A stretch of DNA of 64,000 bases from Verrucomicrobiota bacterium (GTDB lineage: Bacteria; Verrucomicrobiota; Verrucomicrobiia; Chthoniobacterales; Terrimicrobiaceae). Positions 1 to 64,000 of this stretch are shown in pieces. The stretch covers positions 19,654-83,653 of the forward strand of contig JAPLTG010000006.1 in assembly GCA_026398255.1 (NCBI GenBank), written 5' to 3'. Numbering within the stretch: position 1 is the first letter of the stretch; each line of letters begins with the position of its first letter. Below the pieces are notes generated by a model. That model had not been told where the DNA came from. It saw nothing but the letters and a program-made list of their open reading frames with translations, and ran no database searches. Both the position numbers and the translations under genes were made by a program.

Positions 1-1110
1 CAGAGCTTTTGCCAGAGCGGTGGAGTCCCGCGCCGGAACGATAAACCCATCGAGACCGTCGTGAACCACTTCGCCGCAATTCGGCGTGGTGATGACCGGA
101 AGTCCGTGGGCCATGGCCTCGAGCTGGGTGAGTGCGAAGCCGTCGGAAATCGTCGGCAAAACGAAAACATCGGCCTCGAGGTAAAACTCGCGCACCCGGT
201 CGCGCGTTACGGCACCGTGGAAGGTCACATTCGAGGGCGCGGTGACGACATGCTCGTCGGCAATCGCGATCGGGCCGGCGATATCAAAATGGAAATGTTT
301 TTTGTCCAGCTTCCGCGCGGCTTCGAGGAGGTATTGGATTCCTTTGCGGAGATTCACCTGCCCGAGATAGAGCACCCGGAGCGGTCCCTCAGCACGGGGC
401 GGACTCGCGAGCTCGATCTCTTCGGACTCGTAAGCGAGGGGGACAATGGAAATTTTATTGGACGCCACGCCGAGCTTCGCCAGCGCATTGAGGGTCCATT
501 TCGAATTCACCATCACGACATCGGCGAGCGCCCACTCGGCCTTGCGCCAGGCCAAATACTCCTCCGGCACACGCAGCGGAGCCTTCGCCCATCCGGGCCA
601 AAGCCTCTCTTCCTCACGCACCATTTCGATCTCCACTTGCGAGGGATCCATTTGGCAAACGACAGTCGCCGCGCCTTGGTCCTTGGCCCATGCGGCCGCT
701 TCGAGAAATCCCGTGTCGTATCCGAAGAAAATCGTATTTTTCCAATCTTGCTCGCGGCGTTTCGCCATCGCGTAGCGGGTTTGCCGACCGAACCGGCTCC
801 CGATTTTAAGAAACTCCGAATAGGGCTCGCGGCTTCTCGCAAGTTTCCCACGAAGCCCGGCGAGAAGTGCGGCGGCGTTGAAGCCATAAACCTCGGCATC
901 GCTCAAATCCTCGTGCTGGCGTGTGAGCAGGCGTTTGGAGCGGACGAGACGCCAAGCTCCGGCCGACCAGTAGTCGGTGAAAACCGCCTCGAGCCGACCG
1001 GATCGGTGAAGCACGCGCGGGATGGCGTAGTGCTCCCGGGCTCCGATCTGCGCGCAGATCCAGGAGGTGCTGGGAGCATGGACTTTGAAGCGTTGCCTTG
1101 GAATAGGGTC
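1..1110 (-). CDS. Glycosyltransferase family 4 (GT-B), 3' end cut by window edge
   Basis: Reading the minus strand without interruption from about 1110 to base 1 gives a GT-B fold glycosyltransferase that runs off the window. Near the C-terminal end the frame reads LEADVFVLPTISDGFALTQ, then LEAMAHGLPVITT and GxVVxDGxDGFIV: the nucleotide-sugar binding E-x7-E style motif of GT4 enzymes. Further upstream it contains VLYLGQVNLRKGIQYLLEAA, the typical start of the second Rossmann domain. It would transfer a sugar from an NDP-sugar in the cytoplasm; acceptor unknown. The start is a problem: an in-frame TAA lies at 1113-1111 and no ATG follows it before conserved-looking sequence (KVHAPSTSWICAQ). 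Candidates are a rare ATT at 1104 or GTG at 1014, or a frameshift upstream. It lies 32 bp downstream of coaX on the same strand. Confidence 0.8.
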
Positions 1111-1142
1111 TTAAAAAATCAGCAAATGTCGGGAGCGGGAAA

Positions 1143-1895
1143 TCAAAAAGAGGCGGGCGTATTTTTGTCGGCGATGATCAAAAGGCCGCGCAGGGTCAGG
1201 AGGGGATCGACTTGGTCGAAGATTGCGAGTTTTCCGGCGATGAGCTTCGCATCGCCGCCGGTGGCCACGACGACGGGTTTCTTTTTGCGAAATGCCTCGG
1301 CGGTGATCTGCGAGAGGATTTCCCGGATCAGGCCGCGGTATCCGTGGACCGCACCGGCGAGCATGGCATCGATTGTGGAGCGGCCGACGGCGGATTTCGG
1401 CTCTTTCAATTTCACGAGCGGGAGCAGGGCGGTTTTTTCGTGGAGGTAATTCGTCATCGCATTCAGCCCGGGGGCGATCACTCCGCCAATGTAGGATCCC
1501 TTCGCGGACAGCACATCGAATGTCACCGCTGTGCCGAAATCCACAACGATAGCTGGTGTTCCATAAAGAGCGGCGCAGGCGGCGGCATTGGCGAGGCGGT
1601 CGGCGCCGATGGATTCGGGATTCGGGTAATCGATGCCAACGCCCAGATCGAGGTGCGGGCCAAGAACGACGGTGTTGGGAAACGCCGCGAGGACGGCTGA
1701 GTTTTTGGTGGGAACCACCGAGGAGAGAAACACGGAGTCGGGCTTGGTCTTTCCAGCAAGTGTGCGAAGGGCTGAGGGCTTCAGATCGGATGTGGAAATT
1801 CGATGAACGCGGCCAATGCGGGGTCCGACCGCCACGGCGGCTTTGGTGAAGCTATTGCTGATGTCGATGAGGAGCGTGCGTTTCACGAGGCGCAT
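1143..1895 (-). CDS. coaX: Type III pantothenate kinase
   Basis: Phosphorylates pantothenate with ATP, first step of coenzyme A synthesis, in the cytoplasm. The 250-aa product has the ASKHA-fold signatures of CoaX: an N-terminal phosphate-1 motif (LLIDISNSFTK, residues 8-18, with S where the family usually has G and T), GADRLANA at 97-104 that contacts pantothenate, and DFGTAVTFD at 119-127. I placed the start at ATG 1895, which overlaps the last 13 bases of the upstream symporter gene; a GTG at 1886 is an alternative. The overlap implies translational coupling in one minus-strand unit with the symporter and ACT gene. Length is normal for type III enzymes. No other pantothenate kinase is seen here. 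Confidence 0.93.
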   Translation of the reverse strand: MRLVKRTLLIDISNSFTKAAVAVGPRIGRVHRISTSDLKPSALRTLAGKTKPDSVFLSSVVPTKNSAVLAAFPNTVVLGPHLDLGVGIDYPNPESIGADRLANAAACAALYGTPAIVVDFGTAVTFDVLSAKGSYIGGVIAPGLNAMTNYLHEKTALLPLVKLKEPKSAVGRSTIDAMLAGAVHGYRGLIREILSQITAEAFRKKKPVVVATGGDAKLIAGKLAIFDQVDPLLTLRGLLIIADKNTPASF

Positions 1896-3187
1896 TCGGG
1901 TTTCGAAACGACAGCGGCGACGACTAGATCGCCAGTGACATTCAGAGTGGTGCGGCACATATCGAGGAAGCGGTCGATGCCGAGAATGATCGCAATGGCA
2001 TCGGCTGGAACTCCGATCGTGAGAAGGACGCCGACGACCAGAGGCAGCGAGCCACCGGGCACACCAGCAGTGCCGATACCCGCCATCACGCACATGAGCG
2101 CGACGACGAGTTGCTGGCCGAGGTTGAGCTCCACGCCGAAAACCTGAGCGAGAAAAAGCACCGTGACACCCTCGTAGAGCGCGGTGCCGTTTTGGTTTGC
2201 GCTGGCGCCAACGGTCAGCACGAACCGCCCGATGCGCGTGGGAATGCCGAGGTTTTGCTCTGCGACCCGGAGCGAAACAGGCAGCGTCGCGTTGCTTGAG
2301 GAGGTGCTGAAAGCCGTGACGATCGCTTCGCGGGACTGCTTAAAAAACTCCCATGGCGACCGGTTCGCAAAAAACCTTAAGGCCAGCGGATAGACGACGA
2401 ATTGCTGCAAGCCGAGCCCGAGTAAAACCACGCCGACATAGGCCCCGAGTGTGGTGAACAAATCGAGCCCCAGCCGCGCCGCCACGGCGAATCCGAGGCA
2501 GGCGACGCCGAATGGCGCGAGCTTCAGCGCGAATCCGATGATCGTCATGCACACCTCGAACATCCCCTCGAAAAACCCCTTCAGCACGGCGGTCTTTTCG
2601 GGTTTTGCCACAGCCATTGCCACGCCAACAAACAGGCTGAAGACCATCAGCGCGAGCAAGCCGCCGCCGGAGTTCTCGGGGTTGAAGGCGTTCACAGCCT
2701 CGGTGAGAGGATTTTCCGGAATGAAATTCAGGAGCGTCGTGGAGATCGATTGGGGGCGGCTTCCACGCTCTATGCTTTTCTCCGAGGCTCCGCCGTAGGA
2801 GGCGATGAGGGCTTCGCGTTTTTCCTCCGGCAGGGAGTGTCCGGGCTCGAGAACGTTCACGAGCCCGAGCGCGATGCCGACCCCGGCGGCGGAGAGAAAA
2901 ATGGTTGTCACCAGCGTGCGGATACCGATTCGTCCCAGCGTGCGGATGTCCCCCATTTCGAGGGTTCCAAGCACGATGGCCGAGAGGATCAGCGGAACGA
3001 CGACCATGAAAATGATCCTCAGAAAAATCCGGCCCGCCGGCTGGATCACCTGGTCGATCCACCAGTTCAGCGAGGGTTGTGAGGCTTCGGGGAGGAAGGC
3101 TCCTGCTGCGAGTCCCAACGCCAATCCCAAAACAAGACCGGCCAGGATGCGCGCGGCCTGAGAGCGGTTGTCCGCGCCGCCGGACAT
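1883..3187 (-). CDS. Dicarboxylate/amino acid:cation symporter (DAACS/SDF family)
   Basis: A 434-aa inner-membrane carrier of the glutamate/dicarboxylate symporter family, importing anionic amino acids or C4-dicarboxylates with Na+ or H+. It shows many hydrophobic helices and the family's serine-rich re-entrant loop (TAFSTSSSNATLPVSL) followed by the NQNGTALYEG motif of transmembrane segment 7, both substrate/cation binding. The start is ATG 3187, two bases after the stop of the ACT gene; a longer in-frame reading into that gene adds 23 unlikely residues. Substrate cannot be settled from sequence; glutamate, aspartate, serine/threonine and C4-acids are all possible. The tight spacing to an ACT-domain gene fits an amino-acid theme, which is inference. 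Confidence 0.9.
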   Translation of the reverse strand: MSGGADNRSQAARILAGLVLGLALGLAAGAFLPEASQPSLNWWIDQVIQPAGRIFLRIIFMVVVPLILSAIVLGTLEMGDIRTLGRIGIRTLVTTIFLSAAGVGIALGLVNVLEPGHSLPEEKREALIASYGGASEKSIERGSRPQSISTTLLNFIPENPLTEAVNAFNPENSGGGLLALMVFSLFVGVAMAVAKPEKTAVLKGFFEGMFEVCMTIIGFALKLAPFGVACLGFAVAARLGLDLFTTLGAYVGVVLLGLGLQQFVVYPLALRFFANRSPWEFFKQSREAIVTAFSTSSSNATLPVSLRVAEQNLGIPTRIGRFVLTVGASANQNGTALYEGVTVLFLAQVFGVELNLGQQLVVALMCVMAGIGTAGVPGGSLPLVVGVLLTIGVPADAIAIILGIDRFLDMCRTTLNVTGDLVVAAVVSKPECAS

Positions 3188-3189
3188 CG

Positions 3190-3651
3190 TCAGCGGGAGA
3201 GATCGCCCTGGTTCAGGAGTTTGAATCCTTCGCCTATCAGCACGGAGGAGGCGCACTCGATATCATCGAGATGGATCGCGAGCAGGGCGCGGCCGCGGGG
3301 GCGGACTAGAAGCGGGTAGCTGAAGTGGATATTCACCTCTGCCATGAGCAAAGCGGCGAGCACCCCGGAAAGATCGGCTGGGCCCTCGGCGAATTCGACG
3401 ACCATCAATTCGCACACGCTGTGAGGGATGTCGTGCTCGCGGAAAATCTCCTCGGTGCGATCAGGGTCGCTCACGATCATGCGACTGATGGCGGTCTCCG
3501 AGGACTCGGAAATACTGAGCGCGAGGACGACGACATTATTTTCATCGAGCAAGCGAACGAGTTCGAGCAAGGCACCGACTTTATTTTGAAGAAAAACGGA
3601 AAACTGCCTGACTTGGGGGGAGTTCAGCTTCTCGGTCGTGGCGGGCGTCAT
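3190..3651 (-). CDS. Tandem ACT-domain protein
   Basis: A 153-aa cytoplasmic protein that appears to consist only of two ACT-like halves. Residues 15-75 read as a beta-alpha-beta ACT unit (FSVFLQNKVGALLELVRLL, then NVVVLALSISES), and residues 80-150 as a second (LMVVEFAEGPADLSGVLAAL, then NIHFSYPLL). ACT domains bind amino acids and regulate enzymes or transporters; no catalytic domain is fused here. It ends two bases before the symporter start, so the two are almost certainly co-transcribed, and it may sense the amino acid that the symporter carries. That functional link is inference. Similar free-standing ACT proteins are found next to acetolactate synthase or phenylacetate-CoA ligase genes, neither of which is here. 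Confidence 0.8.
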   Translation of the reverse strand: MTPATTEKLNSPQVRQFSVFLQNKVGALLELVRLLDENNVVVLALSISESSETAISRMIVSDPDRTEEIFREHDIPHSVCELMVVEFAEGPADLSGVLAALLMAEVNIHFSYPLLVRPRGRALLAIHLDDIECASSVLIGEGFKLLNQGDLSR

Positions 3652-3656
3652 AGGAT

Positions 3657-4118
3657 TTACTTGTAGGAATATACCACGCAGGTCTCGGCCTTGTCACCCT
3701 CGGTCAATTCGAGCCGGATGTAATAGCGATCGCTCCGCGTGGGAGAAATTCCGGCCGTGGCGGATGTCTCGTCCATCGATTCCTCGCTGCTGGTGGGATT
3801 TCCCAAGCGGTCGAAAATCGAAACACGAATCCGCGAGCCAGGCGTGAGATTCGCGGCGGAGAACGAGTAGTTGTTTCGCGTGAAGAGATGCAATGCGATG
3901 AGGGCGGGTTTGTTTTTTTCCAAAGTGCCGGACCAAAAGCCATCGCGCCTGGCGTAACCGAGGGCTTTGTATCCGGAGGCCACCTCGAGTGCGCGGCTGC
4001 GGGAACTCGAGGAAGTGGCGCTCCAATCCAGCGGTGCGGGCTTGGTTTGTGGCGGCTCGGCTTGCTGGGCGAACGCCACGCCGGAAGCCAACAAGGAAAA
4101 GACAAGGGCGCGCGTCAT
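3657..4118 (-). CDS. Secreted protein of unknown function
   Basis: 153 aa. The N-terminus (MTRALVFSLLASGVAFAQQ) is a clear Sec signal peptide with an A-x-A cleavage site near residue 17. The mature part has a serine-rich patch (ATSSSSRSR) and then a region with the alternating hydrophobic pattern of a small beta-sandwich (ALIALHLFTRNNYSFSA, RIRVSIFDRLGNP, RYYIRLELTE). I recognise no family. The start ATG overlaps the upstream gene's stop by four bases (ATGA), so the two secreted proteins are translationally coupled and probably act together in the periplasm. It is followed after five bases by the ACT gene. Confidence 0.7.
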   Translation of the reverse strand: MTRALVFSLLASGVAFAQQAEPPQTKPAPLDWSATSSSSRSRALEVASGYKALGYARRDGFWSGTLEKNKPALIALHLFTRNNYSFSAANLTPGSRIRVSIFDRLGNPTSSEESMDETSATAGISPTRSDRYYIRLELTEGDKAETCVVYSYK

Positions 4119-4927
4119 GGCTTCGGTGGAGGCTGGGAGCTTGCGTTAAGGATGGCCGTCATCGTCACCGAGATATCCCGCACGGAGGCCTCGGAGAGCG
4201 GTTGGGAGGATTCTTGGGCCATGTGAGGCTGGAGAGTTTGGAGCCGAGACAGGAAGGTCTGAGCCATCGGATTGGCTCGGGATTTCTCCGGCAAGCCTTG
4301 GAGGCGATCAAGCAGATGGTTGAGAATCTCGGGTTGGACGAGCAGTTCGGAGGCTTCGGGGTTGGGAGTTTGGATGAGAAGATCGCAGGCGACTTCCATT
4401 TGTCGGACCCACGATCCGATCATGAGAAAAACAAGAAGGTCGTAGTCGTTTTGCTCCTGCATGGAGAGGCGAATGTCGTTTTGCATGGCATCCAATTCCT
4501 CGCGCAAAGTGAGCCAATCTCCCTTCTCGGCCAGGTCGGAAATGTTCTGACCTCGGGCGAGGACATTTTGGCTGACATTGAGTTTTTTCGCGAGATTCAG
4601 GATGTCGCGGCCGTAATTTTTGGTGGCTTGGCCATCCTGCGCCTCGATGGCGATATGGCAGTCGGCAATCAGCACGCCGATCTGGAGGGCAAGATGTTCG
4701 CGGAGGGGCGTGGCGACTGGCACCATGGGGCGGATGAGTTTGGTCCAGTTTGGCTCGAAACGCTTATCCACCGCAGAAAAAAACTCCCCGGCGGATGGAA
4801 GCGAGAGCGTTTCCATAAATACGGCGGAGCGCATGTCTTCCTCATCGAGCGGGGAGAATCTGGCAAAAGCCAAACTCCCTGCAAAAAAAGCCAGCAAGGC
4901 GAGGGTGATGGATACCCGCTTGATCAC
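4115..4927 (-). CDS. Secreted alpha-helical protein of unknown function
   Basis: 270 aa starting at GTG 4927. The first 22 residues (MIKRVSITLALLAFFAGSLAFA) form a Sec signal peptide. The mature protein is predicted by eye to be almost wholly helical and acidic-amphipathic, with regions such as NYGRDILNLAKKLNV and LREELDAMQNDIRLSM that resemble a helical-repeat or four-helix domain. No catalytic motif is visible and I do not recognise the family. It overlaps the next gene (3657-4118) by the tetranucleotide ATGA. The two may form an exported pair specific to this lineage. Confidence 0.7.
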   Translation of the reverse strand: MIKRVSITLALLAFFAGSLAFARFSPLDEEDMRSAVFMETLSLPSAGEFFSAVDKRFEPNWTKLIRPMVPVATPLREHLALQIGVLIADCHIAIEAQDGQATKNYGRDILNLAKKLNVSQNVLARGQNISDLAEKGDWLTLREELDAMQNDIRLSMQEQNDYDLLVFLMIGSWVRQMEVACDLLIQTPNPEASELLVQPEILNHLLDRLQGLPEKSRANPMAQTFLSRLQTLQPHMAQESSQPLSEASVRDISVTMTAILNASSQPPPKP

Positions 4928-4962
4928 GCCAATAGACTAAGCCGCTGGGGGCGGGATTTCAA

Positions 4963-4981
4963 AGAGGGAAAGCCACCCTCT
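4963..4981 (-). terminator. Possible terminator hairpin after the flavoprotein gene
   Basis: A perfect 6-bp inverted repeat, AGAGGG and CCCTCT, with a 7-nt loop lies about 37 bases past the stop of the minus-strand flavoprotein gene. On the minus strand the 3' arm is followed only by TTGAAA, so the U-tract is poor. It sits between two minus-strand genes and could be an attenuator or chance. Confidence 0.25.
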
Positions 4982-5017
4982 GGGGTTTCCTCTAGGAGGG
5001 CTGCGTGGAAAGCTGCC

Positions 5018-6325
5018 TCAGAGGCCTGTTTCCAAGACAACACGGATTCTCGCCGCCACTTCCGCTTCTTGGTTTTCTGGGATCGATTGCTCCTCGGATC
5101 GAGCCGTCTCGACGGCCGCCAACCCGGCAGCTTGGCCGATGGCTAGGGAAGTTCCGATGACTCGAAGGGCGCCCTGGGCCACATAGGCCGAAGAAATGCA
5201 GCGCCCGGCCATGAGTAGGTTTCCAATTTCTTTTGAAATAAGAGCACGAAGTGGAACGGCCGTGGGTCGCATGCGAGTCGGATCGAAAACGATCGATCTC
5301 AAAAGAGAGGGGTCGGCAAAGACTGGCCAGCCTGCGCGGCACACGGCGTCGTCAAAATCCGGGGAGGATTGAAAATCTGCCTCGGTCAGGCGATAGCGGG
5401 CGGTGATCCGGCGACTTTCGCGTTCGCAAGACTGAGTGGGAACCACGGTGACTTCGCATTTTTCAAACCCTCGTATGTTCGATCGCAAAAAGCTCCCGAG
5501 TTCGTTCGCCAGATTTCCACTCAAAATCTGAAAACGGGTCAGCGAATCGGGGTTCAAGGCGCTGAAATGATCGCCCTCCGCGTCAAGCCCCACGCAGGCG
5601 TCGGGGTTTTCATCCATTTGCACGAGGCGAATCACGGCGAGGCCGATCTGCGGGGTTAGCAAACCAAGGCTGAGTGCTTTAACGAGGTGTTCGGAAAAAA
5701 TCTGCCGTCCGTCCTCGTCCGTCGCATTCGCTTCATGGCCTCGAATCGAAAAAATGAAGGCTCTGCGGCGGTTCGTGCAAGATTCGGTGCCTTCGAAGTC
5801 AGCCCCCGCAAGAAATGCCAACTCCGCCTCGCGGGTGGTATCGAGAAAAGCGCGTGCTCGAACTGGTTCCTCGCGGCTGGCTAGTTCCACGCTTTCGATT
5901 CGCGACTCGGTGGCATTCACGGAGCTGAGTCGGGTTTTAAGGGCGACCGTTAGATTTTTTTCGCGTTGGCATAAATCCCAGCAGTGGCGCGTATACTGGA
6001 TCGGGGACTGGAAAACCACATCGTAAGGCCCGACGCGTTTCGGAGCGGTGCCCGTGCCGGAGCTGACGAGGCGCTCGGCAAACTCCAAGGCCAATCCCCC
6101 ATTGGCTGCCCGTGGGATCATGTCCTGACTCGTGACATACAGGCCCGAGAGGCTGTGAACAAAAGTGTTCGCCGAAAATCCGCCGATCGATTCCGCCGAA
6201 CTGAATAGAAGGGTCTTTGCGCCTGCACGAGCCGAGGCGATGGCTGCCGCGAAACCAGCCGGGCCCGAGCCGTCTACGATGACATCATATTCTGATTCGA
6301 TTGGAGAGGGGTCGGAGGTTTCCAA
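5018..6325 (-). CDS. FAD-dependent oxidoreductase (FAD_oxidored-like)
   Basis: 435 aa. The N-terminus carries the dinucleotide-binding fold (YDVIVDGSGPAGFAAAIASA, residues 13-32; GxGxxG at 19-24), and the C-terminus the closing FAD motif (GNLLMAGRCISSAYVAQGALR) followed by a small-residue helix (GTSLAIGQAAGLAA). This arrangement matches the FAD_oxidored family (PF12831) of flavoproteins, often next to sugar or sulfatase genes in Planctomycetes and Verrucomicrobia; substrates are mostly unknown. There is no signal peptide, so it is likely cytoplasmic. The start is TTG 6325; no in-frame ATG precedes the Rossmann strand and no good ribosome site is visible. Asp18 ahead of the GSG is unusual, as a Gly or Val is common there. 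Confidence 0.8.
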   Translation of the reverse strand: METSDPSPIESEYDVIVDGSGPAGFAAAIASARAGAKTLLFSSAESIGGFSANTFVHSLSGLYVTSQDMIPRAANGGLALEFAERLVSSGTGTAPKRVGPYDVVFQSPIQYTRHCWDLCQREKNLTVALKTRLSSVNATESRIESVELASREEPVRARAFLDTTREAELAFLAGADFEGTESCTNRRRAFIFSIRGHEANATDEDGRQIFSEHLVKALSLGLLTPQIGLAVIRLVQMDENPDACVGLDAEGDHFSALNPDSLTRFQILSGNLANELGSFLRSNIRGFEKCEVTVVPTQSCERESRRITARYRLTEADFQSSPDFDDAVCRAGWPVFADPSLLRSIVFDPTRMRPTAVPLRALISKEIGNLLMAGRCISSAYVAQGALRVIGTSLAIGQAAGLAAVETARSEEQSIPENQEAEVAARIRVVLETGL

Positions 6326-6416
6326 AAAAGGGAAGGGGATTTAATTCAAAAGGTGGCGAAGTGTGATCCGCGTTCGCGCAAATGGCAAACGGGCTCGCGC
6401 TGGATTATGTAGGAAA

Positions 6417-7346
6417 TCAAAAAACCGAGTCGCCGAGCATGGAGTTCTCACCGCTGGCAAAAAAGAAAGAGGGAGCCGGAGCCCAAGCCATCGCGCGAGC
6501 GGCGTCGTTGAAGATGGATTTCGTCTTGCTGCCGAGTTGAACAAGGATCACCTCGCGTCCATTGAGTCGTCCGCTGGATACGAGGCAGCGCCCGGCCGCG
6601 TTGGTGTAACCCGTCTTCATTCCGTTGAACGCATGCGAGCGGCCGAGCAGGAAATTGGTGGCCTCAAGGACCGAGACGCGTCCGCTGTTGTGGCGGAATC
6701 GACATTCGCGCTTGAGCATCAACTCGCGGAGGACCGGGTTGCGGTAAGCGTAAAAAGCGACGCGAGCCATGTCTCGGGCGGTGGAATACTGCTGGGCAGG
6801 GAGGCCGTTGCTGTTCGCGAAGTGGGAGGAATTGGCGCCGATCGCGCGGGCGGTGCTGTTCATTTTTTCTGCAAAGGCAGCTTCCGAATCGCTGTGGTCG
6901 CGGGCGAGGGCGGCACACGCGTCGTTCATGCTTTTTACCATCACGGCCTCGAGGAGTTGGCGGCGAGGGTAGCGTTCGCCGACTTTGAGGTTGAGCTTGG
7001 TTGGCTCAGCGCGAGTTTCGGGTTCGGCGATTGTCACGATCTCATCAAGGTTTCCGGAGCGGGCGACAATCAAGCCGGTGAGAAGTTTTTGGGTGCTGGC
7101 GACGGGACGGCGGGCGTCGGCATTTTTTTGGAAGAGGACTTTCCCGCTTCGGGCGTCGATGAGGATTGCGGATTCTGCGAGGATTTGCGGAGCGTTCGCG
7201 GGCCAAACCTCGGTTGCGCTAGCTGGAGGTTCGGCGATGGGTGGAGGCGCGGCTGCCGAGGTTCGAGTAGGCGGGGCGGGAGTCGTGGAACATGCGGCGG
7301 CAAACACTGAAAAAATCAGGATGGACAGCAGACGGGGAAATCTCAT
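6417..7346 (-). CDS. D-alanyl-D-alanine carboxypeptidase (S11/PBP5-like), lipoprotein
   Basis: 309 aa. Penicillin-binding low-molecular-mass carboxypeptidase that trims the terminal D-Ala of peptidoglycan stem peptides. All three active-site motifs are present: STQK (SxxK, residues 84-87), SMN (SxN, 139-141) and KTG (244-246). The N-terminus ends in a lipobox-like AAAC with Cys19, so the enzyme is probably lipid-anchored instead of tethered by the C-terminal amphipathic helix of E. coli DacA, whose C-terminal domain is absent. The start ATG 7346 is chosen because it begins the signal peptide; a longer in-frame reading upstream adds an unlikely charged segment. It lies 44 bases after rsmH, in the same unit. 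Confidence 0.88.
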   Translation of the reverse strand: MRFPRLLSILIFSVFAAACSTTPAPPTRTSAAAPPPIAEPPASATEVWPANAPQILAESAILIDARSGKVLFQKNADARRPVASTQKLLTGLIVARSGNLDEIVTIAEPETRAEPTKLNLKVGERYPRRQLLEAVMVKSMNDACAALARDHSDSEAAFAEKMNSTARAIGANSSHFANSNGLPAQQYSTARDMARVAFYAYRNPVLRELMLKRECRFRHNSGRVSVLEATNFLLGRSHAFNGMKTGYTNAAGRCLVSSGRLNGREVILVQLGSKTKSIFNDAARAMAWAPAPSFFFASGENSMLGDSVF

Positions 7347-7390
7347 GCGCGACACCGAAATCGAAAAAACCCTCCGCAGCAACGCGATTT

Positions 7391-8413
7391 TCAACGGCGT
7401 GCCCAGCGGAGTTTTGCGGAAGTGGCGCGTGGATTGGCACGACATTCAGCGGCGCTAGCGCGAATGACATCCCTCGCGATCTCAGAATAAATTCCTTCGC
7501 GTTGCCCGGATTGGAAGGCCTTTTTGACTCGCCGATCTTCCCCGGAGTGAAAGGTGAGAATGGCCACTCGCCCGTCCAGTCGAAGGCTGAATGGCAGGGA
7601 TCGCAGGAGCGCATCCAGCGCAGCAAATTCCTCGTTCACCTCGATGCGGATCGATTGGAACACGCGGGCGACGGTTTTTTTCAATTCCTCCTCCGGCCGG
7701 CTGGAGAGGGCAGCGCGGATTGCTTGGGCAAGTTCAAGGGTGCTGGAAAAGCTCTTGGCGGCAAGCTGCGGAGCGAGGATTTGGGCGTGGGGTTCGTCGG
7801 AATTTTCCCGGAGGATTTCGGCAAGTTCTGGCGGGGTGACGCGCTCGAGCCATTTCGATGCAGGGATTCCTTTGGCGGGGTTCATTCGCATGTCGAGCGG
7901 ACCGGCGTGTTTGCTGGTGAAGCCGCGCGCGGGGTTGTCGAGCTGCATGGAGGACACCCCGAGGTCGGCAAGAATCATATCCGCGCCATCGGCTCCGATT
8001 GATGCGAGAGCCGCCTGGATGCCGGCGAAGTTTGATTTTCTGGTGACGAGGCATTCCTCGCCGAAACCCTCCGCGCGCAGCCGTGACTCGGTGCGCGGCA
8101 ACTCGATCGGGTCGGCGTCGAGCCCCAGAAGACGCCCGCTTGGTTGGATGCGTTGGAGAATTTCTTGGGCGTGACCGCCGTGGCCGAGGGTGCAATCGAC
8201 GGCCAGTTCGCCTGGCTTGGGGTCGAGGGCGGCAAGGATTTCTCCGACCATGATGGGGACATGCGAGCCGGCTGGGGTTTTCCCCGCTGCGAGAACCTTG
8301 GCTATCGTCTCGGGATGTTTTTCGGGATCGAGCTCCTTGTATTTTTCGGAGAACCGGCGCGGGTTTTTTCCCGAATAGCGGGGGCGCCGGCGGTGAGGTG
8401 TTGGTTCGTTCAA
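7391..8413 (-). CDS. rsmH: 16S rRNA (cytosine(1402)-N(4))-methyltransferase
   Basis: 340 aa. RsmH (MraW) methylates N4 of C1402 in the ribosomal P site using S-adenosylmethionine. Visible family signatures are SHVPIMVGEILAAL, the SAM-binding VDCTLGHGGHAQEIL, ILADLGVSSMQLD, and the C-terminal FQSIRIEVNEE and RVAILTFHSGEDRRVK. A basic 30-residue N-terminal tail is slightly longer than usual. The start is TTG 8413, whose last two bases form part of the upstream TGA stop (TTGA), so translation is coupled to the MazG-like gene. In many bacteria rsmH heads the mra/dcw cell-division cluster; here a DacA-like gene follows, keeping only a loose wall theme. Confidence 0.95.
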   Translation of the reverse strand: MNEPTPHRRRPRYSGKNPRRFSEKYKELDPEKHPETIAKVLAAGKTPAGSHVPIMVGEILAALDPKPGELAVDCTLGHGGHAQEILQRIQPSGRLLGLDADPIELPRTESRLRAEGFGEECLVTRKSNFAGIQAALASIGADGADMILADLGVSSMQLDNPARGFTSKHAGPLDMRMNPAKGIPASKWLERVTPPELAEILRENSDEPHAQILAPQLAAKSFSSTLELAQAIRAALSSRPEEELKKTVARVFQSIRIEVNEEFAALDALLRSLPFSLRLDGRVAILTFHSGEDRRVKKAFQSGQREGIYSEIARDVIRASAAECRANPRATSAKLRWARR

Positions 8414-8760
8414 AGCTCGTTGTATTTGCGGTTCGACCCAAGTGCTTTCGACATCGGATACCGTTCCTCATTGCGGGCAAGCTTCGCGCGCATCGCGACG
8501 GCGAGGTCGATGTCGCAATTCGCAGCCATCTCGAAAAGCAGGATCGCCACATCGGCCATTTCGGAGGAGAGCTCCTCGCGGCGCTCGATGACCCGCTGAC
8601 TCGACTGGGCCTCATTTTGCCAGACAAAATGCTGAAGGAGTTCCCCCGCTTCGGCGACGATGGCGACGGCCATTTCCTTGGGTCCGTGGAATTGCTCCCA
8701 ATCGCGGGCATCGCGAAAGTCGATGATCTCGCGCGTGAGGGTTTGGATGCTGTCGTTCAT
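8410..8760 (-). CDS. MazG-like nucleotide pyrophosphohydrolase
   Basis: 116 aa, the size of single-domain all-alpha NTP pyrophosphatases (dCTP pyrophosphatase 1/RS21-C6 type). It has the metal-binding acidic signature: FHGPKEMAVAIVAEAGELLQHF supplies the E-x2-E-like helix (EAGEL), and EELSSEMADVAILLFEMA the E-x3-D helix. Such enzymes hydrolyse non-canonical or excess (d)NTPs to monophosphates and so clean the nucleotide pool. The order WExFHxPK at residues 21-28 is typical of this subgroup. Its stop overlaps the TTG start of rsmH. Exact substrate not determinable. Confidence 0.88.
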   Translation of the reverse strand: MNDSIQTLTREIIDFRDARDWEQFHGPKEMAVAIVAEAGELLQHFVWQNEAQSSQRVIERREELSSEMADVAILLFEMAANCDIDLAVAMRAKLARNEERYPMSKALGSNRKYNEL

Positions 8761-8858
8761 ACCGCGAGCATAGGCGGGGGCTTCGCCGTGTGGAGTGCAA
8801 AGCGGTGCTTGCGATATGTGAATATGTGGGACTGACCCCCAGCGCAGGGTGGCTTAGC

Positions 8859-9728
8859 TTAAACCAAGCGGGTGAGATCTTTGGGGAGGGGGCAAGTGAA
8901 TATCATTTCCTTGCCGGTTATGGGGTGGGGGAATCGGAGTGAGCTGGAGTGGAGGCCGAGGCGTTTGGCGGGGTTGCTTTTTGCGCCGTATTTTTTGTCT
9001 CCAATGATCGGACAACCGGCTTCGGCGAGTTGGACGCGAATCTGGTGGCGACGGCCGGTTTCCAAGGTCAACTCGACGAGTGATCGATTCGGCGTGGAGG
9101 CTAATACGCGAAAATGGGTCACGGCATGGCGGGTATTTTCACTGCGCGGCACGCTGAAGACTTTGTAGGGATTTGTCTCGTCGAGGTCGGACTCGAAAAT
9201 TCCCGAGCGCTCGCGCAGGCGTCCTTCCACAATGGCTTCGTAGCGTTTCTCGGCCTCGTCCCAGTGGGATTGCAGGATTTCTTTGGACTCGGGAGTTTTT
9301 GCGAAAATCATGAGGCCCGAGGTTTCCTTGTCCAAACGGTGCACGATCCATACCCGTGCGCGGGCCATCGGATTTCCGCTGCGGACATGGTCCGTGAGTT
9401 GATGGTAGGCGGTTCTCTCCTGCTCGGCCTCGCTGGCGATACTGAGAAGATTCGGCGGTTTATCGATGACAATAATGTCTGCATCCTCAAAAAAAATGCG
9501 GATTCCGGAACCCACAACCGAGCGAGGTGCGGCATAGCGATCGTTCCGCACGGCGACCATATCCCCAGGCTGCAAAGGATGGTTGAATTGGGAGATGGGA
9601 CGGCCGTTCACCGTGATCGCCTGAAATTTCAGCCAAGTGCGAATCTGCTTCTTTTTGAGGTCGGGCCAAGCTTCAAAACAATACGCCAGCAACTCGGCTG
9701 GGCTGGAAACTGTGGATGGCTTTGGCAT
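8859..9728 (-). CDS. RluA-family RNA pseudouridine synthase
   Basis: 289 aa. Isomerises specific uridines in rRNA or tRNA to pseudouridine. The N-terminal 60 residues look like an S4 RNA-binding domain (KKKQIRTWLKFQAITVNG). The catalytic motif is HRLDKETSGLM at residues 130-140 with Asp133 the nucleophile, followed by the conserved GRRHQIRVQLAEAGCPIIGD and LGLHSSSLRFPHP. Whether it is RluC, RluD or another member cannot be told by eye, so no gene symbol is given. It is transcribed alone on the minus strand; a gap of about 100 bases separates it from the pyrophosphohydrolase, and the plus-strand esterase gene starts 101 bases away on the other side. Confidence 0.9.
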   Translation of the reverse strand: MPKPSTVSSPAELLAYCFEAWPDLKKKQIRTWLKFQAITVNGRPISQFNHPLQPGDMVAVRNDRYAAPRSVVGSGIRIFFEDADIIVIDKPPNLLSIASEAEQERTAYHQLTDHVRSGNPMARARVWIVHRLDKETSGLMIFAKTPESKEILQSHWDEAEKRYEAIVEGRLRERSGIFESDLDETNPYKVFSVPRSENTRHAVTHFRVLASTPNRSLVELTLETGRRHQIRVQLAEAGCPIIGDKKYGAKSNPAKRLGLHSSSLRFPHPITGKEMIFTCPLPKDLTRLV

Positions 9729-9829
9729 CGCGAAGATCGTAGCAAAAGAATCGCACGCGCGCCATTTCCACGCCGTTTTTTAGTTCATTGCCGCCTGTCG
9801 GATTTCTTGCGAGGTTCCGCGCCCAGCTC

Positions 9830-11503
9830 ATGAAATTTGCTCAAAAAATCCCCCTGTTTTCGATTTCTGCATGGATCATTTGCTCCCTGCTGACCTCTGG
9901 GTGCGCCCAATACGCCAGCGTCTCCGAGCGGCGTCCAAATTTCCCCGCATCCCTATCGGCCGACGGGAGTGGACTCGCCAAGCGCCTCAAGGCAGCTCTC
10001 CAAAAACGCAAGAGCCAGCCGGCCGGTGGCCTCTCCAGCCTTCTGCTGGAAACCCGCGCGGCCTCGCGCGAGTTGGCAACAAATCCCTCCAACTCCACCG
10101 CTCGCGACACCTACAATTTCTCCGTCGCCCGCATTGTTGAAACGCTCCAGCAAGCCCAGCTCGCACCATGGGAAGCTCCGCTCCGGATTCCCTCCTCGGA
10201 TGGCGAACTCGTCCTCACCGCTAAAAAAGACCCCCGCCCTGGCTGGAATCCCGCCCTCTACAAATTCGTGCCCGCCGACCAATTCGATGTCCACGGCAAG
10301 TATGTCCACGAGCGCTCGATCAAGCCCGGTATCGGTGCGCCCATCGTCGCCATCGGCCGCGATAAAAACCGAAGCGCTGCCGAGACTTTTTCTCTTCCCC
10401 ATATTTACTACGGCGTCACCGCGGTGATCCGCTTCCGAGGCCCTGTCGCCGAACTGGCCTTCGAAGACCCGCTCGCCACCGAGACGATTTCGTTCGAAGG
10501 CCGTCGGCAACCACTCTCCGCCGATTTCACCGTGCCGCTCGCCGTGATGCTCCAAGAAGCCGAGCCGAAAAAATTTGAACTCGCCCGCCTGCTCCATCCC
10601 GAAAAATACGCGGAGACCGCTCGAATTTCCCGCCTCCAACCCTACGATCCAAACAAGACCGTCGTCCTCGTCATTCACGGTCTCATGGATACTCCCGCGA
10701 CTTGGACTCCGCTCATCAACCACCTCCGCAGCGACGAGACGATCCGCCAGAATTACCAATTCTGGTTCTACAGCTACCCGAGCGGCTACCCCTTTCCCTA
10801 CTCCGCTGCGATCCTGCGCCGCCAACTCGATGCCATCGGAAAAAAATATCCCATCCGCAAGCCTATGGTCGTTATCGGCCACAGCATGGGTGGATGCATC
10901 AGCCGACTTCTCATCACGGATCCCGGCACGGAACTCTGGAAAAAAATCTTCCACCGTCCGCCCGATCAACTCGCCCTCGCCGGCGAGACCCGCAGCATTC
11001 TCGAAGAATCCCTCATCTTCGACTCACGCCCCGAAGTCGGGCGCGTGATCTTTGTTGCCGCGCCGCTCCGTGGCAGTGACCTCGCCACCCACTGGCTCGG
11101 TCGCATCGGCTCCAGCCTGATCAGTCCCCCGCGTCTGCTTTTCAAAGTAGGACAAGAGGCCCTCCAACTCGCCACCCTCCAAGCCGACGAACTCCGGCTC
11201 AATCGCGTCCCGAACAGCATCGACAACCTCGCACCAAACAACCGATTCGTCCGCGCGATCAACACCATCCCGATGTCATCCCGAGTGCCCGTGCATGTCA
11301 TCGCTGGCGACCGCGGACTCGGTGGCAACGAAGATAAAACCAAACCCGTCCAATCCGATGGTGTCGTGCCGTATTGGAGTTCGCACATCCCCGAAGCGCA
11401 GTCCGAAAAAGTCGTCCCCTCTGATCACTCGGCCCACCAGAATTCGGAAGCAATCCACGAGATCACCCGGATTTTGAAACTCCACCGCTTCGAATCGAAA
11501 TAG
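9830..11503 (+). CDS. Alpha/beta-hydrolase (esterase/lipase-like) lipoprotein
   Basis: 557 aa. The N-terminus (KIPLFSISAWIICSLLTSGC) is a lipoprotein signal with lipobox TSGC. After a long N-terminal region of about 280 residues that I do not recognise, an alpha/beta-hydrolase core begins: TVVLVIHGLMDTPATW supplies the oxyanion HG motif, and VVIGHSMGGCISR the nucleophile elbow with Ser352. A later VHVIAGDRGLG with DGVVP, and PSDHSAHQN near the end, plausibly give the acidic residue and the catalytic His. Likely an outer-membrane-attached esterase or lipase facing the periplasm. The start ATG 9830 is chosen because it begins the signal peptide; an upstream in-frame start adds 14 residues. Confidence 0.82.
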   Translation: MKFAQKIPLFSISAWIICSLLTSGCAQYASVSERRPNFPASLSADGSGLAKRLKAALQKRKSQPAGGLSSLLLETRAASRELATNPSNSTARDTYNFSVARIVETLQQAQLAPWEAPLRIPSSDGELVLTAKKDPRPGWNPALYKFVPADQFDVHGKYVHERSIKPGIGAPIVAIGRDKNRSAAETFSLPHIYYGVTAVIRFRGPVAELAFEDPLATETISFEGRRQPLSADFTVPLAVMLQEAEPKKFELARLLHPEKYAETARISRLQPYDPNKTVVLVIHGLMDTPATWTPLINHLRSDETIRQNYQFWFYSYPSGYPFPYSAAILRRQLDAIGKKYPIRKPMVVIGHSMGGCISRLLITDPGTELWKKIFHRPPDQLALAGETRSILEESLIFDSRPEVGRVIFVAAPLRGSDLATHWLGRIGSSLISPPRLLFKVGQEALQLATLQADELRLNRVPNSIDNLAPNNRFVRAINTIPMSSRVPVHVIAGDRGLGGNEDKTKPVQSDGVVPYWSSHIPEAQSEKVVPSDHSAHQNSEAIHEITRILKLHRFESK

Positions 11504-11504
11504 C

Positions 11505-11541
11505 CCCGCCGAGCGGATTTCAAGATGGGCGCGGTTTTTTT
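11505..11541 (+). terminator. Probable intrinsic terminator between convergent genes
   Basis: Just past the esterase stop, CCCCGCC at 11504-11510 can pair with GGGCGCGG at 11527-11534 with one bulge, followed directly by seven T residues. It lies in the 45-base gap between this plus-strand gene and the convergent minus-strand lipoprotein gene. Confidence 0.4.
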
Positions 11542-11548
11542 ACGCTGA

Positions 11549-12058
11549 CTAATTCAGGAACTCCGCACCGAGGATTCGGCTTCGTGGACGGAAGCGCTTC
11601 GCTTCAGCGAGTCGGGCTATATCGATGGGATTTTTGACATCCGCTTCTGGAATTCCGGTTTTTGCAGCTTCGCGAGGAGCGCCACTTTGGTTTCCGATGC
11701 TCCCGCCGTCCTTTTGAATTTTAAAGGAACCTTCAAAATCATAGGTCCAATAATTGTCCGTTCCCTTCGGATAGTTAAAAACCACGATCGCGTGGTTGGA
11801 GGCTTTGCCAGTGTCGGGGTTGAATGACCGGTAGGTCACGACTTCGGACCAGACATTGTATTGGGTTAGCGACTCCTTAAAAAGAATCGCCGTCGGCAAG
11901 CAGGCGTTGAATTCGCGCTCCATCCATTTCGCCGGATTGGATGGGGTTCCGACTCCATCGATTGTCGAGCAGGCGGATAAAAGTAAGCCGATGAGAATCG
12001 GAAGAAGTTTGAGCCAAGCGGGGGGTTTCAGGCATTCATAGAATTTTTTTGAGATCAT
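11549..12058 (-). CDS. Small lipoprotein with transglutaminase-like Cys-His-Asp pattern
   Basis: 169 aa. A membrane-spanning signal (LKLLPILIGLLLSAC) ends in a lipobox with Cys30, so the product is exported and lipidated. In the mature part three segments recall the papain/transglutaminase fold: NACLPTAILFKESL with Cys53 at the head of a helix, SNHAIVVFNYP with His89 at the end of a strand, and YWTYDFEG with Asp107. Spacing and context fit a minimal transglutaminase-like cysteine hydrolase, but this is pattern reading, not a confirmed family match. It is convergent with the esterase lipoprotein gene; the start ATG 12058 opens the signal region. Confidence 0.65.
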   Translation of the reverse strand: MISKKFYECLKPPAWLKLLPILIGLLLSACSTIDGVGTPSNPAKWMEREFNACLPTAILFKESLTQYNVWSEVVTYRSFNPDTGKASNHAIVVFNYPKGTDNYWTYDFEGSFKIQKDGGSIGNQSGAPREAAKTGIPEADVKNPIDIARLAEAKRFRPRSRILGAEFLN

Positions 12059-12462
12059 TTACTAGCGGATGGTTGTTTCGGCCTGAGAGGGACTTCGGAA
12101 CAATCAGGGGCTCGATATCCGTTAGCTTGGGGTTAAGGGGACTGGCTGGATTTCTTGGAGTTACGATAAAATGTGGTCCAAGGAGGAATGGGGCTGGGTT
12201 ACGCCCGGGAAAACATGGCTGAAAACTGCGAGAGGGCATGCCACTCAGATTCCTGAGTGTGCAAATTGGAAAAATCTCACGATTTTTAAGACCCCTTTTT
12301 GAGAATTTTTTTAACATGTTCCCGACATTAAACAGACCCTGTTTGTTAGAAGGAGAACGTCGTCAATCTAGGTAAAATCCAACGCCGAGAAAGAGAAAAA
12401 TGATAAAAAATGCGTAACCGACGGAAATAAGGCTGACAGCAGCCGTGCCATGCAAGGAGGCA
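12059..12462. other. Intergenic stretch with hairpins and no convincing gene
   Basis: About 400 bases between two minus-strand genes, visibly richer in A+T than its surroundings in its right half. It holds a perfect 7-bp hairpin (CACTCAG 12242-12248 with CTGAGTG 12253-12259) and a 6-bp hairpin (AAACAG and CTGTTT around 12331-12345). A 93-codon minus reading frame (12036-12317) overlaps the lipoprotein start and looks like noise. A short membrane-like reading frame (12363-12455) is listed separately. This may be the promoter region of the lipoprotein gene plus the 3' region of the methyltransferase gene. Confidence 0.5.
12363..12455 (-). CDS. Possible single-helix membrane microprotein
   Basis: A 30-codon minus frame from TTG 12455 ends with a strongly hydrophobic helix (SLISVGYAFFIIFLFLGVGF) and a short YLD tail. 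Small one-helix proteins of this look serve as oxidase or transporter subunits. Against it: no ribosome-binding site, a TTG start, and no partner gene nearby. Listed because the hydrophobic run is clean and lies in an otherwise unexplained gap. Confidence 0.2.
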   Translation of the reverse strand: MHGTAAVSLISVGYAFFIIFLFLGVGFYLD

Positions 12463-13986
12463 CTAGCGTTTTTGTTTGATGTGGCACTCGACCATGCAGT
12501 CAAAACCTCCCATGTCGATCCGCTGCGAGGAATGGAGGCGGAGCATAGGATTGGTATTTTTGATCGGGAGCGGATTGGCGAAAACCAGACATCCTCCGGG
12601 ACGCAGAAGGCGGGCTGAGATGGCAAACAAATCGCGAATCAAGTCGGGGAGATTCGGAATCGGAACTCGGCGACCCATTGGCGGGTTTGTCAGGATTTGA
12701 CTCAGGGAGCCGGGCTCGAAACGGGCCTCCCGAAAATCACATTTTTGGAATGTGGGAGAGATTCCGAGATCTGCCGCGGCGAAATTCGAGCGCGCAATTT
12801 CGAGCGCTTCGGCGCTGAGGTCGGAGCCGAAAATCCGGGTGACTCCGCCGAGGCGCGCCCTCTCGATGAGTTCCAGCCCGGAACCGCAGAAAGGATCCCA
12901 GACGAGATCGTGGCCGGAATTTCCTGCAAGCCGGGCGAGGCATGCAGCCAGCGGAGGATGAGAAGCCGCAGGCACATCGCGTCTCCGATAAGCAAAGCGG
13001 GGATCAGGGGACAGACGGGGACGAAGCTCCACGGAAAACCTCCCCGCCGCAGAATAAACTTCGATCGCCCACGGAGCGTGGCGGGCATCATTCAAAATCT
13101 TGGGGCACAACTCGAAGGCGCGTTGAGCGACCTCTCTAACCCAGCCTCGTCGGTGGCCTTGCCCGATCCATTCCAGCCGGTAGCGGCTTGTTCCGTGCGT
13201 GAGGGCGTGCAGAAGGTCTCTGGTGCGCGGAGCCGCCACGAGAGCGGCGACGGCTTCTGGTTCGGCAGCGGGTAGAGTTCCCAAGACCAAAGAAAATGTG
13301 GCGAAGCACCGCAGGGAAAGGATGTCGCGAAATCGGAATGCCGCGCGGGGATAGAGCTTCACTAGGCCGGGGTGCGTGGAGTGGATGGAAAACAAGGCGG
13401 AGGCTTGCGGGGAGGACTCGAGTTCGTTTCGCACAAACACTTCGAGCCCCCGTCGGCAGCGCAGATGGATCGGGAGCTCGGTGAATTCCGGCACGAGGGA
13501 TTCCAAAAGAATTTCCGCCGGGGAGTCCTCACGGGCGATGCCGGCTTTGACCTTCATGGCAGTCTGCGAGGAGAGTTTGTCGATCACCTCGAGCGTGGCC
13601 TTGCCGCCGATTTTATCGAGGGCGCGGGAGAGGTATTTTTTTTCGCGCTCGGGCGGGTTGGAGTTTTCGAGAAGACCGATCAACGCCTCCTCATCGGCCT
13701 GCTCGGCTCCTGTTTTCGGCAAGGCGGCCATGGCATAGCGGCGGATTTTTTCATCCGGATCACGGAGTTGCTGACGCAGCCAAGCCGTCACTTCAGTGCG
13801 GAGGCCTGCAGGTCCTGACTCGAAAAAAACCACACCCACAGCACGAACGAGGGCGGCTTGGCTCGCACGGGTGACGGCATCTGCAGCGTTGTAGGCGGGA
13901 ACTTTTTCGCTCCAAAGCTCATTCCACGAAAGATGTCGGAGCTGTTTGTAGAGCTCTTTTGCGGCGTTGATTTTGTCTTTTTTCAA
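12463..13986 (-). CDS. HEAT-like repeat protein fused to a UPF0020/TrmN-type RNA methyltransferase
   Basis: About 507 aa. The C-terminal 200 residues form a SAM methyltransferase: LVWDPFCGSGLELIERA is motif I, IFGSDLSAEALEIARSNF motif II, and LTNPPMGRRV the motif IV NPP signature of base N-methylases. The preceding region (HLRCRRGLEVFVRNELESS) resembles the THUMP-like start of tRNA guanine-N2 methyltransferases (TrmN/Trm14). The N-terminal 150 residues look like HEAT repeats (VTAWLRQQLRDPDEKIRRYA, EALIGLLENSNPPEREKKYL), an unusual addition. A longer reading frame runs back through the adjacent tRNA-Ser and is not real; I place the start at TTG 13986, with a GTG further upstream possible. Target RNA unknown. 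Confidence 0.75.
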   Translation of the reverse strand: MKKDKINAAKELYKQLRHLSWNELWSEKVPAYNAADAVTRASQAALVRAVGVVFFESGPAGLRTEVTAWLRQQLRDPDEKIRRYAMAALPKTGAEQADEEALIGLLENSNPPEREKKYLSRALDKIGGKATLEVIDKLSSQTAMKVKAGIAREDSPAEILLESLVPEFTELPIHLRCRRGLEVFVRNELESSPQASALFSIHSTHPGLVKLYPRAAFRFRDILSLRCFATFSLVLGTLPAAEPEAVAALVAAPRTRDLLHALTHGTSRYRLEWIGQGHRRGWVREVAQRAFELCPKILNDARHAPWAIEVYSAAGRFSVELRPRLSPDPRFAYRRRDVPAASHPPLAACLARLAGNSGHDLVWDPFCGSGLELIERARLGGVTRIFGSDLSAEALEIARSNFAAADLGISPTFQKCDFREARFEPGSLSQILTNPPMGRRVPIPNLPDLIRDLFAISARLLRPGGCLVFANPLPIKNTNPMLRLHSSQRIDMGGFDCMVECHIKQKR

Positions 13987-14108
13987 TTTCCTGCAGGCTT
14001 CTGGTTTTCGGGTCGGTGAAGAGTAAATCACCAACCCAGCGAAAAGCGCGATGCCGATGCGAGGTCTCGGAGGAATTACCGTTTCGACTCTTTGCCGAGT
14101 CGGAGATC

Positions 14109-14196
14109 TGGCGGATGGGGAGGGATTCGAACCCCCGTTGCCTTGCGGCAAACACGCTTTCCAGGCGTGCGCATTAGACCACTCTGCCACCCATCC
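14109..14196 (-). tRNA. tRNA-Ser (anticodon GGA)
   Basis: On the minus strand the 88-base sequence folds as a class II tRNA: acceptor GGATGGG pairs with CCCATCC, anticodon stem CACGC/GCGTG encloses loop CTGGAAA (anticodon GGA, reading UCC/UCU), a long variable arm TTGCCGCAAGGCAA, and a T arm with GGTTCGAATCC. The discriminator is G and CCA is encoded. Confidence 0.95.
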
Positions 14197-14353
14197 TGAG
14201 CTGGCGGGAAAGTTTTGATAGTCGAGAATCTCCCCAATGGCAATGGCTGGCTCGGGATTTCGAATTAATGAGGGAGGGAAAATTTCGCGCAGGGGCTGCG
14301 AGGAATTTCGAATTGACCGAAACGCCGGGCCGCCACAGATTCCTCCCAGTCAC

Positions 14354-14427
14354 GCGGGTATAGCTTAGTGGTAAAGTTCCTGCCTTCCAAGCAGGCCATG
14401 CGGGTTCGATTCCCGCTACCCGCTCCA
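14354..14427 (+). tRNA. tRNA-Gly (anticodon TCC)
   Basis: Cloverleaf on the plus strand: acceptor GCGGGTA/TACCCGC, D arm GCTTAGTGGTAAAGT, anticodon stem CCTGC/GCAGG around loop CTTCCAA (anticodon TCC, reading GGA/GGG), T arm CGGGTTCGATTCCCG, discriminator T and an encoded CCA. It sits alone on the plus strand between two minus-strand tRNA genes. Confidence 0.95.
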
Positions 14428-14594
14428 CTTTTTCTCCGAGCCGCTCCAGCAAAGAAAATGCGAGCTCACAGGCTTGTTGCTTTCCGCTAAAAACAGGCGC
14501 CAGATTGCTAAATCTCTCTTCCGTTTTGTCGGTGTGACGACGATTGCAACGATTCATTCCACGAGATGCATCTGGAATGGGGTGAGGGAAAAAA

Positions 14595-14675
14595 TGCTCG
14601 GGGGGGGACTCGAACCCCCATGCCTTGCGGCATGCGCCCCTCAAACGCACGTGTCTGCCATTTCACCACCCGAGC
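14595..14675 (-). tRNA. tRNA-Leu (anticodon GAG)
   Basis: Minus strand class II tRNA: acceptor GCTCGGG/CCCGAGC, D arm with GAAATGGCAGAC, anticodon loop TTGAGGG (anticodon GAG, reading CUC/CUU), variable arm ATGCCGCAAGGCAT and T arm GGGGTTCGAGTCCCC. The discriminator is A. Unlike the Ser and Gly genes here, CCA is not encoded. Confidence 0.93.
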
Positions 14676-14723
14676 GAGGGAGGGCAAATCTAGGCTCCAA
14701 CTTTCGCGATGCAAGCCGGATTT

Positions 14724-16880
14724 TCAGCCGCGCTTTTTTCGGGAGGGTTTTTTGTAGGCTACCTTGCGGCGGGCGGGCAGGGAGGAGGGCGAGGCGCCGG
14801 TTTTAAGCTCGTTGATCTGGTCGCGGAGCAAGGCTGCGCGCTCGTATTCCAATCGCCCGGCGGCCTCGGCCATGTCGCTCTCCAGTTCGCGGATTAGCTC
14901 ACCGACATCGAAATTCGAACCATTCTCATTCAGGATGGATGACTCGTTCCCGCTTCCCTTCACGATGACATGCAGACTCTCTTGCACGGCGCGGACGACG
15001 CTTCGCGGGGTGATGCCGTGCTCGGTGTTGTAGGCTTCCTGGATTGCTCGGCGATGGATGGAGACATCGATCAAGGCCCGCATGCTGCCGGTCATGGTGT
15101 CTGCGAAGAGCACGACTTCGCCATTCAGATGTCGCGCGGCTCGGCCAGAGGTTTGGATGAGGCTTGTTTGGCTTCGCAGGTAGCCCTCCTTGTCGGCATC
15201 AAGGATGCAAACGAGCGAGACCTCCGGAAGATCGAGACCTTCGCGGAGAAGGTTGATGCCGACCAAAACATCACACTCGCCAGCGCGGAGACTGCGTAAA
15301 ATTTCCACGCGCTCGATGGTGTCGATGTCGCTGTGGAGGTAGCGCACCTTCAGCCCAATCTCGCGTAGGTAGTCGGCCAAATCCTCGGCGGTTTTCTTGG
15401 TGAGCGTGGTGATCAAAATCCTCTCGCCCGACTCGATCCGGCGCCGACACAGCTCGATGGTTTCGTCGATTTGAGCCTTCAGCGGACGCACCGTGATCTT
15501 GGGATCGAGCAACCCCGTGGGCCGGATGATTTGCTGAACAACAAGTGGCGCGCCGGGGGTGGAGAGATTCAAATCCGCCGCCTTGGCTGTGAGCAATCGC
15601 CGCATGTCGTTCGTTTTCCCTCCCTCGCCAAATTTATTTTCGGGATTGGGAATCCACGCCGCATTGCCGACGATGCTGTTGTTGAGCTCGAAGCCCCCCG
15701 GCGTGGCGCTCACATAGACGAGTTGGTTCGTCACCTCCATGAACTCGCCGAAGTTCAGGGGACGGTTATCGAGCGCGCTGGGAAGCCGGAACCCGTATTC
15801 CACCAGCACGCTTTTTCGCGAACGGTCGCCGGCATACATCCCGCCGATTTGCGGGACGGTGGCGTGCGACTCGTCGATCACCAGCAAGTGATCCTTCGGC
15901 AAAAAATCCATCAGCGTGTAGGGACGCGAACCCGTCGGTCGGCCGGTGAGATGGCGCGAGTAGTTCTCGATGCCGTTGCAAAAGCCCATCTCCTGCATCA
16001 TCTCGAGATCGAACTCGGTCCGCATCTTGATGCGCTGTGCCTCGATCAACTTCCCCTGCCGCTCGAACTCCGCCACCCGCGCATCCAATTCCCCCCGGAT
16101 CGCCGCGATGGCCGGCCTCAACTTGTCATGGGGCGTTACGAATTGCTTCGCCGGAAAAAGCGTGAAGGTCGTGAGTGTGGCCGAAGCTTTTCCTGTGAGG
16201 GGATCAAACTCGCTGATGCGCTCGATCTCATCGCCGAAAAACTCCACACGAATGGCCGTGTCCTCGTTCTGCGCCGGATGCACCTCGACGACATCACCAC
16301 GCACGCGGAATTTTCCACGACCGAACGCAATGTCGTTTCGCTCGTAGAGCATTTCCACAATCTTCGCGAGAAACGCCTCGCGCGTCATCTGCTGGCCAGG
16401 CCGAATGGTCAGGAGCATTTGCAAAAAATCCTCTGGCGAGGCCAGGCCGTAGATGCACGACACGCTCGCCACGATGATCGTATCGCGCCGCGTGAGCAGC
16501 GAACTCACCGCCGAGAGGCGCAGGCGCTCGATCTCCTCGTTGATCGACGAATCCTTCTCGATGTAGGTGTCCGACCTCGGGATGTAGGCCTCCGGTTGGT
16601 AGTAATCGAAGTAGCTGACGAAATACTCGACCGCGTTGCGCGGGAAGAACTGCTTGAACTCGCTGTAGAGCTGCGCGGCAAGCGTCTTGTTGTGCGACAT
16701 GATCAGCGTCGGCCGCCCGATGTCGCGGATCACATTCGCCATCGTAAAAGTTTTTCCCGACCCGGTCACCCCGAGAAGCGTCTGGTGGCGGTTCCCGGCA
16801 GAGATCGAGCGGACCAGATTGGGAATCGCCTGCCCCTGATCCCCGCGCGGCCCGTAGCTCGACTCGAGTTCAAAAACCAT
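14724..16880 (-). CDS. uvrB: Excinuclease ABC subunit B
   Basis: 718 aa. UvrB is the damage-verifying helicase-like core of nucleotide excision repair; it is loaded by UvrA2 and then binds UvrC. Seen here: Walker A GVTGSGKTF at 37-45, the damage-probing beta-hairpin YFDYYQPEAYIPRSDTYIEK, helicase motifs including LLVIDESH and ILITTLTKKTAEDL, and QTSGRAARH near the end of the motor. The C-terminus carries the UVR motif (LESDMAEAAGRLEYERAALL) that contacts UvrC. The start is ATG 16880; a longer in-frame reading crosses the promoter region of the toxin-antitoxin pair and is rejected. It is divergent from that pair. Confidence 0.97.
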   Translation of the reverse strand: MVFELESSYGPRGDQGQAIPNLVRSISAGNRHQTLLGVTGSGKTFTMANVIRDIGRPTLIMSHNKTLAAQLYSEFKQFFPRNAVEYFVSYFDYYQPEAYIPRSDTYIEKDSSINEEIERLRLSAVSSLLTRRDTIIVASVSCIYGLASPEDFLQMLLTIRPGQQMTREAFLAKIVEMLYERNDIAFGRGKFRVRGDVVEVHPAQNEDTAIRVEFFGDEIERISEFDPLTGKASATLTTFTLFPAKQFVTPHDKLRPAIAAIRGELDARVAEFERQGKLIEAQRIKMRTEFDLEMMQEMGFCNGIENYSRHLTGRPTGSRPYTLMDFLPKDHLLVIDESHATVPQIGGMYAGDRSRKSVLVEYGFRLPSALDNRPLNFGEFMEVTNQLVYVSATPGGFELNNSIVGNAAWIPNPENKFGEGGKTNDMRRLLTAKAADLNLSTPGAPLVVQQIIRPTGLLDPKITVRPLKAQIDETIELCRRRIESGERILITTLTKKTAEDLADYLREIGLKVRYLHSDIDTIERVEILRSLRAGECDVLVGINLLREGLDLPEVSLVCILDADKEGYLRSQTSLIQTSGRAARHLNGEVVLFADTMTGSMRALIDVSIHRRAIQEAYNTEHGITPRSVVRAVQESLHVIVKGSGNESSILNENGSNFDVGELIRELESDMAEAAGRLEYERAALLRDQINELKTGASPSSLPARRKVAYKKPSRKKRG

Positions 16881-16974
16881 AAGTTGGCGAGTATCCCGCC
16901 GGAGAGGGCCAAGAGCAACTGGTTCGTTCCGGCATCGGTGCGCAGCGTGAATTGTTGCGGTGGGCACATCTCCG

Positions 16975-16986
16975 TTGTATAGACAA
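16975..16986 (+). promoter_or_regulatory. Possible autoregulatory operator/promoter of the Phd-RelE pair
   Basis: Six bases upstream of the antitoxin ATG lies TTGTATAGACAA, a palindrome with arms TTGT and ACAA around a TATAGA-like -10. Phd/YefM antitoxins usually repress their own promoter at such short inverted repeats. Short and unproven. Confidence 0.3.
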
Positions 16987-16991
16987 TCATT

Positions 16992-17243
16992 ATGCCTTCT
17001 ACCTACAACATCAAAGAGGCTCAGGCCCAACTTCCGAAGTTATGCCGTTCGGGAACAAAGTTTGTGATTTCAAACCGCAATCGTCCCGCTGTTGTTGTTT
17101 TGCCGGTGGAGGATTTTGAAGCTTTGCTGGAAACGCTGGATGTCCTCGAAAACCCGGCCGCAATGAAAGCCGTTTGCTCCGCCAATACAGGAACCACCAA
17201 ATACCGCGTGCTCGACCTGACGGATGAAAATTTCGGCCTCTGA
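16992..17243 (+). CDS. Type II antitoxin, Phd/YefM family
   Basis: 83 aa. The N-terminal 55 residues form the Phd/YefM dimerisation and DNA-binding fold: YNIKEAQAQLPKLCRSG, then KFVISNRNRPAVVVLPVEDFEALLETL. The acidic C-terminal tail (YRVLDLTDENFGL) would wrap the toxin. It neutralises the RelE-type toxin encoded by the next gene, which starts 20 bases before this gene's stop in another frame. Such antitoxins also repress their own operon, here possibly at the palindrome at 16975-16986. Confidence 0.88.
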   Translation: MPSTYNIKEAQAQLPKLCRSGTKFVISNRNRPAVVVLPVEDFEALLETLDVLENPAAMKAVCSANTGTTKYRVLDLTDENFGL

Positions 17244-17511
17244 GCAGGTTTCGGCTTGGCTCTGCGCGCTGCCGCCTCAAACGAAGCGGCGCGTGCGTCT
17301 TGCCCTCCGTGGTCTCGCGAAAAATCGTGGCGACATCAAGGGCTTGAGAGGCCCCCTGGAAGGATTTTGCCGATTGAGGGTTGGAGGCATTCGCATTCTC
17401 TTTCGGCAAACCAGCCCCCGGGAAATCCTACTAGACTACGCAAGCACGCGGGATGTCATTTACGAACTTTACGAGCAAATCCTCGCCAATCGTCGAGGCA
17501 GGAAGGGCTGA
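17224..17511 (+). CDS. Type II toxin, RelE/ParE superfamily
   Basis: 95 aa, usual length for the family. Helical hairpin QVSAWLCALPPQTKRRVRLAL is followed by the conserved core RGDIKGLRGPLEGFCRLRVGGIRILFRQ, the RelE pattern in which a G-x-x-R-hydrophobic strand and basic residues contact mRNA at the ribosomal A site. Typical catalytic RelE residues at the C-terminus (Arg/Tyr) could be Y-A-S-T-R and V-I-Y-E-L-Y. It is presumably an mRNA interferase, or a gyrase inhibitor if ParE-like. Its start overlaps the antitoxin gene by 20 bases. Confidence 0.88.
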   Translation: MKISASEQVSAWLCALPPQTKRRVRLALRGLAKNRGDIKGLRGPLEGFCRLRVGGIRILFRQTSPREILLDYASTRDVIYELYEQILANRRGRKG

Positions 17512-17519
17512 ACCCGACT

Positions 17520-18044
17520 TCAGACCTGAGGGGGGACGATCCCTTTTGCGGCGAAGTATTGCCGGAGGAATTCGATGTCGCCGCGGTCCTTCTCACGACC
17601 CGCGCGGCACTTCATTCGCCAGAGGAGTTCGGGACTCGCAAAGGGAATTGGCACGCCGTCGATTTCATGAATGACCACGCTTTGCGAGGCCTCCGCGTAA
17701 TCGATGCCCGAGGCTTTCGCCATGAGGTCCACAAGTATTTCATCGGCCACACGAACGACGGTGTATTTTTCCACTTCGCCAGGCTCCAATTCCCTCACGC
17801 ATCCATCCGGCAGCGTGGCGAGGGCCTCGTAAACCCGGGCTTCGTTTTCCAGATTCGTGTCGATGAGGAGATCGATATCACTCGTGTGGCGACCGTAGCC
17901 AGCGGCTCGAATCGAAAAACCACCCACAACGATAAAACTCGCTCCCTGGGCATGAAGCTCGCGACACAAGGAAACCAAATCCTCCACCGAAGGATCGCGC
18001 GGGATCAGTTTCCCGGTTTCCGGATCGAATGGTCCATCAGCCAT
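17520..18044 (-). CDS. Nucleotidyltransferase-fold protein (MNT/AbiEii-like)
   Basis: 174 aa. The motif GGFSIRAAGYGRHTSDIDLLID (written in two parts: GGFS, then T-SDIDLLID) is the GG-x-S ... D-x-D active-site signature of DNA polymerase beta-type nucleotidyltransferases, and the next strand offers a third carboxylate (EILVDLM). The C-terminal half (FASPELLWRMKCRAGREKDRGD) matches the helical part of small nucleotidyltransferases found with a partner protein, some of which act as toxins that nucleotidylate tRNA or as antitoxins. It overlaps its upstream partner (18005-18226) by 40 bases. Role as toxin, antitoxin or neither is not decided by sequence. Confidence 0.72.
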   Translation of the reverse strand: MADGPFDPETGKLIPRDPSVEDLVSLCRELHAQGASFIVVGGFSIRAAGYGRHTSDIDLLIDTNLENEARVYEALATLPDGCVRELEPGEVEKYTVVRVADEILVDLMAKASGIDYAEASQSVVIHEIDGVPIPFASPELLWRMKCRAGREKDRGDIEFLRQYFAAKGIVPPQV

Positions 18045-18226
18045 TGGTCTGCCTCCTCGTGGGATTTGAACCTGTAGACGCCTTTTTTAATACGGGGATA
18101 AAAAGCCGTAGCAGCCCATTGGCGATTGGCCTCGGTTTCCTGGCTTGAAGCGATAAGTCGGTCTGGCAGCCTGCGCTTTCCCACAACCTTACCAACCGGG
18201 TCCTCGATATTCACCACGGGATGCAT
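18005..18226 (-). CDS. Small partner protein of the nucleotidyltransferase
   Basis: 73 aa from ATG 18226 (a TTG at 18262 would add 12). Basic, with motifs KVVGKRRLPDRLIASS and a C-terminal stretch RIKKGVYRFKSHEEADQWLMDH. The latter pattern (VYRFKSHEEADxW) recurs in short proteins encoded just ahead of nucleotidyltransferase genes. It overlaps that gene by 40 bases, so the pair is translated as a unit. I see no enzymatic motif; it could bind the nucleotidyltransferase or DNA. Confidence 0.6.
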   Translation of the reverse strand: MHPVVNIEDPVGKVVGKRRLPDRLIASSQETEANRQWAATAFYPRIKKGVYRFKSHEEADQWLMDHSIRKPGN

Positions 18227-18450
18227 GATGGAGAAACTAAGCTCCGCCCGTGTGCTGGGCAAGAGGCAAGGCGGTTCAGGGGGTTTTGCTTGTTAAGAGG
18301 ATGGCTTGGGCACTCCGGAAATTCCTCGGCGGTGGAGGTCGAAGAAAACAATGCTGTCCACCAACATGCGGGCTTTCACTTTTGGCCCGCGCGCATTTTT
18401 TGAAATCGTAGGAGGGCGCGACGGCCCACATCCGCCGGTGAGGTTGTGTT

Positions 18451-19887
18451 TTACTCCGCTTCGTCCGACACCGCGCTGTTGCGGTCGAGGCGTTTGCGGA
18501 GGGTGGCGCGGGTGATGCCGAGGAGTTTGGCGGCGCGGACTTGGTTGTCGCCGGTTTTTTGCATGGCGCGGAGCGTAAATTCGCGTTCGATCCAGGGCAG
18601 GATGGCGAGTGAGGGGTCTTGGACAGCGGCGTTGAAGAGGATTTCTACGGCGTTGTCTTTGGTGAGTTCGCGGGTCTCGCCAGCGGAGACTCCGCCGATG
18701 GTGGCCTCGGGGTCGGTGGTTCCGAGCGGGATGTCCTTCGGCAAAAGCGTGTCGGCGGTGGAGAGAACGGCGGCGCGCTGGAGGGTGTTTTCAAGTTCGC
18801 GGACATTGCCGGGCCAGGGGTAGGCCTCGAGCACGCGGACGGCTTCCTCGGAAAGTTTGAGGCGGGGAGAGTGCGAGCGGTTGGCGATTTTTTGCAGGAA
18901 ATACTCGGAGAGTAGACGGATGTCCTCGGAGCGCTGGCGAAGAGGGGGGATGTGAATGCGAACGACATTCAGACGGTAGAATAAATCATCCCGGAAGGTG
19001 CGCTTGGCGACCTCTTCTTCGAGGTTGCGGTTCGTTGCGCAGATGATTCGCACATCGGTGTGGAGGGTTTCGTTTCCGCCCACGCGGGAGAATTCCCCTT
19101 CCTGTAAAACGCGCAGGAGTTTGCTTTGCACCTGGAGCGGCATTTCGCCGATTTCGTCGAGGAAGAGAGTTCCTTTGTTGCATTGCTCGAAGCGGCCGAT
19201 GCGCTGGGCTGTTGCTCCGGTAAAAGCCCCTTTTTCGTGACCGAAAAGCTCGCTCTCAAGGAGATTCTCCGGGATGGCGGCGCAGTTGATGGCGAGGAAA
19301 GTTTTGTTGCTCCGTGCGCTATAATTATGGATCGCGACGGCGACGAGTTCCTTGCCCGAGCCGCTCTCGCCGGTGACCATTGCGGCGGCGTCGCTGCCCG
19401 CCACGCGGCCGATCATTTTGAAGACCTGCTGCATGGCCTCCGAGCGCCCGACGATCTCGTCCTTGTGCTGCTCGACAGTGAGCTGGGGTTTGAAAGTATT
19501 CGCCGCCTTGAGTTCTGCAGAGGCCTGGAGAGCGGAATCGGCAACGACCTTGAGATTGAAGGGGAGTTGCTCCTTACGAACATAATCGAAGGCGCCCACT
19601 TTCATGGCCTCGATCACCGATTGGGTGGTGCCGAAGGCGCTCATGAGCACGACGAGAGCGTTTGGCGAGTGCTTGCGGATTCTTACCAAAAGCTCGAGTC
19701 CGGTGAATGGGTGGAGATTCGACTCGGCCATGACGAGTTCCGGCTCCTCCATGCAAAAGGTCTTGTAGGCGGCATCGGCGGAGTCCTCCACGAGCACGCG
19801 AATTTTCGAACTCTCCAGCTGGTTTTTTGCCCAATCCAGAAAATCACTATCACGATCGACCACAAGAATTGTCTGCTGCTTCGCCAT
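18451..19887 (-). CDS. NtrC-family sigma-54 activator with a degenerate receiver domain
   Basis: 478 aa in three parts. Residues 5-120 are a response-regulator receiver; 145-380 an AAA+ sigma-54 activator with Walker A TGESGSGKE, the sigma-54 contact loop GAFTGA, Walker B TLFLDEIGEMP and the arginine-finger region FRDDLFYRLNV; 430-478 a Fis-type helix-turn-helix (DNQVRAAKLLGITRATLRKRL). It should activate RNA polymerase with RpoN at distant enhancers. The receiver is odd: the phospho-acceptor Asp is Glu55 (LVMAESN), and the second Asp of the Mg-binding pair is Arg12 (VVDRDSD). Ser and Lys of the switch are kept. No histidine kinase is nearby. Control by phosphorylation is therefore doubtful. 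Confidence 0.93.
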   Translation of the reverse strand: MAKQQTILVVDRDSDFLDWAKNQLESSKIRVLVEDSADAAYKTFCMEEPELVMAESNLHPFTGLELLVRIRKHSPNALVVLMSAFGTTQSVIEAMKVGAFDYVRKEQLPFNLKVVADSALQASAELKAANTFKPQLTVEQHKDEIVGRSEAMQQVFKMIGRVAGSDAAAMVTGESGSGKELVAVAIHNYSARSNKTFLAINCAAIPENLLESELFGHEKGAFTGATAQRIGRFEQCNKGTLFLDEIGEMPLQVQSKLLRVLQEGEFSRVGGNETLHTDVRIICATNRNLEEEVAKRTFRDDLFYRLNVVRIHIPPLRQRSEDIRLLSEYFLQKIANRSHSPRLKLSEEAVRVLEAYPWPGNVRELENTLQRAAVLSTADTLLPKDIPLGTTDPEATIGGVSAGETRELTKDNAVEILFNAAVQDPSLAILPWIEREFTLRAMQKTGDNQVRAAKLLGITRATLRKRLDRNSAVSDEAE

Positions 19888-19998
19888 ATCCCCTTTTTTT
19901 CCGAGTCGGCATCTAACACCATGGTCCGCCGTGCGAAAGTGATTTCTGGCAAGCGAGGTCTTGCGTGCCTCGCGGCACCTGCTTTTCTACTGCTGGAA

Positions 19999-20685
19999 AT
20001 GTCAGGATTTCGTTTGTTTTTTCTCCTCGTGGCGGTTGTCGCAACGGCCGCAAAGGGCTTTGCCGGGCTGCTTGATGAACTCGATGCCTCCGACCGTGCG
20101 AAAGTGCTGGCGGGCCATCAGGTCGCTTTGCAGGAAGAGGTCGCGGGAAAACCCTGGCCGCGCCTGCGAATCTACCAACTCGCCCGAGCCACGCCGGAAG
20201 AGGTCGCCGCAGTGTTTTTCGATTACAACAACTCGAAGACCTTCGTGCCCGATCTCCTGCATTCCAAAATCTCGAAAAAAATCTCCCCGTGTGTGATGGA
20301 GGTGGACTACGAGGTCGATGTGCCGATCTTGGCGGACGAGGCTTACACGGCCCGCAACGTCCTAAAGACGACCGAGGACGGCGGCTACTTGGTGTCGTGG
20401 AATCTCGTGCGAGCACTCCAAACCAAGGACGCCACGGGTCATCTCCGGATCGACCCGCATGGCAATGGCGAATCCATCATTTGTTACACGAACCTTGTGA
20501 CGCCGAGTTCCGGCATGGCTGGGATTCTCAAAAAAATCGCCATCTCGCGTATGAAGAAAACCGTCGAGGCGATGGTCCACCAGGTTCAAAATCAAAAATC
20601 CAATCATCCCAATGACCTTACTCGACAGGTCGCAGCCCTCCGCGAGGCGATCGCGTCCGAATCCGCCGGCGTCGCCGCACCATGA
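19999..20685 (+). CDS. Exported START/SRPBCC-like protein
   Basis: 228 aa. A signal peptide (FRLFFLLVAVVATAAKGFA) is followed by a domain resembling the START/polyketide-cyclase fold: RIYQLARATPEEVAAVFFDY, then KTFVPDLLHSKI, a strand-rich middle (MEVDYEVDVPILADEAYTAR), and SGMAGILKKIAISRMKKTVEAMV as the long C-terminal helix over a hydrophobic pocket. Such proteins bind lipids or other hydrophobic ligands; this one would do so in the periplasm. ATG 19999 opens the signal peptide; an upstream ATG at 19921 would add a 26-residue extension. The last four bases overlap the MFS transporter start (ATGA). Confidence 0.72.
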   Translation: MSGFRLFFLLVAVVATAAKGFAGLLDELDASDRAKVLAGHQVALQEEVAGKPWPRLRIYQLARATPEEVAAVFFDYNNSKTFVPDLLHSKISKKISPCVMEVDYEVDVPILADEAYTARNVLKTTEDGGYLVSWNLVRALQTKDATGHLRIDPHGNGESIICYTNLVTPSSGMAGILKKIAISRMKKTVEAMVHQVQNQKSNHPNDLTRQVAALREAIASESAGVAAP

Positions 20686-21890
20686 AAAGCTCAAAAAAAA
20701 CCCAGCTCGGAATCATTTTCCTAACGATCCTCATCAACATGGTGGGCTTCGGAATCGTGATTCCGGTCCTGCCATTTTACGCCACGGAATTCGGCGCCAC
20801 GCCATTTGAGATCGGCTGGCTTTTCGGAATCTACTCGCTCGTTCAATTCGTCTTCTCGCCATTCATCGGTCAGCTTTCCGACCGCTTCGGCCGTCGGCCT
20901 GTGCTGATCCTGAGCACACTCGGAACAGCGGCAGGGTTTTTGGTGATGGGCTTCAGCGAGACCCTCTTGATGCTTTTCGTCGGGCGGATCATCGATGGCG
21001 TCTCGGGCGGGAGCGTAGGCACCGCGCAGGCTTACATCGCCGATATCACCGGTCCCGAGGAACGCTCGAAGGCGATGGGCCTCATCGGCGCGGCGTTTGG
21101 CTTGGGCTTTATCTTCGGCCCCGCGCTCGGCGGAGTGATGGCGGCGTATTTCGGCCACGCGGCGCCGATGATCACGGCCGGCGTGCTGGCGATCATCAAT
21201 GCGCTTTTGATTTTCATCCTGCTGCCCGAGTCGATTTCCAAGGAACAGCGCGAGAAGTTGCCAAAAGAAAAACTTTTCCCAGGTCTCTTTCGCCACACGC
21301 GCACCGCAGAGTATGTCACCTGCGTGACGACCTACTTCATGCTCATCACGGGATTTTCGATCATGACGGCCGTCTTTGCGCTCTTTGTCGCCAACCGCCA
21401 TGGGTTTGATGAAAAACAAACCGGCTACCTCTATGCCATGCTGGGAATCATCGGAGTATTCATTCAAGGCGGGCTGATCGGGCGTTTGGTGAAACGATTC
21501 GGCGAGGGGCGCGTGGCGACAGTCGGCGCGGCATTGCTCGCGATCGGGTTGTTTTTTGCTCCGCTGGTCAGCGGGCTCGGGGCGTTGTTGCTCGCCTGTG
21601 CGGCGATGGCGGCGGGGAACAGCCTCACGAACCCGACGATCTCCGGCATCACCTCGCAATGCGTGGATGCCGACTGGCAGGGCCGCGCGCTGGGCGTGTT
21701 GCAATCCAGCGCGAGTCTCGCGCGATTTCTCGGGCCGGTCATTGGTGGCTGGCTCCTCCATCTAGACCTCGCCAGCGGTCCCGGCAACTACGCCAAGAGC
21801 CCGCTGTGGGCCGCGGCGGCCGTGCTTTTTGTGACCTTCCTGCTCTGCCTGCGCTTGCCGTCTTTCAAAAAAACTTCCGCGCGCCCTTGA
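20682..21890 (+). CDS. MFS transporter, DHA1/TetA-like
   Basis: 402 aa with twelve predicted membrane helices. Motif A of the major facilitator superfamily is present in the 2-3 loop (GQLSDRFGRRPVL), motif C-like glycine-rich sequence in helix 5 (GAAFGLGFIFGPALGG), and the N-terminal IPVLPFYA of drug:H+ antiporters. This architecture is that of TetA-like and other DHA1 exporters, so proton-driven efflux of a small molecule is likely, but family membership does not give the substrate. It is translationally coupled to the START-like protein gene (ATGA overlap), and the cyclase gene follows after 22 bases. Confidence 0.88.
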   Translation: MKSSKKTQLGIIFLTILINMVGFGIVIPVLPFYATEFGATPFEIGWLFGIYSLVQFVFSPFIGQLSDRFGRRPVLILSTLGTAAGFLVMGFSETLLMLFVGRIIDGVSGGSVGTAQAYIADITGPEERSKAMGLIGAAFGLGFIFGPALGGVMAAYFGHAAPMITAGVLAIINALLIFILLPESISKEQREKLPKEKLFPGLFRHTRTAEYVTCVTTYFMLITGFSIMTAVFALFVANRHGFDEKQTGYLYAMLGIIGVFIQGGLIGRLVKRFGEGRVATVGAALLAIGLFFAPLVSGLGALLLACAAMAAGNSLTNPTISGITSQCVDADWQGRALGVLQSSASLARFLGPVIGGWLLHLDLASGPGNYAKSPLWAAAAVLFVTFLLCLRLPSFKKTSARP

Positions 21891-21912
21891 GCGGAATGAT
21901 TTTTTCCAAGCC

Positions 21913-24186
21913 ATGAACCTGCACAAAAACATCCGCAAACCGCTTTTCATCCTGATCGTCGTCGGGCTTTGCACGGCCTGGTCGCTTCTTTCGCAGGTGC
22001 AAATGCTAAGGCTCCCCGGCTCGGAGACATTCCTCGGCCCTGACGGCGCGCTGGCGTTTCTCGAGAATTACACGATCGATGCGCGACTGAGTTTTCGGGG
22101 GCCGATCGAGGCTCCGGTGAATTTGACCTATGTCGATGTGGACTCGGAATCGATACGGCGGCTGGGAAATTTCCCTTGGAACCGCGAGTTCTTCGCGCTC
22201 GCGCTTGATGCGTTGTTCCAGCAAGGCGGGGTCAAGGCGGCCGGGTTGGATTTTGTTTTTTCCAACGCCGGAGTTCCCGCGCTGGGCCGCGAGGAGGCGG
22301 AGAAGGGAACCCGTGCACTCGGCAAGGCGATCCATACCAATAAAAACATCGTTCTCGCGGCGACCTACGGCACGAAAAACCGCCCGCTCGGCGAGATTTC
22401 GTCGTTCCCTTTTGCGTTTGAGATACGCTACGGCAAAAGCGAAATCGGCCCGCCGGAGTTGCCCGCATTCCCCGTCGTCGGCCCGACCTGGGGCCACATC
22501 GGCCTGATCGACACGGTGGGCGAGGATGTGCGCTACCTGCCGTTTTTTGCCAAGACCGACCTCCACCTCTACTACCCGATGTCGCTCAACCTCGCGCTGA
22601 TCCATTGGGGTTTGGATTCCAGTGCCGTGAAAATCGAAAAAGACCGGATGCTCGTCGTCGCCAAGGACGGCTCGGTTAAAGCCAAAATCCCGCTCGTCAT
22701 GGGCCAACTCGTGGAGCCGAATTGGTTCAACGCATGGTATTCGGAAGCCGACCGCCACTTGAGCATCGTCGATGTCATCGCCTTCGGCCAGGCGGCCAAA
22801 ACCGGCACGCCCGAGGAACAGGAACTCGCCAAAAAATTCTTCGAACCGCTGCGCGACAGCGTCGTTCTTATCGGCCCCGTCGATCCACTCCTGAAGGACC
22901 TCAGCGTGATGCCGCTCAGCGGTCAAAACCCCGTTCCGCGCGTGTCGGTTCACGGGAATCTTCTAAAAACCATCACCTCGGAAAAATTCCTCCACCGACT
23001 CCCGCAGGCCGCAAATGTCGCGATCATTTTCGTGCTTGGTTTCTGCGCCGCAGCGTTCTCTCTAGTGCCTGAGCGCTTCGCCCGCTCCAGCAAATTCCTC
23101 GGCGGCGCCATCGTCCTGCTCTACATCGGCGCGGCGTTCGTTCTCTTTCAGCACTACGAACTCCTCCTCCCGATCATCGCGCCCGTGGGTGCGGCGATTT
23201 CCTGTGGTTTCGCCGGCGCGTTCCTCCAACTCTCCAGCCAGGAAGAGCAGAAGCGCCGGATCAAGGACATGTTCGGAACCTATCTCTCGCCCGCGCTGGT
23301 CGAACGGATGGTCAACAGCGGCGACGAGCCGCAACTTGGCGGCGTCGATGCCGAGATCACCGCGTTCTTCTCGGATGTGGCAGGCTTCTCCGGCTTCTCC
23401 GAACTCCTCACGCCACAGCAACTCGTGGCGCTGATGAACGAATATCTCACCGCCATGACTGATATCCTGATGGAGCAGGGTTGCTATGTGGACAAATACA
23501 TCGGCGACGCGATCGTCGGCATCTACAACGCCCCCGCGCCCGTCGAAAACCACGCCCTGCGCGCCTGTGTCGCTTCGCAGTTGCTCCGCCAGCGCCTCGC
23601 GGAACTCCGCAAAAAATGGATTTCGGAGGGTGACAAATGGCCGTCGATTGTCGGTCAGATGCGGATGCGCATGGGTATGAACACCGGCTTCGCCACCGTC
23701 GGCAACATGGGCTCGAGCCGCCGCTTCAACTACACCATGATGGGCGACACCGTGAACCTCGCCGCCCGCTGCGAAAGCGGTGCGAAGAGCTACGGCGTCT
23801 ACACGATGGTCACTGGCGAAACCCGCCGCGCTGCCGAGGCTGCGGGCGACGACTGCATTTTCCGTTTCCTCGACAAAATCATCGTCAAAGGCCGCTCCGA
23901 GCCGGCCGAGATGCACGAGATCGTCTGCCTTCGCTCCAACATCAACGACGAGTCGAAGGAGTGCATTAAAATCTACGACGAGGGCACGGCACACTATCTC
24001 GCGCAGGAATGGGACCGCGCGATCGCCGCGTTCGAGCGTTCTTCGCGGCTTGAATGGAATCGCCCGGAGTTGAACCCCGACTCGCACGAAACGCCCTCCA
24101 CCGTGATGCTCGCCCGCGCCCTGCGTCTGAAAGCCAACCCTCCCCAAGGCATCTGGACCGGCGTTTACAAAATGGAGACCAAATAA
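21913..24186 (+). CDS. CHASE2-domain class III adenylate cyclase
   Basis: 757 aa. One N-terminal membrane helix (residues 12-30) precedes an extracytoplasmic CHASE2 sensor of about 330 residues (VDSESIRRLGNFPWNREFF, then VVLIGPVDPLLKD), then about three membrane helices and a cytoplasmic cyclase domain from about 475. Catalytic features: FFSDVAGFSGFSELL with metal Asp at 487, Lys in VDKYIGDAI near 528 with the second metal Asp, and MGDTVNLAARCES near 610 with the transition-state Asn and Arg. Lys plus Thr in the base-specifying positions point to ATP and so cAMP. A C-terminal helical tail follows. It would turn an unknown periplasmic cue into cAMP; no CRP-type regulator is in the window. Confidence 0.92.
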   Translation: MNLHKNIRKPLFILIVVGLCTAWSLLSQVQMLRLPGSETFLGPDGALAFLENYTIDARLSFRGPIEAPVNLTYVDVDSESIRRLGNFPWNREFFALALDALFQQGGVKAAGLDFVFSNAGVPALGREEAEKGTRALGKAIHTNKNIVLAATYGTKNRPLGEISSFPFAFEIRYGKSEIGPPELPAFPVVGPTWGHIGLIDTVGEDVRYLPFFAKTDLHLYYPMSLNLALIHWGLDSSAVKIEKDRMLVVAKDGSVKAKIPLVMGQLVEPNWFNAWYSEADRHLSIVDVIAFGQAAKTGTPEEQELAKKFFEPLRDSVVLIGPVDPLLKDLSVMPLSGQNPVPRVSVHGNLLKTITSEKFLHRLPQAANVAIIFVLGFCAAAFSLVPERFARSSKFLGGAIVLLYIGAAFVLFQHYELLLPIIAPVGAAISCGFAGAFLQLSSQEEQKRRIKDMFGTYLSPALVERMVNSGDEPQLGGVDAEITAFFSDVAGFSGFSELLTPQQLVALMNEYLTAMTDILMEQGCYVDKYIGDAIVGIYNAPAPVENHALRACVASQLLRQRLAELRKKWISEGDKWPSIVGQMRMRMGMNTGFATVGNMGSSRRFNYTMMGDTVNLAARCESGAKSYGVYTMVTGETRRAAEAAGDDCIFRFLDKIIVKGRSEPAEMHEIVCLRSNINDESKECIKIYDEGTAHYLAQEWDRAIAAFERSSRLEWNRPELNPDSHETPSTVMLARALRLKANPPQGIWTGVYKMETK

Positions 24187-24213
24187 CCGGCGCCTCCGCC
24201 GTATCCTCGCCCG

Positions 24214-25935
24214 ATGCAGGTTTTCATTCGAGTTTTGCCCTATGTGAGGCGCTATCCGTTCCTCGCTTTTGCCACGCTCTTCTGTGCAGTCGCCGGCACG
24301 CTGATGGTGATTGTCTTTCCGGCGGTGACCCAGCGGATCGTCGATGAAGTCATCGGCCAGCACCGGCCCGACCGGTTGGTCCCGCTCATCGCCATCGGCC
24401 TCGCCGCCTTCCTAGCCCAGAACGGCCTCAACAGCCTTCGCATTATTTTCAACAATCACTTCGAGCAACGGGTGATTTTTGATCTCCGCAGCGAACTTTA
24501 CGCTCACATCCAAAAGCTCCCTCTGCACTGGTTCGACAACCGGTCCACCGGCGACATCATGACGCGCCTCGTTGAGGATGTGACGAATCTCGAACGCGTG
24601 CTCATCGATGGCATCGAGCAGGGCAGCGTGGCGATCCTCCAAATCCTCGTCGTCAGCGGCCTCATGCTCGCCTACAGCCCGTCGTTGACCGCTGCGGCTC
24701 TGGCGCCAATTCCCTTCCTCGCCGGCGGCGCGCTGGCCTACACGCTCACCGCGCGCTCCCGCTACCGCACGCAACGCAAGGCCGTCTCCGCCCTCAACTC
24801 CATTCTCCACGACAACATCGCCGGCATCCGTCAGATCAAAACCTACACGAGCGAGTCCCGCGAACACGCCCGGTTCGACCAAGCCAGCGACAAAGTCCGC
24901 ACCGCCACACTGACGGTTATGAAAGCCTGGGCATTTTACCAACCCGGCATGGAATTTCTCTCGTCACTTGGCCTTTTAATCGTGGCCGCGTTTGGCACGA
25001 GCCAAGTCCTCGATGGACAGCTCGAGATCGGCGCGCTGGTGGCGTTTTTTGTTCTGACCCGCTACCTCTACGAACCCGTCGGACGCCTCCACCAGCTCAA
25101 CCAGATTTTCCAATCCGGCCGCGCGGCGGGAGAGAGGGTTTTCGAGATTATGGACTCCGCGCCTGAGGTCGATGAAGGCACTAACCAGCCCCGCAAGCCG
25201 GTCCACGGCAATGTTACCTACCGTGAGGTGTCTTTTTCCTACGACCCCAAACTGCCCGTCCTTCATGAAGTGAGCCTCGAGGCGCGCGCCGGAGAGATGA
25301 TCGCCCTCGTCGGCCCCACCGGCGCCGGCAAATCGACCCTCGTGAATCTCCTGGTGCGTTTCTACGAATTCACCGGCGGGCAAATCACGATCGACGGCAC
25401 CCCGTTGCGCGACATTCCCAAGGATTACCTGCGCGACAACATCGCCGTCGTCACGCAGGAGAGTTTTCTTTTCAACGGCACCGCCGCCCAGAACCTCCGC
25501 ATCGGCAAACCCGAGGCCACCGAGGAGGAAATGTGGCAGGCCCTCCGCGCCGCGAACGCCGAGGATTTCATCCGGCGGCTCCCCGAGGGGCTTCACGCGC
25601 AACTCGGCGAGCGCGGCGTGAAACTCAGCGTCGGCGAAAAACAGCGCCTCTCCATCGCCCGCGCCCTCCTGAAAAACCCGCCGATCCTTATCCTCGACGA
25701 AGCCACCGCCAGCGTGGACACCGCCACCGAGCGGCTCATCCAGGAAGCCCTCGACCACTTGATGGAAAACCGCACGAGCTTCGTCATCGCCCACCGCCTC
25801 TCCACTGTCCGCCACGCCAACCAAATCCTCGTCCTCGAACGCGGTCGAATCACCGAGCGCGGTCGCCACGAAGAACTCCTAGCCCGCGGCGGTCTCTATA
25901 CCGACCTCTGCAAAAACAGCCTGATCGAAAAATAA
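24214..25935 (+). CDS. ABC exporter half-transporter, MsbA/lipid A-exporter type
   Basis: 573 aa, full length for a type IV exporter half. An N-terminal six-helix membrane domain (to about residue 310; LHWFDNRSTGDIMTRLVEDV is the coupling-helix region) is followed by an ATPase: Walker A GPTGAGKST at 367-375, Q-loop VVTQESFLFNGT, signature LSVGEKQRLSIARALL, Walker B ILILDEATASVD and switch His in VIAHRLS. The signature has V and E-K-Q where LSGGQ is normal, a mild deviation. It likely works as a homodimer exporting a lipid or hydrophobic compound. Starts 28 bases after the cyclase gene and may be co-transcribed with it. Confidence 0.9.
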   Translation: MQVFIRVLPYVRRYPFLAFATLFCAVAGTLMVIVFPAVTQRIVDEVIGQHRPDRLVPLIAIGLAAFLAQNGLNSLRIIFNNHFEQRVIFDLRSELYAHIQKLPLHWFDNRSTGDIMTRLVEDVTNLERVLIDGIEQGSVAILQILVVSGLMLAYSPSLTAAALAPIPFLAGGALAYTLTARSRYRTQRKAVSALNSILHDNIAGIRQIKTYTSESREHARFDQASDKVRTATLTVMKAWAFYQPGMEFLSSLGLLIVAAFGTSQVLDGQLEIGALVAFFVLTRYLYEPVGRLHQLNQIFQSGRAAGERVFEIMDSAPEVDEGTNQPRKPVHGNVTYREVSFSYDPKLPVLHEVSLEARAGEMIALVGPTGAGKSTLVNLLVRFYEFTGGQITIDGTPLRDIPKDYLRDNIAVVTQESFLFNGTAAQNLRIGKPEATEEEMWQALRAANAEDFIRRLPEGLHAQLGERGVKLSVGEKQRLSIARALLKNPPILILDEATASVDTATERLIQEALDHLMENRTSFVIAHRLSTVRHANQILVLERGRITERGRHEELLARGGLYTDLCKNSLIEK

Positions 25936-26342
25936 AACCCCGGCGCGTCAGCGCCATTCGAAAACTCCTTGGAGGGCGGTGCTCCGTCAGCGCCGAATCG
26001 GACGGCAAGTCTCCTCAAGTGCTGTTCTTAAGGATGTTTTCTTGGAGCAGGAAAATTGGGGGCTTGCCCTTCCCCAAGAGAGTTCGCATTGCCTTGCGCC
26101 TCCGTGTGGGAATTTTTATTCGCGGGGATTTTTCTGATTCGCGGTTTGGTTTTTCTGACGCTTTGCGCCTGAGATTTGGGCCGACACAACCGAGCCACTG
26201 GGTCGTGGCGAGGCAGCACATCGCAGATGGCCCGAAGGGCGCAGCGAGCAGGGCGCGAGCAAGGCAAAGGTCAGCCCTCCAGGTTTTCGAATTCCGGGGT
26301 CAAATTCTAGACAGACAGCACAGAATGGCGGACTGTGGAACC
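25936..26342. other. Intergenic region with palindromic repeats, no gene
   Basis: About 400 bases between the ABC exporter and the Phd/VapC pair. It begins with a hairpin (GGCGC 25942-25946 with GCGCC 25951-25955) and a repeat like the one at 56.8 kb, listed separately. The remainder shows short self-complementary runs (for example GGGGGCTTGCCCTTCCCC around 26050) but no reading frame with protein-like composition on either strand; long frames crossing it continue in from neighbouring genes. It may be a decayed gene or a repeat landing site. Confidence 0.5.
25941..26003. repeat. Dispersed palindromic repeat, copy 1
   Basis: Contains GGCGC-GTCA-GCGCC followed by ATT, then CTTGGAGGGCGGTGCTCCG. 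The same modules occur near 56.82-56.90 kb in another order and orientation (GACGGAGC-x2-CGCCCTCCA, CTTGGAGGG, GGCGC-GAA-GCGCC followed by ATT). Both copies lie just after a gene's stop codon. Confidence 0.5.
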
Positions 26343-26591
26343 ATGACAGTTTGCCAACTCCAAACAGCCAAGCAGCGTTTTTCGGCCGTGGCGGAGAGCG
26401 CGGCGAAAGGGGTTCCTCAACTTGTGACGAAGCACGGGAGGCCGTTCGTCGTCATCGTGAGTGCCGAAGAGTGGTGCAGGGAACACGAGCCAGAGCGGGG
26501 GATCTGGGATGTGTTGAGAGACTGCCCTGCCGACTTGAGTGAACTCGATTTAGCCCGCAACAAGGATCTCCCGCGCCAGGTGTCGTTTTGA
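26343..26591 (+). CDS. Type II antitoxin, Phd/YefM family
   Basis: 82 aa. Short Phd-type fold: VCQLQTAKQRFSAVAESA, then GVPQLVTKHGRPFVVIVSAEEW, with an acidic and proline-rich toxin-binding tail (WDVLRDCPADLSELDL). The ATG at 26343 follows an upstream stretch with no protein character, and longer readings enter the ABC gene in the wrong frame. Its TGA overlaps the TTG start of the VapC-type toxin gene (TTGA). Expected to bind and neutralise that toxin and repress the operon. Confidence 0.85.
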   Translation: MTVCQLQTAKQRFSAVAESAAKGVPQLVTKHGRPFVVIVSAEEWCREHEPERGIWDVLRDCPADLSELDLARNKDLPRQVSF

Positions 26592-27031
26592 ACTACCTGC
26601 TGGATACAAATATCCTGTGCGAGGCGACAAGGCCTCACCCGGACGCCCATGCCGCAGCATGGCTGAGCGCCCGACCCGCCCTCACGCTGTTCGTCAGCCT
26701 CGTCTCCATAGCGGAAATCCGGAAAGGCATTTTGCTCCTTCCTGAAGGCAAGAAGAGGACCAAGCTGGGGAGTTGGCTGGAATCCGAACTTCTTCCCGCC
26801 TTTGCCAGCCGCGTGATTCCGTTGGGCGAGGCAGAGATGAACGAGTGGGCTGCACTTCAGCCAGACGCAGAAAAAAAGGGCCACCGACTACCCGTGGTGG
26901 ATAGCCTGATCGCAGCAACCGCGCGGTGCCATGGGCTCACGCTTGCAACGCGAAATATCCAAGACTTTTGCCATTGCGGAATTTCTGTCCACAATCCTTG
27001 GGAGGAAACGAAGCGCTTGCCTGCCGCATGA
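26588..27031 (+). CDS. Type II toxin, PIN-domain ribonuclease (VapC-like)
   Basis: 147 aa. PIN-domain nuclease with the four acidic metal ligands visible: Asp in YLLDTNILCE (residue 6), Glu in VSIAEIRKGI, Asp in LPVVDSLIAATA and the following Asp in ATRNIQDF. Toxins of this type cut tRNA or rRNA. Starts at TTG 26588 inside the antitoxin stop, so the two are translationally coupled. Length is slightly above the 130-140 typical of VapC. Pairing of a Phd-type antitoxin with a PIN toxin is common. Confidence 0.9.
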   Translation: MNYLLDTNILCEATRPHPDAHAAAWLSARPALTLFVSLVSIAEIRKGILLLPEGKKRTKLGSWLESELLPAFASRVIPLGEAEMNEWAALQPDAEKKGHRLPVVDSLIAATARCHGLTLATRNIQDFCHCGISVHNPWEETKRLPAA

Positions 27032-27074
27032 ACCTCCCCGCTTGCAACCCGCATCGGATCGCGCCATTTTATGA

Positions 27075-27305
27075 ATGATGAAATTTCGTCTGGATCTTCT
27101 GGAGCATCTGACGGATGACGACCTTCTCGAGGAGGTGTTGGCGAACAATGCCCGTTACAAACCCGAGCCGCTTTTCTCAAAAACTGGGGTTGGGAGCTTG
27201 TCGTCAGCCTCAACAGAGGAGCGTGCCAACGAGGTTCAGCGCAGCACGGAGTTAATTCAGAGACTGGAGCAGCGTGCCAAAGCCGCAGGGAAACCTTCCG
27301 CCTGA
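27075..27305 (+). CDS. Small protein of unknown function
   Basis: 76 aa (start at 27075 or the next ATG at 27078). Charged and probably helical: FRLDLLEHLTDDDLLEEVLA at the N-terminus and RSTELIQRLEQRAKAAG at the C-terminus, with a serine-rich loop between. Not recognised. Its stop codon shares bases with a CTG that is the best candidate start of the next gene (CTGA), which would couple them. Composition is protein-like, but the evidence for expression is modest. Confidence 0.5.
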   Translation: MMKFRLDLLEHLTDDDLLEEVLANNARYKPEPLFSKTGVGSLSSASTEERANEVQRSTELIQRLEQRAKAAGKPSA

Positions 27306-27703
27306 CCGATTCGAGCCTCCTCGACACGCTCGATTTTCTTCGCAGTCTCCATAGATCGGCTCCATTCCTTTTTTTCAATGGCAATACCTTTGCCGACATC
27401 GGGCGAAGAACTTGCGATGCCATTTTTTCAGACCTCCCCGCCATGCGCCGGCGCGAACTGGCTTCTGCCGTTGCCCACTATATCGCCGGTGTTTTGGACC
27501 GCGACTCGATGATTTCCGCCGTGGATTCGCTCTGGCAATCTGCCTCGCTGAGCGTCGGCGACCGCGTTCAAACGATGCGCGGCACGACTCGTGGCATCGT
27601 CACCCGCATCCTCGAGGATGGCCGCATCGCCTGGCGTCCCGAGGGTTCCACGCTCGAACTTATTGCCCTGCCCGAGAGTTTGCTTCCGGTGGATCAAGGC
27701 TGA
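27302..27703 (+). CDS. Conserved-looking protein of unknown function, probable CTG start
   Basis: About 133 aa if it starts at CTG 27302; starting at the first ATG (27443) would leave only 86. The open frame upstream of that ATG reads as ordinary protein (LLDTLDFLRSLHRSAPFLFF, then NGNTFADIGRRTCDAIF), so the short form is probably wrong. The C-terminal half has a small beta-barrel look (SLSVGDRVQTMRGTTRGIVTRILEDGRIAWR), like KOW/SH3-type folds that bind nucleic acid or mark a DUF-like module. No family recognised. The CTG overlaps the stop of the small upstream gene (CTGA), mirroring the TTGA and ATGA overlaps elsewhere in this window. Confidence 0.62.
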   Translation: MTDSSLLDTLDFLRSLHRSAPFLFFNGNTFADIGRRTCDAIFSDLPAMRRRELASAVAHYIAGVLDRDSMISAVDSLWQSASLSVGDRVQTMRGTTRGIVTRILEDGRIAWRPEGSTLELIALPESLLPVDQG

Positions 27704-27757
27704 GCCCTTGTTTTCCCTATTGAAGGCCCGCCAGCGGGGACATACAACGCCACTTGC

Positions 27758-29289
27758 ATGCCAACGGAACCTTTCCAGTCCAACCCGCTGCGCGATGGAC
27801 TTAACCTTCGGTCGATCCCCGATCCCTGCTCGCTCGTCATCTTCGGCGCGTCCGGAGATCTCACCCACCGCAAGCTCGTCCCCGCGCTCTACAATCTCGC
27901 CGCCGACGGCGCGCTCCCGCAGGCGATCAGCGTGGTGGGTTTCGCCCGCCGCGACAAAACGAGCGAGGTTTTCCGAAAGGAACTCGGCGAGGCCGTTCGC
28001 AAATTCTCACGCCAGGCGGTGAATGACGAGTTGTGGGAGAATTTCTCGAACTCGATCACTTACCACCGAAGCGAATTCGATAACCCCGAGGGCTATGTCT
28101 CGCTCGCCCGCCACCTCGAGGAGCTCGATGCCGCCCGGGGCACGCGCGGAAACCGGCTTTTCTACCTCGCCGTCGCGCCCGACCAGTTCGAGGTGATCCT
28201 AGAAAACCTCCGCAAAAGCGGACTCAACACCGCCGCGCCGGGTTCCTGGGCCCGCGTGATTGTCGAGAAGCCGTTCGGCACCGACCTGCCCAGCGCACGC
28301 CGCTTGAATGATCTCGTAGAGTCCGCCTTCGACGAATCCCAGACCTACCGCATCGACCACTACCTCGGCAAAGAGACCGCGCAAAACATCATGGTCATGC
28401 GCTTCGCCAACGCGATTTTCGAGGCGATGTGGAATTCCCGCTACATCGACCACGTCCAGATCACGGCCAGCGAGCCTCTCGGCGTGGAAGGCCGCGCGGG
28501 CTACTACGACAAATCCGGCGCGCTCCGTGACATGGTCCAGAACCATCTCCTCCAACTCCTCTGCCTCACCGCGATGGAGCCGCCCGCCGGGCTCGATGCC
28601 GACTCGATCCGCGATGAAAAAGTGAAAGTCCTGCGCTCCGCCCTCTTGCCGGCGAGGAGGTTTTCCGCCATGTGGTCCGCGCCCAATACGGCGCCGGCGC
28701 CGTGAACGGCAAGCGCGTCGCCGCCTACCGCGACGAACTCAATGTGAACCCCGAGTCGAATACGGAAACCTATGTCGCCCTTGAGGTGAATGTGGACAAC
28801 TGGCGCTGGGCTGGCGTGCCGTTTTTCATCCGCGTCGGTAAGCGTCTCCCTAAAGGCGGCACCGAGATCGCCGTTCAATTCAAGAGCGTGCCGCCGGTTC
28901 TCTTCCGCGCCACGGGCGAAACGGTGGACGACAATGTGCTCGTGATCCGCATCCAGCCCGACGAAGGAATTTCGCTCCGCATGTGCGCGAAGATGCCGGG
29001 CTCGAGTCTGCGTATCGAGCCGGTGAAAATGGATTTCCACTACGGAACGAGCTTCGGCAAAGCAACGCCGGAGGCCTACGAGCGCCTGCTGCTCGACGCC
29101 ATGAGTGGCGACGCCACGCTCTTCGCCCGCCGCGACGAGGTCGAGGAGGCCTGGAAATTCATCGATTCCATCCACGAAGCCTGGCGCACGCGCTCGAACG
29201 ATCTCGCCATTTACTCCGCCGGAGCTTGGGGGCCGAGCGAGGCCGATGAACTCCTCAAGCGCCACGAAGCCACATGGAGGCGCCTGTGA
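27758..29289 (+). pseudogene. zwf: Glucose-6-phosphate 1-dehydrogenase, interrupted by a frameshift
   Basis: Oxidises glucose-6-phosphate to 6-phosphogluconolactone with NADP+ (or NAD+), entry to the oxidative pentose phosphate pathway. The N-terminal frame has the nucleotide site VIFGASGDLTHRKLVPALYN and the active-site RIDHYLGKETAQN; the C-terminal frame continues from EEVFRHVVRAQYG to AGAWGPSEADELL. The switch, one base missing, falls at 28637-28640 (CTGCGCTCCGCCC; a TCC-CGC reading with one more C restores the frame). With that base the protein would be about 510 aa, normal length. Because opcA follows and overlaps by 16 bases, I suspect a sequencing error over a real lesion, but cannot decide. 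Confidence 0.9.
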
Positions 29290-30329
29290 CATTCGACGCT
29301 TCGCGTCTGGGTATCCCGGTCGAGATCGGTCGTATCGACAAGGAACTCGGGAAACTCTGGGAATCGAGCGACGACTCGAAGACCCGCGCATCGCTCATCA
29401 ATTTCGTCATCCACACCGGCGATGCCGCCTCGCTCGCCGCCGACACTGAGATCATCTCCACCATCGCTGCGAAGCACGCCTGCCGCGCGATTTTGATTTT
29501 CTCAAACCCCGGCGCGTCCGAGTCGTCGGCGAAGGCCTGGATCAACGCGCATTGCCATCAGACGGGAAAAGGCGAGCGCCAACTCTGCTCGGAGCAAATC
29601 ACCTTCCGACTCGACGGCGAGAGTGCGCACGCGTTGCCGAACATTGTTTTTTCCCACCTCGATTCCGATCTCCCCCTCTGCCTCTGGTGGCAGGGCGATC
29701 TGCCTGAGCCCCTCGACGACACGCTCTGGGCGTGGGTGGACCGCCTGATCTACGACAGCGCCGAGTGGACCAATCCGACCCACCAGTTTTCGATGGTCCG
29801 CCACCTCACGGCGGGGCGCAAAGGCACTGTCCTGTGCGATCTGAACTGGACCCGCCTCCAGCCATGGCGCTACGCCCTCGCGAGTCTGTTCGACCACGCC
29901 GCCGCGTTTCCTAAACTCGCCAAAGTTGACTCGCTCGAGATCGACTTGAACCACGATTCGCGCACCTCCGCGCTTCTGCTGGTTGGTTGGTTCGCCTGCC
30001 AGTTGGGCTGGACGGCTAACAGCTCAGGTAACGAATTCCTCGCCGCCGATGGTCGACGAGTCACTTTCACGATTCGGGAAAATGCCAACCATGGCCGGAA
30101 CTCCGCAGTGATCCGGTGTGAGGATGCGGAGTTCGAATTGTCGCTCGGCGCGGACTCCGATTTCTTTGAAGCCGCGATCCGCATTCCTGGGGTCTCCGAA
30201 TCCCGCCAAATCCTCCCCGCGTCGCGACGCAACACGACCGACACGCTCTTGACGGAACTCAGCCGCGCAGGTCGACACCCGCTTTACACGAAGTCGCTGG
30301 AAAAAATCCTGCCGCTGCTCGGTCGCTGA
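29274..30329 (+). CDS. opcA: Glucose-6-phosphate dehydrogenase assembly protein OpcA-like
   Basis: 351 aa. OpcA is known from cyanobacteria and actinobacteria as an allosteric effector or assembly partner of Zwf. The family pattern is visible: VIHTGDAASLAADTEIISTIAAKH, HACRAILIF, the QITFR strand, LPLCLWWQGDLPEPLDDTLW and DSAEWTNP, then LNWTRLQPWRYALASLFD. Its start (ATG 29274) lies 16 bases inside the end of zwf, so both are co-expressed; GTG 29286 is an alternative start. The pairing strongly supports the Zwf call and suggests redox control of G6PDH in this organism. The following ppi gene is convergent. Confidence 0.9.
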   Translation: MEAPVTFDASRLGIPVEIGRIDKELGKLWESSDDSKTRASLINFVIHTGDAASLAADTEIISTIAAKHACRAILIFSNPGASESSAKAWINAHCHQTGKGERQLCSEQITFRLDGESAHALPNIVFSHLDSDLPLCLWWQGDLPEPLDDTLWAWVDRLIYDSAEWTNPTHQFSMVRHLTAGRKGTVLCDLNWTRLQPWRYALASLFDHAAAFPKLAKVDSLEIDLNHDSRTSALLLVGWFACQLGWTANSSGNEFLAADGRRVTFTIRENANHGRNSAVIRCEDAEFELSLGADSDFFEAAIRIPGVSESRQILPASRRNTTDTLLTELSRAGRHPLYTKSLEKILPLLGR

Positions 30330-30332
30330 ACC

Positions 30333-30908
30333 TCAGCGCTTGTCGAGCACCTTGTTCCACTCGTCGATCCGCTTTTGCTGAGCGGCGAAGAGATCGTCGG
30401 TGGGATCGAGGATTTCGATTTTCTCGATCTTGTCGCCCTGCTTGATCGCGTTGACGACATCCTGGCCCTTCGCGACGCTGCCGAAGACGGTGTGTTTGCC
30501 ATCGAGCCAAGCGGTCGGCACATGGGTAATGAAAAATTGGCTGCCATTCGTGCCGGGGCCGGCGTTGGCCATTGAGAAAATGCCAGGGCGGTCATGCTTG
30601 AGCTCGGGCGTGCATTCATCTTCGAAGCGGTAGCCTGGACCTCCGCGGCCGGAACCTTCGGGGTCGCCGCCTTGGACCATGAAATCTGGAATCACGCGGT
30701 GGAATGCCAGGCCGTTGTAGTAGCCGCGCTTGGCGAGGTTCAGGTAATTGGCGACCGTTACTGGTGCCTTGGATGCGAGGAGCGTGGCTTCGATGGGGCC
30801 CTTGTTCGTTGTGAGAATGATTCGGATGTCTTGCATGGAGCCGGTGTCTGTGGCTGAGGCGCTGGCGATTGTCAAACCGAGAAGCAAGGAGGCGAGGAGT
30901 GTTTTCAT
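30333..30908 (-). CDS. Peptidyl-prolyl cis-trans isomerase, cyclophilin type, exported
   Basis: 191 aa. Catalyses proline isomerisation in protein folding. A signal peptide ([16 protein letters not shown]) directs it to the periplasm. Cyclophilin core: [29 protein letters not shown] holds the catalytic Arg (FHRV) and the F-M-Q trio, with [12 protein letters not shown] and LDGKHTVFG completing the active site. A C-terminal helical tail ([17 protein letters not shown]) is added. Its ATG overlaps the ispG stop by four bases, making it the last gene of the cdsA-dxr-rseP-ispG-ppi operon. Confidence 0.92.
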
Positions 30909-32653
30909 AGGATGGGTGCCGCGGGTTCGACCCAGCGGTTGTGTTCTTTGATGAGGTCAACGAGGCGGTCGACCGCCTCGGTTTGGGGGATATGAAATTT
31001 CACCGGCGTCTTGCCGACATACAGGTTCACCTTGCCCGGTGCGCCGCCGACATAGCCGAAATCGGCGTCGGCCATTTCGCCGGGGCCGTTCACGATGCAA
31101 CCCATGATCGCGATTTTCACGCCTTTGAGGTGCGCGGTGGCGGCCTTGATGCGGGCCGTGGTCTCCTGGAGATTGAAAAGCGTGCGGCCGCAGCTAGGGC
31201 ACGCGACATAGTCGGTCTTGAAAATCCGGACCCCGGCGGCTTGGAGGATGTTGTGGGCGAGGCGGAGCGATTGGCCCGGCGCGGACTCGCCTTGAATCAG
31301 CACCGCATCGCCGATGCCGTCGCAGAGCAGCGAGCCGATGTTGGTCGAGGCGACGAGGAGGTTTTGGAGAAAATCGGACCCGCCCGGCGAGAAGGTATCC
31401 TTCAGTAAAATGGGATGCCGGGGATCGAGCACGGAAGCGAGTTGGCGGAAGGCATCGATCACGCCGAGGTCGCACGAATCGGCCACCGTGACGAGGAGGG
31501 GGGTGGGGGAGGAATTGGTGCGGGCGACGGCTTCTGAATCGCGCGGGTCGATTTCGACAACGCCGGATTTTTCCAAAACGATCTCGGGTTTGTAATCGCC
31601 GAGCGCCTCGAGCTTGTGTCCGAGTTTTTCCCAAGTGGATTGCGTGGCGACGACACGAACGAGTTCCGGGCCGCCGAGCGGGATACCGTCCACTTCCAGG
31701 CGCTGACTGGCCCGGCGCGTGTAGGAAAAGGGATCGAAGGGCCAGGGGGAGAAATTGGTTTGGGTGCGAACGATGGAATCCACCAGTGCGCGGGCGACGG
31801 GGATTTCGTGCTCCGAATCCTCGGTGAGCGAAACGCGGATCGTGTCGCCGATGCCGTCGGCAAGCAGGCTGCCGATACCGATCGCGCTTTTGATGCGGCC
31901 GTCCTCACCGTCGCCGGCTTCGGTGACGCCGAGGTGAATGGGGTAATTCCAATCGCCCTCGGCGCGGTCGAGTTCATCGAGCCGTGCGACGAGCAGGCGG
32001 TAGGCCTGGATCATCACCTTCGGGTTCGATGCCTTCATCGAAAAAACAAAGTCGTGGTAGCCGAGGTCACGGGCGATGCGGGCAAATTCCAGCGCGCTCT
32101 CAACCATGCCGAGCGGCGTATCGCCGAAGCGGTTCATAATGCGATCGCTCAGGCTGCCGTGGTTTGTGCCGATTCGCATCGAGATGGCGCGTTGCTGGCA
32201 GAGTTCGACAAGCGGCGCGAACCTCTCGCGGATGCGGTCGATCTCGGCGGCGTATTCGTTGTCGGTGTATTCGCGGATGTTGAATTTCTTCGAGTCGGCG
32301 AAATTGCCAGGGTTGATGCGGACCTTCTCGACCCACTTCGCGGCCTCCAGCGCGGCATCGGGTTTGAAATGGATGTCGGCGACGAGTGGGACATCGCAGC
32401 CGGTTTCCAAAAGCGCGGCACGGATACTTTCCAAGTTGCGGGCGTCTTTAACCGTCGGCGCGGTGATGCGGACAATTTCGCAACCGGCGTGGACGAGACC
32501 AAGGGTTTCGCGAACGCACGCGGCGGTATCCATCGTGTCGCTGGTGAGCATCGACTGGACGCGAACGGGATTTTTCCCGCCGATCGCGGTGCGACCGGTT
32601 TGGACCTCGCGCGTCGGGCGGCGGCCGGGGTGGTTGCGGAACTCCGGCGGCAT
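30905..32653 (-). CDS. ispG: (E)-4-hydroxy-3-methylbut-2-enyl-diphosphate synthase, long form
   Basis: 582 aa. IspG (GcpE) reduces MEcPP to HMBPP, the penultimate MEP-pathway step, with a [4Fe-4S] cluster. TIM-barrel signatures are present ([52 protein letters not shown]), and the C-terminal domain has the cluster cysteines in [12 protein letters not shown] and [10 protein letters not shown]. The protein is 200 residues longer than E. coli IspG because of a central insert (about 300-450). This three-domain form is known from plants, Chlamydiae and several bacterial phyla. It starts four bases downstream of rseP, in the operon with dxr, another MEP enzyme. Confidence 0.95.
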
Positions 32654-32656
32654 CGG

Positions 32657-34036
32657 CTAGTTGGACTTCGAGACGGGCACAGGCGCGTTCGAGGCGACGA
32701 TGTCGCCCACATCGTAGAAGGTTAGGTAAAGCATGAACCCGATGAGCAGGAGCGCACAGCCGGTTTGCACAACTTCCAGGACGCGCACGCTGATCGGCTT
32801 CCGGCGGATCGCTTCGATGATCGCCAGCGTGATGTGGCCGCCGTCGAGAACAGGGAAGGGTAGGAGATTCATCAATGCGAGGTTCACATTGATCAGAACA
32901 CTAAACGCCAGTGCGATCCGCCAACCATCGGGCGACTCGAAGATTTGGTAGTAGAGCCGCATGATGCCGACTGGCCCGCTGAAGTGCGCGGCCTTCACAT
33001 CCGAGGCGGGCGAGAGCAGCGCGCCGACCATCCGGAAGATGCTCGTGGCGGCGTCCTTCACTTGGTGGAAAGGATTCGGGTAGGCGAGCGTGGTGCGGCC
33101 CCACTCGATGCCGAAATCCACCGGCATGCCGTCAGGCGATGGCGGAGGAAGTGCCATCGGGAGTTGCAGCGACTCTGCGCCGCGCTCGACCGTAAACACG
33201 ACCTCCTTGCCGCGGTTGGCGTCGATGATCGGTCCCATGTCGGAGAGGTTGAAAATCGGCTCGCCGTTGAGGTCGGTGACAAGGTCGTCGGCGCGGAAGC
33301 CTGCCTTGTCGGCGAGGCTGCCCCGAACGACGAAGCCCACGCCCGGCACGATGCGCGGCCCGATTTGGATTTCACGCAAGGCCGGTCGGCGCCAGCTTGA
33401 GGTCTCGGGTTTTGTCCAACCGCAATCGATCGAAACCTCCTGGCCCTCGCGCAGAACGGTCATGGGGATTACCTGGCCTTCGCTGCGGACGATACGCCAC
33501 TTCACGCTGTCCGTCCCGCTCAGGAAGTGCTTCACGGGCTTGCCGTCCACGGTGAGGATTTGGTCGCCAGGGCGCAGGCCAGCTTGGTAGGCGGGGCCGC
33601 CCTCTTTCACAAATCCGATCGTCGTGCTGTCGATCTCACTCTGCGGCTTGCCGACGAACCACACGATGAGCGCCATGGCAAAAGCGAGGCCGAAACTGAA
33701 AAGCGGTCCGGCGGCGGCGACGATGATTTTGTCGAGCGGCTTCACCGGCGGCAATTGCTCGCGTGGGGTCTGCGACTCGCCTTCCACCGCTTCCATCGGG
33801 GCGAGCTGAGGGATTGCGACAAATCCGCCGGCGGGGATCGAGCCGAGGCGGTATTCCACGCCGTTGATCGTTTTGCTCCAGATCGGCTTGCCGAACCAGA
33901 TGGCGAATTTTTCCACCACCAACCCGCGCCAGCGGGCGGCGAGGAAGTGGCCCAGTTCGTGGACCACGATGAGGAGGTTGAAAATCAGAATAACCTCGAG
34001 GCAGATGACAATGAACTTCAGGCCGTCAAAAAACAT
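32657..34036 (-). CDS. rseP: RIP zinc metalloprotease RseP
   Basis: 459 aa inner-membrane site-2 protease. The zinc-binding HELGH is in the first membrane helix (26-30), and the third ligand lies in PFPVLDGGHIT near residue 411. Between them are two PDZ domains (VKEGGPAYQAGLRPGDQILTV and VRGSLADKAGFRADDLVTDL). RseP-type proteases cut anti-sigma factors and remnant signal peptides within the membrane. The position between dxr and ispG matches the widespread cdsA-dxr-rseP envelope/isoprenoid cluster. It starts 36 bases after dxr ends. Confidence 0.95.
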   Translation of the reverse strand: MFFDGLKFIVICLEVILIFNLLIVVHELGHFLAARWRGLVVEKFAIWFGKPIWSKTINGVEYRLGSIPAGGFVAIPQLAPMEAVEGESQTPREQLPPVKPLDKIIVAAAGPLFSFGLAFAMALIVWFVGKPQSEIDSTTIGFVKEGGPAYQAGLRPGDQILTVDGKPVKHFLSGTDSVKWRIVRSEGQVIPMTVLREGQEVSIDCGWTKPETSSWRRPALREIQIGPRIVPGVGFVVRGSLADKAGFRADDLVTDLNGEPIFNLSDMGPIIDANRGKEVVFTVERGAESLQLPMALPPPSPDGMPVDFGIEWGRTTLAYPNPFHQVKDAATSIFRMVGALLSPASDVKAAHFSGPVGIMRLYYQIFESPDGWRIALAFSVLINVNLALMNLLPFPVLDGGHITLAIIEAIRRKPISVRVLEVVQTGCALLLIGFMLYLTFYDVGDIVASNAPVPVSKSN

Positions 34037-34072
34037 AAATGGGTCACCACCATCCCCCGATTGGTGAAAAAA

Positions 34073-35176
34073 TCAATCCACGAGCGCGCGGGCGAGTTGG
34101 CGCGCCTCGGCATCGGCCGCGAGAATCGCCGAGAGGTCGGGATGCGGCGTGTGAGGGATTTGATCAATAACCTGCGCGACGATACGCCAGATTCCGGTGA
34201 AGCCGATGCCACCCGCGAGGAACGCCTCGACGGCGACCTCGTTCGCGGCATTCAGCACCGCAGGGCAGGCGCCGCCAAGCGTTCCGGCCTTCACCGCCAG
34301 ATCCAGCGCGGGGAAATCCTCCCTCCGCGGTGCCTCGAATTCCAGCCGCCCCAGTGCCGCAAGGTCGAGCGGGGGCAGGGAATTTGCAACGCGCTCCGGC
34401 CAAGTCACGGCGTATTGAATCGGGAGCCTCATGTCGGAGTGGCCGAGTTGGGCGAGGACCGAGCCGTCCATGAACTCGACCATCGAATGCACGATGCTCT
34501 GCGGATGCACGACCACATCGACGCGTTCGATGCCGATATCGAAAAGCCACCGCGCCTCGATCATCTCGAGCGCCTTGTTGAAGAGTGTCGCCGAGTCGAT
34601 CGTGATTTTTTTTCCCATGTTCCAAGTCGGATGCCGCAGCGCCATTTCGGGCGTCACATTTTTCAACTCCGCCGTGGGCGCCTGGCGGAACGGCCCGCCG
34701 GAACAGGTCAAAATCAAACGCCGCACGGAGCTGGTATCGCGTCCATCGAGGCATTGGAAAATTGCATTGTGCTCACTGTCCACCGGCAACACGCGCACGC
34801 CGCGCCGCCGCGCGGCCTCCATCACCACCTCGCCGGCCATGACGAGGATTTCCTTGCTTGCCACGGCAATGTCCTTGCCCGCCTCGATCGCCGCCAGCGC
34901 GGGACGCAGCCCGCCAGTTCCGACAATCGCGATCAAAACTAGATCCGCCTCGGGCATTGTCGCCAACTCCACCAACCGCTCGACACCATCGGGTCCGCTG
35001 GAGAGCGTAGTCCTCGCTTCGGGAAATTCCCGCGCGGCCTCCGCCAATTCCTCGGCGTTCGAGTGCGCCGACATCCCCACGATCCGCATCCGCGAGGGAA
35101 TATCCTTTGCTACTTTGCGCGCGCTCCGGCCGATCGAGCCGGTGGCTCCGAGGATCACGACATTCCGCATCCTCAT
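34073..35176 (-). CDS. dxr: 1-deoxy-D-xylulose 5-phosphate reductoisomerase
   Basis: 367 aa. Converts DXP to MEP with NADPH, the committed step of the non-mevalonate isoprenoid pathway and target of fosmidomycin. Features: NADPH-binding VVILGATGSIG, DXP/metal site PVDSEHNAIFQCL with Asp and Glu, TCSGGPFR, HPTWNMGKKITIDSATLFNKALEMIEA with further ligands (its ITIDSAT and NKxLEMIEA parts), and VVVHPQSIVHSMVEF. Slightly shorter than E. coli Dxr (398). The start ATG 35176 overlaps the cdsA stop (ATGA); a second ATG lies two codons on. Confidence 0.96.
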   Translation of the reverse strand: MRMRNVVILGATGSIGRSARKVAKDIPSRMRIVGMSAHSNAEELAEAAREFPEARTTLSSGPDGVERLVELATMPEADLVLIAIVGTGGLRPALAAIEAGKDIAVASKEILVMAGEVVMEAARRRGVRVLPVDSEHNAIFQCLDGRDTSSVRRLILTCSGGPFRQAPTAELKNVTPEMALRHPTWNMGKKITIDSATLFNKALEMIEARWLFDIGIERVDVVVHPQSIVHSMVEFMDGSVLAQLGHSDMRLPIQYAVTWPERVANSLPPLDLAALGRLEFEAPRREDFPALDLAVKAGTLGGACPAVLNAANEVAVEAFLAGGIGFTGIWRIVAQVIDQIPHTPHPDLSAILAADAEARQLARALVD

Positions 35177-35998
35177 CCGACCCCCAGCACGAAGCGCATG
35201 TAGAAAAACAGAATCGGCGCGGTGAAAAGAATGCTGTCGATCAGGTCCAGCGTGCCGCCGATGCCCGGCAGCATGGCGCTCGAATCTTTCGTGTGCGCGC
35301 CGCGTTTCACAATCGATTCGGCCAGATCGCCCACGACCGCCGCAAAGCCCAGCAGCAATCCCAGAAAAATAATGTCATCAAAACGGAACGCCGAGAGTTT
35401 TTCCGGCATGAGCGCATACATCCAGAAACTGCAGAGCAACGAGGAAAACAGCGCGCCGAAGAAGCCCTCCCAAGTTTTTTTCGGGCTGATGTGCGGAGCG
35501 AATGGGTGTTTGCCGAAGAGGCTCCCGAAGACATACGCGCCCATGTCGCTGAATTTTGTCACCGCCACGAGATACAGCACATACCACTGTCCGGTTGTCA
35601 TTCCGTTCTCCAAGCGCGGTGTGAGGTAGATGATTTTCGTAATGAAGCTGAAAAGCCACGGAATGTAAAAGAGCCCGAAGACCGTGTAGCTCATGGCACG
35701 CAGGGGGTCGTTTTCCGCGCCTCGGAACATCTGCCGAGCGAAAATGGTCACCAGAAAAAGCACCAGCACGAGCAACTCGAAGTCCCGGCTGTTCTCCGCG
35801 CCGCTGGCTCTCGTAATCAAAAACCCGCCGCACAGCAGCACCGCCGCGCAAATCATCCCACAGCGCGCGCATCGCCATAAAGCCGACGAGAGCAAAAAAA
35901 CCGATTTCCCAGCCGATGAGAATCGTGGCGAGTAGGAGCAACCAAAGAATGATCGTGCTCGAAAGTCTCAGAAAAAATGTCAGCCGCCCGGGCGTCAT
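35173..35998 (-). pseudogene. cdsA: Phosphatidate cytidylyltransferase, interrupted by a frameshift
   Basis: Makes CDP-diacylglycerol from phosphatidate and CTP in the inner membrane, root of all phospholipid synthesis. The main frame (about 230 aa) ends with the CdsA signature in modified form (SDMGAYVFGSLFGKHP, SPKKTWEGFFGA, GDLAESIVKR, MLPGIGGTLDLIDSILF). The N-terminal two helices (MTPGRLTFFLRLSSTIILWL, then GWEIGFFALVGFMAM) are in another frame starting at ATG 35998. The switch is near 35868-35885, net +1 (or -2), and some 15 residues usually found between helix 2 and GMIC seem absent. As cdsA is essential, an indel in the assembly or a compensating second copy is likely. Confidence 0.82.
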
Positions 35999-36100
35999 GA
36001 GCCGCAGATTGGCGAACTCCTCTCGCGGGTGCAATCCGCAAGGCGTCGGATTGTGTCACTGGTTGTAAAAATCCGCCGATCCTGCCAACCATTCCGCCCA

Positions 36101-36877
36101 ATGGTGCGTCAAATCGGCCAAACGACTTTAGGAATCGTCCGCGATACCGGCGACTTCACGCTGTTTTGCGGACGCGCCTTTTTGTCGCTATCCAAAACAC
36201 GACGCCTTCCGCGTCGGATTCTTCGCGCGGTTTACGAGCAGGGTGCGGTGTGTTTGCCGGTCATTGCGATTGTTGGGGTTTTCACCGGACTCGTGCTGGG
36301 ATTGCAGGGCTACCATGTCCTCAGCCGTTTTGGTTCGGAGGGGCTTCTGGGCACGCTGGTCTCGCTCTCGCTCGTGCGGGAAATGGCGCCGGTGCTGGCG
36401 GCCTTGATGCTCGTCGGCCAGGCGGGATCGGCGTTTGCGGCGGAGTTGGGCATTCAGAGAAACACCGAGCAGATCGCCGCGCTGGAGACGATGGGTGTGA
36501 ACAGCCTCGGCTACCTCGTGGCGCCGCGCCTGATCGCTGCTCTTCTGGTTTTTCCCGCGCAGGCGGCACTCTTTGTCGTCCTCGGGCTGTGGGGAGGGAG
36601 TCTCTCGGGTTCGGTTTTGCTGGGGGTCGATTCGGGAGTTTATTGGTCTGCCGTCGAACGGGCGGTGGAGTTCCGCGATCTGCGCGAGTGTTTTCTGAAA
36701 GCGGCGAGTTTCGGTGTGTTAACCACTTCGATTTGCGCCTACATGGGCTTTCACGCAGACCGCAATACCTCCTCGGCCGGAGCGCGCGCGGTCAGCGCCT
36801 CGACCACCCGCGCGGTGGTGTTTTCGAGCATCACGGTGCTGATCGCTGATTATGTGATCAGTTCGTTTTTTATCTGA
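36101..36877 (+). CDS. mlaE: MlaE-family phospholipid transport permease
   Basis: 258 aa inner-membrane permease of the Mla (YrbE) lipid transporter that moves phospholipids between outer and inner membranes. It has five or so hydrophobic helices and the family core (VGVFTGLVLGLQGYHVLSRF, VREMAPVLAALMLVGQAGSA, AAELGIQRNTEQIAALETMG, the EQIDAL-like coupling motif). ATG 36101 is preferred; GTG 36029 would add 24 basic residues. It opens a five-gene operon transcribed divergently from cdsA, with only about 100 bases between them. Confidence 0.92.
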   Translation: MVRQIGQTTLGIVRDTGDFTLFCGRAFLSLSKTRRLPRRILRAVYEQGAVCLPVIAIVGVFTGLVLGLQGYHVLSRFGSEGLLGTLVSLSLVREMAPVLAALMLVGQAGSAFAAELGIQRNTEQIAALETMGVNSLGYLVAPRLIAALLVFPAQAALFVVLGLWGGSLSGSVLLGVDSGVYWSAVERAVEFRDLRECFLKAASFGVLTTSICAYMGFHADRNTSSAGARAVSASTTRAVVFSSITVLIADYVISSFFI

Positions 36878-36879
36878 AA

Positions 36880-37668
36880 ATGGAGACCACGGATTTCGCA
36901 CTGGAGGTGGAGGGGTTGGAAAAGGGCTTCGATGGAAACGCCGTTCTGAAAGGCGTGAGCCTTCGCGTGCCGCGCGGGAGTATTTTCACCGTTCTTGGAC
37001 CGAGCGGAACCGGAAAATCCGTCCTCCTCAAGTGCATCGGGAACATCCTCGCGCCGGACTCGGGGCGGATTGTCTTCGAGGGCCGCCCCCTTCGCGATCC
37101 GGCTGCGCGGGAGGATTTCCGGAAACGCTGCAGCTTTCTTTTTCAGGGCAATGCGCTGTTTGACTCGCTCACGGCGCTGGAAAATGTCGCCCTCCCGCTC
37201 GAGCAAACGACCTCGCTCGGCAAAGTAGAAATTTTCAAGCGCAGCCTCAAAGCCCTCCAGCAACTTGAGATGAAAGATTTCGCGGATCGCTACCCTGGGC
37301 GCCTCTCCGGCGGCATGCAAAAGCGTCTTGCCCTCGCCCGCGCGATCGTTACACAACCCGAGATCGTGCTTTTCGACGAACCCACCGCCGGTCTCGACCC
37401 GCTCCGCCGAAATGCCGTTTTTTCCATGATCGCAAAATATCAACGCCGCTTCCGCTTCACGGCCCTCGTCGTCACGCATGATGTGCCGGAGGCTCTTGCG
37501 GTCAGCGATCACGTTGCCCTTCTCAACCAGGGCCGCATTGCCTTTGAGGGCACGCCTGCCGCTTTCGCGGCCTCCAGTGAGTCAGGGATCGCGCTTTTTC
37601 GCGACAGCGTGGAGGCCCTTCGCCAATCCCTCGCTGCCATCCGCAGCGAACAACCAGCCATTTCATGA
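36880..37668 (+). CDS. mlaF: MlaF-family ATP-binding protein
   Basis: 262 aa cytoplasmic ATPase that powers the MlaE permease. Walker A is GPSGTGKSV, Q-loop FLFQGNALFDSLT (the FQxxALFDS form typical of MlaF), signature YPGRLSGGMQKRLALARA, Walker B VLFDEPTAGLDPL and switch His TALVVTHD. The gene starts three bases after the mlaE stop and overlaps mlaD by four. A C-terminal tail (ALFRDSVEALRQSLAAI) matches the handshake tail region of MlaF dimers only loosely. Confidence 0.93.
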   Translation: METTDFALEVEGLEKGFDGNAVLKGVSLRVPRGSIFTVLGPSGTGKSVLLKCIGNILAPDSGRIVFEGRPLRDPAAREDFRKRCSFLFQGNALFDSLTALENVALPLEQTTSLGKVEIFKRSLKALQQLEMKDFADRYPGRLSGGMQKRLALARAIVTQPEIVLFDEPTAGLDPLRRNAVFSMIAKYQRRFRFTALVVTHDVPEALAVSDHVALLNQGRIAFEGTPAAFAASSESGIALFRDSVEALRQSLAAIRSEQPAIS

Positions 37669-38147
37669 AAAAACACAAAATCGAGTTTTTGGTCGGTCTC
37701 TTCGCCCTGCTCTCCCTTGCCGCGCTGGCGTGGCTCACGCTCCAAGCCGGCGCGGGCTCGATGCCGGCCGGTGAAACCTATGTCATCGAATCCCGCTTCA
37801 CCAACGCGGGCGGGCTCCATTCCGGCAGTAGCGTGCTCATGTCCGGCGTCACCGTAGGCCGCGTGGAGGATGTGCGCATGGAGCCTTCGGATTTCAGCGC
37901 GATCGTCACCTTGCGCATCCTTTCCGCTCTCCGCCTGCCGAGCGACTCCATGGCTTCGATCAAAACCTCGGGACTCATCGGCGACAAATTCGTTTCCCTT
38001 TCACCTGGCGCCGAGGAGACCTATCTCGAACCCGGCGCGCGGATCACGATGACGGAATCCGCCGTGGACCTCGAATCCCTCATCGGAAAAATGGCTTTCG
38101 GAGCGGTTGACAAAGCCGACGAAACGAAAGATCAAAAAGCCGAATAA
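37665..38147 (+). CDS. mlaD: MlaD/MCE-domain periplasmic lipid-binding protein
   Basis: 160 aa. One N-terminal membrane anchor (IEFLVGLFALLSLAALAWL) and a single MCE domain (YVIESRFTNAGGLHSGSSV, VLMSGVTVGRVEDV, IKTSGLIGDKFVSLSPG). MlaD forms a hexameric ring that channels lipids between MlaC and the MlaEF complex. Its ATG overlaps mlaF by four bases. The C-terminal tail is short and acidic, as in E. coli MlaD. Confidence 0.94.
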   Translation: MKKHKIEFLVGLFALLSLAALAWLTLQAGAGSMPAGETYVIESRFTNAGGLHSGSSVLMSGVTVGRVEDVRMEPSDFSAIVTLRILSALRLPSDSMASIKTSGLIGDKFVSLSPGAEETYLEPGARITMTESAVDLESLIGKMAFGAVDKADETKDQKAE

Positions 38148-38153
38148 ACGACC

Positions 38154-38741
38154 GTGAAAACAAACGCTCTTCTACTTTCCCTGATCCTCTCCTTGTCTTG
38201 CGGAAAGGCCTTTGCCTCGACCGCTGATGCGGAGAATTTTCTCAAAAAATCCGTCGGTGAGGTCGTGGAGGTTGCTAAAAATGCCCCTGACGCCCCGGCG
38301 CTTGCCTCAGCCGTTCGTCCGATTCTTCTTAAAACCATTAGCTTTGACGCCATGACCCGCCGCGCCGTGGGGCCGGGGTGGCGGCAATTCACCGACGCCG
38401 AGCAAAAAGACGCCATCGGCTTTTTTACCACGCTGATCATTCGCACCTATTCCGCAAAGTTCACCCCGGGCGAACTCCCCGATGTCGTCTACAAAGCGGC
38501 CACCGAGACCGCGCCCGGTCGCGTCGAAGTCGCCACCACCACGCTATATAAAGGCAGCCGCTACGAAGTCATCTATCGACTCGAGCAGCCCGATGGCAAA
38601 GGTTGGCGCGTCACCGACGTGGTGATCGAAGGCGTCAGCATGATCGCAAATTACCGAGGCCAGCTCGACGCGCAGTTCAAATCCGGCGGCGCGGGGGCAG
38701 TCCTCGGCTCACTCCAAAAATCCATCAATTCCTCAAAATGA
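38154..38741 (+). CDS. mlaC: MlaC-family periplasmic phospholipid shuttle
   Basis: 195 aa starting at GTG 38154. Signal peptide ([18 protein letters not shown]), then the MlaC/Ttg2D fold: [59 protein letters not shown] and a C-terminal [18 protein letters not shown]. MlaC carries a phospholipid across the periplasm between the MlaA complex and MlaD. Starts six bases after mlaD and overlaps mlaA by ATGA. Confidence 0.93.
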
Positions 38742-39799
38742 CACGCCCCCAAACTTCTCGCTCAGTAGTCATGCTTTTCCTCGGTGTGATCGTGAGCGTT
38801 CTCGCTCCCGAGGCCTTCGCCGAGTCGAGTCGGATTTACAGCTACACCACTCAGGGCGCTGTGCCGGTGGACCTGAACAAGGGCCGCCTCCCGAAAAACT
38901 CCTACGAGACCTACTACCTCGAGAGCGCCATTCCCCAATCCTCTCGACCTGTTGCCACGCCCAAGCCAAAAGCCACACCGAAACCCAAAGCCACACCCAA
39001 GCCGAAAGCCACGCCCAAACCCAAGCCTGAGCCAACTCCCAAAGCGACCCCAACTCCCAAGCCCGCCGCGATTACGGTCTCCAAAAAATCTTCGCCCGCA
39101 CCGGTTGCCAAGCCCCCCAAATCCTCGCCGAAACCTGCGGCGCCTCCCGTGGACGACTTGGATGAATATGGCGACACCGTAAAGATCGCGGACCCCATCC
39201 AACCCGTGAACCGCGGAATGTTTTGGCTCAACCACCAGCTCTACACCTACATCGCTCGGCCGGTTTCGAAGGTCTATCGCACCATCCTGCCGAAGCCCGT
39301 CCGCACGGCCGTTCACAATGTCTACGACAACGCGGAGTATCCTGTCCGCGTGGTGAATCACTTGCTCCAAGGAAAACCCGGGCGCGCGGATCTCGAAACC
39401 CGCAAATTTCTTCTTAATTCCACCGCGGGCGTGGGCGGCATCTTCAAGCCCTCCGATCGTTTCCCCTCGCTCGCCGAGGTTCCCTCTGCAGACACCGGCC
39501 AAACTTTTGCCAAATGGGGCATCGGCCATGGAGCCTATGTCGTCCTTCCCGTGATCGGCCCGCGCAGTGTGCGCGACACCGTGGGCCTGGCCGGGGATGT
39601 CGCCCTAAACCCCCTCACTTGGGTGCCGTTCGGCGGAGTGGCCCAAGCCATCTCGATCCCGCTTTCCACGCCCAATACCGTTCGCAATGTGGACAGCCGG
39701 CTCAACGCCTACGATGCCGCCACCGAGAACGCTGTTGATCCCTACATCTCGCTCCGAGGCTCCTACATCCAGTATCGCGAAAAAGCCGCCTCCAAGTAG
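38738..39799 (+). CDS. mlaA: MlaA-family outer-membrane lipid asymmetry protein with KP-rich linker
   Basis: 353 aa from ATG 38738. The last 220 residues are the MlaA (VacJ) domain: [20 protein letters not shown] (the DP-xE/Q-x-x-NR signature), [33 protein letters not shown] and [19 protein letters not shown]. MlaA removes mislocalised phospholipids from the outer leaflet. Two oddities: the signal peptide ends in a signal peptidase I-type site (PEAFAES) with no lipobox cysteine, unlike E. coli MlaA, and about 75 residues of tandem KPKATP and TPKP repeats separate it from the domain. The linker resembles that of the TonB protein encoded at 47.6-48.6 kb. Confidence 0.92.
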
Positions 39800-39879
39800 G
39801 TCCTCACCCCGGGCCCGCGGGCGTTGCCATCCCCCCGCAGTTTGCTAGAGTCCCGACCCCGCACCCATTTTTCCATTTC

Positions 39880-41526
39880 ATGAAAACCCTCGTCATTGGC
39901 CATCGCAACCCGGACATGGATTCGATCGTTTCCGCGATTGGCTATGCGGAATTCAAGCGCGCCACCGGAATGGAAAATGCCATCGCCGCCCGCTGTGGAA
40001 ACACAAACGCCCGCATTGATTTTGCCCTCCGAAAGTTCGGGGTCGACGCGCCGATGTTTGTGCCGGATGTCTATCCGCGCGTGGAGGATGTCATGCAGCG
40101 CAATGTCGTGAGCATCCACCGCGACGCGCCGATTTACCAAGCCATGACGCGCTTCGGCGAAGCCAAATTCCGAGGCCTGCCTGTGGTGGACGACTCCCGT
40201 TCCTGTGTCGGTCTGCTCTCCGCGTTCAAGTTGGGAAAATATCTTTTTCCCCCTCTCGAAAACCTCTCTTCCTGCCGCATCGTCGAGGCCTCCGTCTCCC
40301 ACATTCGTGATGCGATCCGGGGCATGGTGGTCACCGGAAAAGAAGACCCCGAGGTTAAGCCCCGCATGCTCGTTGTCGCGGCCATGCTCACCGCCTCCTT
40401 CGCGAAGCGCCTCGAGCAACTCGACATTCCTGCCACCGTTCTCATCGTCGGCGATCGCTGGAATATTCTCGAGATGTCGATCCTCTCCGGCGTCCCGGTC
40501 ATCATCATCACCAACAATTTTTCGCCCCCGGACCGAATCTTCGCCCTCGCTCAGGAACACGGCACCACGCTGCTCTCCTCGCCGCACGACACAGCCACGA
40601 CGGTCATGCTGTCCCGTGCCGCTGTCACCGCCGGGCAGATGTTGACGCCTGACTTCACGCGCCTTCGTGGGGAGGACACCCTCTCGCAGACACGGCTCGA
40701 TCTCGCGTTGCACTCGCAGTTTGCTTTTCCCGTGCTCAGTCCCCAGGGGCGCTTGCAGGGCATTATCTCCAAGAGCGATCTCCTGAGGCCCGTTCCGCGC
40801 CAACTCATTCTCGTCGATCACAACGAAATCACCCAAGCCGTCGCCGGCGCGGACGAGGTGCAGATCATCGAAATCCTCGACCACCACCGCATCGGTGTCG
40901 CCCCAACGCACCAGCCGATTCTGTTCATGAACCGCCCGGTCGGATCCACGAGCACGATCGTTGCCGATTGTTTCCGCCAAGCCCGCATCCCTGTGCCAAA
41001 GCCAATCGCCGGCCTGCTCATGTGCGGCCTGATTTCGGACACGCTGAACCTCACCTCTCCCACCACCACGCGCGTGGATCGCGAGATCATGGCTGAACTT
41101 TCCGAGATTAGCGGAGTGAACCCCTCGGATCTCGCTTCGGAAATCTTCAGCGTCGGCTCACCGCTCATGACGCTCCAAGCGAAGGAAGTCGTCACCGCCG
41201 ACTGCAAGGAATACTCCGAGCACGGCGTGAAATTCAGCGTCTCCCAGATTGAGGAAATCAGCTTCGCATCATTCCAGCAGCAGAGGGAATCGCTCGTCGA
41301 AGAACTCGAAAAATACCGCGCGTCGCATGGGTATCTTTTCTCCACTCTCCTTATCACCGATGTGAATACGCAGAACTCGATCCTCATCGTCCGTGGATCG
41401 GAGAGTTTCACGCGCCTCATCGATTTTCCCGAGGATGGAAGCCACGCGTGGAAACTCGACGGTGTCGTCTCGCGAAAAAAACAACTCCTGCCTTATCTCA
41501 CCGCCATCTTGGCCCGAATGGCCTGA
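39880..41526 (+). CDS. ppaC: Manganese-dependent inorganic pyrophosphatase with CBS-DRTGG insert (DHH family II)
   Basis: 548 aa. Family II pyrophosphatases hydrolyse PPi to drive biosynthesis. The DHH phosphoesterase part is split: the N-terminus has GHRNPDMDSIVSAIGY, and after a long insert the frame resumes at LILVDHNEITQAV, ILDHHRIG and LISDTLNLTSPTTT. The insert (about 65-310) holds CBS motifs (VEDVMQRNVVSIHRDAPIYQ and GLPVVDDSRSCVGLLS; later FPVLSPQGRLQGIISKSDLL) around a DRTGG domain. Such CBS-PPases are regulated by adenine nucleotides. Length matches the CBS-DRTGG subclass, and the gene stands alone. Confidence 0.93.
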   Translation: MKTLVIGHRNPDMDSIVSAIGYAEFKRATGMENAIAARCGNTNARIDFALRKFGVDAPMFVPDVYPRVEDVMQRNVVSIHRDAPIYQAMTRFGEAKFRGLPVVDDSRSCVGLLSAFKLGKYLFPPLENLSSCRIVEASVSHIRDAIRGMVVTGKEDPEVKPRMLVVAAMLTASFAKRLEQLDIPATVLIVGDRWNILEMSILSGVPVIIITNNFSPPDRIFALAQEHGTTLLSSPHDTATTVMLSRAAVTAGQMLTPDFTRLRGEDTLSQTRLDLALHSQFAFPVLSPQGRLQGIISKSDLLRPVPRQLILVDHNEITQAVAGADEVQIIEILDHHRIGVAPTHQPILFMNRPVGSTSTIVADCFRQARIPVPKPIAGLLMCGLISDTLNLTSPTTTRVDREIMAELSEISGVNPSDLASEIFSVGSPLMTLQAKEVVTADCKEYSEHGVKFSVSQIEEISFASFQQQRESLVEELEKYRASHGYLFSTLLITDVNTQNSILIVRGSESFTRLIDFPEDGSHAWKLDGVVSRKKQLLPYLTAILARMA

Positions 41527-41532
41527 TTTTTA

Positions 41533-44500
41533 TCAGGAATTACGCACCCGGATTTGGGAGCGCAGGATCAAGTAGAGAACGAAAAAGAGGAAGAGGGTCG
41601 AGGCGATCAGGACGAGCGTGTTGAACCACAGAATCCCGGCACGAAGACCGAGGTATTCTTTCATCGGGCCGAAGAACACATTCAGGTGTCGGTCCTCGCG
41701 GTAGTCGCTTTGCTCCATCTCGGCTTTTGAAACAAGGTCCGTGACTTTTTGGTTCACATAGAGTTGCTCCGCACTCACGCCGCTGCCGAAGTTGTCGAAT
41801 TTCGAGGGCTCGAAACGCGCGCCGGCAATGACGGCATCGATCCGCCGGAAGGCCTTGTTGATGACGTCAGGCCGGGAGGCTTCGAGCCCGGAAAGAACGG
41901 CGAGGGCCTCTTTCAAATCATCCAGGCGATCGGCTTGATCGGGGGTGAGTTTTTTGGCCCGGATAATTTCGTTGATGAGAGATTGGATTTTTTCTTGGCG
42001 GATGGTGAGGGGGTTGAGCTTCGCTTGGGCATAGACGAGTGCCTCGTAGGACCAACGCGTGGGCATGATCTCGCAAATGAGCGGCACCTGCAGGTCGCTG
42101 CGCGGCGGCATCGAGCTTTCCGGGTGGCGGATGGCCCACTGCTGGATGACATGGATGAAATCCAGATTGCGGTTCATCTCCTCGTATTTGATGAGCGCGC
42201 CGCTGAGAATGATCTGCGGAATCAACACAACGGGAATAATGAGGATGCCGGTCTTGCTTTGGGCGACGAGCGCGGAAATGACGAGGCCGATCGCGGCCCC
42301 ATTCGCCGCCGTTAGGAACATCGCCGTGAAGACAATCCAGAATCCATCGCGCAGGGAGAGCAGGGCGTTTCCAATGAGGGCAAAGAGCGCGCATTGGATG
42401 ATCGCGAAGAAGGCCAGCGACAGAACCTTGGCGGTGACATAGAAGCCAAGGTTCACATTCAAATTCCGCTCGCGCATCAGCACCGCACGGTCATGGATAA
42501 TGTCGTCCACACTATTGGTGAGGCCGAGGAACATGGCCACGACGAGCGCGAGGAAGAGGTAGGTCGGAATATGAAACGCAGAGGCGAAATCGTAGACGGC
42601 GCTCTCGGAATATCGGAGGACCATCCCGGTGAGCAGCGCCAGGAGCGGGGCCTCGAGGACTGTGGTGAGGAGGTTGGCGCGGTTGCGAAGTTTGCTGAGA
42701 AAAGCGCGGCGGAGCAGGACACCGAATTGGCGGAATTGCTCGCCCATTCGGAGGCGCTCGCCTTTGCGGGATTCGGGCAGGGGTTCCTGGGGTTGAGGCG
42801 CCGCCTCGCGCGGTTTGGCGGGTTGGCGGACTTCCTTGAGCAGGCGGTAGGCCTCGTATTTGTCGCGCCAGTAATCAGGCGAGAAGCGCCTCGCGGGGAT
42901 AAGCTGTCCTCGGTTGTTTTCCTCCAAAATAATGTCGCCGCCGAGGTCGCGCAGCGGTGTCTCGAGCACATCAAAAATGAACTCCGGCCGGGTCGTGCCG
43001 CAGACCTCGCACCCGCCGGGGGAGGATTTGCCGGCCTGCCGGTTTTCTTCCGCCGCGAAATATTGGAGGGTTTCCAGCGGAGTTCCGAAAAAGACAAGCT
43101 TCCCGCCGCGGTCGAGCACGATCGCTTTGTGGAACATCTGGAAAATCCGTGAGGTCGGCTGATGGATCGTTACGAGCACGATCTTGTTGTGTGACATGTC
43201 CCGGATGATCTCCATGATGTGCTCGGAGTCCTTCGAGCTGAGACCGCTCGTCGGCTCGTCAAAAAGATAAATGTCGGCCGAGCTGACCATATCGAGGCCG
43301 ATGTTCAGTCGCTTGCGCTCGCCGCCGCTCAGGATTTTCTGGGCGGTCGAGCCGACGACGGAGCTCCGGCGCTCATTGAGCCCAAGCTCGGCCAGTTTGC
43401 CATCGATGCGGCGGATGCGCTCGCGCCGACCCAAATGCGGAGCGCGGATGGCGGCGGCGAAGTTGAGGTTTTCCTCGATCGTCAGGTGCTCATCGAACGC
43501 GTCGTATTGCGGGATGTAGGTGACATATTTTCTGAGCGATTCGTGGTTAGGGTAAAGCGAGAGGTCATTGAAAAGAACCTCACCACGGATTGGTTGGAAT
43601 TGACCGGAAAGCGCGCGCAGGAGTGTGCTTTTGCCGCAACCGCTGGCTCCCATCACGCAAACCATCTCGCCGCGTTGGACTGTGAACGACACGCCATCCA
43701 TCGCCACTGTGCCGCTGGCGAATTTGCACTCGAGGTCATGCGCCTCGAGGGTTCGCACCAGATTTTTTTCCTCCTCGATCAGCCGCTCGGAAAAGTCGCA
43801 GCGCAAGATTTGGCCTGCATCCACGCGGATCGTATCGCCGTCCACGAGCGGTGCGGAATTCCTCACCGGATTGCCGCGCACAAGGATCGGCCGGTCGGTG
43901 CGCAACACTTCGACGGATCCTTCCTTGCGGTCGTAGTCGCATTTGATTTTCAGAAGCACATCGCCGCCGGGGCCCGGGGATAAAAGAATGTCGTCCTCCT
44001 CGAGCAGGCTGGGATTGTTCGAGACGAGGTATTCGCTTTTCGATGCCTTGAGCGCGAAGCGACCGCCGTAGGACCGCGCCCGGAGGCGCAGGTGGTCGAG
44101 GTCGAGTTCGCTGTCGTCGTGGAAGACGATCTTGTCCTCCAGCGTGGCGGTGACTTCACGCCCCTCGGAGAGGCGCACGCCGCGAAGGACGGCATCGACA
44201 TCGCGAAGGGCCTTCACTCGCACGCGGAGCCCGAAAGCCACTTGCAGGCAGGAATCCCGGGTGCGGTCTTTGCCGAGAGTGACCTCATCGTCCTCGTTCA
44301 CTGCGACGAAAATCTCGGGCAGGGTCACATTTTTCTTCGCGTTGAAATAGAAAACCAAGTCGGCGTAGCTGAGCACGACATCATCGGCCAGGACGCGCTG
44401 GCCGGTATAAAGACGGGCGAAACTCCCGGGCTCCAGCGCCCGCCCTTGAACGATCAGCTGACGGCCGCTGAGGTTTTTTACGATCACGAGATCGCCGTAT

Positions 44501-45138
44501 CGGTAGGCGTGGAGCCGCTCCTCAGTCGTGAATCCGGGCATGACGACATCCGAGCCTTCCTCGTGGCCGAAGCTCACCATCTCGAGCGGCGAGGCGCCAG
44601 TGCTGTAGATCGAGCTGTCGGTTTTTTCGTCGGCGTTGAGTTGGTAAACGATGTCAATCGCCTGAGTCGCCATGCCGAGTCGCGACATGAAAGCGTAGTA
44701 GGCCACGACCGCTTCGTTTTTCAGGCCGGCGCGGGAGATCAGGTCGTAGAGCTGCACGCCAAGAAGGATCTTCCGCTCGTCGCTCAGTTGGCCGGAGAGT
44801 TTTTGGGCCATCCCGTCGAGATCCTGCCGCTGATTCAGCGCCCGTTGGAAAAGGTCGCGAAGCTCGGAGTAAACCGCGTCCGGATAATCATAGCGCAGGA
44901 AGCCGAGGCTGGAGTCGATTTCCTCCTCGATCAGGTCGCCGTCCACTTGGGAAAACGCCGCGAGCACTTGGATGAGTGTCGGCAAAAGATTCGGCCCCTC
45001 CGTGACAGTGCGCGGCTTCCGTTGGATCCGGCGGAGAGCGTGGCGGAAAAGCGATTGGCTCCGCGCAGCAAGGCGCAAAATAGCCTCGAGTCGGGATTGA
45101 ATCCCGCTTGGCGGTCGAGGAGCGTTGACGGAGTCCAC
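41533..45138 (-). CDS. ABC-2/ABCG-type transporter with N-terminal TerB-like and FHA-like regions
   Basis: 1201 aa starting at GTG 45138. Four parts by eye: residues 1-180 helical, with TerB-like features (LIQVLAAFSQVDGDLIEEEI); 190-480 beta-rich with FHA-like strands (SYGGRFALKASKSEYLVSNN, PILVRGNPVRNSAPLVDGDT); 485-710 an ABCG-type ATPase (Walker A GASGCGKST at 497-505, signature ILSGGERKRLNIGLDM, Walker B YLFDEPTSGLSSKD); and from about 800 an ABC-2 membrane domain with six or so helices and a last helix at the C-terminus. A linker carries CEVCG. FHA-ABCG fusions are known in cyanobacteria and others; the TerB-like head is less familiar. Substrate unknown. Divergent from cysI. Confidence 0.85.
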   Translation of the reverse strand: MDSVNAPRPPSGIQSRLEAILRLAARSQSLFRHALRRIQRKPRTVTEGPNLLPTLIQVLAAFSQVDGDLIEEEIDSSLGFLRYDYPDAVYSELRDLFQRALNQRQDLDGMAQKLSGQLSDERKILLGVQLYDLISRAGLKNEAVVAYYAFMSRLGMATQAIDIVYQLNADEKTDSSIYSTGASPLEMVSFGHEEGSDVVMPGFTTEERLHAYRYGDLVIVKNLSGRQLIVQGRALEPGSFARLYTGQRVLADDVVLSYADLVFYFNAKKNVTLPEIFVAVNEDDEVTLGKDRTRDSCLQVAFGLRVRVKALRDVDAVLRGVRLSEGREVTATLEDKIVFHDDSELDLDHLRLRARSYGGRFALKASKSEYLVSNNPSLLEEDDILLSPGPGGDVLLKIKCDYDRKEGSVEVLRTDRPILVRGNPVRNSAPLVDGDTIRVDAGQILRCDFSERLIEEEKNLVRTLEAHDLECKFASGTVAMDGVSFTVQRGEMVCVMGASGCGKSTLLRALSGQFQPIRGEVLFNDLSLYPNHESLRKYVTYIPQYDAFDEHLTIEENLNFAAAIRAPHLGRRERIRRIDGKLAELGLNERRSSVVGSTAQKILSGGERKRLNIGLDMVSSADIYLFDEPTSGLSSKDSEHIMEIIRDMSHNKIVLVTIHQPTSRIFQMFHKAIVLDRGGKLVFFGTPLETLQYFAAEENRQAGKSSPGGCEVCGTTRPEFIFDVLETPLRDLGGDIILEENNRGQLIPARRFSPDYWRDKYEAYRLLKEVRQPAKPREAAPQPQEPLPESRKGERLRMGEQFRQFGVLLRRAFLSKLRNRANLLTTVLEAPLLALLTGMVLRYSESAVYDFASAFHIPTYLFLALVVAMFLGLTNSVDDIIHDRAVLMRERNLNVNLGFYVTAKVLSLAFFAIIQCALFALIGNALLSLRDGFWIVFTAMFLTAANGAAIGLVISALVAQSKTGILIIPVVLIPQIILSGALIKYEEMNRNLDFIHVIQQWAIRHPESSMPPRSDLQVPLICEIMPTRWSYEALVYAQAKLNPLTIRQEKIQSLINEIIRAKKLTPDQADRLDDLKEALAVLSGLEASRPDVINKAFRRIDAVIAGARFEPSKFDNFGSGVSAEQLYVNQKVTDLVSKAEMEQSDYREDRHLNVFFGPMKEYLGLRAGILWFNTLVLIASTLFLFFVLYLILRSQIRVRNS

Positions 45139-45249
45139 TGGCGCGCCAACCTATCCATGCCCGCTCTCCATTGCAATCCACGGCCTCGCCCAGCCAAGAA
45201 TGGCATTGCCGAACGATGGGTTTTTCAAAAGAGTGTCAGTATAGATTCC

Positions 45250-46965
45250 ATGAGCACCGCCACCACTGAAGCCAAGCCCCTCAGCGCCAACGAAGTCATC
45301 AAAGCCGCCTCGCACCACCTCCGCGGCAGCCTAGCCCAAGAACTAGCTGACACCTCCACCGCGGCCATCACGGACGATTCCGGCCAGCTCACGAAATTCC
45401 ACGGACTCTATCTCCAAGACGACCGCGACCTCCGCCTCGCTCTCAAGAAAGCCGGCAAGGAAAAAGCCTTCTCCTTCATGCTCCGCGTGCGCCTCCCTGG
45501 CGGCAAGGCCACCGCCCACCAATGGCTCGTTCTTAACAAGCTCGCGGGCGATGTTTCCTCCCCCTCGCTCCGCCTCACCACACGCCAAACCTTCCAATTC
45601 CACGGCGTCCTCAAGGGCAATGTCAAAAAGCTCGTCCAAGGCATGCACCAAGTCCTCCTCGATTCCATCGCGGCCTGCGGCGATGTGAACCGCAATGTCA
45701 TGGCCCCGCCGAATCCCGAGCGCAGCGCTGCCGCCCAGTTGGTCTACGACCACGCGAAATCCTGGAGTGAATTCGCCCTTCCGAAAACCCGCGCCTATCA
45801 CGAGATCTACCTCGATGAGGAACTCGTCGCCGGCGGCGAGCCCGAGAGCGAGCCGATGTATGGCGACACCTACCTGCCCCGCAAATTTAAGACCGGCTTC
45901 GTCCTCCCGCCCTCGAACGATGTCGACATCTACTCCCAAGACCTCGGCTACATCGCCATCGTCGAGGATGGAAAACTCCTCGGCTACAATGTCACCGTCG
46001 GCGGCGGGCTCGGAATGAGCCATGGAAACGCCGAGACCTTCCCGCGCCTGGCCGATTGCATGGGCTTCATCACGCCCGACCTCGTCAACAAAGTCGGCGA
46101 AGCCGTCCTCACCACCCAGCGCGACTTCGGCGATCGCACAAACCGCAAACACGCCCGGCTCAAATACACCATCCAAGACCGCGGCATCGAGTGGTTCAAA
46201 GGCGAGGTCGAGAAACGCTCCGGCGTCTCGTTCACGCCCGCCCGCCCCGTTCATTTCACCACCATCCAGGACCCCTTCGGCTGGCACGAATGCACTGACG
46301 GCACTTGGTTCTACGGCCTCCATATCCTCAGCGGCCGCATCGTCGATAAAGAAGGCTGGCTGATGAAAATCGCCCTCCGCGAAATCGCCGAAATCCACAC
46401 CGGCGACTTCCGCCTCACCCCTTCCCAAAACCTCAGCATCAGCGGCGTCACGCCCGAGATGAAGCCCCGCATCGAGGCCATCCTCGCCAAGCATGGGCTC
46501 GACAAGGAAAACGACCGCTCCGGCCTGCGCCTGAACGCCCTCTCGTGCGTGGCGCTTCCCACTTGCGGCCTCGCCCTCGCCGAGAGCGAACGCGCCCTAC
46601 CCGAAACTTTGGAAAAATTCGAAGCCGTCCTCGACGAGAACGGCCTCCGCCACGATGCCATCAGCATCCGCATCACCGGTTGCCCGAATGGCTGCGCTCG
46701 CCCTTACCTCGGCGAAATCGGCTTTGTCGGAAAAGCTCCGAACAAATACGCCCTCTACCTCGGCGCCTGCTACGACGGCACCCGGCTCAACCGCCTTTTC
46801 TCACCGAGCACTACGATCGACGGCGCTGTCGAAATGCTCCGCCCGATCATCAAACGCTACGCCCTCGAGCGCCAATCAGGCGAAGGCTTCGGCGACTTCT
46901 GCGACCGTGCCATCCTGCCGGCGGATGCGACCTTCCACAGCGTCGGCACCCCCGCCGCCGCCTAG
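45250..46965 (+). CDS. cysI: Assimilatory sulfite reductase, hemoprotein subunit
   Basis: 571 aa. Six-electron reduction of sulfite to sulfide for cysteine synthesis, in the cytoplasm, with siroheme and a [4Fe-4S] cluster. Family features: LRLTTRQTFQFHG (siroheme binding), YLPRKFKTGFVLPPSNDVDI, and the cluster ligands C-x5-C in SCVALPTCGLA and C-x3-C in TGCPNGCARPY. Length equals E. coli CysI and the sequence reads closer to CysI than to nitrite or ferredoxin-sulfite reductases. The NADPH flavoprotein subunit CysJ is not in the window, so the electron donor is open. ATG 45250 is chosen; upstream in-frame sequence antisense to the ABC gene is not coding. Confidence 0.94.
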   Translation: MSTATTEAKPLSANEVIKAASHHLRGSLAQELADTSTAAITDDSGQLTKFHGLYLQDDRDLRLALKKAGKEKAFSFMLRVRLPGGKATAHQWLVLNKLAGDVSSPSLRLTTRQTFQFHGVLKGNVKKLVQGMHQVLLDSIAACGDVNRNVMAPPNPERSAAAQLVYDHAKSWSEFALPKTRAYHEIYLDEELVAGGEPESEPMYGDTYLPRKFKTGFVLPPSNDVDIYSQDLGYIAIVEDGKLLGYNVTVGGGLGMSHGNAETFPRLADCMGFITPDLVNKVGEAVLTTQRDFGDRTNRKHARLKYTIQDRGIEWFKGEVEKRSGVSFTPARPVHFTTIQDPFGWHECTDGTWFYGLHILSGRIVDKEGWLMKIALREIAEIHTGDFRLTPSQNLSISGVTPEMKPRIEAILAKHGLDKENDRSGLRLNALSCVALPTCGLALAESERALPETLEKFEAVLDENGLRHDAISIRITGCPNGCARPYLGEIGFVGKAPNKYALYLGACYDGTRLNRLFSPSTTIDGAVEMLRPIIKRYALERQSGEGFGDFCDRAILPADATFHSVGTPAAA

Positions 46966-46976
46966 AATTTTCTCCC

Positions 46977-47633
46977 ATGAACCCCTTCCTGATCACCCTC
47001 CTTCTGGTCGTCGCCACCACCCATCTTCAAGCCCGGGGCGGTGGGGAAGGATTTGGGGGAGGCTTTCACGAGGGAGGATTTGGCGAAGGCCGTGAGGACG
47101 CACCGCGATTCGATGACGAAAGCCGCGATGATGTGAATATCCAACGCGAGGGTAACGACGATTACCGAGTGGAGGATCAAAACGGCTCCGCCAATGTTCG
47201 TGCACGGCCCGACGGTTACGACGAGGCGAATGTGAATGTCCGCACCGCCAACGGCAAAGACTATGACACGAATGTGGTCGGTCCTGACGGCTACCGAAAG
47301 GGCTACATCTGGCAAAACGGGGGATATGTGTCGGTGACCTGTGCCCCCTTCTTTCCCTACTATGCTCCCTTCGGCCCTTGGGCCGGTTGGTCGGTGGTGA
47401 CGCAGCCTGTTTATTTGGATTACCCCGTCTATCCCACTTACCCAGTCGAGACGGCTGTCCAAGTTGCGCTTCAGCAAATCGGCCTCTACTCAGGTCCAAT
47501 CGATGGCCGGGTTTCTTCCTGCCGAGGCGCCATCGAAACCTACCAGCAACAGAACAGCCTCGCTGTCACGGGAACAATCAACCCCGAACTCCTCAAAGCC
47601 TTGGGTATCCAAGCAACCCCTCAAGCTTCCTGA
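46977..47633 (+). CDS. Exported protein with C-terminal peptidoglycan-binding domain
   Basis: 218 aa. Signal peptide (MNPFLITLLLVVATTHLQA), a glycine-rich segment (GGGEGFGGGFHEGGFGEG), an acidic middle with repeated D/N-rich strands (DDVNIQREGNDDYRV, DEANVNVRTANGKDYDTNVV), an aromatic stretch (PFFPYYAPFGPWAGW) and a C-terminal PG_binding_1 fold (VALQQIGLYSGPIDGRV, then AIETYQQQNSLAVTG). It probably attaches to the cell wall; no catalytic domain is visible. It begins 11 bases after cysI but shares no functional theme with it, and is convergent with tonB (gap 15 bases). Confidence 0.78.
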   Translation: MNPFLITLLLVVATTHLQARGGGEGFGGGFHEGGFGEGREDAPRFDDESRDDVNIQREGNDDYRVEDQNGSANVRARPDGYDEANVNVRTANGKDYDTNVVGPDGYRKGYIWQNGGYVSVTCAPFFPYYAPFGPWAGWSVVTQPVYLDYPVYPTYPVETAVQVALQQIGLYSGPIDGRVSSCRGAIETYQQQNSLAVTGTINPELLKALGIQATPQAS

Positions 47634-47648
47634 ATCTCAAAAAGGGCG

Positions 47649-48590
47649 CTACTGCAGCTCGAAGTTGATGTTCACGGTGTAGCCGTCGCCGGAGCCGAGG
47701 CCGGTGGGCGGGGAGTCGATTTTGGTGACGCGCGAGAGGGCGGTGAGCACGGATTGATCCATGATCGGGTTGCCGCTGGATTTCACGATCTCCGAGCTTT
47801 TGATCGTGCCGTCGCGGTTGATGTGGATTTTGACCGTGCAGACAAAAGATTTGTCCTGCTCAAAGATGGAGGTCGGTTGCTCCCACTGGCTGAAAAAGCG
47901 GTCGTGGATGAGGTCGTGATACCAACCGAACTCACTGGCGGTGCCGCCGCCTCCGGATTTCGCGGCGGTGCCGGAACCCGCGGCGGCAGTGCCTGGGCCC
48001 TTGGTTTCGGTGAAGGCTTTCTTCTTGGCGTCGTCCGCAGCGGTATCGGATTTCTTTTCCGAGGAGGGGGTGGCGTTGGGTTTAGGGGAGGATTTGGGAG
48101 AAGCTTTGGGTGAGGGTTTCGGAGAGGCCTTTGGGGAGGGTTTGGGGGAAGGCTTCGGTGAAGGTTTTGGCGAGGGCTTGGGGGTTGGTTTGGGTGTCGG
48201 TTTCGGAGTTGGTTTTGGGGTGGGGGAGGTTTTGGGAGTCGGGGTTGGAGTAGGTTTGGGCGTGGGCGTGGGCGTTGGAGTTGGCGTGGATTCGACGATG
48301 TCGGATTCCTCGGGTGTGGGCTCAGGGGTTGGTTCGGGCGTGGGCTCTGGAGTTGGCTCCGGCGTGGGTTCGGGGGTCGGCTCGGGAGTTGGTTCCGGGG
48401 TGAACTCAGGCTCGGGCTCGTCTTCGATTTCCGGCTCTGAAACTTGGCTGAAGGAGCTGGGGGCGACCCAGACGATTTCGCCTTCGGGTTTTTTCACCTC
48501 GCGGAAGGCGAAGTAAATGATGACCGCGATAACCAGAAAATGAAGGACGGTGACGATGACGACATTCCGCCGGAATTGCGGATTGGCCAT
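47649..48590 (-). CDS. tonB: TonB-like energy-transducing protein with long charged proline linker
   Basis: 313 aa. N-terminal membrane anchor ([20 protein letters not shown]), long linker, and a TonB/TolA-type C-terminal domain ([41 protein letters not shown]). The linker has two blocks of opposite charge: about seven TPEP repeats (negative), then TPTP and about 15 KPTP/SPKP units (positive), like the (EP)n-(KP)n linker of enteric TonB but longer. It would transmit proton-motive energy from ExbB/ExbD to outer-membrane receptors or act as TolA. The encoding DNA is a tandem repeat, prone to slippage. Third gene of exbB-exbD-tonB, one base after exbD. Confidence 0.85.
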
Positions 48591-48591
48591 G

Positions 48592-49020
48592 TCAGGGTGC
48601 GGCGGCTTTATCTTCGCGGACAGTCATCACGCCAACCTTGGCGACTCCCGCGCGTTGAAGGATGTCCATTACGGATACGAATTGTTGGACGGGGAGTTCG
48701 AAGTGCGGGCGGACCACCACGGCAGTGTCAGGTTTTTCCTGCTTGGCCGAGACGAGTCGGGCTTCGAGATCCTGCGCGGAGATGAGCTCGTTGTTGAGCT
48801 TGTAGGTGTTGTTTTTGTCGATCGAGATCGTGAAAACCTCGGTGGGGTTCACCGCGCCCTTGGCCGTGGAGCTTTTGGGAACCACGAGGTCGAGGCTGTT
48901 CTCAATGAGCGGGGTCGTGATCATAAAAATGATCAGGAGCACGAAGGCAAGATCGAGCAGGGGGGTGACATTCAGCTCGGAGAGCGTCTGGAGACCGTGT
49001 CTCGAGGAGTAGCGGCGCAT
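48592..49020 (-). CDS. exbD: ExbD/TolR-family biopolymer transport protein
   Basis: 142 aa. Single N-terminal membrane helix containing the proton-conducting Asp ([19 protein letters not shown]), then a periplasmic domain ([40 protein letters not shown]). Together with ExbB it forms the motor that uses proton flow to energise TonB (or TolA). The gene is separated by one base from tonB and by three from exbB, so the three form one operon. Confidence 0.92.
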
Positions 49021-49023
49021 GGG

Positions 49024-49755
49024 TCAGGGCTGGCTGCGGCGGGAGCCGAATTCCACAAAGCGGTGCTCGATCTCGGAGGAGAACTCGGCGGCGAAATTGT
49101 CGGCCTGCACGAGCATGGAGCGCACGGTGGTGACGAGGAAGTTGTAGCCGAACATGGCGGGGATCGCGACGAGGAGGCCGATGATGGTGGTGATGAGCGA
49201 TCCGGAAATGCCGGGAGCCATGGCGGCGAGGTTGGCATTTCCCGCCTGGGCGATGCCGGCGAAGGCATCCATGACGCCCCACACAGTGCCGAGAAGCCCA
49301 AGGAATGGGGCTCCGCTGACGGCGGTGGTGAGGATGATCATCTGGGATTCGAGCTTGAGGGCGGACTCACCAACGGCGCGTTCCATGGCGGCTTGGACGG
49401 CGCGCATTTGGGCAGGGGTGATTTTCTCGGCGATCTTCAAGCGGGCGGCGAAGGTCTCGTCGATCTCGGTGGAGCCGAGCATTTGGAAGCAGAGTTCGTC
49501 GGCGCCGGCTTCGTAGATTTCAAAATTATTCGAGCCGTCAAATCGGACATCGGCTTCGAAGAGGCGGAGGGGTTCGCGGTCTTGATGAAAGAGGTCGAGA
49601 AACCGTGCGTTCTGGCGTTGGCAGAATTTCAGAAAGCGGAACTTTGTGACCATGACGGCCCAGCTGAAAATGGAGGCGAGGAAGAGCGCGACCAGGATGA
49701 GTTTTCCCTCGATCGTGCTTTCCAGAAACGCGTAGACGAGACCCGAGGCAATCAT
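49024..49755 (-). CDS. exbB: ExbB/TolQ-family (MotA/TolQ/ExbB) proton channel protein
   Basis: 243 aa with three membrane helices. The family core is clear: LTTAVSGAPFLGLLGTVWGVMDAFAGIA, then GISGSLITTIIGLLVAIPAMFGYN. It forms the pentameric scaffold around ExbD. ExbB and TolQ are hard to separate by sequence; TolB and Pal are not nearby, so the Exb naming is a preference. The N-terminal helix (EGKLILVALFLASIFSWAVM) matches TolQ-like length. First gene of the operon, divergent from the secreted protein at 49.87 kb. Confidence 0.92.
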   Translation of the reverse strand: MIASGLVYAFLESTIEGKLILVALFLASIFSWAVMVTKFRFLKFCQRQNARFLDLFHQDREPLRLFEADVRFDGSNNFEIYEAGADELCFQMLGSTEIDETFAARLKIAEKITPAQMRAVQAAMERAVGESALKLESQMIILTTAVSGAPFLGLLGTVWGVMDAFAGIAQAGNANLAAMAPGISGSLITTIIGLLVAIPAMFGYNFLVTTVRSMLVQADNFAAEFSSEIEHRFVEFGSRRSQP

Positions 49756-49870
49756 GCGGTTTTCCTTACTTGGCGGCTTTGCATTGGCGAAGTGCTAAAT
49801 GAACTTGGCGCTGCATGGAATGCAAAACGAATCTTTGCCATCATCACAAATATCCCCCTATAGTTTCCGC

Positions 49871-50692
49871 ATGTTGAAAAAATGTCTGTCCCTTCTTGCG
49901 GCGCTTGCGGTTTTCGCGGGGTCGGCGGGAGCCCAGCAATTGCCGCCGAGGGAAAATCCTTACGAGGTTATCGGCAAGATTTTGCAGCCCTTTCTGGGAG
50001 TGCTTTTGACGGAGTCCAACGGCGCGAATCGCGCGGCGGAAGTGGAGCTCGTGCTTACGGATGTGAGTGGCCGCCTGCCGAAGGAAATGAAAGGCGCGGC
50101 GCTGAAGGCTCGGGTGCAATTTCCCGACAAGGTCTGGGTCGAGGCGCCCGTGCTGGGCGAGCAATTCACGGTCTGCCGGAATGGCGACAAGGTTTGGGCC
50201 GCGCCGGGGCGGAAGGTGGAATTTCTGCTCTCGAGTTTCCATGTGGTGCCGAAAAAACCCGCCATCGCGGGAACGCCGCTCTCGCTGCCGATCTCGGCCC
50301 AACAGGCGATTTTCCTGCCGGCGCTGTTTTCCGTGCCCCGCGCCGATGTCGCGGAAGTGGAGGAGTTGAACGGCGAAACCTGCCGGGTGATATCGGCCAA
50401 GCTCATGCCGGAACTCGCGCGCTCGGTAAAGGCGGAGGACTTTCAGGCGACGCTCTGGGTCGCAGCGGGCAACAAGCTTCGCCGCCTCGAGATCGCCCGG
50501 AAGGATTTCAGCGCCACGATCGATGTTCGGACTTTGAATTTCCTGCCGTCCCTTCCAGCGTCCGCATGGGAGCCGGCGTTGGCCGATGCCGATATTCATC
50601 GCACCGATACCTCCATGCTCGAGGGCTTGCTCTACGCCGTGATGAATTCGCTCCAAGGCCCCACGGCGGGAGTGTCGCAGAACTCACGCTGA
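49871..50692 (+). CDS. Exported protein, possibly LolA-like fold
   Basis: 273 aa from ATG 49871, which opens a signal peptide (LSLLAALAVFAGSAGAQQ). The mature part alternates strands in the manner of half-barrel carriers of the LolA/LolB or DUF2092 type (AEVELVLTDVSG, LKARVQFPDKVWVEAP, FTVCRNGDKVWAAPG, VEELNGETCRVISAKL, FQATLWVAAGNKLRRLEI, FSATIDVRTLNFLPSLP). This pattern of model protein, extract parameter, correlate is reminiscent only; I cannot name the family. It lies divergent from exbB and convergent with the ROK gene. Confidence 0.65.
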   Translation: MLKKCLSLLAALAVFAGSAGAQQLPPRENPYEVIGKILQPFLGVLLTESNGANRAAEVELVLTDVSGRLPKEMKGAALKARVQFPDKVWVEAPVLGEQFTVCRNGDKVWAAPGRKVEFLLSSFHVVPKKPAIAGTPLSLPISAQQAIFLPALFSVPRADVAEVEELNGETCRVISAKLMPELARSVKAEDFQATLWVAAGNKLRRLEIARKDFSATIDVRTLNFLPSLPASAWEPALADADIHRTDTSMLEGLLYAVMNSLQGPTAGVSQNSR

Positions 50693-50699
50693 ACGGGGT

Positions 50700-51737
50700 T
50701 CAAGCCGCTTGGGATTTCCAAGTGTAGAGCGCGGTGAGTCCCGCACCGATGGCTTGGGAGAGTTCTCCGAGGGCGGCGGGGACGATTTGGATGGTTCGTT
50801 GCTGGACGGGAAAAAGCCAGGGTTGGGCGGCGGCGCGGATGCCGTCCAAGTAGCGTTTGCGGAATTCCTCGGTGGTCGAGTGCGGATCGATTAAACCCCC
50901 GCCGATCACGACAAATGCGGCGTCGAAGGCGATCGAGAGATTGGCGACATGCAGGCCCATGGCCTTTGCCTGAAGTTCGAAAATCTCCAGCGCGAGCGGG
51001 TCGCCTTTTTGGGCGCGGGTGCGGAGCGAGAGGGCTTTTTCTTTGGGCGGAATGGCGGCGTTGTGGAGTTCGTGGCCGGGGTATTTCGGCAGGAGGTGGT
51101 TCAAATACTGCGGCAGGCCGGAGATGGTTGTGTAGGCCTCGAAGCAACCCCAGTCCCGCCCGCAACCGCAGGTGAAGCGCGGCAGGCCGAGGATTTGGAG
51201 AGGGGCGGGCATGTGACCGGCTTCGACGCCATTGAGCGTGTCGCCATTCAAGGATAGCCCGTCGGCTCCCGTGTAAGCGGCGCCGAGTCCCGAGCCGGGC
51301 GCGAGCATGAGGACACCGCATTTTTTCGCGCCGCGCACATGAGCGGCCTCGGCGACTCCGCCGAAATTGCCATCGTTGCCGGTGACCACCAGGAGAGGGC
51401 GTCCGGCTTTTTGTGCGAGCGCAGCGGAGTAGTCTTCGAGGAAATTCCACCCGGCGAAACTGGCTGGAAGATTCGGGGATCGGTCGAGCACGCCGTAGGC
51501 TTGATACGGGCCAGGCATCGCAAGGCCGACGCCTTCGACCTGCGGCCAGGCGAGCTGGTTTTCGGCGAGGAATTTTTCAACACCCTCGACCCACCCGTCG
51601 ACAACCGCGCGAGTGCCGAGTTGGGAATTGGTCGAGCTTTGCGCGAGGTTCAGGCTGATCGGAGAGCCATCCTCCCAAACGCCGGAGGTTTTCGAGGTGG
51701 TCGCGCCGCTATCAGTTCCGAGAAAGACTTTTTTCAT
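50700..51737 (-). CDS. ROK-family sugar kinase
   Basis: 345 aa. Sugar kinase of the ROK family (glucokinase, fructokinase, N-acetylhexosamine kinases). Seen: phosphate loop [13 protein letters not shown] at the N-terminus, ATP/sugar region [14 protein letters not shown] with the catalytic-type Asp, and the zinc-binding ROK motif [15 protein letters not shown], with EAGH ahead of it. No helix-turn-helix is attached, so it is a kinase, not a repressor. ATG 51737 is chosen; longer readings run into the promoter region of ppdK. The ppdK gene is divergent, and both are carbon-metabolism genes. Confidence 0.87.
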
Positions 51738-51849
51738 GGGTGGATTTTGTTTTTTTCTATCGCCTGCGAACCAAAATGGAACGCCTAAAATCGCCCTGCG
51801 CACCACATTGACAGCCCGATCGCATGTGCTAAACCTTGCGGCCCATTTT

Positions 51850-54594
<2,745 letters not shown>

Positions 54595-54610
54595 TCCGCT
54601 TTCCCCTTAA

Positions 54611-54649
54611 AAAAACCGCCCGGTGGCCTCAAAGCCCCGGTCGGTTTTT
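54611..54649 (+). terminator. Intrinsic terminator of ppdK
   Basis: AAAAACCGCCCGG pairs with CCGGTCGGTTTTT (one mismatch/bulge) across a 13-base loop and ends in a T run continuing to TTTTTG-TTTTT. Located 17 bases after the ppdK stop; the A-rich 5' arm makes it potentially bidirectional. Confidence 0.8.
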
Positions 54650-54678
54650 GTTTTTGAAAAACATTTGACTGGGTGCCT

Positions 54679-54985
54679 ATGAGGCCTCCATTTTTGGCTG
54701 TGCGCTTCGACTGGGATGCGGAAAAAAAACGAGTGGTTGAAAAAAGAGCGGAATATCTCTTTTGAAGATATCGCTATGCTGCTGGCAGTCGGGCAGCTTT
54801 GGAAAACAGCCGCGCATCCGAACCCAAAGAAAAATCCCAACCAACGGGTTTTTCTCGTGCCTGTTGATGGATACATTTTTTTAGTCCCCTTTGTGATTGA
54901 GGACGATACGGTTTTTCTCAAAACCGCCTTTCCCCACCGAAAAGCAACCCGCGACTATTTGAAGGAAATCAATGAAAACAAATAA
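54679..54985 (+). CDS. BrnT/DUF497-like toxin, frame interrupted in an A8 run
   Basis: The protein-like sequence spans two frames. The first (ATG 54679 or GTG 54700) gives RFDWDAEK; the second, from within the A8 run at 54722-54729, gives NEWLKKERNISFEDIAM, HPNPKKNPNQRVFLVPVDGY, FLVPFVIEDDTVFLKTAFPH and RKATRDYL. Joined, it matches the small WD-x2-KNEWLKKxRGISFED type toxin family related to BrnT, RNases that are neutralised by a ribbon-helix-helix antitoxin, here the next gene. One fewer A (A7) restores the frame. Either the base is an error, transcription slips on A8, or the toxin starts at ATG 54716 (89 aa) lacking the first strand. Overlaps the antitoxin gene by 14 bases. Confidence 0.75.
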
Positions 54986-55244
54986 GGAAGAAAAACAACT
55001 CGCAGATGCCTACGATGATGGGACCCTCCAAGTGGAGTCGCCATCGCATGATCTCTTGGCGCTTCTCGCCAAGGCAGGGGAGAACACATTCAAGAAAGAC
55101 AAGCGGATCAACATCCGTTTGAGTAGTCACGACTTGATCGGAATCCAGCGCAGAGCCGCCAGAAAAGGAGTTCCTTACCAAGCGCTTATCTCGGGGTTGA
55201 TCCACCAATATGTCGAGGGGGATCTTCTGGAAGCGACGAAGTAA
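54972..55244 (+). CDS. Antitoxin of the BrnT-like toxin (CopG/RHH-type)
   Basis: 90 aa. The C-terminal half reads as a ribbon-helix-helix DNA-binding domain: KRINIRLSSHDLIGIQRRAARKG, then PYQALISGLIHQYVEGDL. The N-terminal acidic part (KQLADAYDDGTLQVES) probably wraps the toxin. BrnA-type antitoxins repress their own operon and the order toxin-then-antitoxin seen here is the BrnTA order. The gene begins 14 bases before the toxin stop, in another frame. Confidence 0.83.
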   Translation: MKTNKEEKQLADAYDDGTLQVESPSHDLLALLAKAGENTFKKDKRINIRLSSHDLIGIQRRAARKGVPYQALISGLIHQYVEGDLLEATK

Positions 55245-55347
55245 AATCAAATCCTCCCTATGCACCGAGCTAGCCGGAATCGTTCCGAACTCGTTTTGGT
55301 TCGGATTCGCGTTTGACATCCTTGCCTGTGTGCCAATCGTGAGGGGC

Positions 55348-56298
55348 ATGTTGCGACTCGTCATTTTCCTTTTTCTTCTTTGCGCCGGCCTCGCGCCTTT
55401 GAGCGCCCAATCTCCGGCGATTCCGGAATTCAAGTCACGCCTGCCAATGAGCGTGGTTTTCAAAGGCAGCGAAAAGTTCGACCGACTTGTAAAGCGGGCG
55501 AAGAAAGAAAATTGGGCGGCGCTCCCGATCGGTGAGCGCACGGCCGCTGTCGGCAAGGCTCTCCTTGGGACGCCGTATGTGAATTACACCCTCGAAATCG
55601 ATGACCGAATCGAGTCGGCCTCGGTGAATTTCAACGGACTGGATTGTTGGACCTTCTACGAAATCTCTCTGGCCTTCGCACGGATGCTGCAAGCGAAGGA
55701 TGGCGATTATCGGCCCGAGGATTTGCTGGCGCTTGTGGAGCTGGAGCGCTACCGCAACGGAAAGTGCGATGGCGGCTACTTGTCGCGCATGCATTTTCTC
55801 GAAGAGGTCTTTGCTGACAACGGCGCGCGTGGTCTCTCGGTGAATCCGACAAAGGAACTCGGCGGCGAGCGCCTCTCGCGCCAAATCCGCGAGATGACCG
55901 CGATGTGGAAAAGTTACCGCTACCTCCGCAATGACCCATCCCAGCTTCCCGAGATGGCGCGCATCCAAGAGAAAGTTTCCACCCTGCCGGTTTATCATAT
56001 TCCCAAAAACCGTGTGGCCTCCATCGAGCGTCACCTCCGCACCGGTGACATCATCGCGATCACTTGCAAATACCCCGGCGCCTACACTTCGCATGTCGGC
56101 ATCGCGGTAAAAAAGCCCGACGGAGTCTGGTTCATGCACGCGACATCGAAACGCGACAAGGGCCGGAAAGTCATCCTCGATTGCCGCATCTCAGACTACC
56201 TCAAGCGTTCTGACGAAAACTACGGCATCGTTGTCTATCGCCCGCTGGATTTGCCGAAATCGCTTGATGTCGCGATGGAGAAAAACTCGGGGCGGTAA
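55348..56298 (+). CDS. Exported DUF1460 amidase-like protein (NlpC/P60-related)
   Basis: 316 aa from ATG 55348, preceded by GAGGGG as ribosome site. A signal peptide (LRLVIFLFLLCAGLAPLSAQ) leads to a DUF1460 (PF07313) domain, whose known members are N-acetylmuramoyl-L-alanine amidase-like cysteine hydrolases of murein fragments. The catalytic Cys is likely in FNGLDCWTFYEISL and the His in YTSHVGIAVKKPDG, with LLGTPYVNYTLE ahead of them. The C-terminal residues (MEKNSGR) are encoded by a 24-bp sequence that recurs 520 bases downstream, beyond hicBA: see that finding. Confidence 0.82.
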   Translation: MLRLVIFLFLLCAGLAPLSAQSPAIPEFKSRLPMSVVFKGSEKFDRLVKRAKKENWAALPIGERTAAVGKALLGTPYVNYTLEIDDRIESASVNFNGLDCWTFYEISLAFARMLQAKDGDYRPEDLLALVELERYRNGKCDGGYLSRMHFLEEVFADNGARGLSVNPTKELGGERLSRQIREMTAMWKSYRYLRNDPSQLPEMARIQEKVSTLPVYHIPKNRVASIERHLRTGDIIAITCKYPGAYTSHVGIAVKKPDGVWFMHATSKRDKGRKVILDCRISDYLKRSDENYGIVVYRPLDLPKSLDVAMEKNSGR

Positions 56299-56299
56299 A
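56276..56299. repeat. Direct repeat, left copy, flanking hicBA
   Basis: 24 bases (begins TGGAGAAAAACTCGG, ends TAAA) identical to 56796-56819 except for one base (G at 56295, T at 56815). This copy encodes the end and stop codon of the DUF1460 gene. The offset between copies is exactly 520 bases and the interval contains only hicBA. Confidence 0.9.
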
Positions 56300-56320
56300 G
56301 CCTATGCGGAAATTGCCGTG

Positions 56321-56545
56321 TCAGCGTTGTGCAATGAATTCATCGACCGTTAGGTCAATGTCCCTTGCAATCTGACGAAGGAGCGGTGCGGCAATGTCGC
56401 GGCCTTTGTGTATTGGAACAGTTGTGCAGCGGCCATCGGAATGTCGGTATTGGATGTGTGATCCGCGCTGTCGGACATTGACAAAATCGAGCTTTTCCAG
56501 AGTTCGGCAAACTTCGCTTGGCTTCAGGATGGGGGTGTTGCCCAT
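56321..56545 (-). CDS. hicA: HicA-type toxin
   Basis: 74 aa. HicA mRNA interferase with a double-stranded RNA-binding-like fold. Typical features: PSEVCRTLEKLDFVNVRQRGSH (helix plus the G-S-H catalytic His motif), IQYRHSDGRCTTVPIHKGRDI and LLRQIARDIDLTVDEF. It lies three bases downstream of hicB, so the order is antitoxin first. Transcribed opposite to the DUF1460 gene and in the direction of it. Confidence 0.93.
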   Translation of the reverse strand: MGNTPILKPSEVCRTLEKLDFVNVRQRGSHIQYRHSDGRCTTVPIHKGRDIAAPLLRQIARDIDLTVDEFIAQR

Positions 56546-56548
56546 TAT

Positions 56549-56758
56549 TTAGGCGACGGCAAGGTTTTGGGTGCCGACAAATTCAGCATCCATGCGAGGT
56601 TCTCCATCTTCGAGGAGCATCTCGATGACCTCACGAAGGTTGGCGTTTAATTCGTCCAGCGACTCGGCTTGCGAGTGAGCTCCGCAAAATCCCGGCACAT
56701 AACCAACTAGTAAACCTGTGGCGGGATCACGCTCCACGACGGCCGTAAAATTTCTCAT
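56549..56758 (-). CDS. hicB: HicB-type antitoxin
   Basis: About 69 aa from ATG 56758 (TTG 56791 would add 11). Partial RNase H-like HicB fold: FTAVVERDPATGLLVGYVPG, HSQAESLDELNANLREVIEMLLED. There is no C-terminal DNA-binding domain, as in the short HicB class. It neutralises HicA, encoded three bases downstream. The pair lies between two 24-bp direct repeats. Confidence 0.9.
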   Translation of the reverse strand: MRNFTAVVERDPATGLLVGYVPGFCGAHSQAESLDELNANLREVIEMLLEDGEPRMDAEFVGTQNLAVA

Positions 56759-56795
56759 GCCTAACTTTTTCACGGTCGCTTCAAGAGTCAACCCT

Positions 56796-56819
56796 TGGAG
56801 AAAAACTCGGGGCGTTAAA
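56796..56819. repeat. Direct repeat, right copy, flanking hicBA
   Basis: Second copy of the 24-bp sequence at 56276-56299 with one mismatch. It contains the same terminal codons and TAA as the end of the DUF1460 gene, but no upstream reading frame, and is followed at once by the dispersed palindromic repeat, as would be expected of the original gene end. Confidence 0.9.
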
Positions 56820-56820
56820 A

Positions 56821-56904
56821 GGCTCCGACGGAGCGTCGCCCTCCAGATGAACCTTGGAGGGATGGGCTCTGTCCCGTCCCAAGATTCAGGCGCGAAGCGC
56901 CATT
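56821..56904. repeat. Dispersed palindromic repeat, copy 2
   Basis: Contains GGCTCCGACGGAGC, then CGCCCTCCA, CTTGGAGGGATGGGCTC with TGTCCCGTCCCAAG, and GGCGC-GAA-GCGCC (56889-56901). It shares its modules with the copy at 25941-26003. The final hairpin ends five bases before the dsbD stop codon (minus strand), so it could terminate dsbD. Confidence 0.5.
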
Positions 56905-56905
56905 G

Positions 56906-58936
56906 TCACGGCAGCTTCTTCAGCGCGTCGAGGAGGATGGATTCGGTGAGGAGTTCTGGCAGGACGACCGGGTTTGAGGGGTCGGCGGCGGGGTAGAGGA
57001 CATAGAGCGGCACGCCGACACGGCCGAAGCCTTTGAGCGCGGCGGTGATTTCGGGGTTGGAGTTCGTCCAGTCGGCTTTGATGGGGACGATGTTTTTCTC
57101 GGCGAGCAGGGCGCGCACGGCGGGGGTGTTGATCGCGGTGCGCTCGTTGAATTTGCAGGTGATGCACCAGTCGGCGGTGAAGTCGACGAAGACATTCCTC
57201 CCGGCGGCGAGTTCGCTTTTTAACCGGGCTTCGGAGAAATCAACCCACGCAATCGAGTCGGGATCGGTTTTTCCAATTTGAGTGAAATTTTTTCCCAGGA
57301 AATACCAGCCGCCGCCGATGATGGAGGCGAGGGCTAGAAGGATCGCGATCGCGCGTTGTTTCGAGGAGGCGAGGGGACCGCAGAAGGCCCCGTAGAGCCA
57401 CGCGGCGAACGCGAGGCAAACAAGGAATGCGGAGAACCATACAACGCCCTCAACCCCGCGCTGGCCGCCAAGAATCGAGAGGATCCAGACGAGGGTGGCG
57501 AGGAGGGGGAACGCCATGAATTGCTTGAGGCGTTCCATCCACGCGCCGGGGCGGGGGAGGAATTTCATCCAGCCGGGCTGGGCGCTGAGAAGCAGGTAGG
57601 GAAGTGCCATGCCGAACGCGACGGAGGCGAACATCGCGAGAATGACGGCGGAGCTTTGGCTGAAGGCAAATCCGAGCGCACTTCCGAGAAACGGGGCGGT
57701 GCAGGGCGTGGCGAGCAGGGTGGCGAAAACGCCCTGAAAAAACGGCCCGCCGAGCCCTCCACCCGATCCAGCGGATTCCATCGCGGTGGCGGCTTGGCCG
57801 GGAAGGATGAGCTCGAAAACGCCGGCGAGGTTGAGGGCGAAGACAAAAACGATCGAGCCGATGGCGATGTTGAACCAGGGGTTCTGGAACTGGAATGCCC
57901 AGGTGACTTCGGCGCCGCTGGATTTAAGGGCGATGATGATGGCGGCGAGCCCGAGGAACCACGCGAAGATGCCGGCGGCGAAGGCGAGTCCATGCGAAAG
58001 GATCGCGGTGCGCGAGTCGCCGGATTGCTTGATGAAACCGAAAATTTTCAGCGAGATCACCGGCAGGACACATGGCATGAGGTTCAGGATCAATCCGCCG
58101 AGGAAGCCGTAAAAAAGGGCGAGCCAGAGGCCCATCGTCGCGGTGGCGGGTTTTTCTGTCTCAGCGGAATTCTCGGAAACGAACCAAGCGCGTCGGCTTG
58201 GGCCCTCGCCGACTGAAAGAACGCCACGGAAGTTTCCTTGAGACGGAATCCGGAGCGAGGAGGGAGGGAGAAATTCGGGATGGCCGACTTCTTGGTTGTC
58301 TGCAGGCAGAGGGAAAAGGGCGAGCGGGGTGTTCGGCGCGATTCCTTCGACTTGTAGCGTGAGTTGGTTGGCCGTGCGCTTCCACGAAATCGGGTAGGGC
58401 GGTTTTTTTTCGGAGGGAAGCCGGGAGCGGAATTCCTCGAAAAGCGCCGCATTCGCCGGGGAGGAATTCGTCGCAACGGGGAGGGTTAATTCGAGCTCAG
58501 CGCCGCCTGGGATGCAGGTTTCCTTGCAAACGAGCCAATCGGCCTTGGCTTTCAGGGTGATGTTTCCCGACACTCCCGCCGGGGGCGTGATCGTGGTGAG
58601 TAAAAGCACTCGGCCTCCGTAGGCGTAGGTCTGGATGTCACCCGGTTCGAGTTTCGCCTCCGGCACGGGCCACTCGATCGGGCCGACGGTGAAGCCTTGG
58701 GGAAGCTGCCATTGGATCGTCGTGGGCAGACCCGCGTCGCCGCTATATTCCCAATAGGTATGCCAGCCATCGGCCATCTCGAGAAGAAGCCCGGCTTGGA
58801 AGGGTTGACCTGGCACGATGGCATTCGTGTCCGCAAGAAGTTGAGCGCGGACGAGTGGGGCGACCTGAGCGGGAGCCTGCGGGGCGGCGAGTGCGAGGAG
58901 CAACAACAGCAGGGGCAGGCGAAGGAGCGTCGACAT
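56906..58936 (-). CDS. dsbD: DsbD-type thiol:disulfide interchange protein
   Basis: 676 aa. Moves reducing equivalents from cytoplasmic thioredoxin to the periplasm. Order: signal peptide (LLLLLLALAAPQAPAQ), an N-terminal DsbD-alpha/DUF-like domain with ADWLVCKETCIPGGAELEL, a membrane domain of about eight helices with its two cysteines in NLMPCVLPVISLKIFGF and LATPCTAPFLGSALGFAF, and a C-terminal thioredoxin domain with VDFTADWCITCKFNE (CxxC). This fits the ScsB/DsbD-like group. It is divergent from cheD, leaving about 155 bases for both promoters. Confidence 0.93.
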   Translation of the reverse strand: MSTLLRLPLLLLLLALAAPQAPAQVAPLVRAQLLADTNAIVPGQPFQAGLLLEMADGWHTYWEYSGDAGLPTTIQWQLPQGFTVGPIEWPVPEAKLEPGDIQTYAYGGRVLLLTTITPPAGVSGNITLKAKADWLVCKETCIPGGAELELTLPVATNSSPANAALFEEFRSRLPSEKKPPYPISWKRTANQLTLQVEGIAPNTPLALFPLPADNQEVGHPEFLPPSSLRIPSQGNFRGVLSVGEGPSRRAWFVSENSAETEKPATATMGLWLALFYGFLGGLILNLMPCVLPVISLKIFGFIKQSGDSRTAILSHGLAFAAGIFAWFLGLAAIIIALKSSGAEVTWAFQFQNPWFNIAIGSIVFVFALNLAGVFELILPGQAATAMESAGSGGGLGGPFFQGVFATLLATPCTAPFLGSALGFAFSQSSAVILAMFASVAFGMALPYLLLSAQPGWMKFLPRPGAWMERLKQFMAFPLLATLVWILSILGGQRGVEGVVWFSAFLVCLAFAAWLYGAFCGPLASSKQRAIAILLALASIIGGGWYFLGKNFTQIGKTDPDSIAWVDFSEARLKSELAAGRNVFVDFTADWCITCKFNERTAINTPAVRALLAEKNIVPIKADWTNSNPEITAALKGFGRVGVPLYVLYPAADPSNPVVLPELLTESILLDALKKLP

Positions 58937-59090
58937 GCGGTTTCTTTAGCACGGCTGGGGAATTCGGCAAACTGCGCCCGCTCGGCAAAAAACAGCGGGC
59001 ATTTTTGTTTTGGATCGGAAATCAGTTGTGCGCTTGCGGCGTTCGGTTTAGTTCATGCGACTTGGTCGGCGGCCCGGTCCGCCTCTCCTC

Positions 59091-59603
59091 ATGGAAACGA
59101 CATCGACATTAATCGAAGAGCAGATGCGCACGGTCGTGGTGGGCGTTGCCGATTTCAAAATCAGCACCGATCCGTTTACCTACCTTGTGACCTATGCGCT
59201 CGGTTCCTGTCTCGGGATCACTTTCTATGATGAAAAGCGACGGATCGGCGGTCTGCTCCACGCGATGCTTCCCAGTGCCAGCTTGCATCCAGGGCAGAAA
59301 ATCCGCGAAGCGATGTTTCTCGATACCGGCATCCCAAAAGTCCTCTCGGCGATGATCCGCGTCGGCGCGAAGAAAGACGACATTCGCTGCAAGGTTTTCG
59401 GCGGAGCGCAACTCATGGCCACGGACAATTTTTTTCGTATCGGCTCCAAGAACATCGACATGTTCTACAAGCTCAGCCAGGACCTGCTGCTCGATGTGGT
59501 GGCTTGGGAGATCAGCGGTCGAGTCAATCGCACCATCCGCCTCGCCAACCACACCGGCAATGTGATTGTGAAAGTTCCCTCCAAACCCGAATTTATTCGC
59601 TGA
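59091..59603 (+). CDS. cheD: CheD-family protein glutamine deamidase
   Basis: 170 aa. CheD deamidates glutamines of chemoreceptors and, in Bacillus, binds CheC. The catalytic triad elements are seen: Cys in YALGSCLGITFYD, His in IGGLLHAMLPSAS, and Thr/Ser region in FGGAQLMATDNFFRIGSKN. No other chemotaxis gene (MCP, CheA, CheW, CheC) is in the window, so the partner is elsewhere or it has another target. ATG 59091 is chosen; an upstream in-frame start adds 12 basic residues. Its TGA overlaps the ATG of the HDOD gene by one base (TGATG), coupling the two. Confidence 0.9.
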   Translation: METTSTLIEEQMRTVVVGVADFKISTDPFTYLVTYALGSCLGITFYDEKRRIGGLLHAMLPSASLHPGQKIREAMFLDTGIPKVLSAMIRVGAKKDDIRCKVFGGAQLMATDNFFRIGSKNIDMFYKLSQDLLLDVVAWEISGRVNRTIRLANHTGNVIVKVPSKPEFIR

Positions 59604-60472
59604 TGAAATCCGCTGCCGACTTCCAGACAGTTGTTGAGATGACGAGGTCGATCCCCTGCGCGCCAGCGATTTTGCCGAAGCTTCTCCAGCTCACCGAGGG
59701 CAGTGCCTCCGACCTTGGCGACCTCGAAATGCTCATCAGCCTCGACACCGGTCTCGCGACCAGCGTTCTCCGCACTTCGAATTCCGCCTACTTCGGCGGC
59801 ACCCAGCGTTGCGACAACATCGCCGACGCCATCTTGCGTCTCGGGAGCAAAACCCTCTACCGCATTGCGGCTACGACGCTCACCGGTCGCTGGTTGGTCC
59901 ATCCCGTGCGGGGCTACGGTTGGGAGCCTGGGGATCTCTGCCGCCACTCGCTCTGCGTGGCGATATGTGCCGAGACTTTCGCCAAATCCACCCGCCTCGC
60001 CGAGCCCTCGACCGCTTACACGGCGGGCTTGATCCATGACCTTGGTAAATTCGCACTCGCCTACGCGAACTTCAGCGCGCTGGATGAAATCGCCAGTCGC
60101 GTGCCGGATGAGTTTTCCACCTGGCGCGAGGCGGAGCTCGCCATCCTCGGCTACGACTCGGCGCAGGTGACTCAAGCGCTCCTGCAAAATTGGGGCTTTC
60201 CGGCTTCGTTCGTCTCGGTGGGTTTCCACTACCAAAAGCCCTCCCTGGCTCCCGAAGAACACCGCAATCTCGCCACGCTGATTCACGCTTCAAAGCATGT
60301 GGCCACCCAACTCGGCTACGGCGTGGGGATTGACGGCTACTACACTGATCCCGACGAGGAGGCCTTGAAAAAGGCTGGCTTCAAGGAGGCGGAACTCGAC
60401 GCCGCCATCCCTGAAATTCTCCAAACCATCCAGAGATTCATCAACCCAGCAGGCGAGATTAATTTCGCCTGA
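59603..60472 (+). CDS. HDOD-domain signalling protein
   Basis: 289 aa, essentially one HDOD domain. Signatures: IPCAPAILPKLLQLTEGSAS, LEMLISLDTGLATSVLRTSNSAYFGG, DAILRLGSKTLYRIA, and a HD-like YTAGLIHDLGKFALAY with His-Asp retained. A long C-terminal helical part follows (FHYQKPSLAPEEHRNLATLI, HASKHVATQLGYG). HDOD proteins usually act in regulation, often with cyclic dinucleotides or chemotaxis, and mostly lack hydrolase activity; the retained HD here leaves activity open. Coupled to cheD by a one-base overlap and convergent with the NO synthase gene. Confidence 0.9.
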   Translation: MKSAADFQTVVEMTRSIPCAPAILPKLLQLTEGSASDLGDLEMLISLDTGLATSVLRTSNSAYFGGTQRCDNIADAILRLGSKTLYRIAATTLTGRWLVHPVRGYGWEPGDLCRHSLCVAICAETFAKSTRLAEPSTAYTAGLIHDLGKFALAYANFSALDEIASRVPDEFSTWREAELAILGYDSAQVTQALLQNWGFPASFVSVGFHYQKPSLAPEEHRNLATLIHASKHVATQLGYGVGIDGYYTDPDEEALKKAGFKEAELDAAIPEILQTIQRFINPAGEINFA

Positions 60473-60475
60473 TTC

Positions 60476-61582
60476 TCAAAAACGCACCCAGGCCTTGGGC
60501 TGAACTTGGTAGTCGGGCAAGAGCGAGCGGTCTTTCCAGCCCTTGTGAAACACAGGAGTTGCCGAACCGGACATCGGCGGCACGATCCAACTCCAATCAG
60601 CCGAGACAAGCCGACCGGCTTTTTTTTCGCGTTCGACAAAATCCATGAACTCCGAGGACGCCCGGTGGTGATCCACGATCCGCACGCCGGCCTTGGAATA
60701 GGAGTGGAGGACGGCGGCGTTCAGCTCGACGAGTGCTCGATCTTTCCAAAGCGAGGAATCGCGCGAGCGGTCGAACCCCATCCGATCGGCGATCACGGGC
60801 AGACAGTCGTAGCGCCCCGTATCTCCCAAATCGCGGGAGCCGATCTCGGTGCCCATATACCAGCCGTTGAACGGCGCAGCGGGAAAATCCACGCCGCCGA
60901 TGCGCAAAACCATGTCCGAGAGGATCGGAACCGCATACCACTTCAGGCCGAGTTCTGAGAACCATGGAAACTCCGGGTGCTCCAGGGCAACCTCCAGAGC
61001 TTTTGGTGGAGGGTAAAGCCGGGGAGCTTCGCCGCGCTTTTGAATGATCCACGGCAGCAAATCGAATCGCGTGCCGGTCCCCTGCCAGCCGAGTTTTTGG
61101 GCCTCGAGGGTGAAGGCCAGATTCTTCGGGTCGCCGAGAATCGTGCCGTCGGGTTGTTCGTAGCCGGCGTAGCCGAGGAGTTGGTGATTCCAAATCCGAA
61201 TGGTCGCCCCTACGGATGTCGCGGGAGGGAAAACCGTAACCAAGGGTTGGATTTTCCCACCATTCGTTCCAATCTCCAAATGCTCGAGCAACGCCGCATT
61301 TATATGATCGGGATCGATCATATCCCGAAGGTCGCGGACCTTCAGGGAACTCCAAAAGAGTCGGCCGATGCAGCGGGCGTTGTTGCGCCAGGCCATTCGC
61401 GCTCCGTGTTCCAACTCTTTGAATTCCAGATTCCAGAACCCCGTTTTTTCGATTTCGGAAAACGCGGTTTCTTTGCGGGAGGCAAGGTGTTTGGCGCTCC
61501 AATGCTTTTCCTGCGCGATGGTGTCGAGGAAATCCTCGGCCTCGCGGCGGATCCCGGCACAGTCGAAGGAAGGGACTACCAC
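60476..61582 (-). CDS. nos: Bacterial nitric oxide synthase, oxygenase domain
   Basis: 368 aa starting at GTG 61582. Oxidises L-arginine to NO and citrulline; bacterial enzymes have only the heme oxygenase domain and borrow reductases. The match is strong: heme-ligand Cys71 in MAWRNNARCIGRLFW, WHNQLLGYAG-type region (IWNHQLLGYAGYEQPDG), LGLKWYAVPILSDMVLRIGG, substrate-binding Glu246 in FNGWYMGTEIGSRDLGD, and VDHHRASSEFMDFVE with DWSWIVPPMSGSATPVFH for the pterin/dimer region. Length equals Bacillus NOS. The start overlaps the fabH stop by seven bases, so it is the last gene of the plsX-fabH unit. No reductase or pterin gene is close. Confidence 0.95.
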   Translation of the reverse strand: MVVPSFDCAGIRREAEDFLDTIAQEKHWSAKHLASRKETAFSEIEKTGFWNLEFKELEHGARMAWRNNARCIGRLFWSSLKVRDLRDMIDPDHINAALLEHLEIGTNGGKIQPLVTVFPPATSVGATIRIWNHQLLGYAGYEQPDGTILGDPKNLAFTLEAQKLGWQGTGTRFDLLPWIIQKRGEAPRLYPPPKALEVALEHPEFPWFSELGLKWYAVPILSDMVLRIGGVDFPAAPFNGWYMGTEIGSRDLGDTGRYDCLPVIADRMGFDRSRDSSLWKDRALVELNAAVLHSYSKAGVRIVDHHRASSEFMDFVEREKKAGRLVSADWSWIVPPMSGSATPVFHKGWKDRSLLPDYQVQPKAWVRF

Positions 61583-62592
61583 TCGATCACCGCGCTGGCG
61601 TAGGTGAGACCGCCGCCGAAGACGACGAGAAGAATGGGATCACCAATCTGGAATCGGCCCGAGCGGGCGGCTTCATCGAGGGCGATGGCGACGGCAGCGG
61701 CGGAGGTATTGCCGTATTTGTCGAGATTGATGTGGAATCGGTCCAAGCCCAGCCCCATGCGATCGGCCATGGCTTCGATGATTCGGAGATTGGCTTGGTG
61801 GGGAATTACGCAAGTGATGTCATCGGCGGTGATGCCGCAACGCTCGAGAACGACGCCCGCAGCGCGCATCATGGAGGTGACCGCTTGCTTGTAGGTCTCG
61901 CGGCCATTCATATGGAGCGTGTTGAGATTTTGCTCGATGTTTTCGGCCGTGGTCGGGCAGGCGCACCCGCCGCCAGGCATATGAAGAATGTCGGAGAGAT
62001 TTCCATCACTCGCCATGTAGGTCGTCACGATGCCGCGCGAGCCCGGGCGGTGACGAAGAATCGCCGCCCCCGCGCCGTCGCCAAAGAGGACACAGGTGTT
62101 GCGGTCGGTCCAATTCACGATGCTACTGAGTTTGTCGGCGCCAATGACCAGGATCGTTTCGTTCGTTCCGGTGGCGATGAATTGGTGGGCGATCTCGAGG
62201 CAGTAGAGAAAGCCCGAGCAGGCCGCGCTGACATCCATGCACGCGGCATTTTTCGCGCCGATGAGTCTTTGGACATGGCAGGCGGTGGAGGGGAAAAAAT
62301 TATCCGGCGTGACCGTGCCGACGAGAATCAGATCAATTTCCTCGGGCTTGATCCCCGCATTTTCCATCGCGGCTTGCGCGGCCTTCGCGGCCATGTGGCT
62401 TGTGAATTCGGTGTCGGCGGCGAGGCGGCGTTCGCGAATGCCGGTGCGCTCCACGATCCATTGGTCCGAGGTTTCGACCATCGATTCCAACTCGGCATTG
62501 GTGAGCACACGGTCGGGCACATAACTGCCCGTGCCGATGATGGAGGCGGATCGGCTAAGCTTCGGCGGGATGTCGCGCAGGGACTTTTTCAT
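61576..62592 (-). CDS. fabH: 3-oxoacyl-ACP synthase III
   Basis: 338 aa. Condenses acetyl-CoA with malonyl-ACP to start fatty acid synthesis. Catalytic triad: Cys in MDVSAACSGFLYCLEI, His in VIPHQANLRIIEA and Asn in LDKYGNTSAAAVAIAL; also TGIRERRLA and FGDGAGAAIL. Start ATG 62592 lies 38 bases inside plsX, giving a strong overlap; no good later start precedes the conserved SIIGTGSYVPDRVLTN. In the order yceD-rpmF-plsX-fabH, widely conserved, and followed by nos. Confidence 0.95.
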   Translation of the reverse strand: MKKSLRDIPPKLSRSASIIGTGSYVPDRVLTNAELESMVETSDQWIVERTGIRERRLAADTEFTSHMAAKAAQAAMENAGIKPEEIDLILVGTVTPDNFFPSTACHVQRLIGAKNAACMDVSAACSGFLYCLEIAHQFIATGTNETILVIGADKLSSIVNWTDRNTCVLFGDGAGAAILRHRPGSRGIVTTYMASDGNLSDILHMPGGGCACPTTAENIEQNLNTLHMNGRETYKQAVTSMMRAAGVVLERCGITADDITCVIPHQANLRIIEAMADRMGLGLDRFHINLDKYGNTSAAAVAIALDEAARSGRFQIGDPILLVVFGGGLTYASAVIEW

Positions 62593-63589
62593 GGAGTGGC
62601 TGCATCGCCTCGACGATGCGGGTGTTGATATTCTGCTCGATGGCGGTGCGGGCCGCGCGGATGGCGTTGCGGAGGGCAGGGACGGAAGAATTACCGTGGG
62701 CTTTGATGCAAATGCCATTGACGCCCAGAAGCGGGGTGCCGCCGTATTCGTCGGTGCTGGTGCGGGCCTTCACGGCGTCGAACGCGCCCTTGGAAAGGAG
62801 CGCCCCGGCCATGCGGATCGGAGATTTTTTTAACTCATCCTTGATCCAGCCGACCATCGACTTCGCAAGGCCCTCGATGGTTTTCAAAAATATATTTCCA
62901 GTGAATCCGTCGCAAACGACGACCTCGACGGGCTTCTTAAAAATCCCGTGTCCCTCGACATTTCCGGCGAAGGCGATTGGCGCGGATTGAAGGAGTTCGT
63001 GGCATTGCAGGCAAAATTCGGTGCCTTTGCCGGGTTCGGTGCCGATGTTGAGCAATCCGACGCGGGCGCGGTTCCCCCCGACGACGGCTTGATAGTAAAC
63101 ACTCCCCATGACGGCAAAGCCGACGATGTGTTTCGGGCTGGGGTCGATATTCGCCCCGCCATCGATCAGCAAAAACACTCCGCCCTCGGCGGGAATCAAC
63201 ACGCCAAGTCCGGCGCGGTCGATGCCGGGAAGGGTGCGGAGTTTGATCGTGGCCGCAGCGACGAGCGCGCCGGTGTGACCTGCAGAAACCACCGCAGCAG
63301 CTTGGCCGTCTTTCACCAAATCCACAGCGCGGCTGATGGAGGAATCTTTTTTTCGGCGCACGCTATCGAGACCGTTGTCGGTCATGTCCACGACTTGCGA
63401 GGCGTGGTGGAAAGATAGGCGCGACTCGATCCCTGCAGTATTGTGCTTGCAGAGTTCGGCGCGGATTTTTTCCTCGTCGCCAACGAGAATCAGCTCGATA
63501 TCAGGAAAATCACGCAGGGCCTGAACGGCGCCCGCGACGGGATTTTGCGGGGAGAAGTCCCCTCCCATGGCGTCGAGGGCGATTTTCAT
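62555..63589 (-). CDS. plsX: Phosphate acyltransferase PlsX
   Basis: 344 aa. Makes acyl-phosphate from acyl-ACP for phospholipid synthesis. Family features: IALDAMGGDFSPQNPVAGAV at the N-terminus, VVSAGHTGALVAAAT, NIGTEPGKGTEFCLQCHELL and VVVCDGFTGNIFLKTIEG, LLGVNGICIKAHGNS. Peripheral membrane enzyme. Overlaps fabH by 38 bases and follows rpmF after 24. Confidence 0.96.
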   Translation of the reverse strand: MKIALDAMGGDFSPQNPVAGAVQALRDFPDIELILVGDEEKIRAELCKHNTAGIESRLSFHHASQVVDMTDNGLDSVRRKKDSSISRAVDLVKDGQAAAVVSAGHTGALVAAATIKLRTLPGIDRAGLGVLIPAEGGVFLLIDGGANIDPSPKHIVGFAVMGSVYYQAVVGGNRARVGLLNIGTEPGKGTEFCLQCHELLQSAPIAFAGNVEGHGIFKKPVEVVVCDGFTGNIFLKTIEGLAKSMVGWIKDELKKSPIRMAGALLSKGAFDAVKARTSTDEYGGTPLLGVNGICIKAHGNSSVPALRNAIRAARTAIEQNINTRIVEAMQPLHEKVPARHPAEA

Positions 63590-63613
63590 CCGGGGATAAA
63601 AGTTCCCGCTGAA

Positions 63614-63796
63614 CTATTCGGCGCCGATCGTAAGAACTTGCCGTTTATTGTAGTAACCGCAAGCTGGGCAAGCGATATGGCCTGGAACGGCCACTCCGCA
63701 TTGCGGGCATTTGCTGAGTTTCGGGGCCTGCCAGCGGTTGGCCGCTTTGCGGGTGCGCAGGCGCATCTTCGAGGTTTTGCGTTTGGGAACTCCCAT
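63614..63796 (-). CDS. rpmF: 50S ribosomal protein L32
   Basis: 60 aa. Starts [20 protein letters not shown], the universal L32 N-terminus, and carries the two zinc-ribbon pairs CPQC and CPAC, so it is the zinc-binding form. Basic and of normal length. It sits between the yceD-like gene and plsX, its usual place. Confidence 0.97.
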
Positions 63797-63802
63797 AGGT
63801 CT

Positions 63803-64000
63803 TTAATTATTTTTATTTTGCAGCTTGTCCAATGCATCCCATGCCGAATCCCGTTTTTGGGCCGGTTGCCTGTCAAAACCCGGCACGCCTTCACGCGAGG
63901 CAGGGCATTTCGGTTCTCCATTACTGTCGCACCTGGGATGCGCAGGCAGGCTGAGGTGAATATCCTCCCGAGCCAACGGGGTCAAGTCTATCAACTCGCC
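63803..64000 (-). CDS. YceD (DUF177)-family protein, 5' end cut by window edge
   Basis: Only the last 65 codons are in the window; the frame stays open past base 64000. The visible part (LIDLTPLAREDIHLSLPAHP, then a region with RCDSNGEPKCP and the final WDALDKLQN) matches the C-terminal half of YceD/DUF177 proteins, including the D-(I/L)-TP-x-REDI-x-L-x-LP core and W-x-x-L-x-x-L end. Members precede rpmF in most bacteria and are linked to 23S rRNA and fatty acid gene expression. Six bases from rpmF. A TTG at 63994 could be misread as a start. Confidence 0.85.
   Translation of the reverse strand, partial: GELIDLTPLAREDIHLSLPAHPRCDSNGEPKCPASREGVPGFDRQPAQKRDSAWDALDKLQNKNN

What the first reader, a model, noticed from the sequence alone, without database searches (positions are those of the whole stretch)
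56276..56819. hicBA cassette inserted at a gene end, with the gene's 3' end duplicated
hicBA lies exactly between two 24-bp direct repeats with one mismatch, 520 bases apart. The left copy supplies the last codons and stop of the DUF1460 gene; the right copy carries the same codons without a gene and is followed by the palindromic repeat seen after other genes. This looks like insertion of a 520-bp toxin-antitoxin unit that rebuilds its target's 3' end, as integrative elements do with tRNA genes, but with no integrase inside the unit.
Basis: seen in the sequence. Interest (0 to 1): 0.7.

Follow-up and report, generated by a model that had tools for sequence, protein, structure and literature searches.

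The report
hicBA inserted with gene-end duplication
A two-gene toxin-antitoxin unit (hicBA) sits between two copies of the last 24 bases of the neighbouring gene, while a close relative has one copy and no unit; the unit was likely inserted without an enzyme of its own, in an event that would leave gene-end fragments as scars, and hicBA units in related bacteria lie between direct repeats, some of them gene ends, more often than control sites do.

Summary
A 24-bp repeat (one mismatch, found nowhere else in the genome) brackets hicBA: HicA passes its Pfam cutoff, HicB is a weak match. A close relative (G015) is an empty site: one copy, identical to the right-hand one, running straight into the same palindromic repeat. 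Of 82 HicA loci tested from the same order, 15 lie in units of at most 650 bp bounded by direct repeats (0 of 82 inverted; 3 of 181 intergenic controls, one of which proved to be this genome's second hicBA; 1 of 30 ParE; 0 of 30 cold-shock genes). In the six tightest cases the repeat is a gene 3' end four times, a 5' end once, intergenic once. One locus is an array: squalene-synthase-like gene, PIN-toxin unit, copy of the gene end, hicBA, another copy. Repeat lengths vary (24 to about 150 bp), targets differ, and the units hold no integrase: the tRNA-type reading is not supported. I favour one homologous crossover in the neighbour gene plus one illegitimate join, leaving a stub of the resident gene end; 'insertion with long target duplication', described for restriction-modification genes, is the main rival. 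New variant of a known kind; the mechanism is inferred.

The parts
55348..56298 (+). AmiA-like (DUF1460, PF07313) gene whose 3' end is duplicated
   Evidence: Pfam E 2.2e-29 on the ORF 55210-56298; ATG at 55348 chosen because a signal-peptide-like start follows (read from the sequence)
56276..56299 (+). left 24-bp copy: last codons, stop and one base of the AmiA-like gene (GCGGTAAA form)
56321..56545 (-). hicA toxin gene (74 aa)
   Evidence: PF07927 E 1e-17; absent from the orthologous place in G015
56549..56791 (-). hicB antitoxin gene, single-domain (80 aa from TTG; an ATG start at 56758 is also possible)
   Evidence: PF15919 E 7e-4, below cutoff
56796..56819 (+). right 24-bp copy without a gene (GCGTTAAA form, identical to the single copy in G015)
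56817..56905 (+). palindromic interspersed repeat, present with a few changes at the same place in G015, so probably older than the insertion
55441..56795 (.). inferred imported tract: donor allele of most of the gene plus hicBA
   Evidence: window against G015: no mismatch in 55348-55440 (93 bp), 107 mismatches in 55441-56295 (855 bp) (Fisher p 1.6e-5); 4-fold-site divergence of the gene 0.355; inference
54716..55244 (+). BrnT-BrnA-like toxin-antitoxin pair upstream, also absent from G015 but without flanking repeats (separate event)
   Evidence: PF12441 E 8e-6, just below its cutoff, for the second gene, none for the first; BrnA model E 2e-4, far below its cutoff; 643 bp in the window against 56 bp in G015; no repeat

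Best explanation
hicBA sits between two copies of its neighbour gene's last 24 bases where a close relative has one copy and no unit, and it likely arrived as a fragment that carried hicBA joined to a donor's version of that gene, entering by one homologous crossover inside the gene and one illegitimate join near the gene's end, so that the right-hand 24 bases would be the resident gene's leftover stub. Shown: both copies, the empty site, the uneven (mosaic-like) divergence of the gene, and the excess of repeat-bounded hicBA units in the order. Inferred: the donor, the crossover, the illegitimate join, and that repeat length simply records how far from the gene end the join fell (joins beyond the gene end would leave no repeat). 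Such scars would let later units add on, as in the gene - PIN unit - gene end - hicBA - gene end array in G117.
For: Empty site in G015 with one copy equal to the right, gene-less copy. Gene against G015: 0 mismatches in 93 bp, then 107 in 855 bp, the last of them inside the repeat; the aligned flanks are 96.4% and 94.1% identical; 4-fold-site divergence 0.355 against 0.106 and 0.149 in the two flanking genes. Variable repeat length and target genes; no shared ends seen in six units. Only a minority of hicBA loci have tight repeats (15 of 82), as expected if the second join can fall inside or outside the gene. Gene-end stubs decay: G028 orphan of residues 348-405 with two stops; G116 orphan of residues 263-311. 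No carrier seen: HicA relatives in 0 of 50,697 phage records, none confirmed in viral contigs, 3 of 72,556 plasmid records. Precedent: homology-facilitated illegitimate recombination in three competent species, and 109-950-bp gene-end duplications by single crossover in E. coli (PMC3240628, passages); a like model for toxin-immunity arrays in Vibrio cholerae (PMC5361080, passages).
Against: Only one informative base lies in the 24-mer. The gene's synonymous divergence is in the upper tail, not unique: 6 of the other 47 reading frames compared reach 0.337 or more (the gene's own value in that call), some of the 47 probably not real genes; the other regions aligned with G015 are mostly 88-91% identical, so it may be the flanks that are unusually alike. 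In G081 the gene copy and orphan share 25 changes against a relative, with 2 and 3 private ones, and in G116 4 shared, 2 and 7 private: duplication inside the lineage, which fits this model only if the donor was close kin. In L061 the repeat is a gene 5' end, in L139b intergenic. A second G000 insertion (about 3.2 kb, 27-29-bp repeats) looks more like a target duplication. Donor sequence, uptake genes and end-joining genes were not looked for.
Confidence: 0.45

Rival explanations
1. Insertion with long target duplication: hicBA enters at a staggered break that is filled in and ligated, duplicating 24 to about 150 bp of target, as described for restriction-modification genes.
For: Direct repeats with a single-copy empty site; variable lengths of the order of 100 bp in other loci; shared changes of both copies in G081; second G000 insertion with 27-29-bp repeats present once in G015; published for R-M systems (PMC3874152 and PMC1643837 passages; Nobusato 2000 seen only as cited).
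Against: Most hicBA loci tested have no tight repeat (67 of 82; old ones may have decayed); the uneven divergence of the window gene is unexplained; in the six tightest cases the two copies are 73-96% identical, none 100%.
Confidence: 0.3
2. The repeated gene end came first, or hicBA is old here, and G015 lost it by recombination between the 24-bp copies.
For: A precise deletion between repeats would leave exactly the G015 arrangement.
Against: It only moves the question of how the duplication arose; the gene's orthologues in G013, G011 and G007 have no hicBA nearby and no straddling repeat over 10 nt, though their downstream neighbour differs, so they are not clean outgroups.
Confidence: 0.15
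3. Site-specific integration at gene 3' ends by an integrase acting in trans, like tRNA-type elements or integron cassettes.
For: Four of six tight cases sit at a gene 3' end; array in G117.
Against: No common core, repeat length or target; no further gene and no shared ends seen in the units; a 5'-end case. Integrases elsewhere in the genomes were not searched for.
Confidence: 0.06
4. Chance repeat or assembly artefact.
For: Most genomes compared are fragmented assemblies of many contigs and could be misassembled.
Against: 24-mer unique to the site; collinear empty site in another assembly; excess over inverted, intergenic, ParE and cold-shock controls.
Confidence: 0.03

Closest known systems
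Insertion with long target duplication of restriction-modification genes (Nobusato et al. 2000, cited in PMC1643837, PMC3874152, PMC3031569)
   Same: Addictive two-component unit without a transposase, long and variable direct repeats of target, single-copy empty site in a close relative
   Different: Cargo is hicBA (about 500 bp), not R-M genes; four of six tight cases at gene 3' ends; uneven divergence of the neighbour gene in the window
Homology-facilitated illegitimate recombination (PMC3240628)
   Same: One homologous side, one illegitimate side; gene-end duplications of 109-950 bp were obtained in E. coli by a related single crossover
   Different: Laboratory reaction with engineered DNA; here inferred from sequence only
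Sequential displacement arrays of T6SS effector-immunity modules (PMC5361080)
   Same: Successive toxin units added behind a shared gene, old parts left behind as orphans
   Different: There the retained parts are immunity genes; here they are fragments of an ordinary gene's end between complete toxin-antitoxin units
tRNA-type integrative elements
   Same: Gene 3' end kept intact after insertion
   Different: No integrase in the unit, no fixed core, several different targets

Membership tests
HicAB toxin-antitoxin | HicA toxin domain | tested here: met
   PF07927 E 1e-17
HicAB toxin-antitoxin | HicB antitoxin adjacent | tested here: inconclusive
   PF15919 E 7e-4, under the curated cutoff; position and size fit
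HicAB toxin-antitoxin | toxicity neutralised by partner | not testable with these tools
   needs expression
Insertion with long target duplication (R-M type) | direct repeats of target flank the unit, single copy in an empty relative | tested here: met
Insertion with long target duplication (R-M type) | repeat of the order of 100 bp, variable | tested here: met
   24 bp in the window, 107-153 bp in the five other tight units
Insertion with long target duplication (R-M type) | cargo is a restriction-modification system | tested here: not met
   cargo is hicBA
Homology-facilitated illegitimate recombination | homologous anchor with a donor allele on one side | tested here: inconclusive
   uneven divergence of the gene, but its level is not unique in the genome
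Homology-facilitated illegitimate recombination | illegitimate junction on the other side | tested here: inconclusive
   junction at 56795/56796; donor flank unknown
tRNA-type integrative element | integrase gene in the element | tested here: not met
   no gene besides hicBA in the 496-bp unit
tRNA-type integrative element | fixed attachment core and target | tested here: not met
   different genes and repeat lengths
Transposon or MITE | terminal inverted repeats | tested here: not met
   ends of six tight units compared by eye; no inverted repeat (E up to 1e-4) bounding a unit of up to 650 bp at 82 hicA loci, one in a larger span
Integron gene cassette | attC site and nearby integron integrase | not tested
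   no attC or IntI model was run

The most novel reading that the evidence does not exclude
In these bacteria the ends of ordinary genes work as integrase-free landing pads for toxin-antitoxin units: each arrival leaves another copy of the gene end, the copies supply homology for the next arrival or for exchange between cells, and integron-like arrays build up (squalene-synthase-like gene - PIN-toxin unit - gene end - hicBA - gene end in G117).
Probability: 0.2. Interest if true: 0.8.

Novelty: new variant of a known kind. Interest (0 to 1): 0.5.

Why it matters
How small chromosomal toxin-antitoxin units move when they are not on a plasmid, phage or transposon is an open question. A review that I read in passages (PMC3874152) describes element-free movement with long target duplications for some R-M systems; the passages I saw give no such case for toxin-antitoxin units. 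A repeat-bounded class of hicBA, with a matched empty site and a recognisable scar (a gene-end fragment), makes the question testable by comparing close strains and by transformation assays in laboratory strains.

Tried and rejected
tRNA-type integration: rejected for lack of an integrase in the unit, of a core and of a fixed target. Common interspersed repeat: rejected for the window, but kept in mind for other loci: the repeats at G011, G010 and G000's second hicBA share short stretches, so not every repeat-bounded hicBA is a gene-end case. Upstream BrnTA-like pair as a second example: no repeats; three ParE-type loci of G000: none either. A clear outlier status of the gene's divergence: weakened. 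L069 as a clean case: G028 has nine matches to that transporter protein, so its orphan could be a decayed tandem paralogue. L139b: repeat intergenic, two different hicBA in tandem; G089 has one. G118 as a clean empty site for L093: one gene-end copy and no hicBA, but other sequence lies there. G159 for L061: single copy, no match to the L061 HicB, but only about 82% DNA identity. Nine of the 14 control hits were looked at by eye; several are repeats inside genes, and whether others hide toxin-antitoxin genes was not tested. Counting all insertions between G000 and G015: only about 59 kb could be aligned.

Full report
OBSERVATION. The 24-bp repeats are at 56276-56299 and 56796-56819 with one mismatch and a spacing of 520. 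The pattern is found, within three mismatches, only there in the 2.60-Mb genome assembly. Between the copies lie only hicA (56321-56545, PF07927, E 1e-17) and a HicB-like gene (56549-56791, PF15919, E 7e-4, under its cutoff), both on the minus strand; the gene that supplies the left copy is AmiA-like, PF07313.

EMPTY SITE. G015, a genome of the same genus, keeps the aligned flanks at 96.4% and 94.1% DNA identity and has one copy of the 24-mer followed directly by the palindromic repeat and the dsbD-like gene. That copy equals the right, gene-less copy of the window. No HicA or HicB relative is encoded there. The upstream BrnTA-like pair is also missing from G015 (56 bp in place of 643) but has no repeats.

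HOW COMMON. I listed 83 HicA sites in the order from two searches; one (L068) had too little flank, so 82 were tested. They are the sites that I had fetched, mostly the better-scoring ones, not all matches, whose list was itself cut. Ungapped repeats straddling hicA with score 18 or more: 17 of 82 direct, 0 of 82 inverted, 0 of 82 reversed; 24 of 712 control windows (windows 400 bp apart, so flanks overlap). With gapped alignment, E at most 1e-4 and a unit of at most 650 bp: HicA 15 of 82 direct and 0 of 82 inverted; ParE 1 of 30; cold-shock genes 0 of 30; windows 14 of 712. Without the size limit: HicA 23 of 82 direct and 1 of 82 inverted, ParE 4 of 30, windows 35 of 712. Intergenic control: 3 of 181, Fisher p 3e-6. 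One of those three turned out to be the second hicBA of this very genome (HicA E 2.8e-10; its partner has no Pfam match), between 183-bp repeats that are 92% identical. Against ParE the difference is small (p 0.036) and ParE is itself a toxin family, so specificity to HicA is not shown. Sites from one genome or genus are not fully independent, and the thresholds were chosen after first looks.

WHAT IS DUPLICATED. Six tight units (460-573 bp, essentially hicBA alone): window, AmiA-like 3' end, 24 bp; L093 (G116), 3' end of a DeoC-family gene, about 150 bp at 91%; L147 (G117), 3' end of a squalene/phytoene-synthase gene, 107 bp at 92%; L069 (G028), 3' end of a solute-binding-protein gene, 153 bp at 73%, orphan with two stops; L061 (G081), 5' end of a gene with a weak peptidase match, 121 bp at 94%; L139b (G094), intergenic, next to the start of an unnamed gene. 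The other repeat-bounded loci have weaker or looser repeats, and some lie between what look like interspersed repeats.

ARRAY. In G117 the synthase gene end is followed by a unit with a PIN-domain toxin (E 2.8e-16) and a small upstream frame without Pfam match, then a second copy of the gene end, then hicBA, then a third copy. Further orphan copies of that gene end lie on other contigs of G118 and G116.

MECHANISM. Against G015 the AmiA-like gene diverges unevenly: 0 mismatches in 55348-55440 (93 bp), then 107 in 55441-56295 (855 bp) (p 1.6e-5). Its 4-fold-site divergence is 0.355, against 0.106 and 0.149 in the two flanking genes. This suggests that a donor allele came in with hicBA and that the right copy is the resident's leftover. 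It is moderate evidence: 6 of the other 47 reading frames compared reach 0.337 or more, the other longer alignments with G015 are mostly 88-91% identical, and the 24-mer holds a single informative base. In G081 and G116 both copies come from the same lineage (shared changes 25 and 4; private to gene copy 2 and 2; private to orphan 3 and 7), which fits target duplication or a close-kin donor. Among three insertions of 250 bp to 4 kb seen in about 59 kb of G000-G015 alignment, two have 24-29-bp repeats present once in G015 (hicBA, and a 3.2-kb insertion with a Sel1-repeat gene), the third (the BrnTA-like pair) none.

CARRIER. HicA relatives are abundant in the protein database of genomes and metagenomes (1195 at E up to 0.001 among 1211 candidates, best 92% identity), found in 3 of 72,556 plasmid records, and not found in 50,697 phage records or in the viral contigs at the sensitivity used.

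LITERATURE. Read in passages: PMC3874152, PMC3031569, PMC1643837, PMC2654758, PMC3240628, PMC5361080. Nobusato 2000 and Furuta 2010 were seen only as cited; PMC2853133 is not held. Searches for TA or hicAB with target duplication, direct repeats or homology-facilitated illegitimate recombination (lists of 20 of 176, 19 of 19, 15 of 21, 8 of 8, 1 of 1, 0 and 5 of 5) showed no paper whose title or abstract start reports this pattern for hicBA; subscription journals are mostly not held, so this is no proof of novelty.

Noticed in passing
window 54716-55244: BrnT-BrnA-like pair upstream of the same gene, also missing from G015, without flanking repeats: two toxin-antitoxin-like pairs flank one gene.
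   Followed up: partly
L280:7609-8482 (G000 contig C26:47609-48482): Second hicBA of the genome lies between 183-bp direct repeats, 92% identical, with only short fragments elsewhere in the 879 kb of the genome examined.
   Followed up: partly
L282:10975-14240 (G000 contig C26): About 3.2-kb insertion (Sel1-repeat gene and a 154-aa frame without Pfam match) near a gene's 3' end, bounded by 27-29-bp repeats; the compared part of G015 has one copy.
   Followed up: partly
L147:2439-3977: Array of a PIN-toxin unit and hicBA separated by copies of a squalene-synthase-like gene end; more orphan copies in G118 contig C11 (L243) and G116 contig C158 (L244).
   Followed up: partly
L124:8880-8947: Third copy of the peptidase-like gene's 5' end in G081, beyond the next gene.
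   Followed up: no
window 56817-56905: Palindromic interspersed repeat with partial copies in the genome, three within about 400 bp on contig C22.
   Followed up: no
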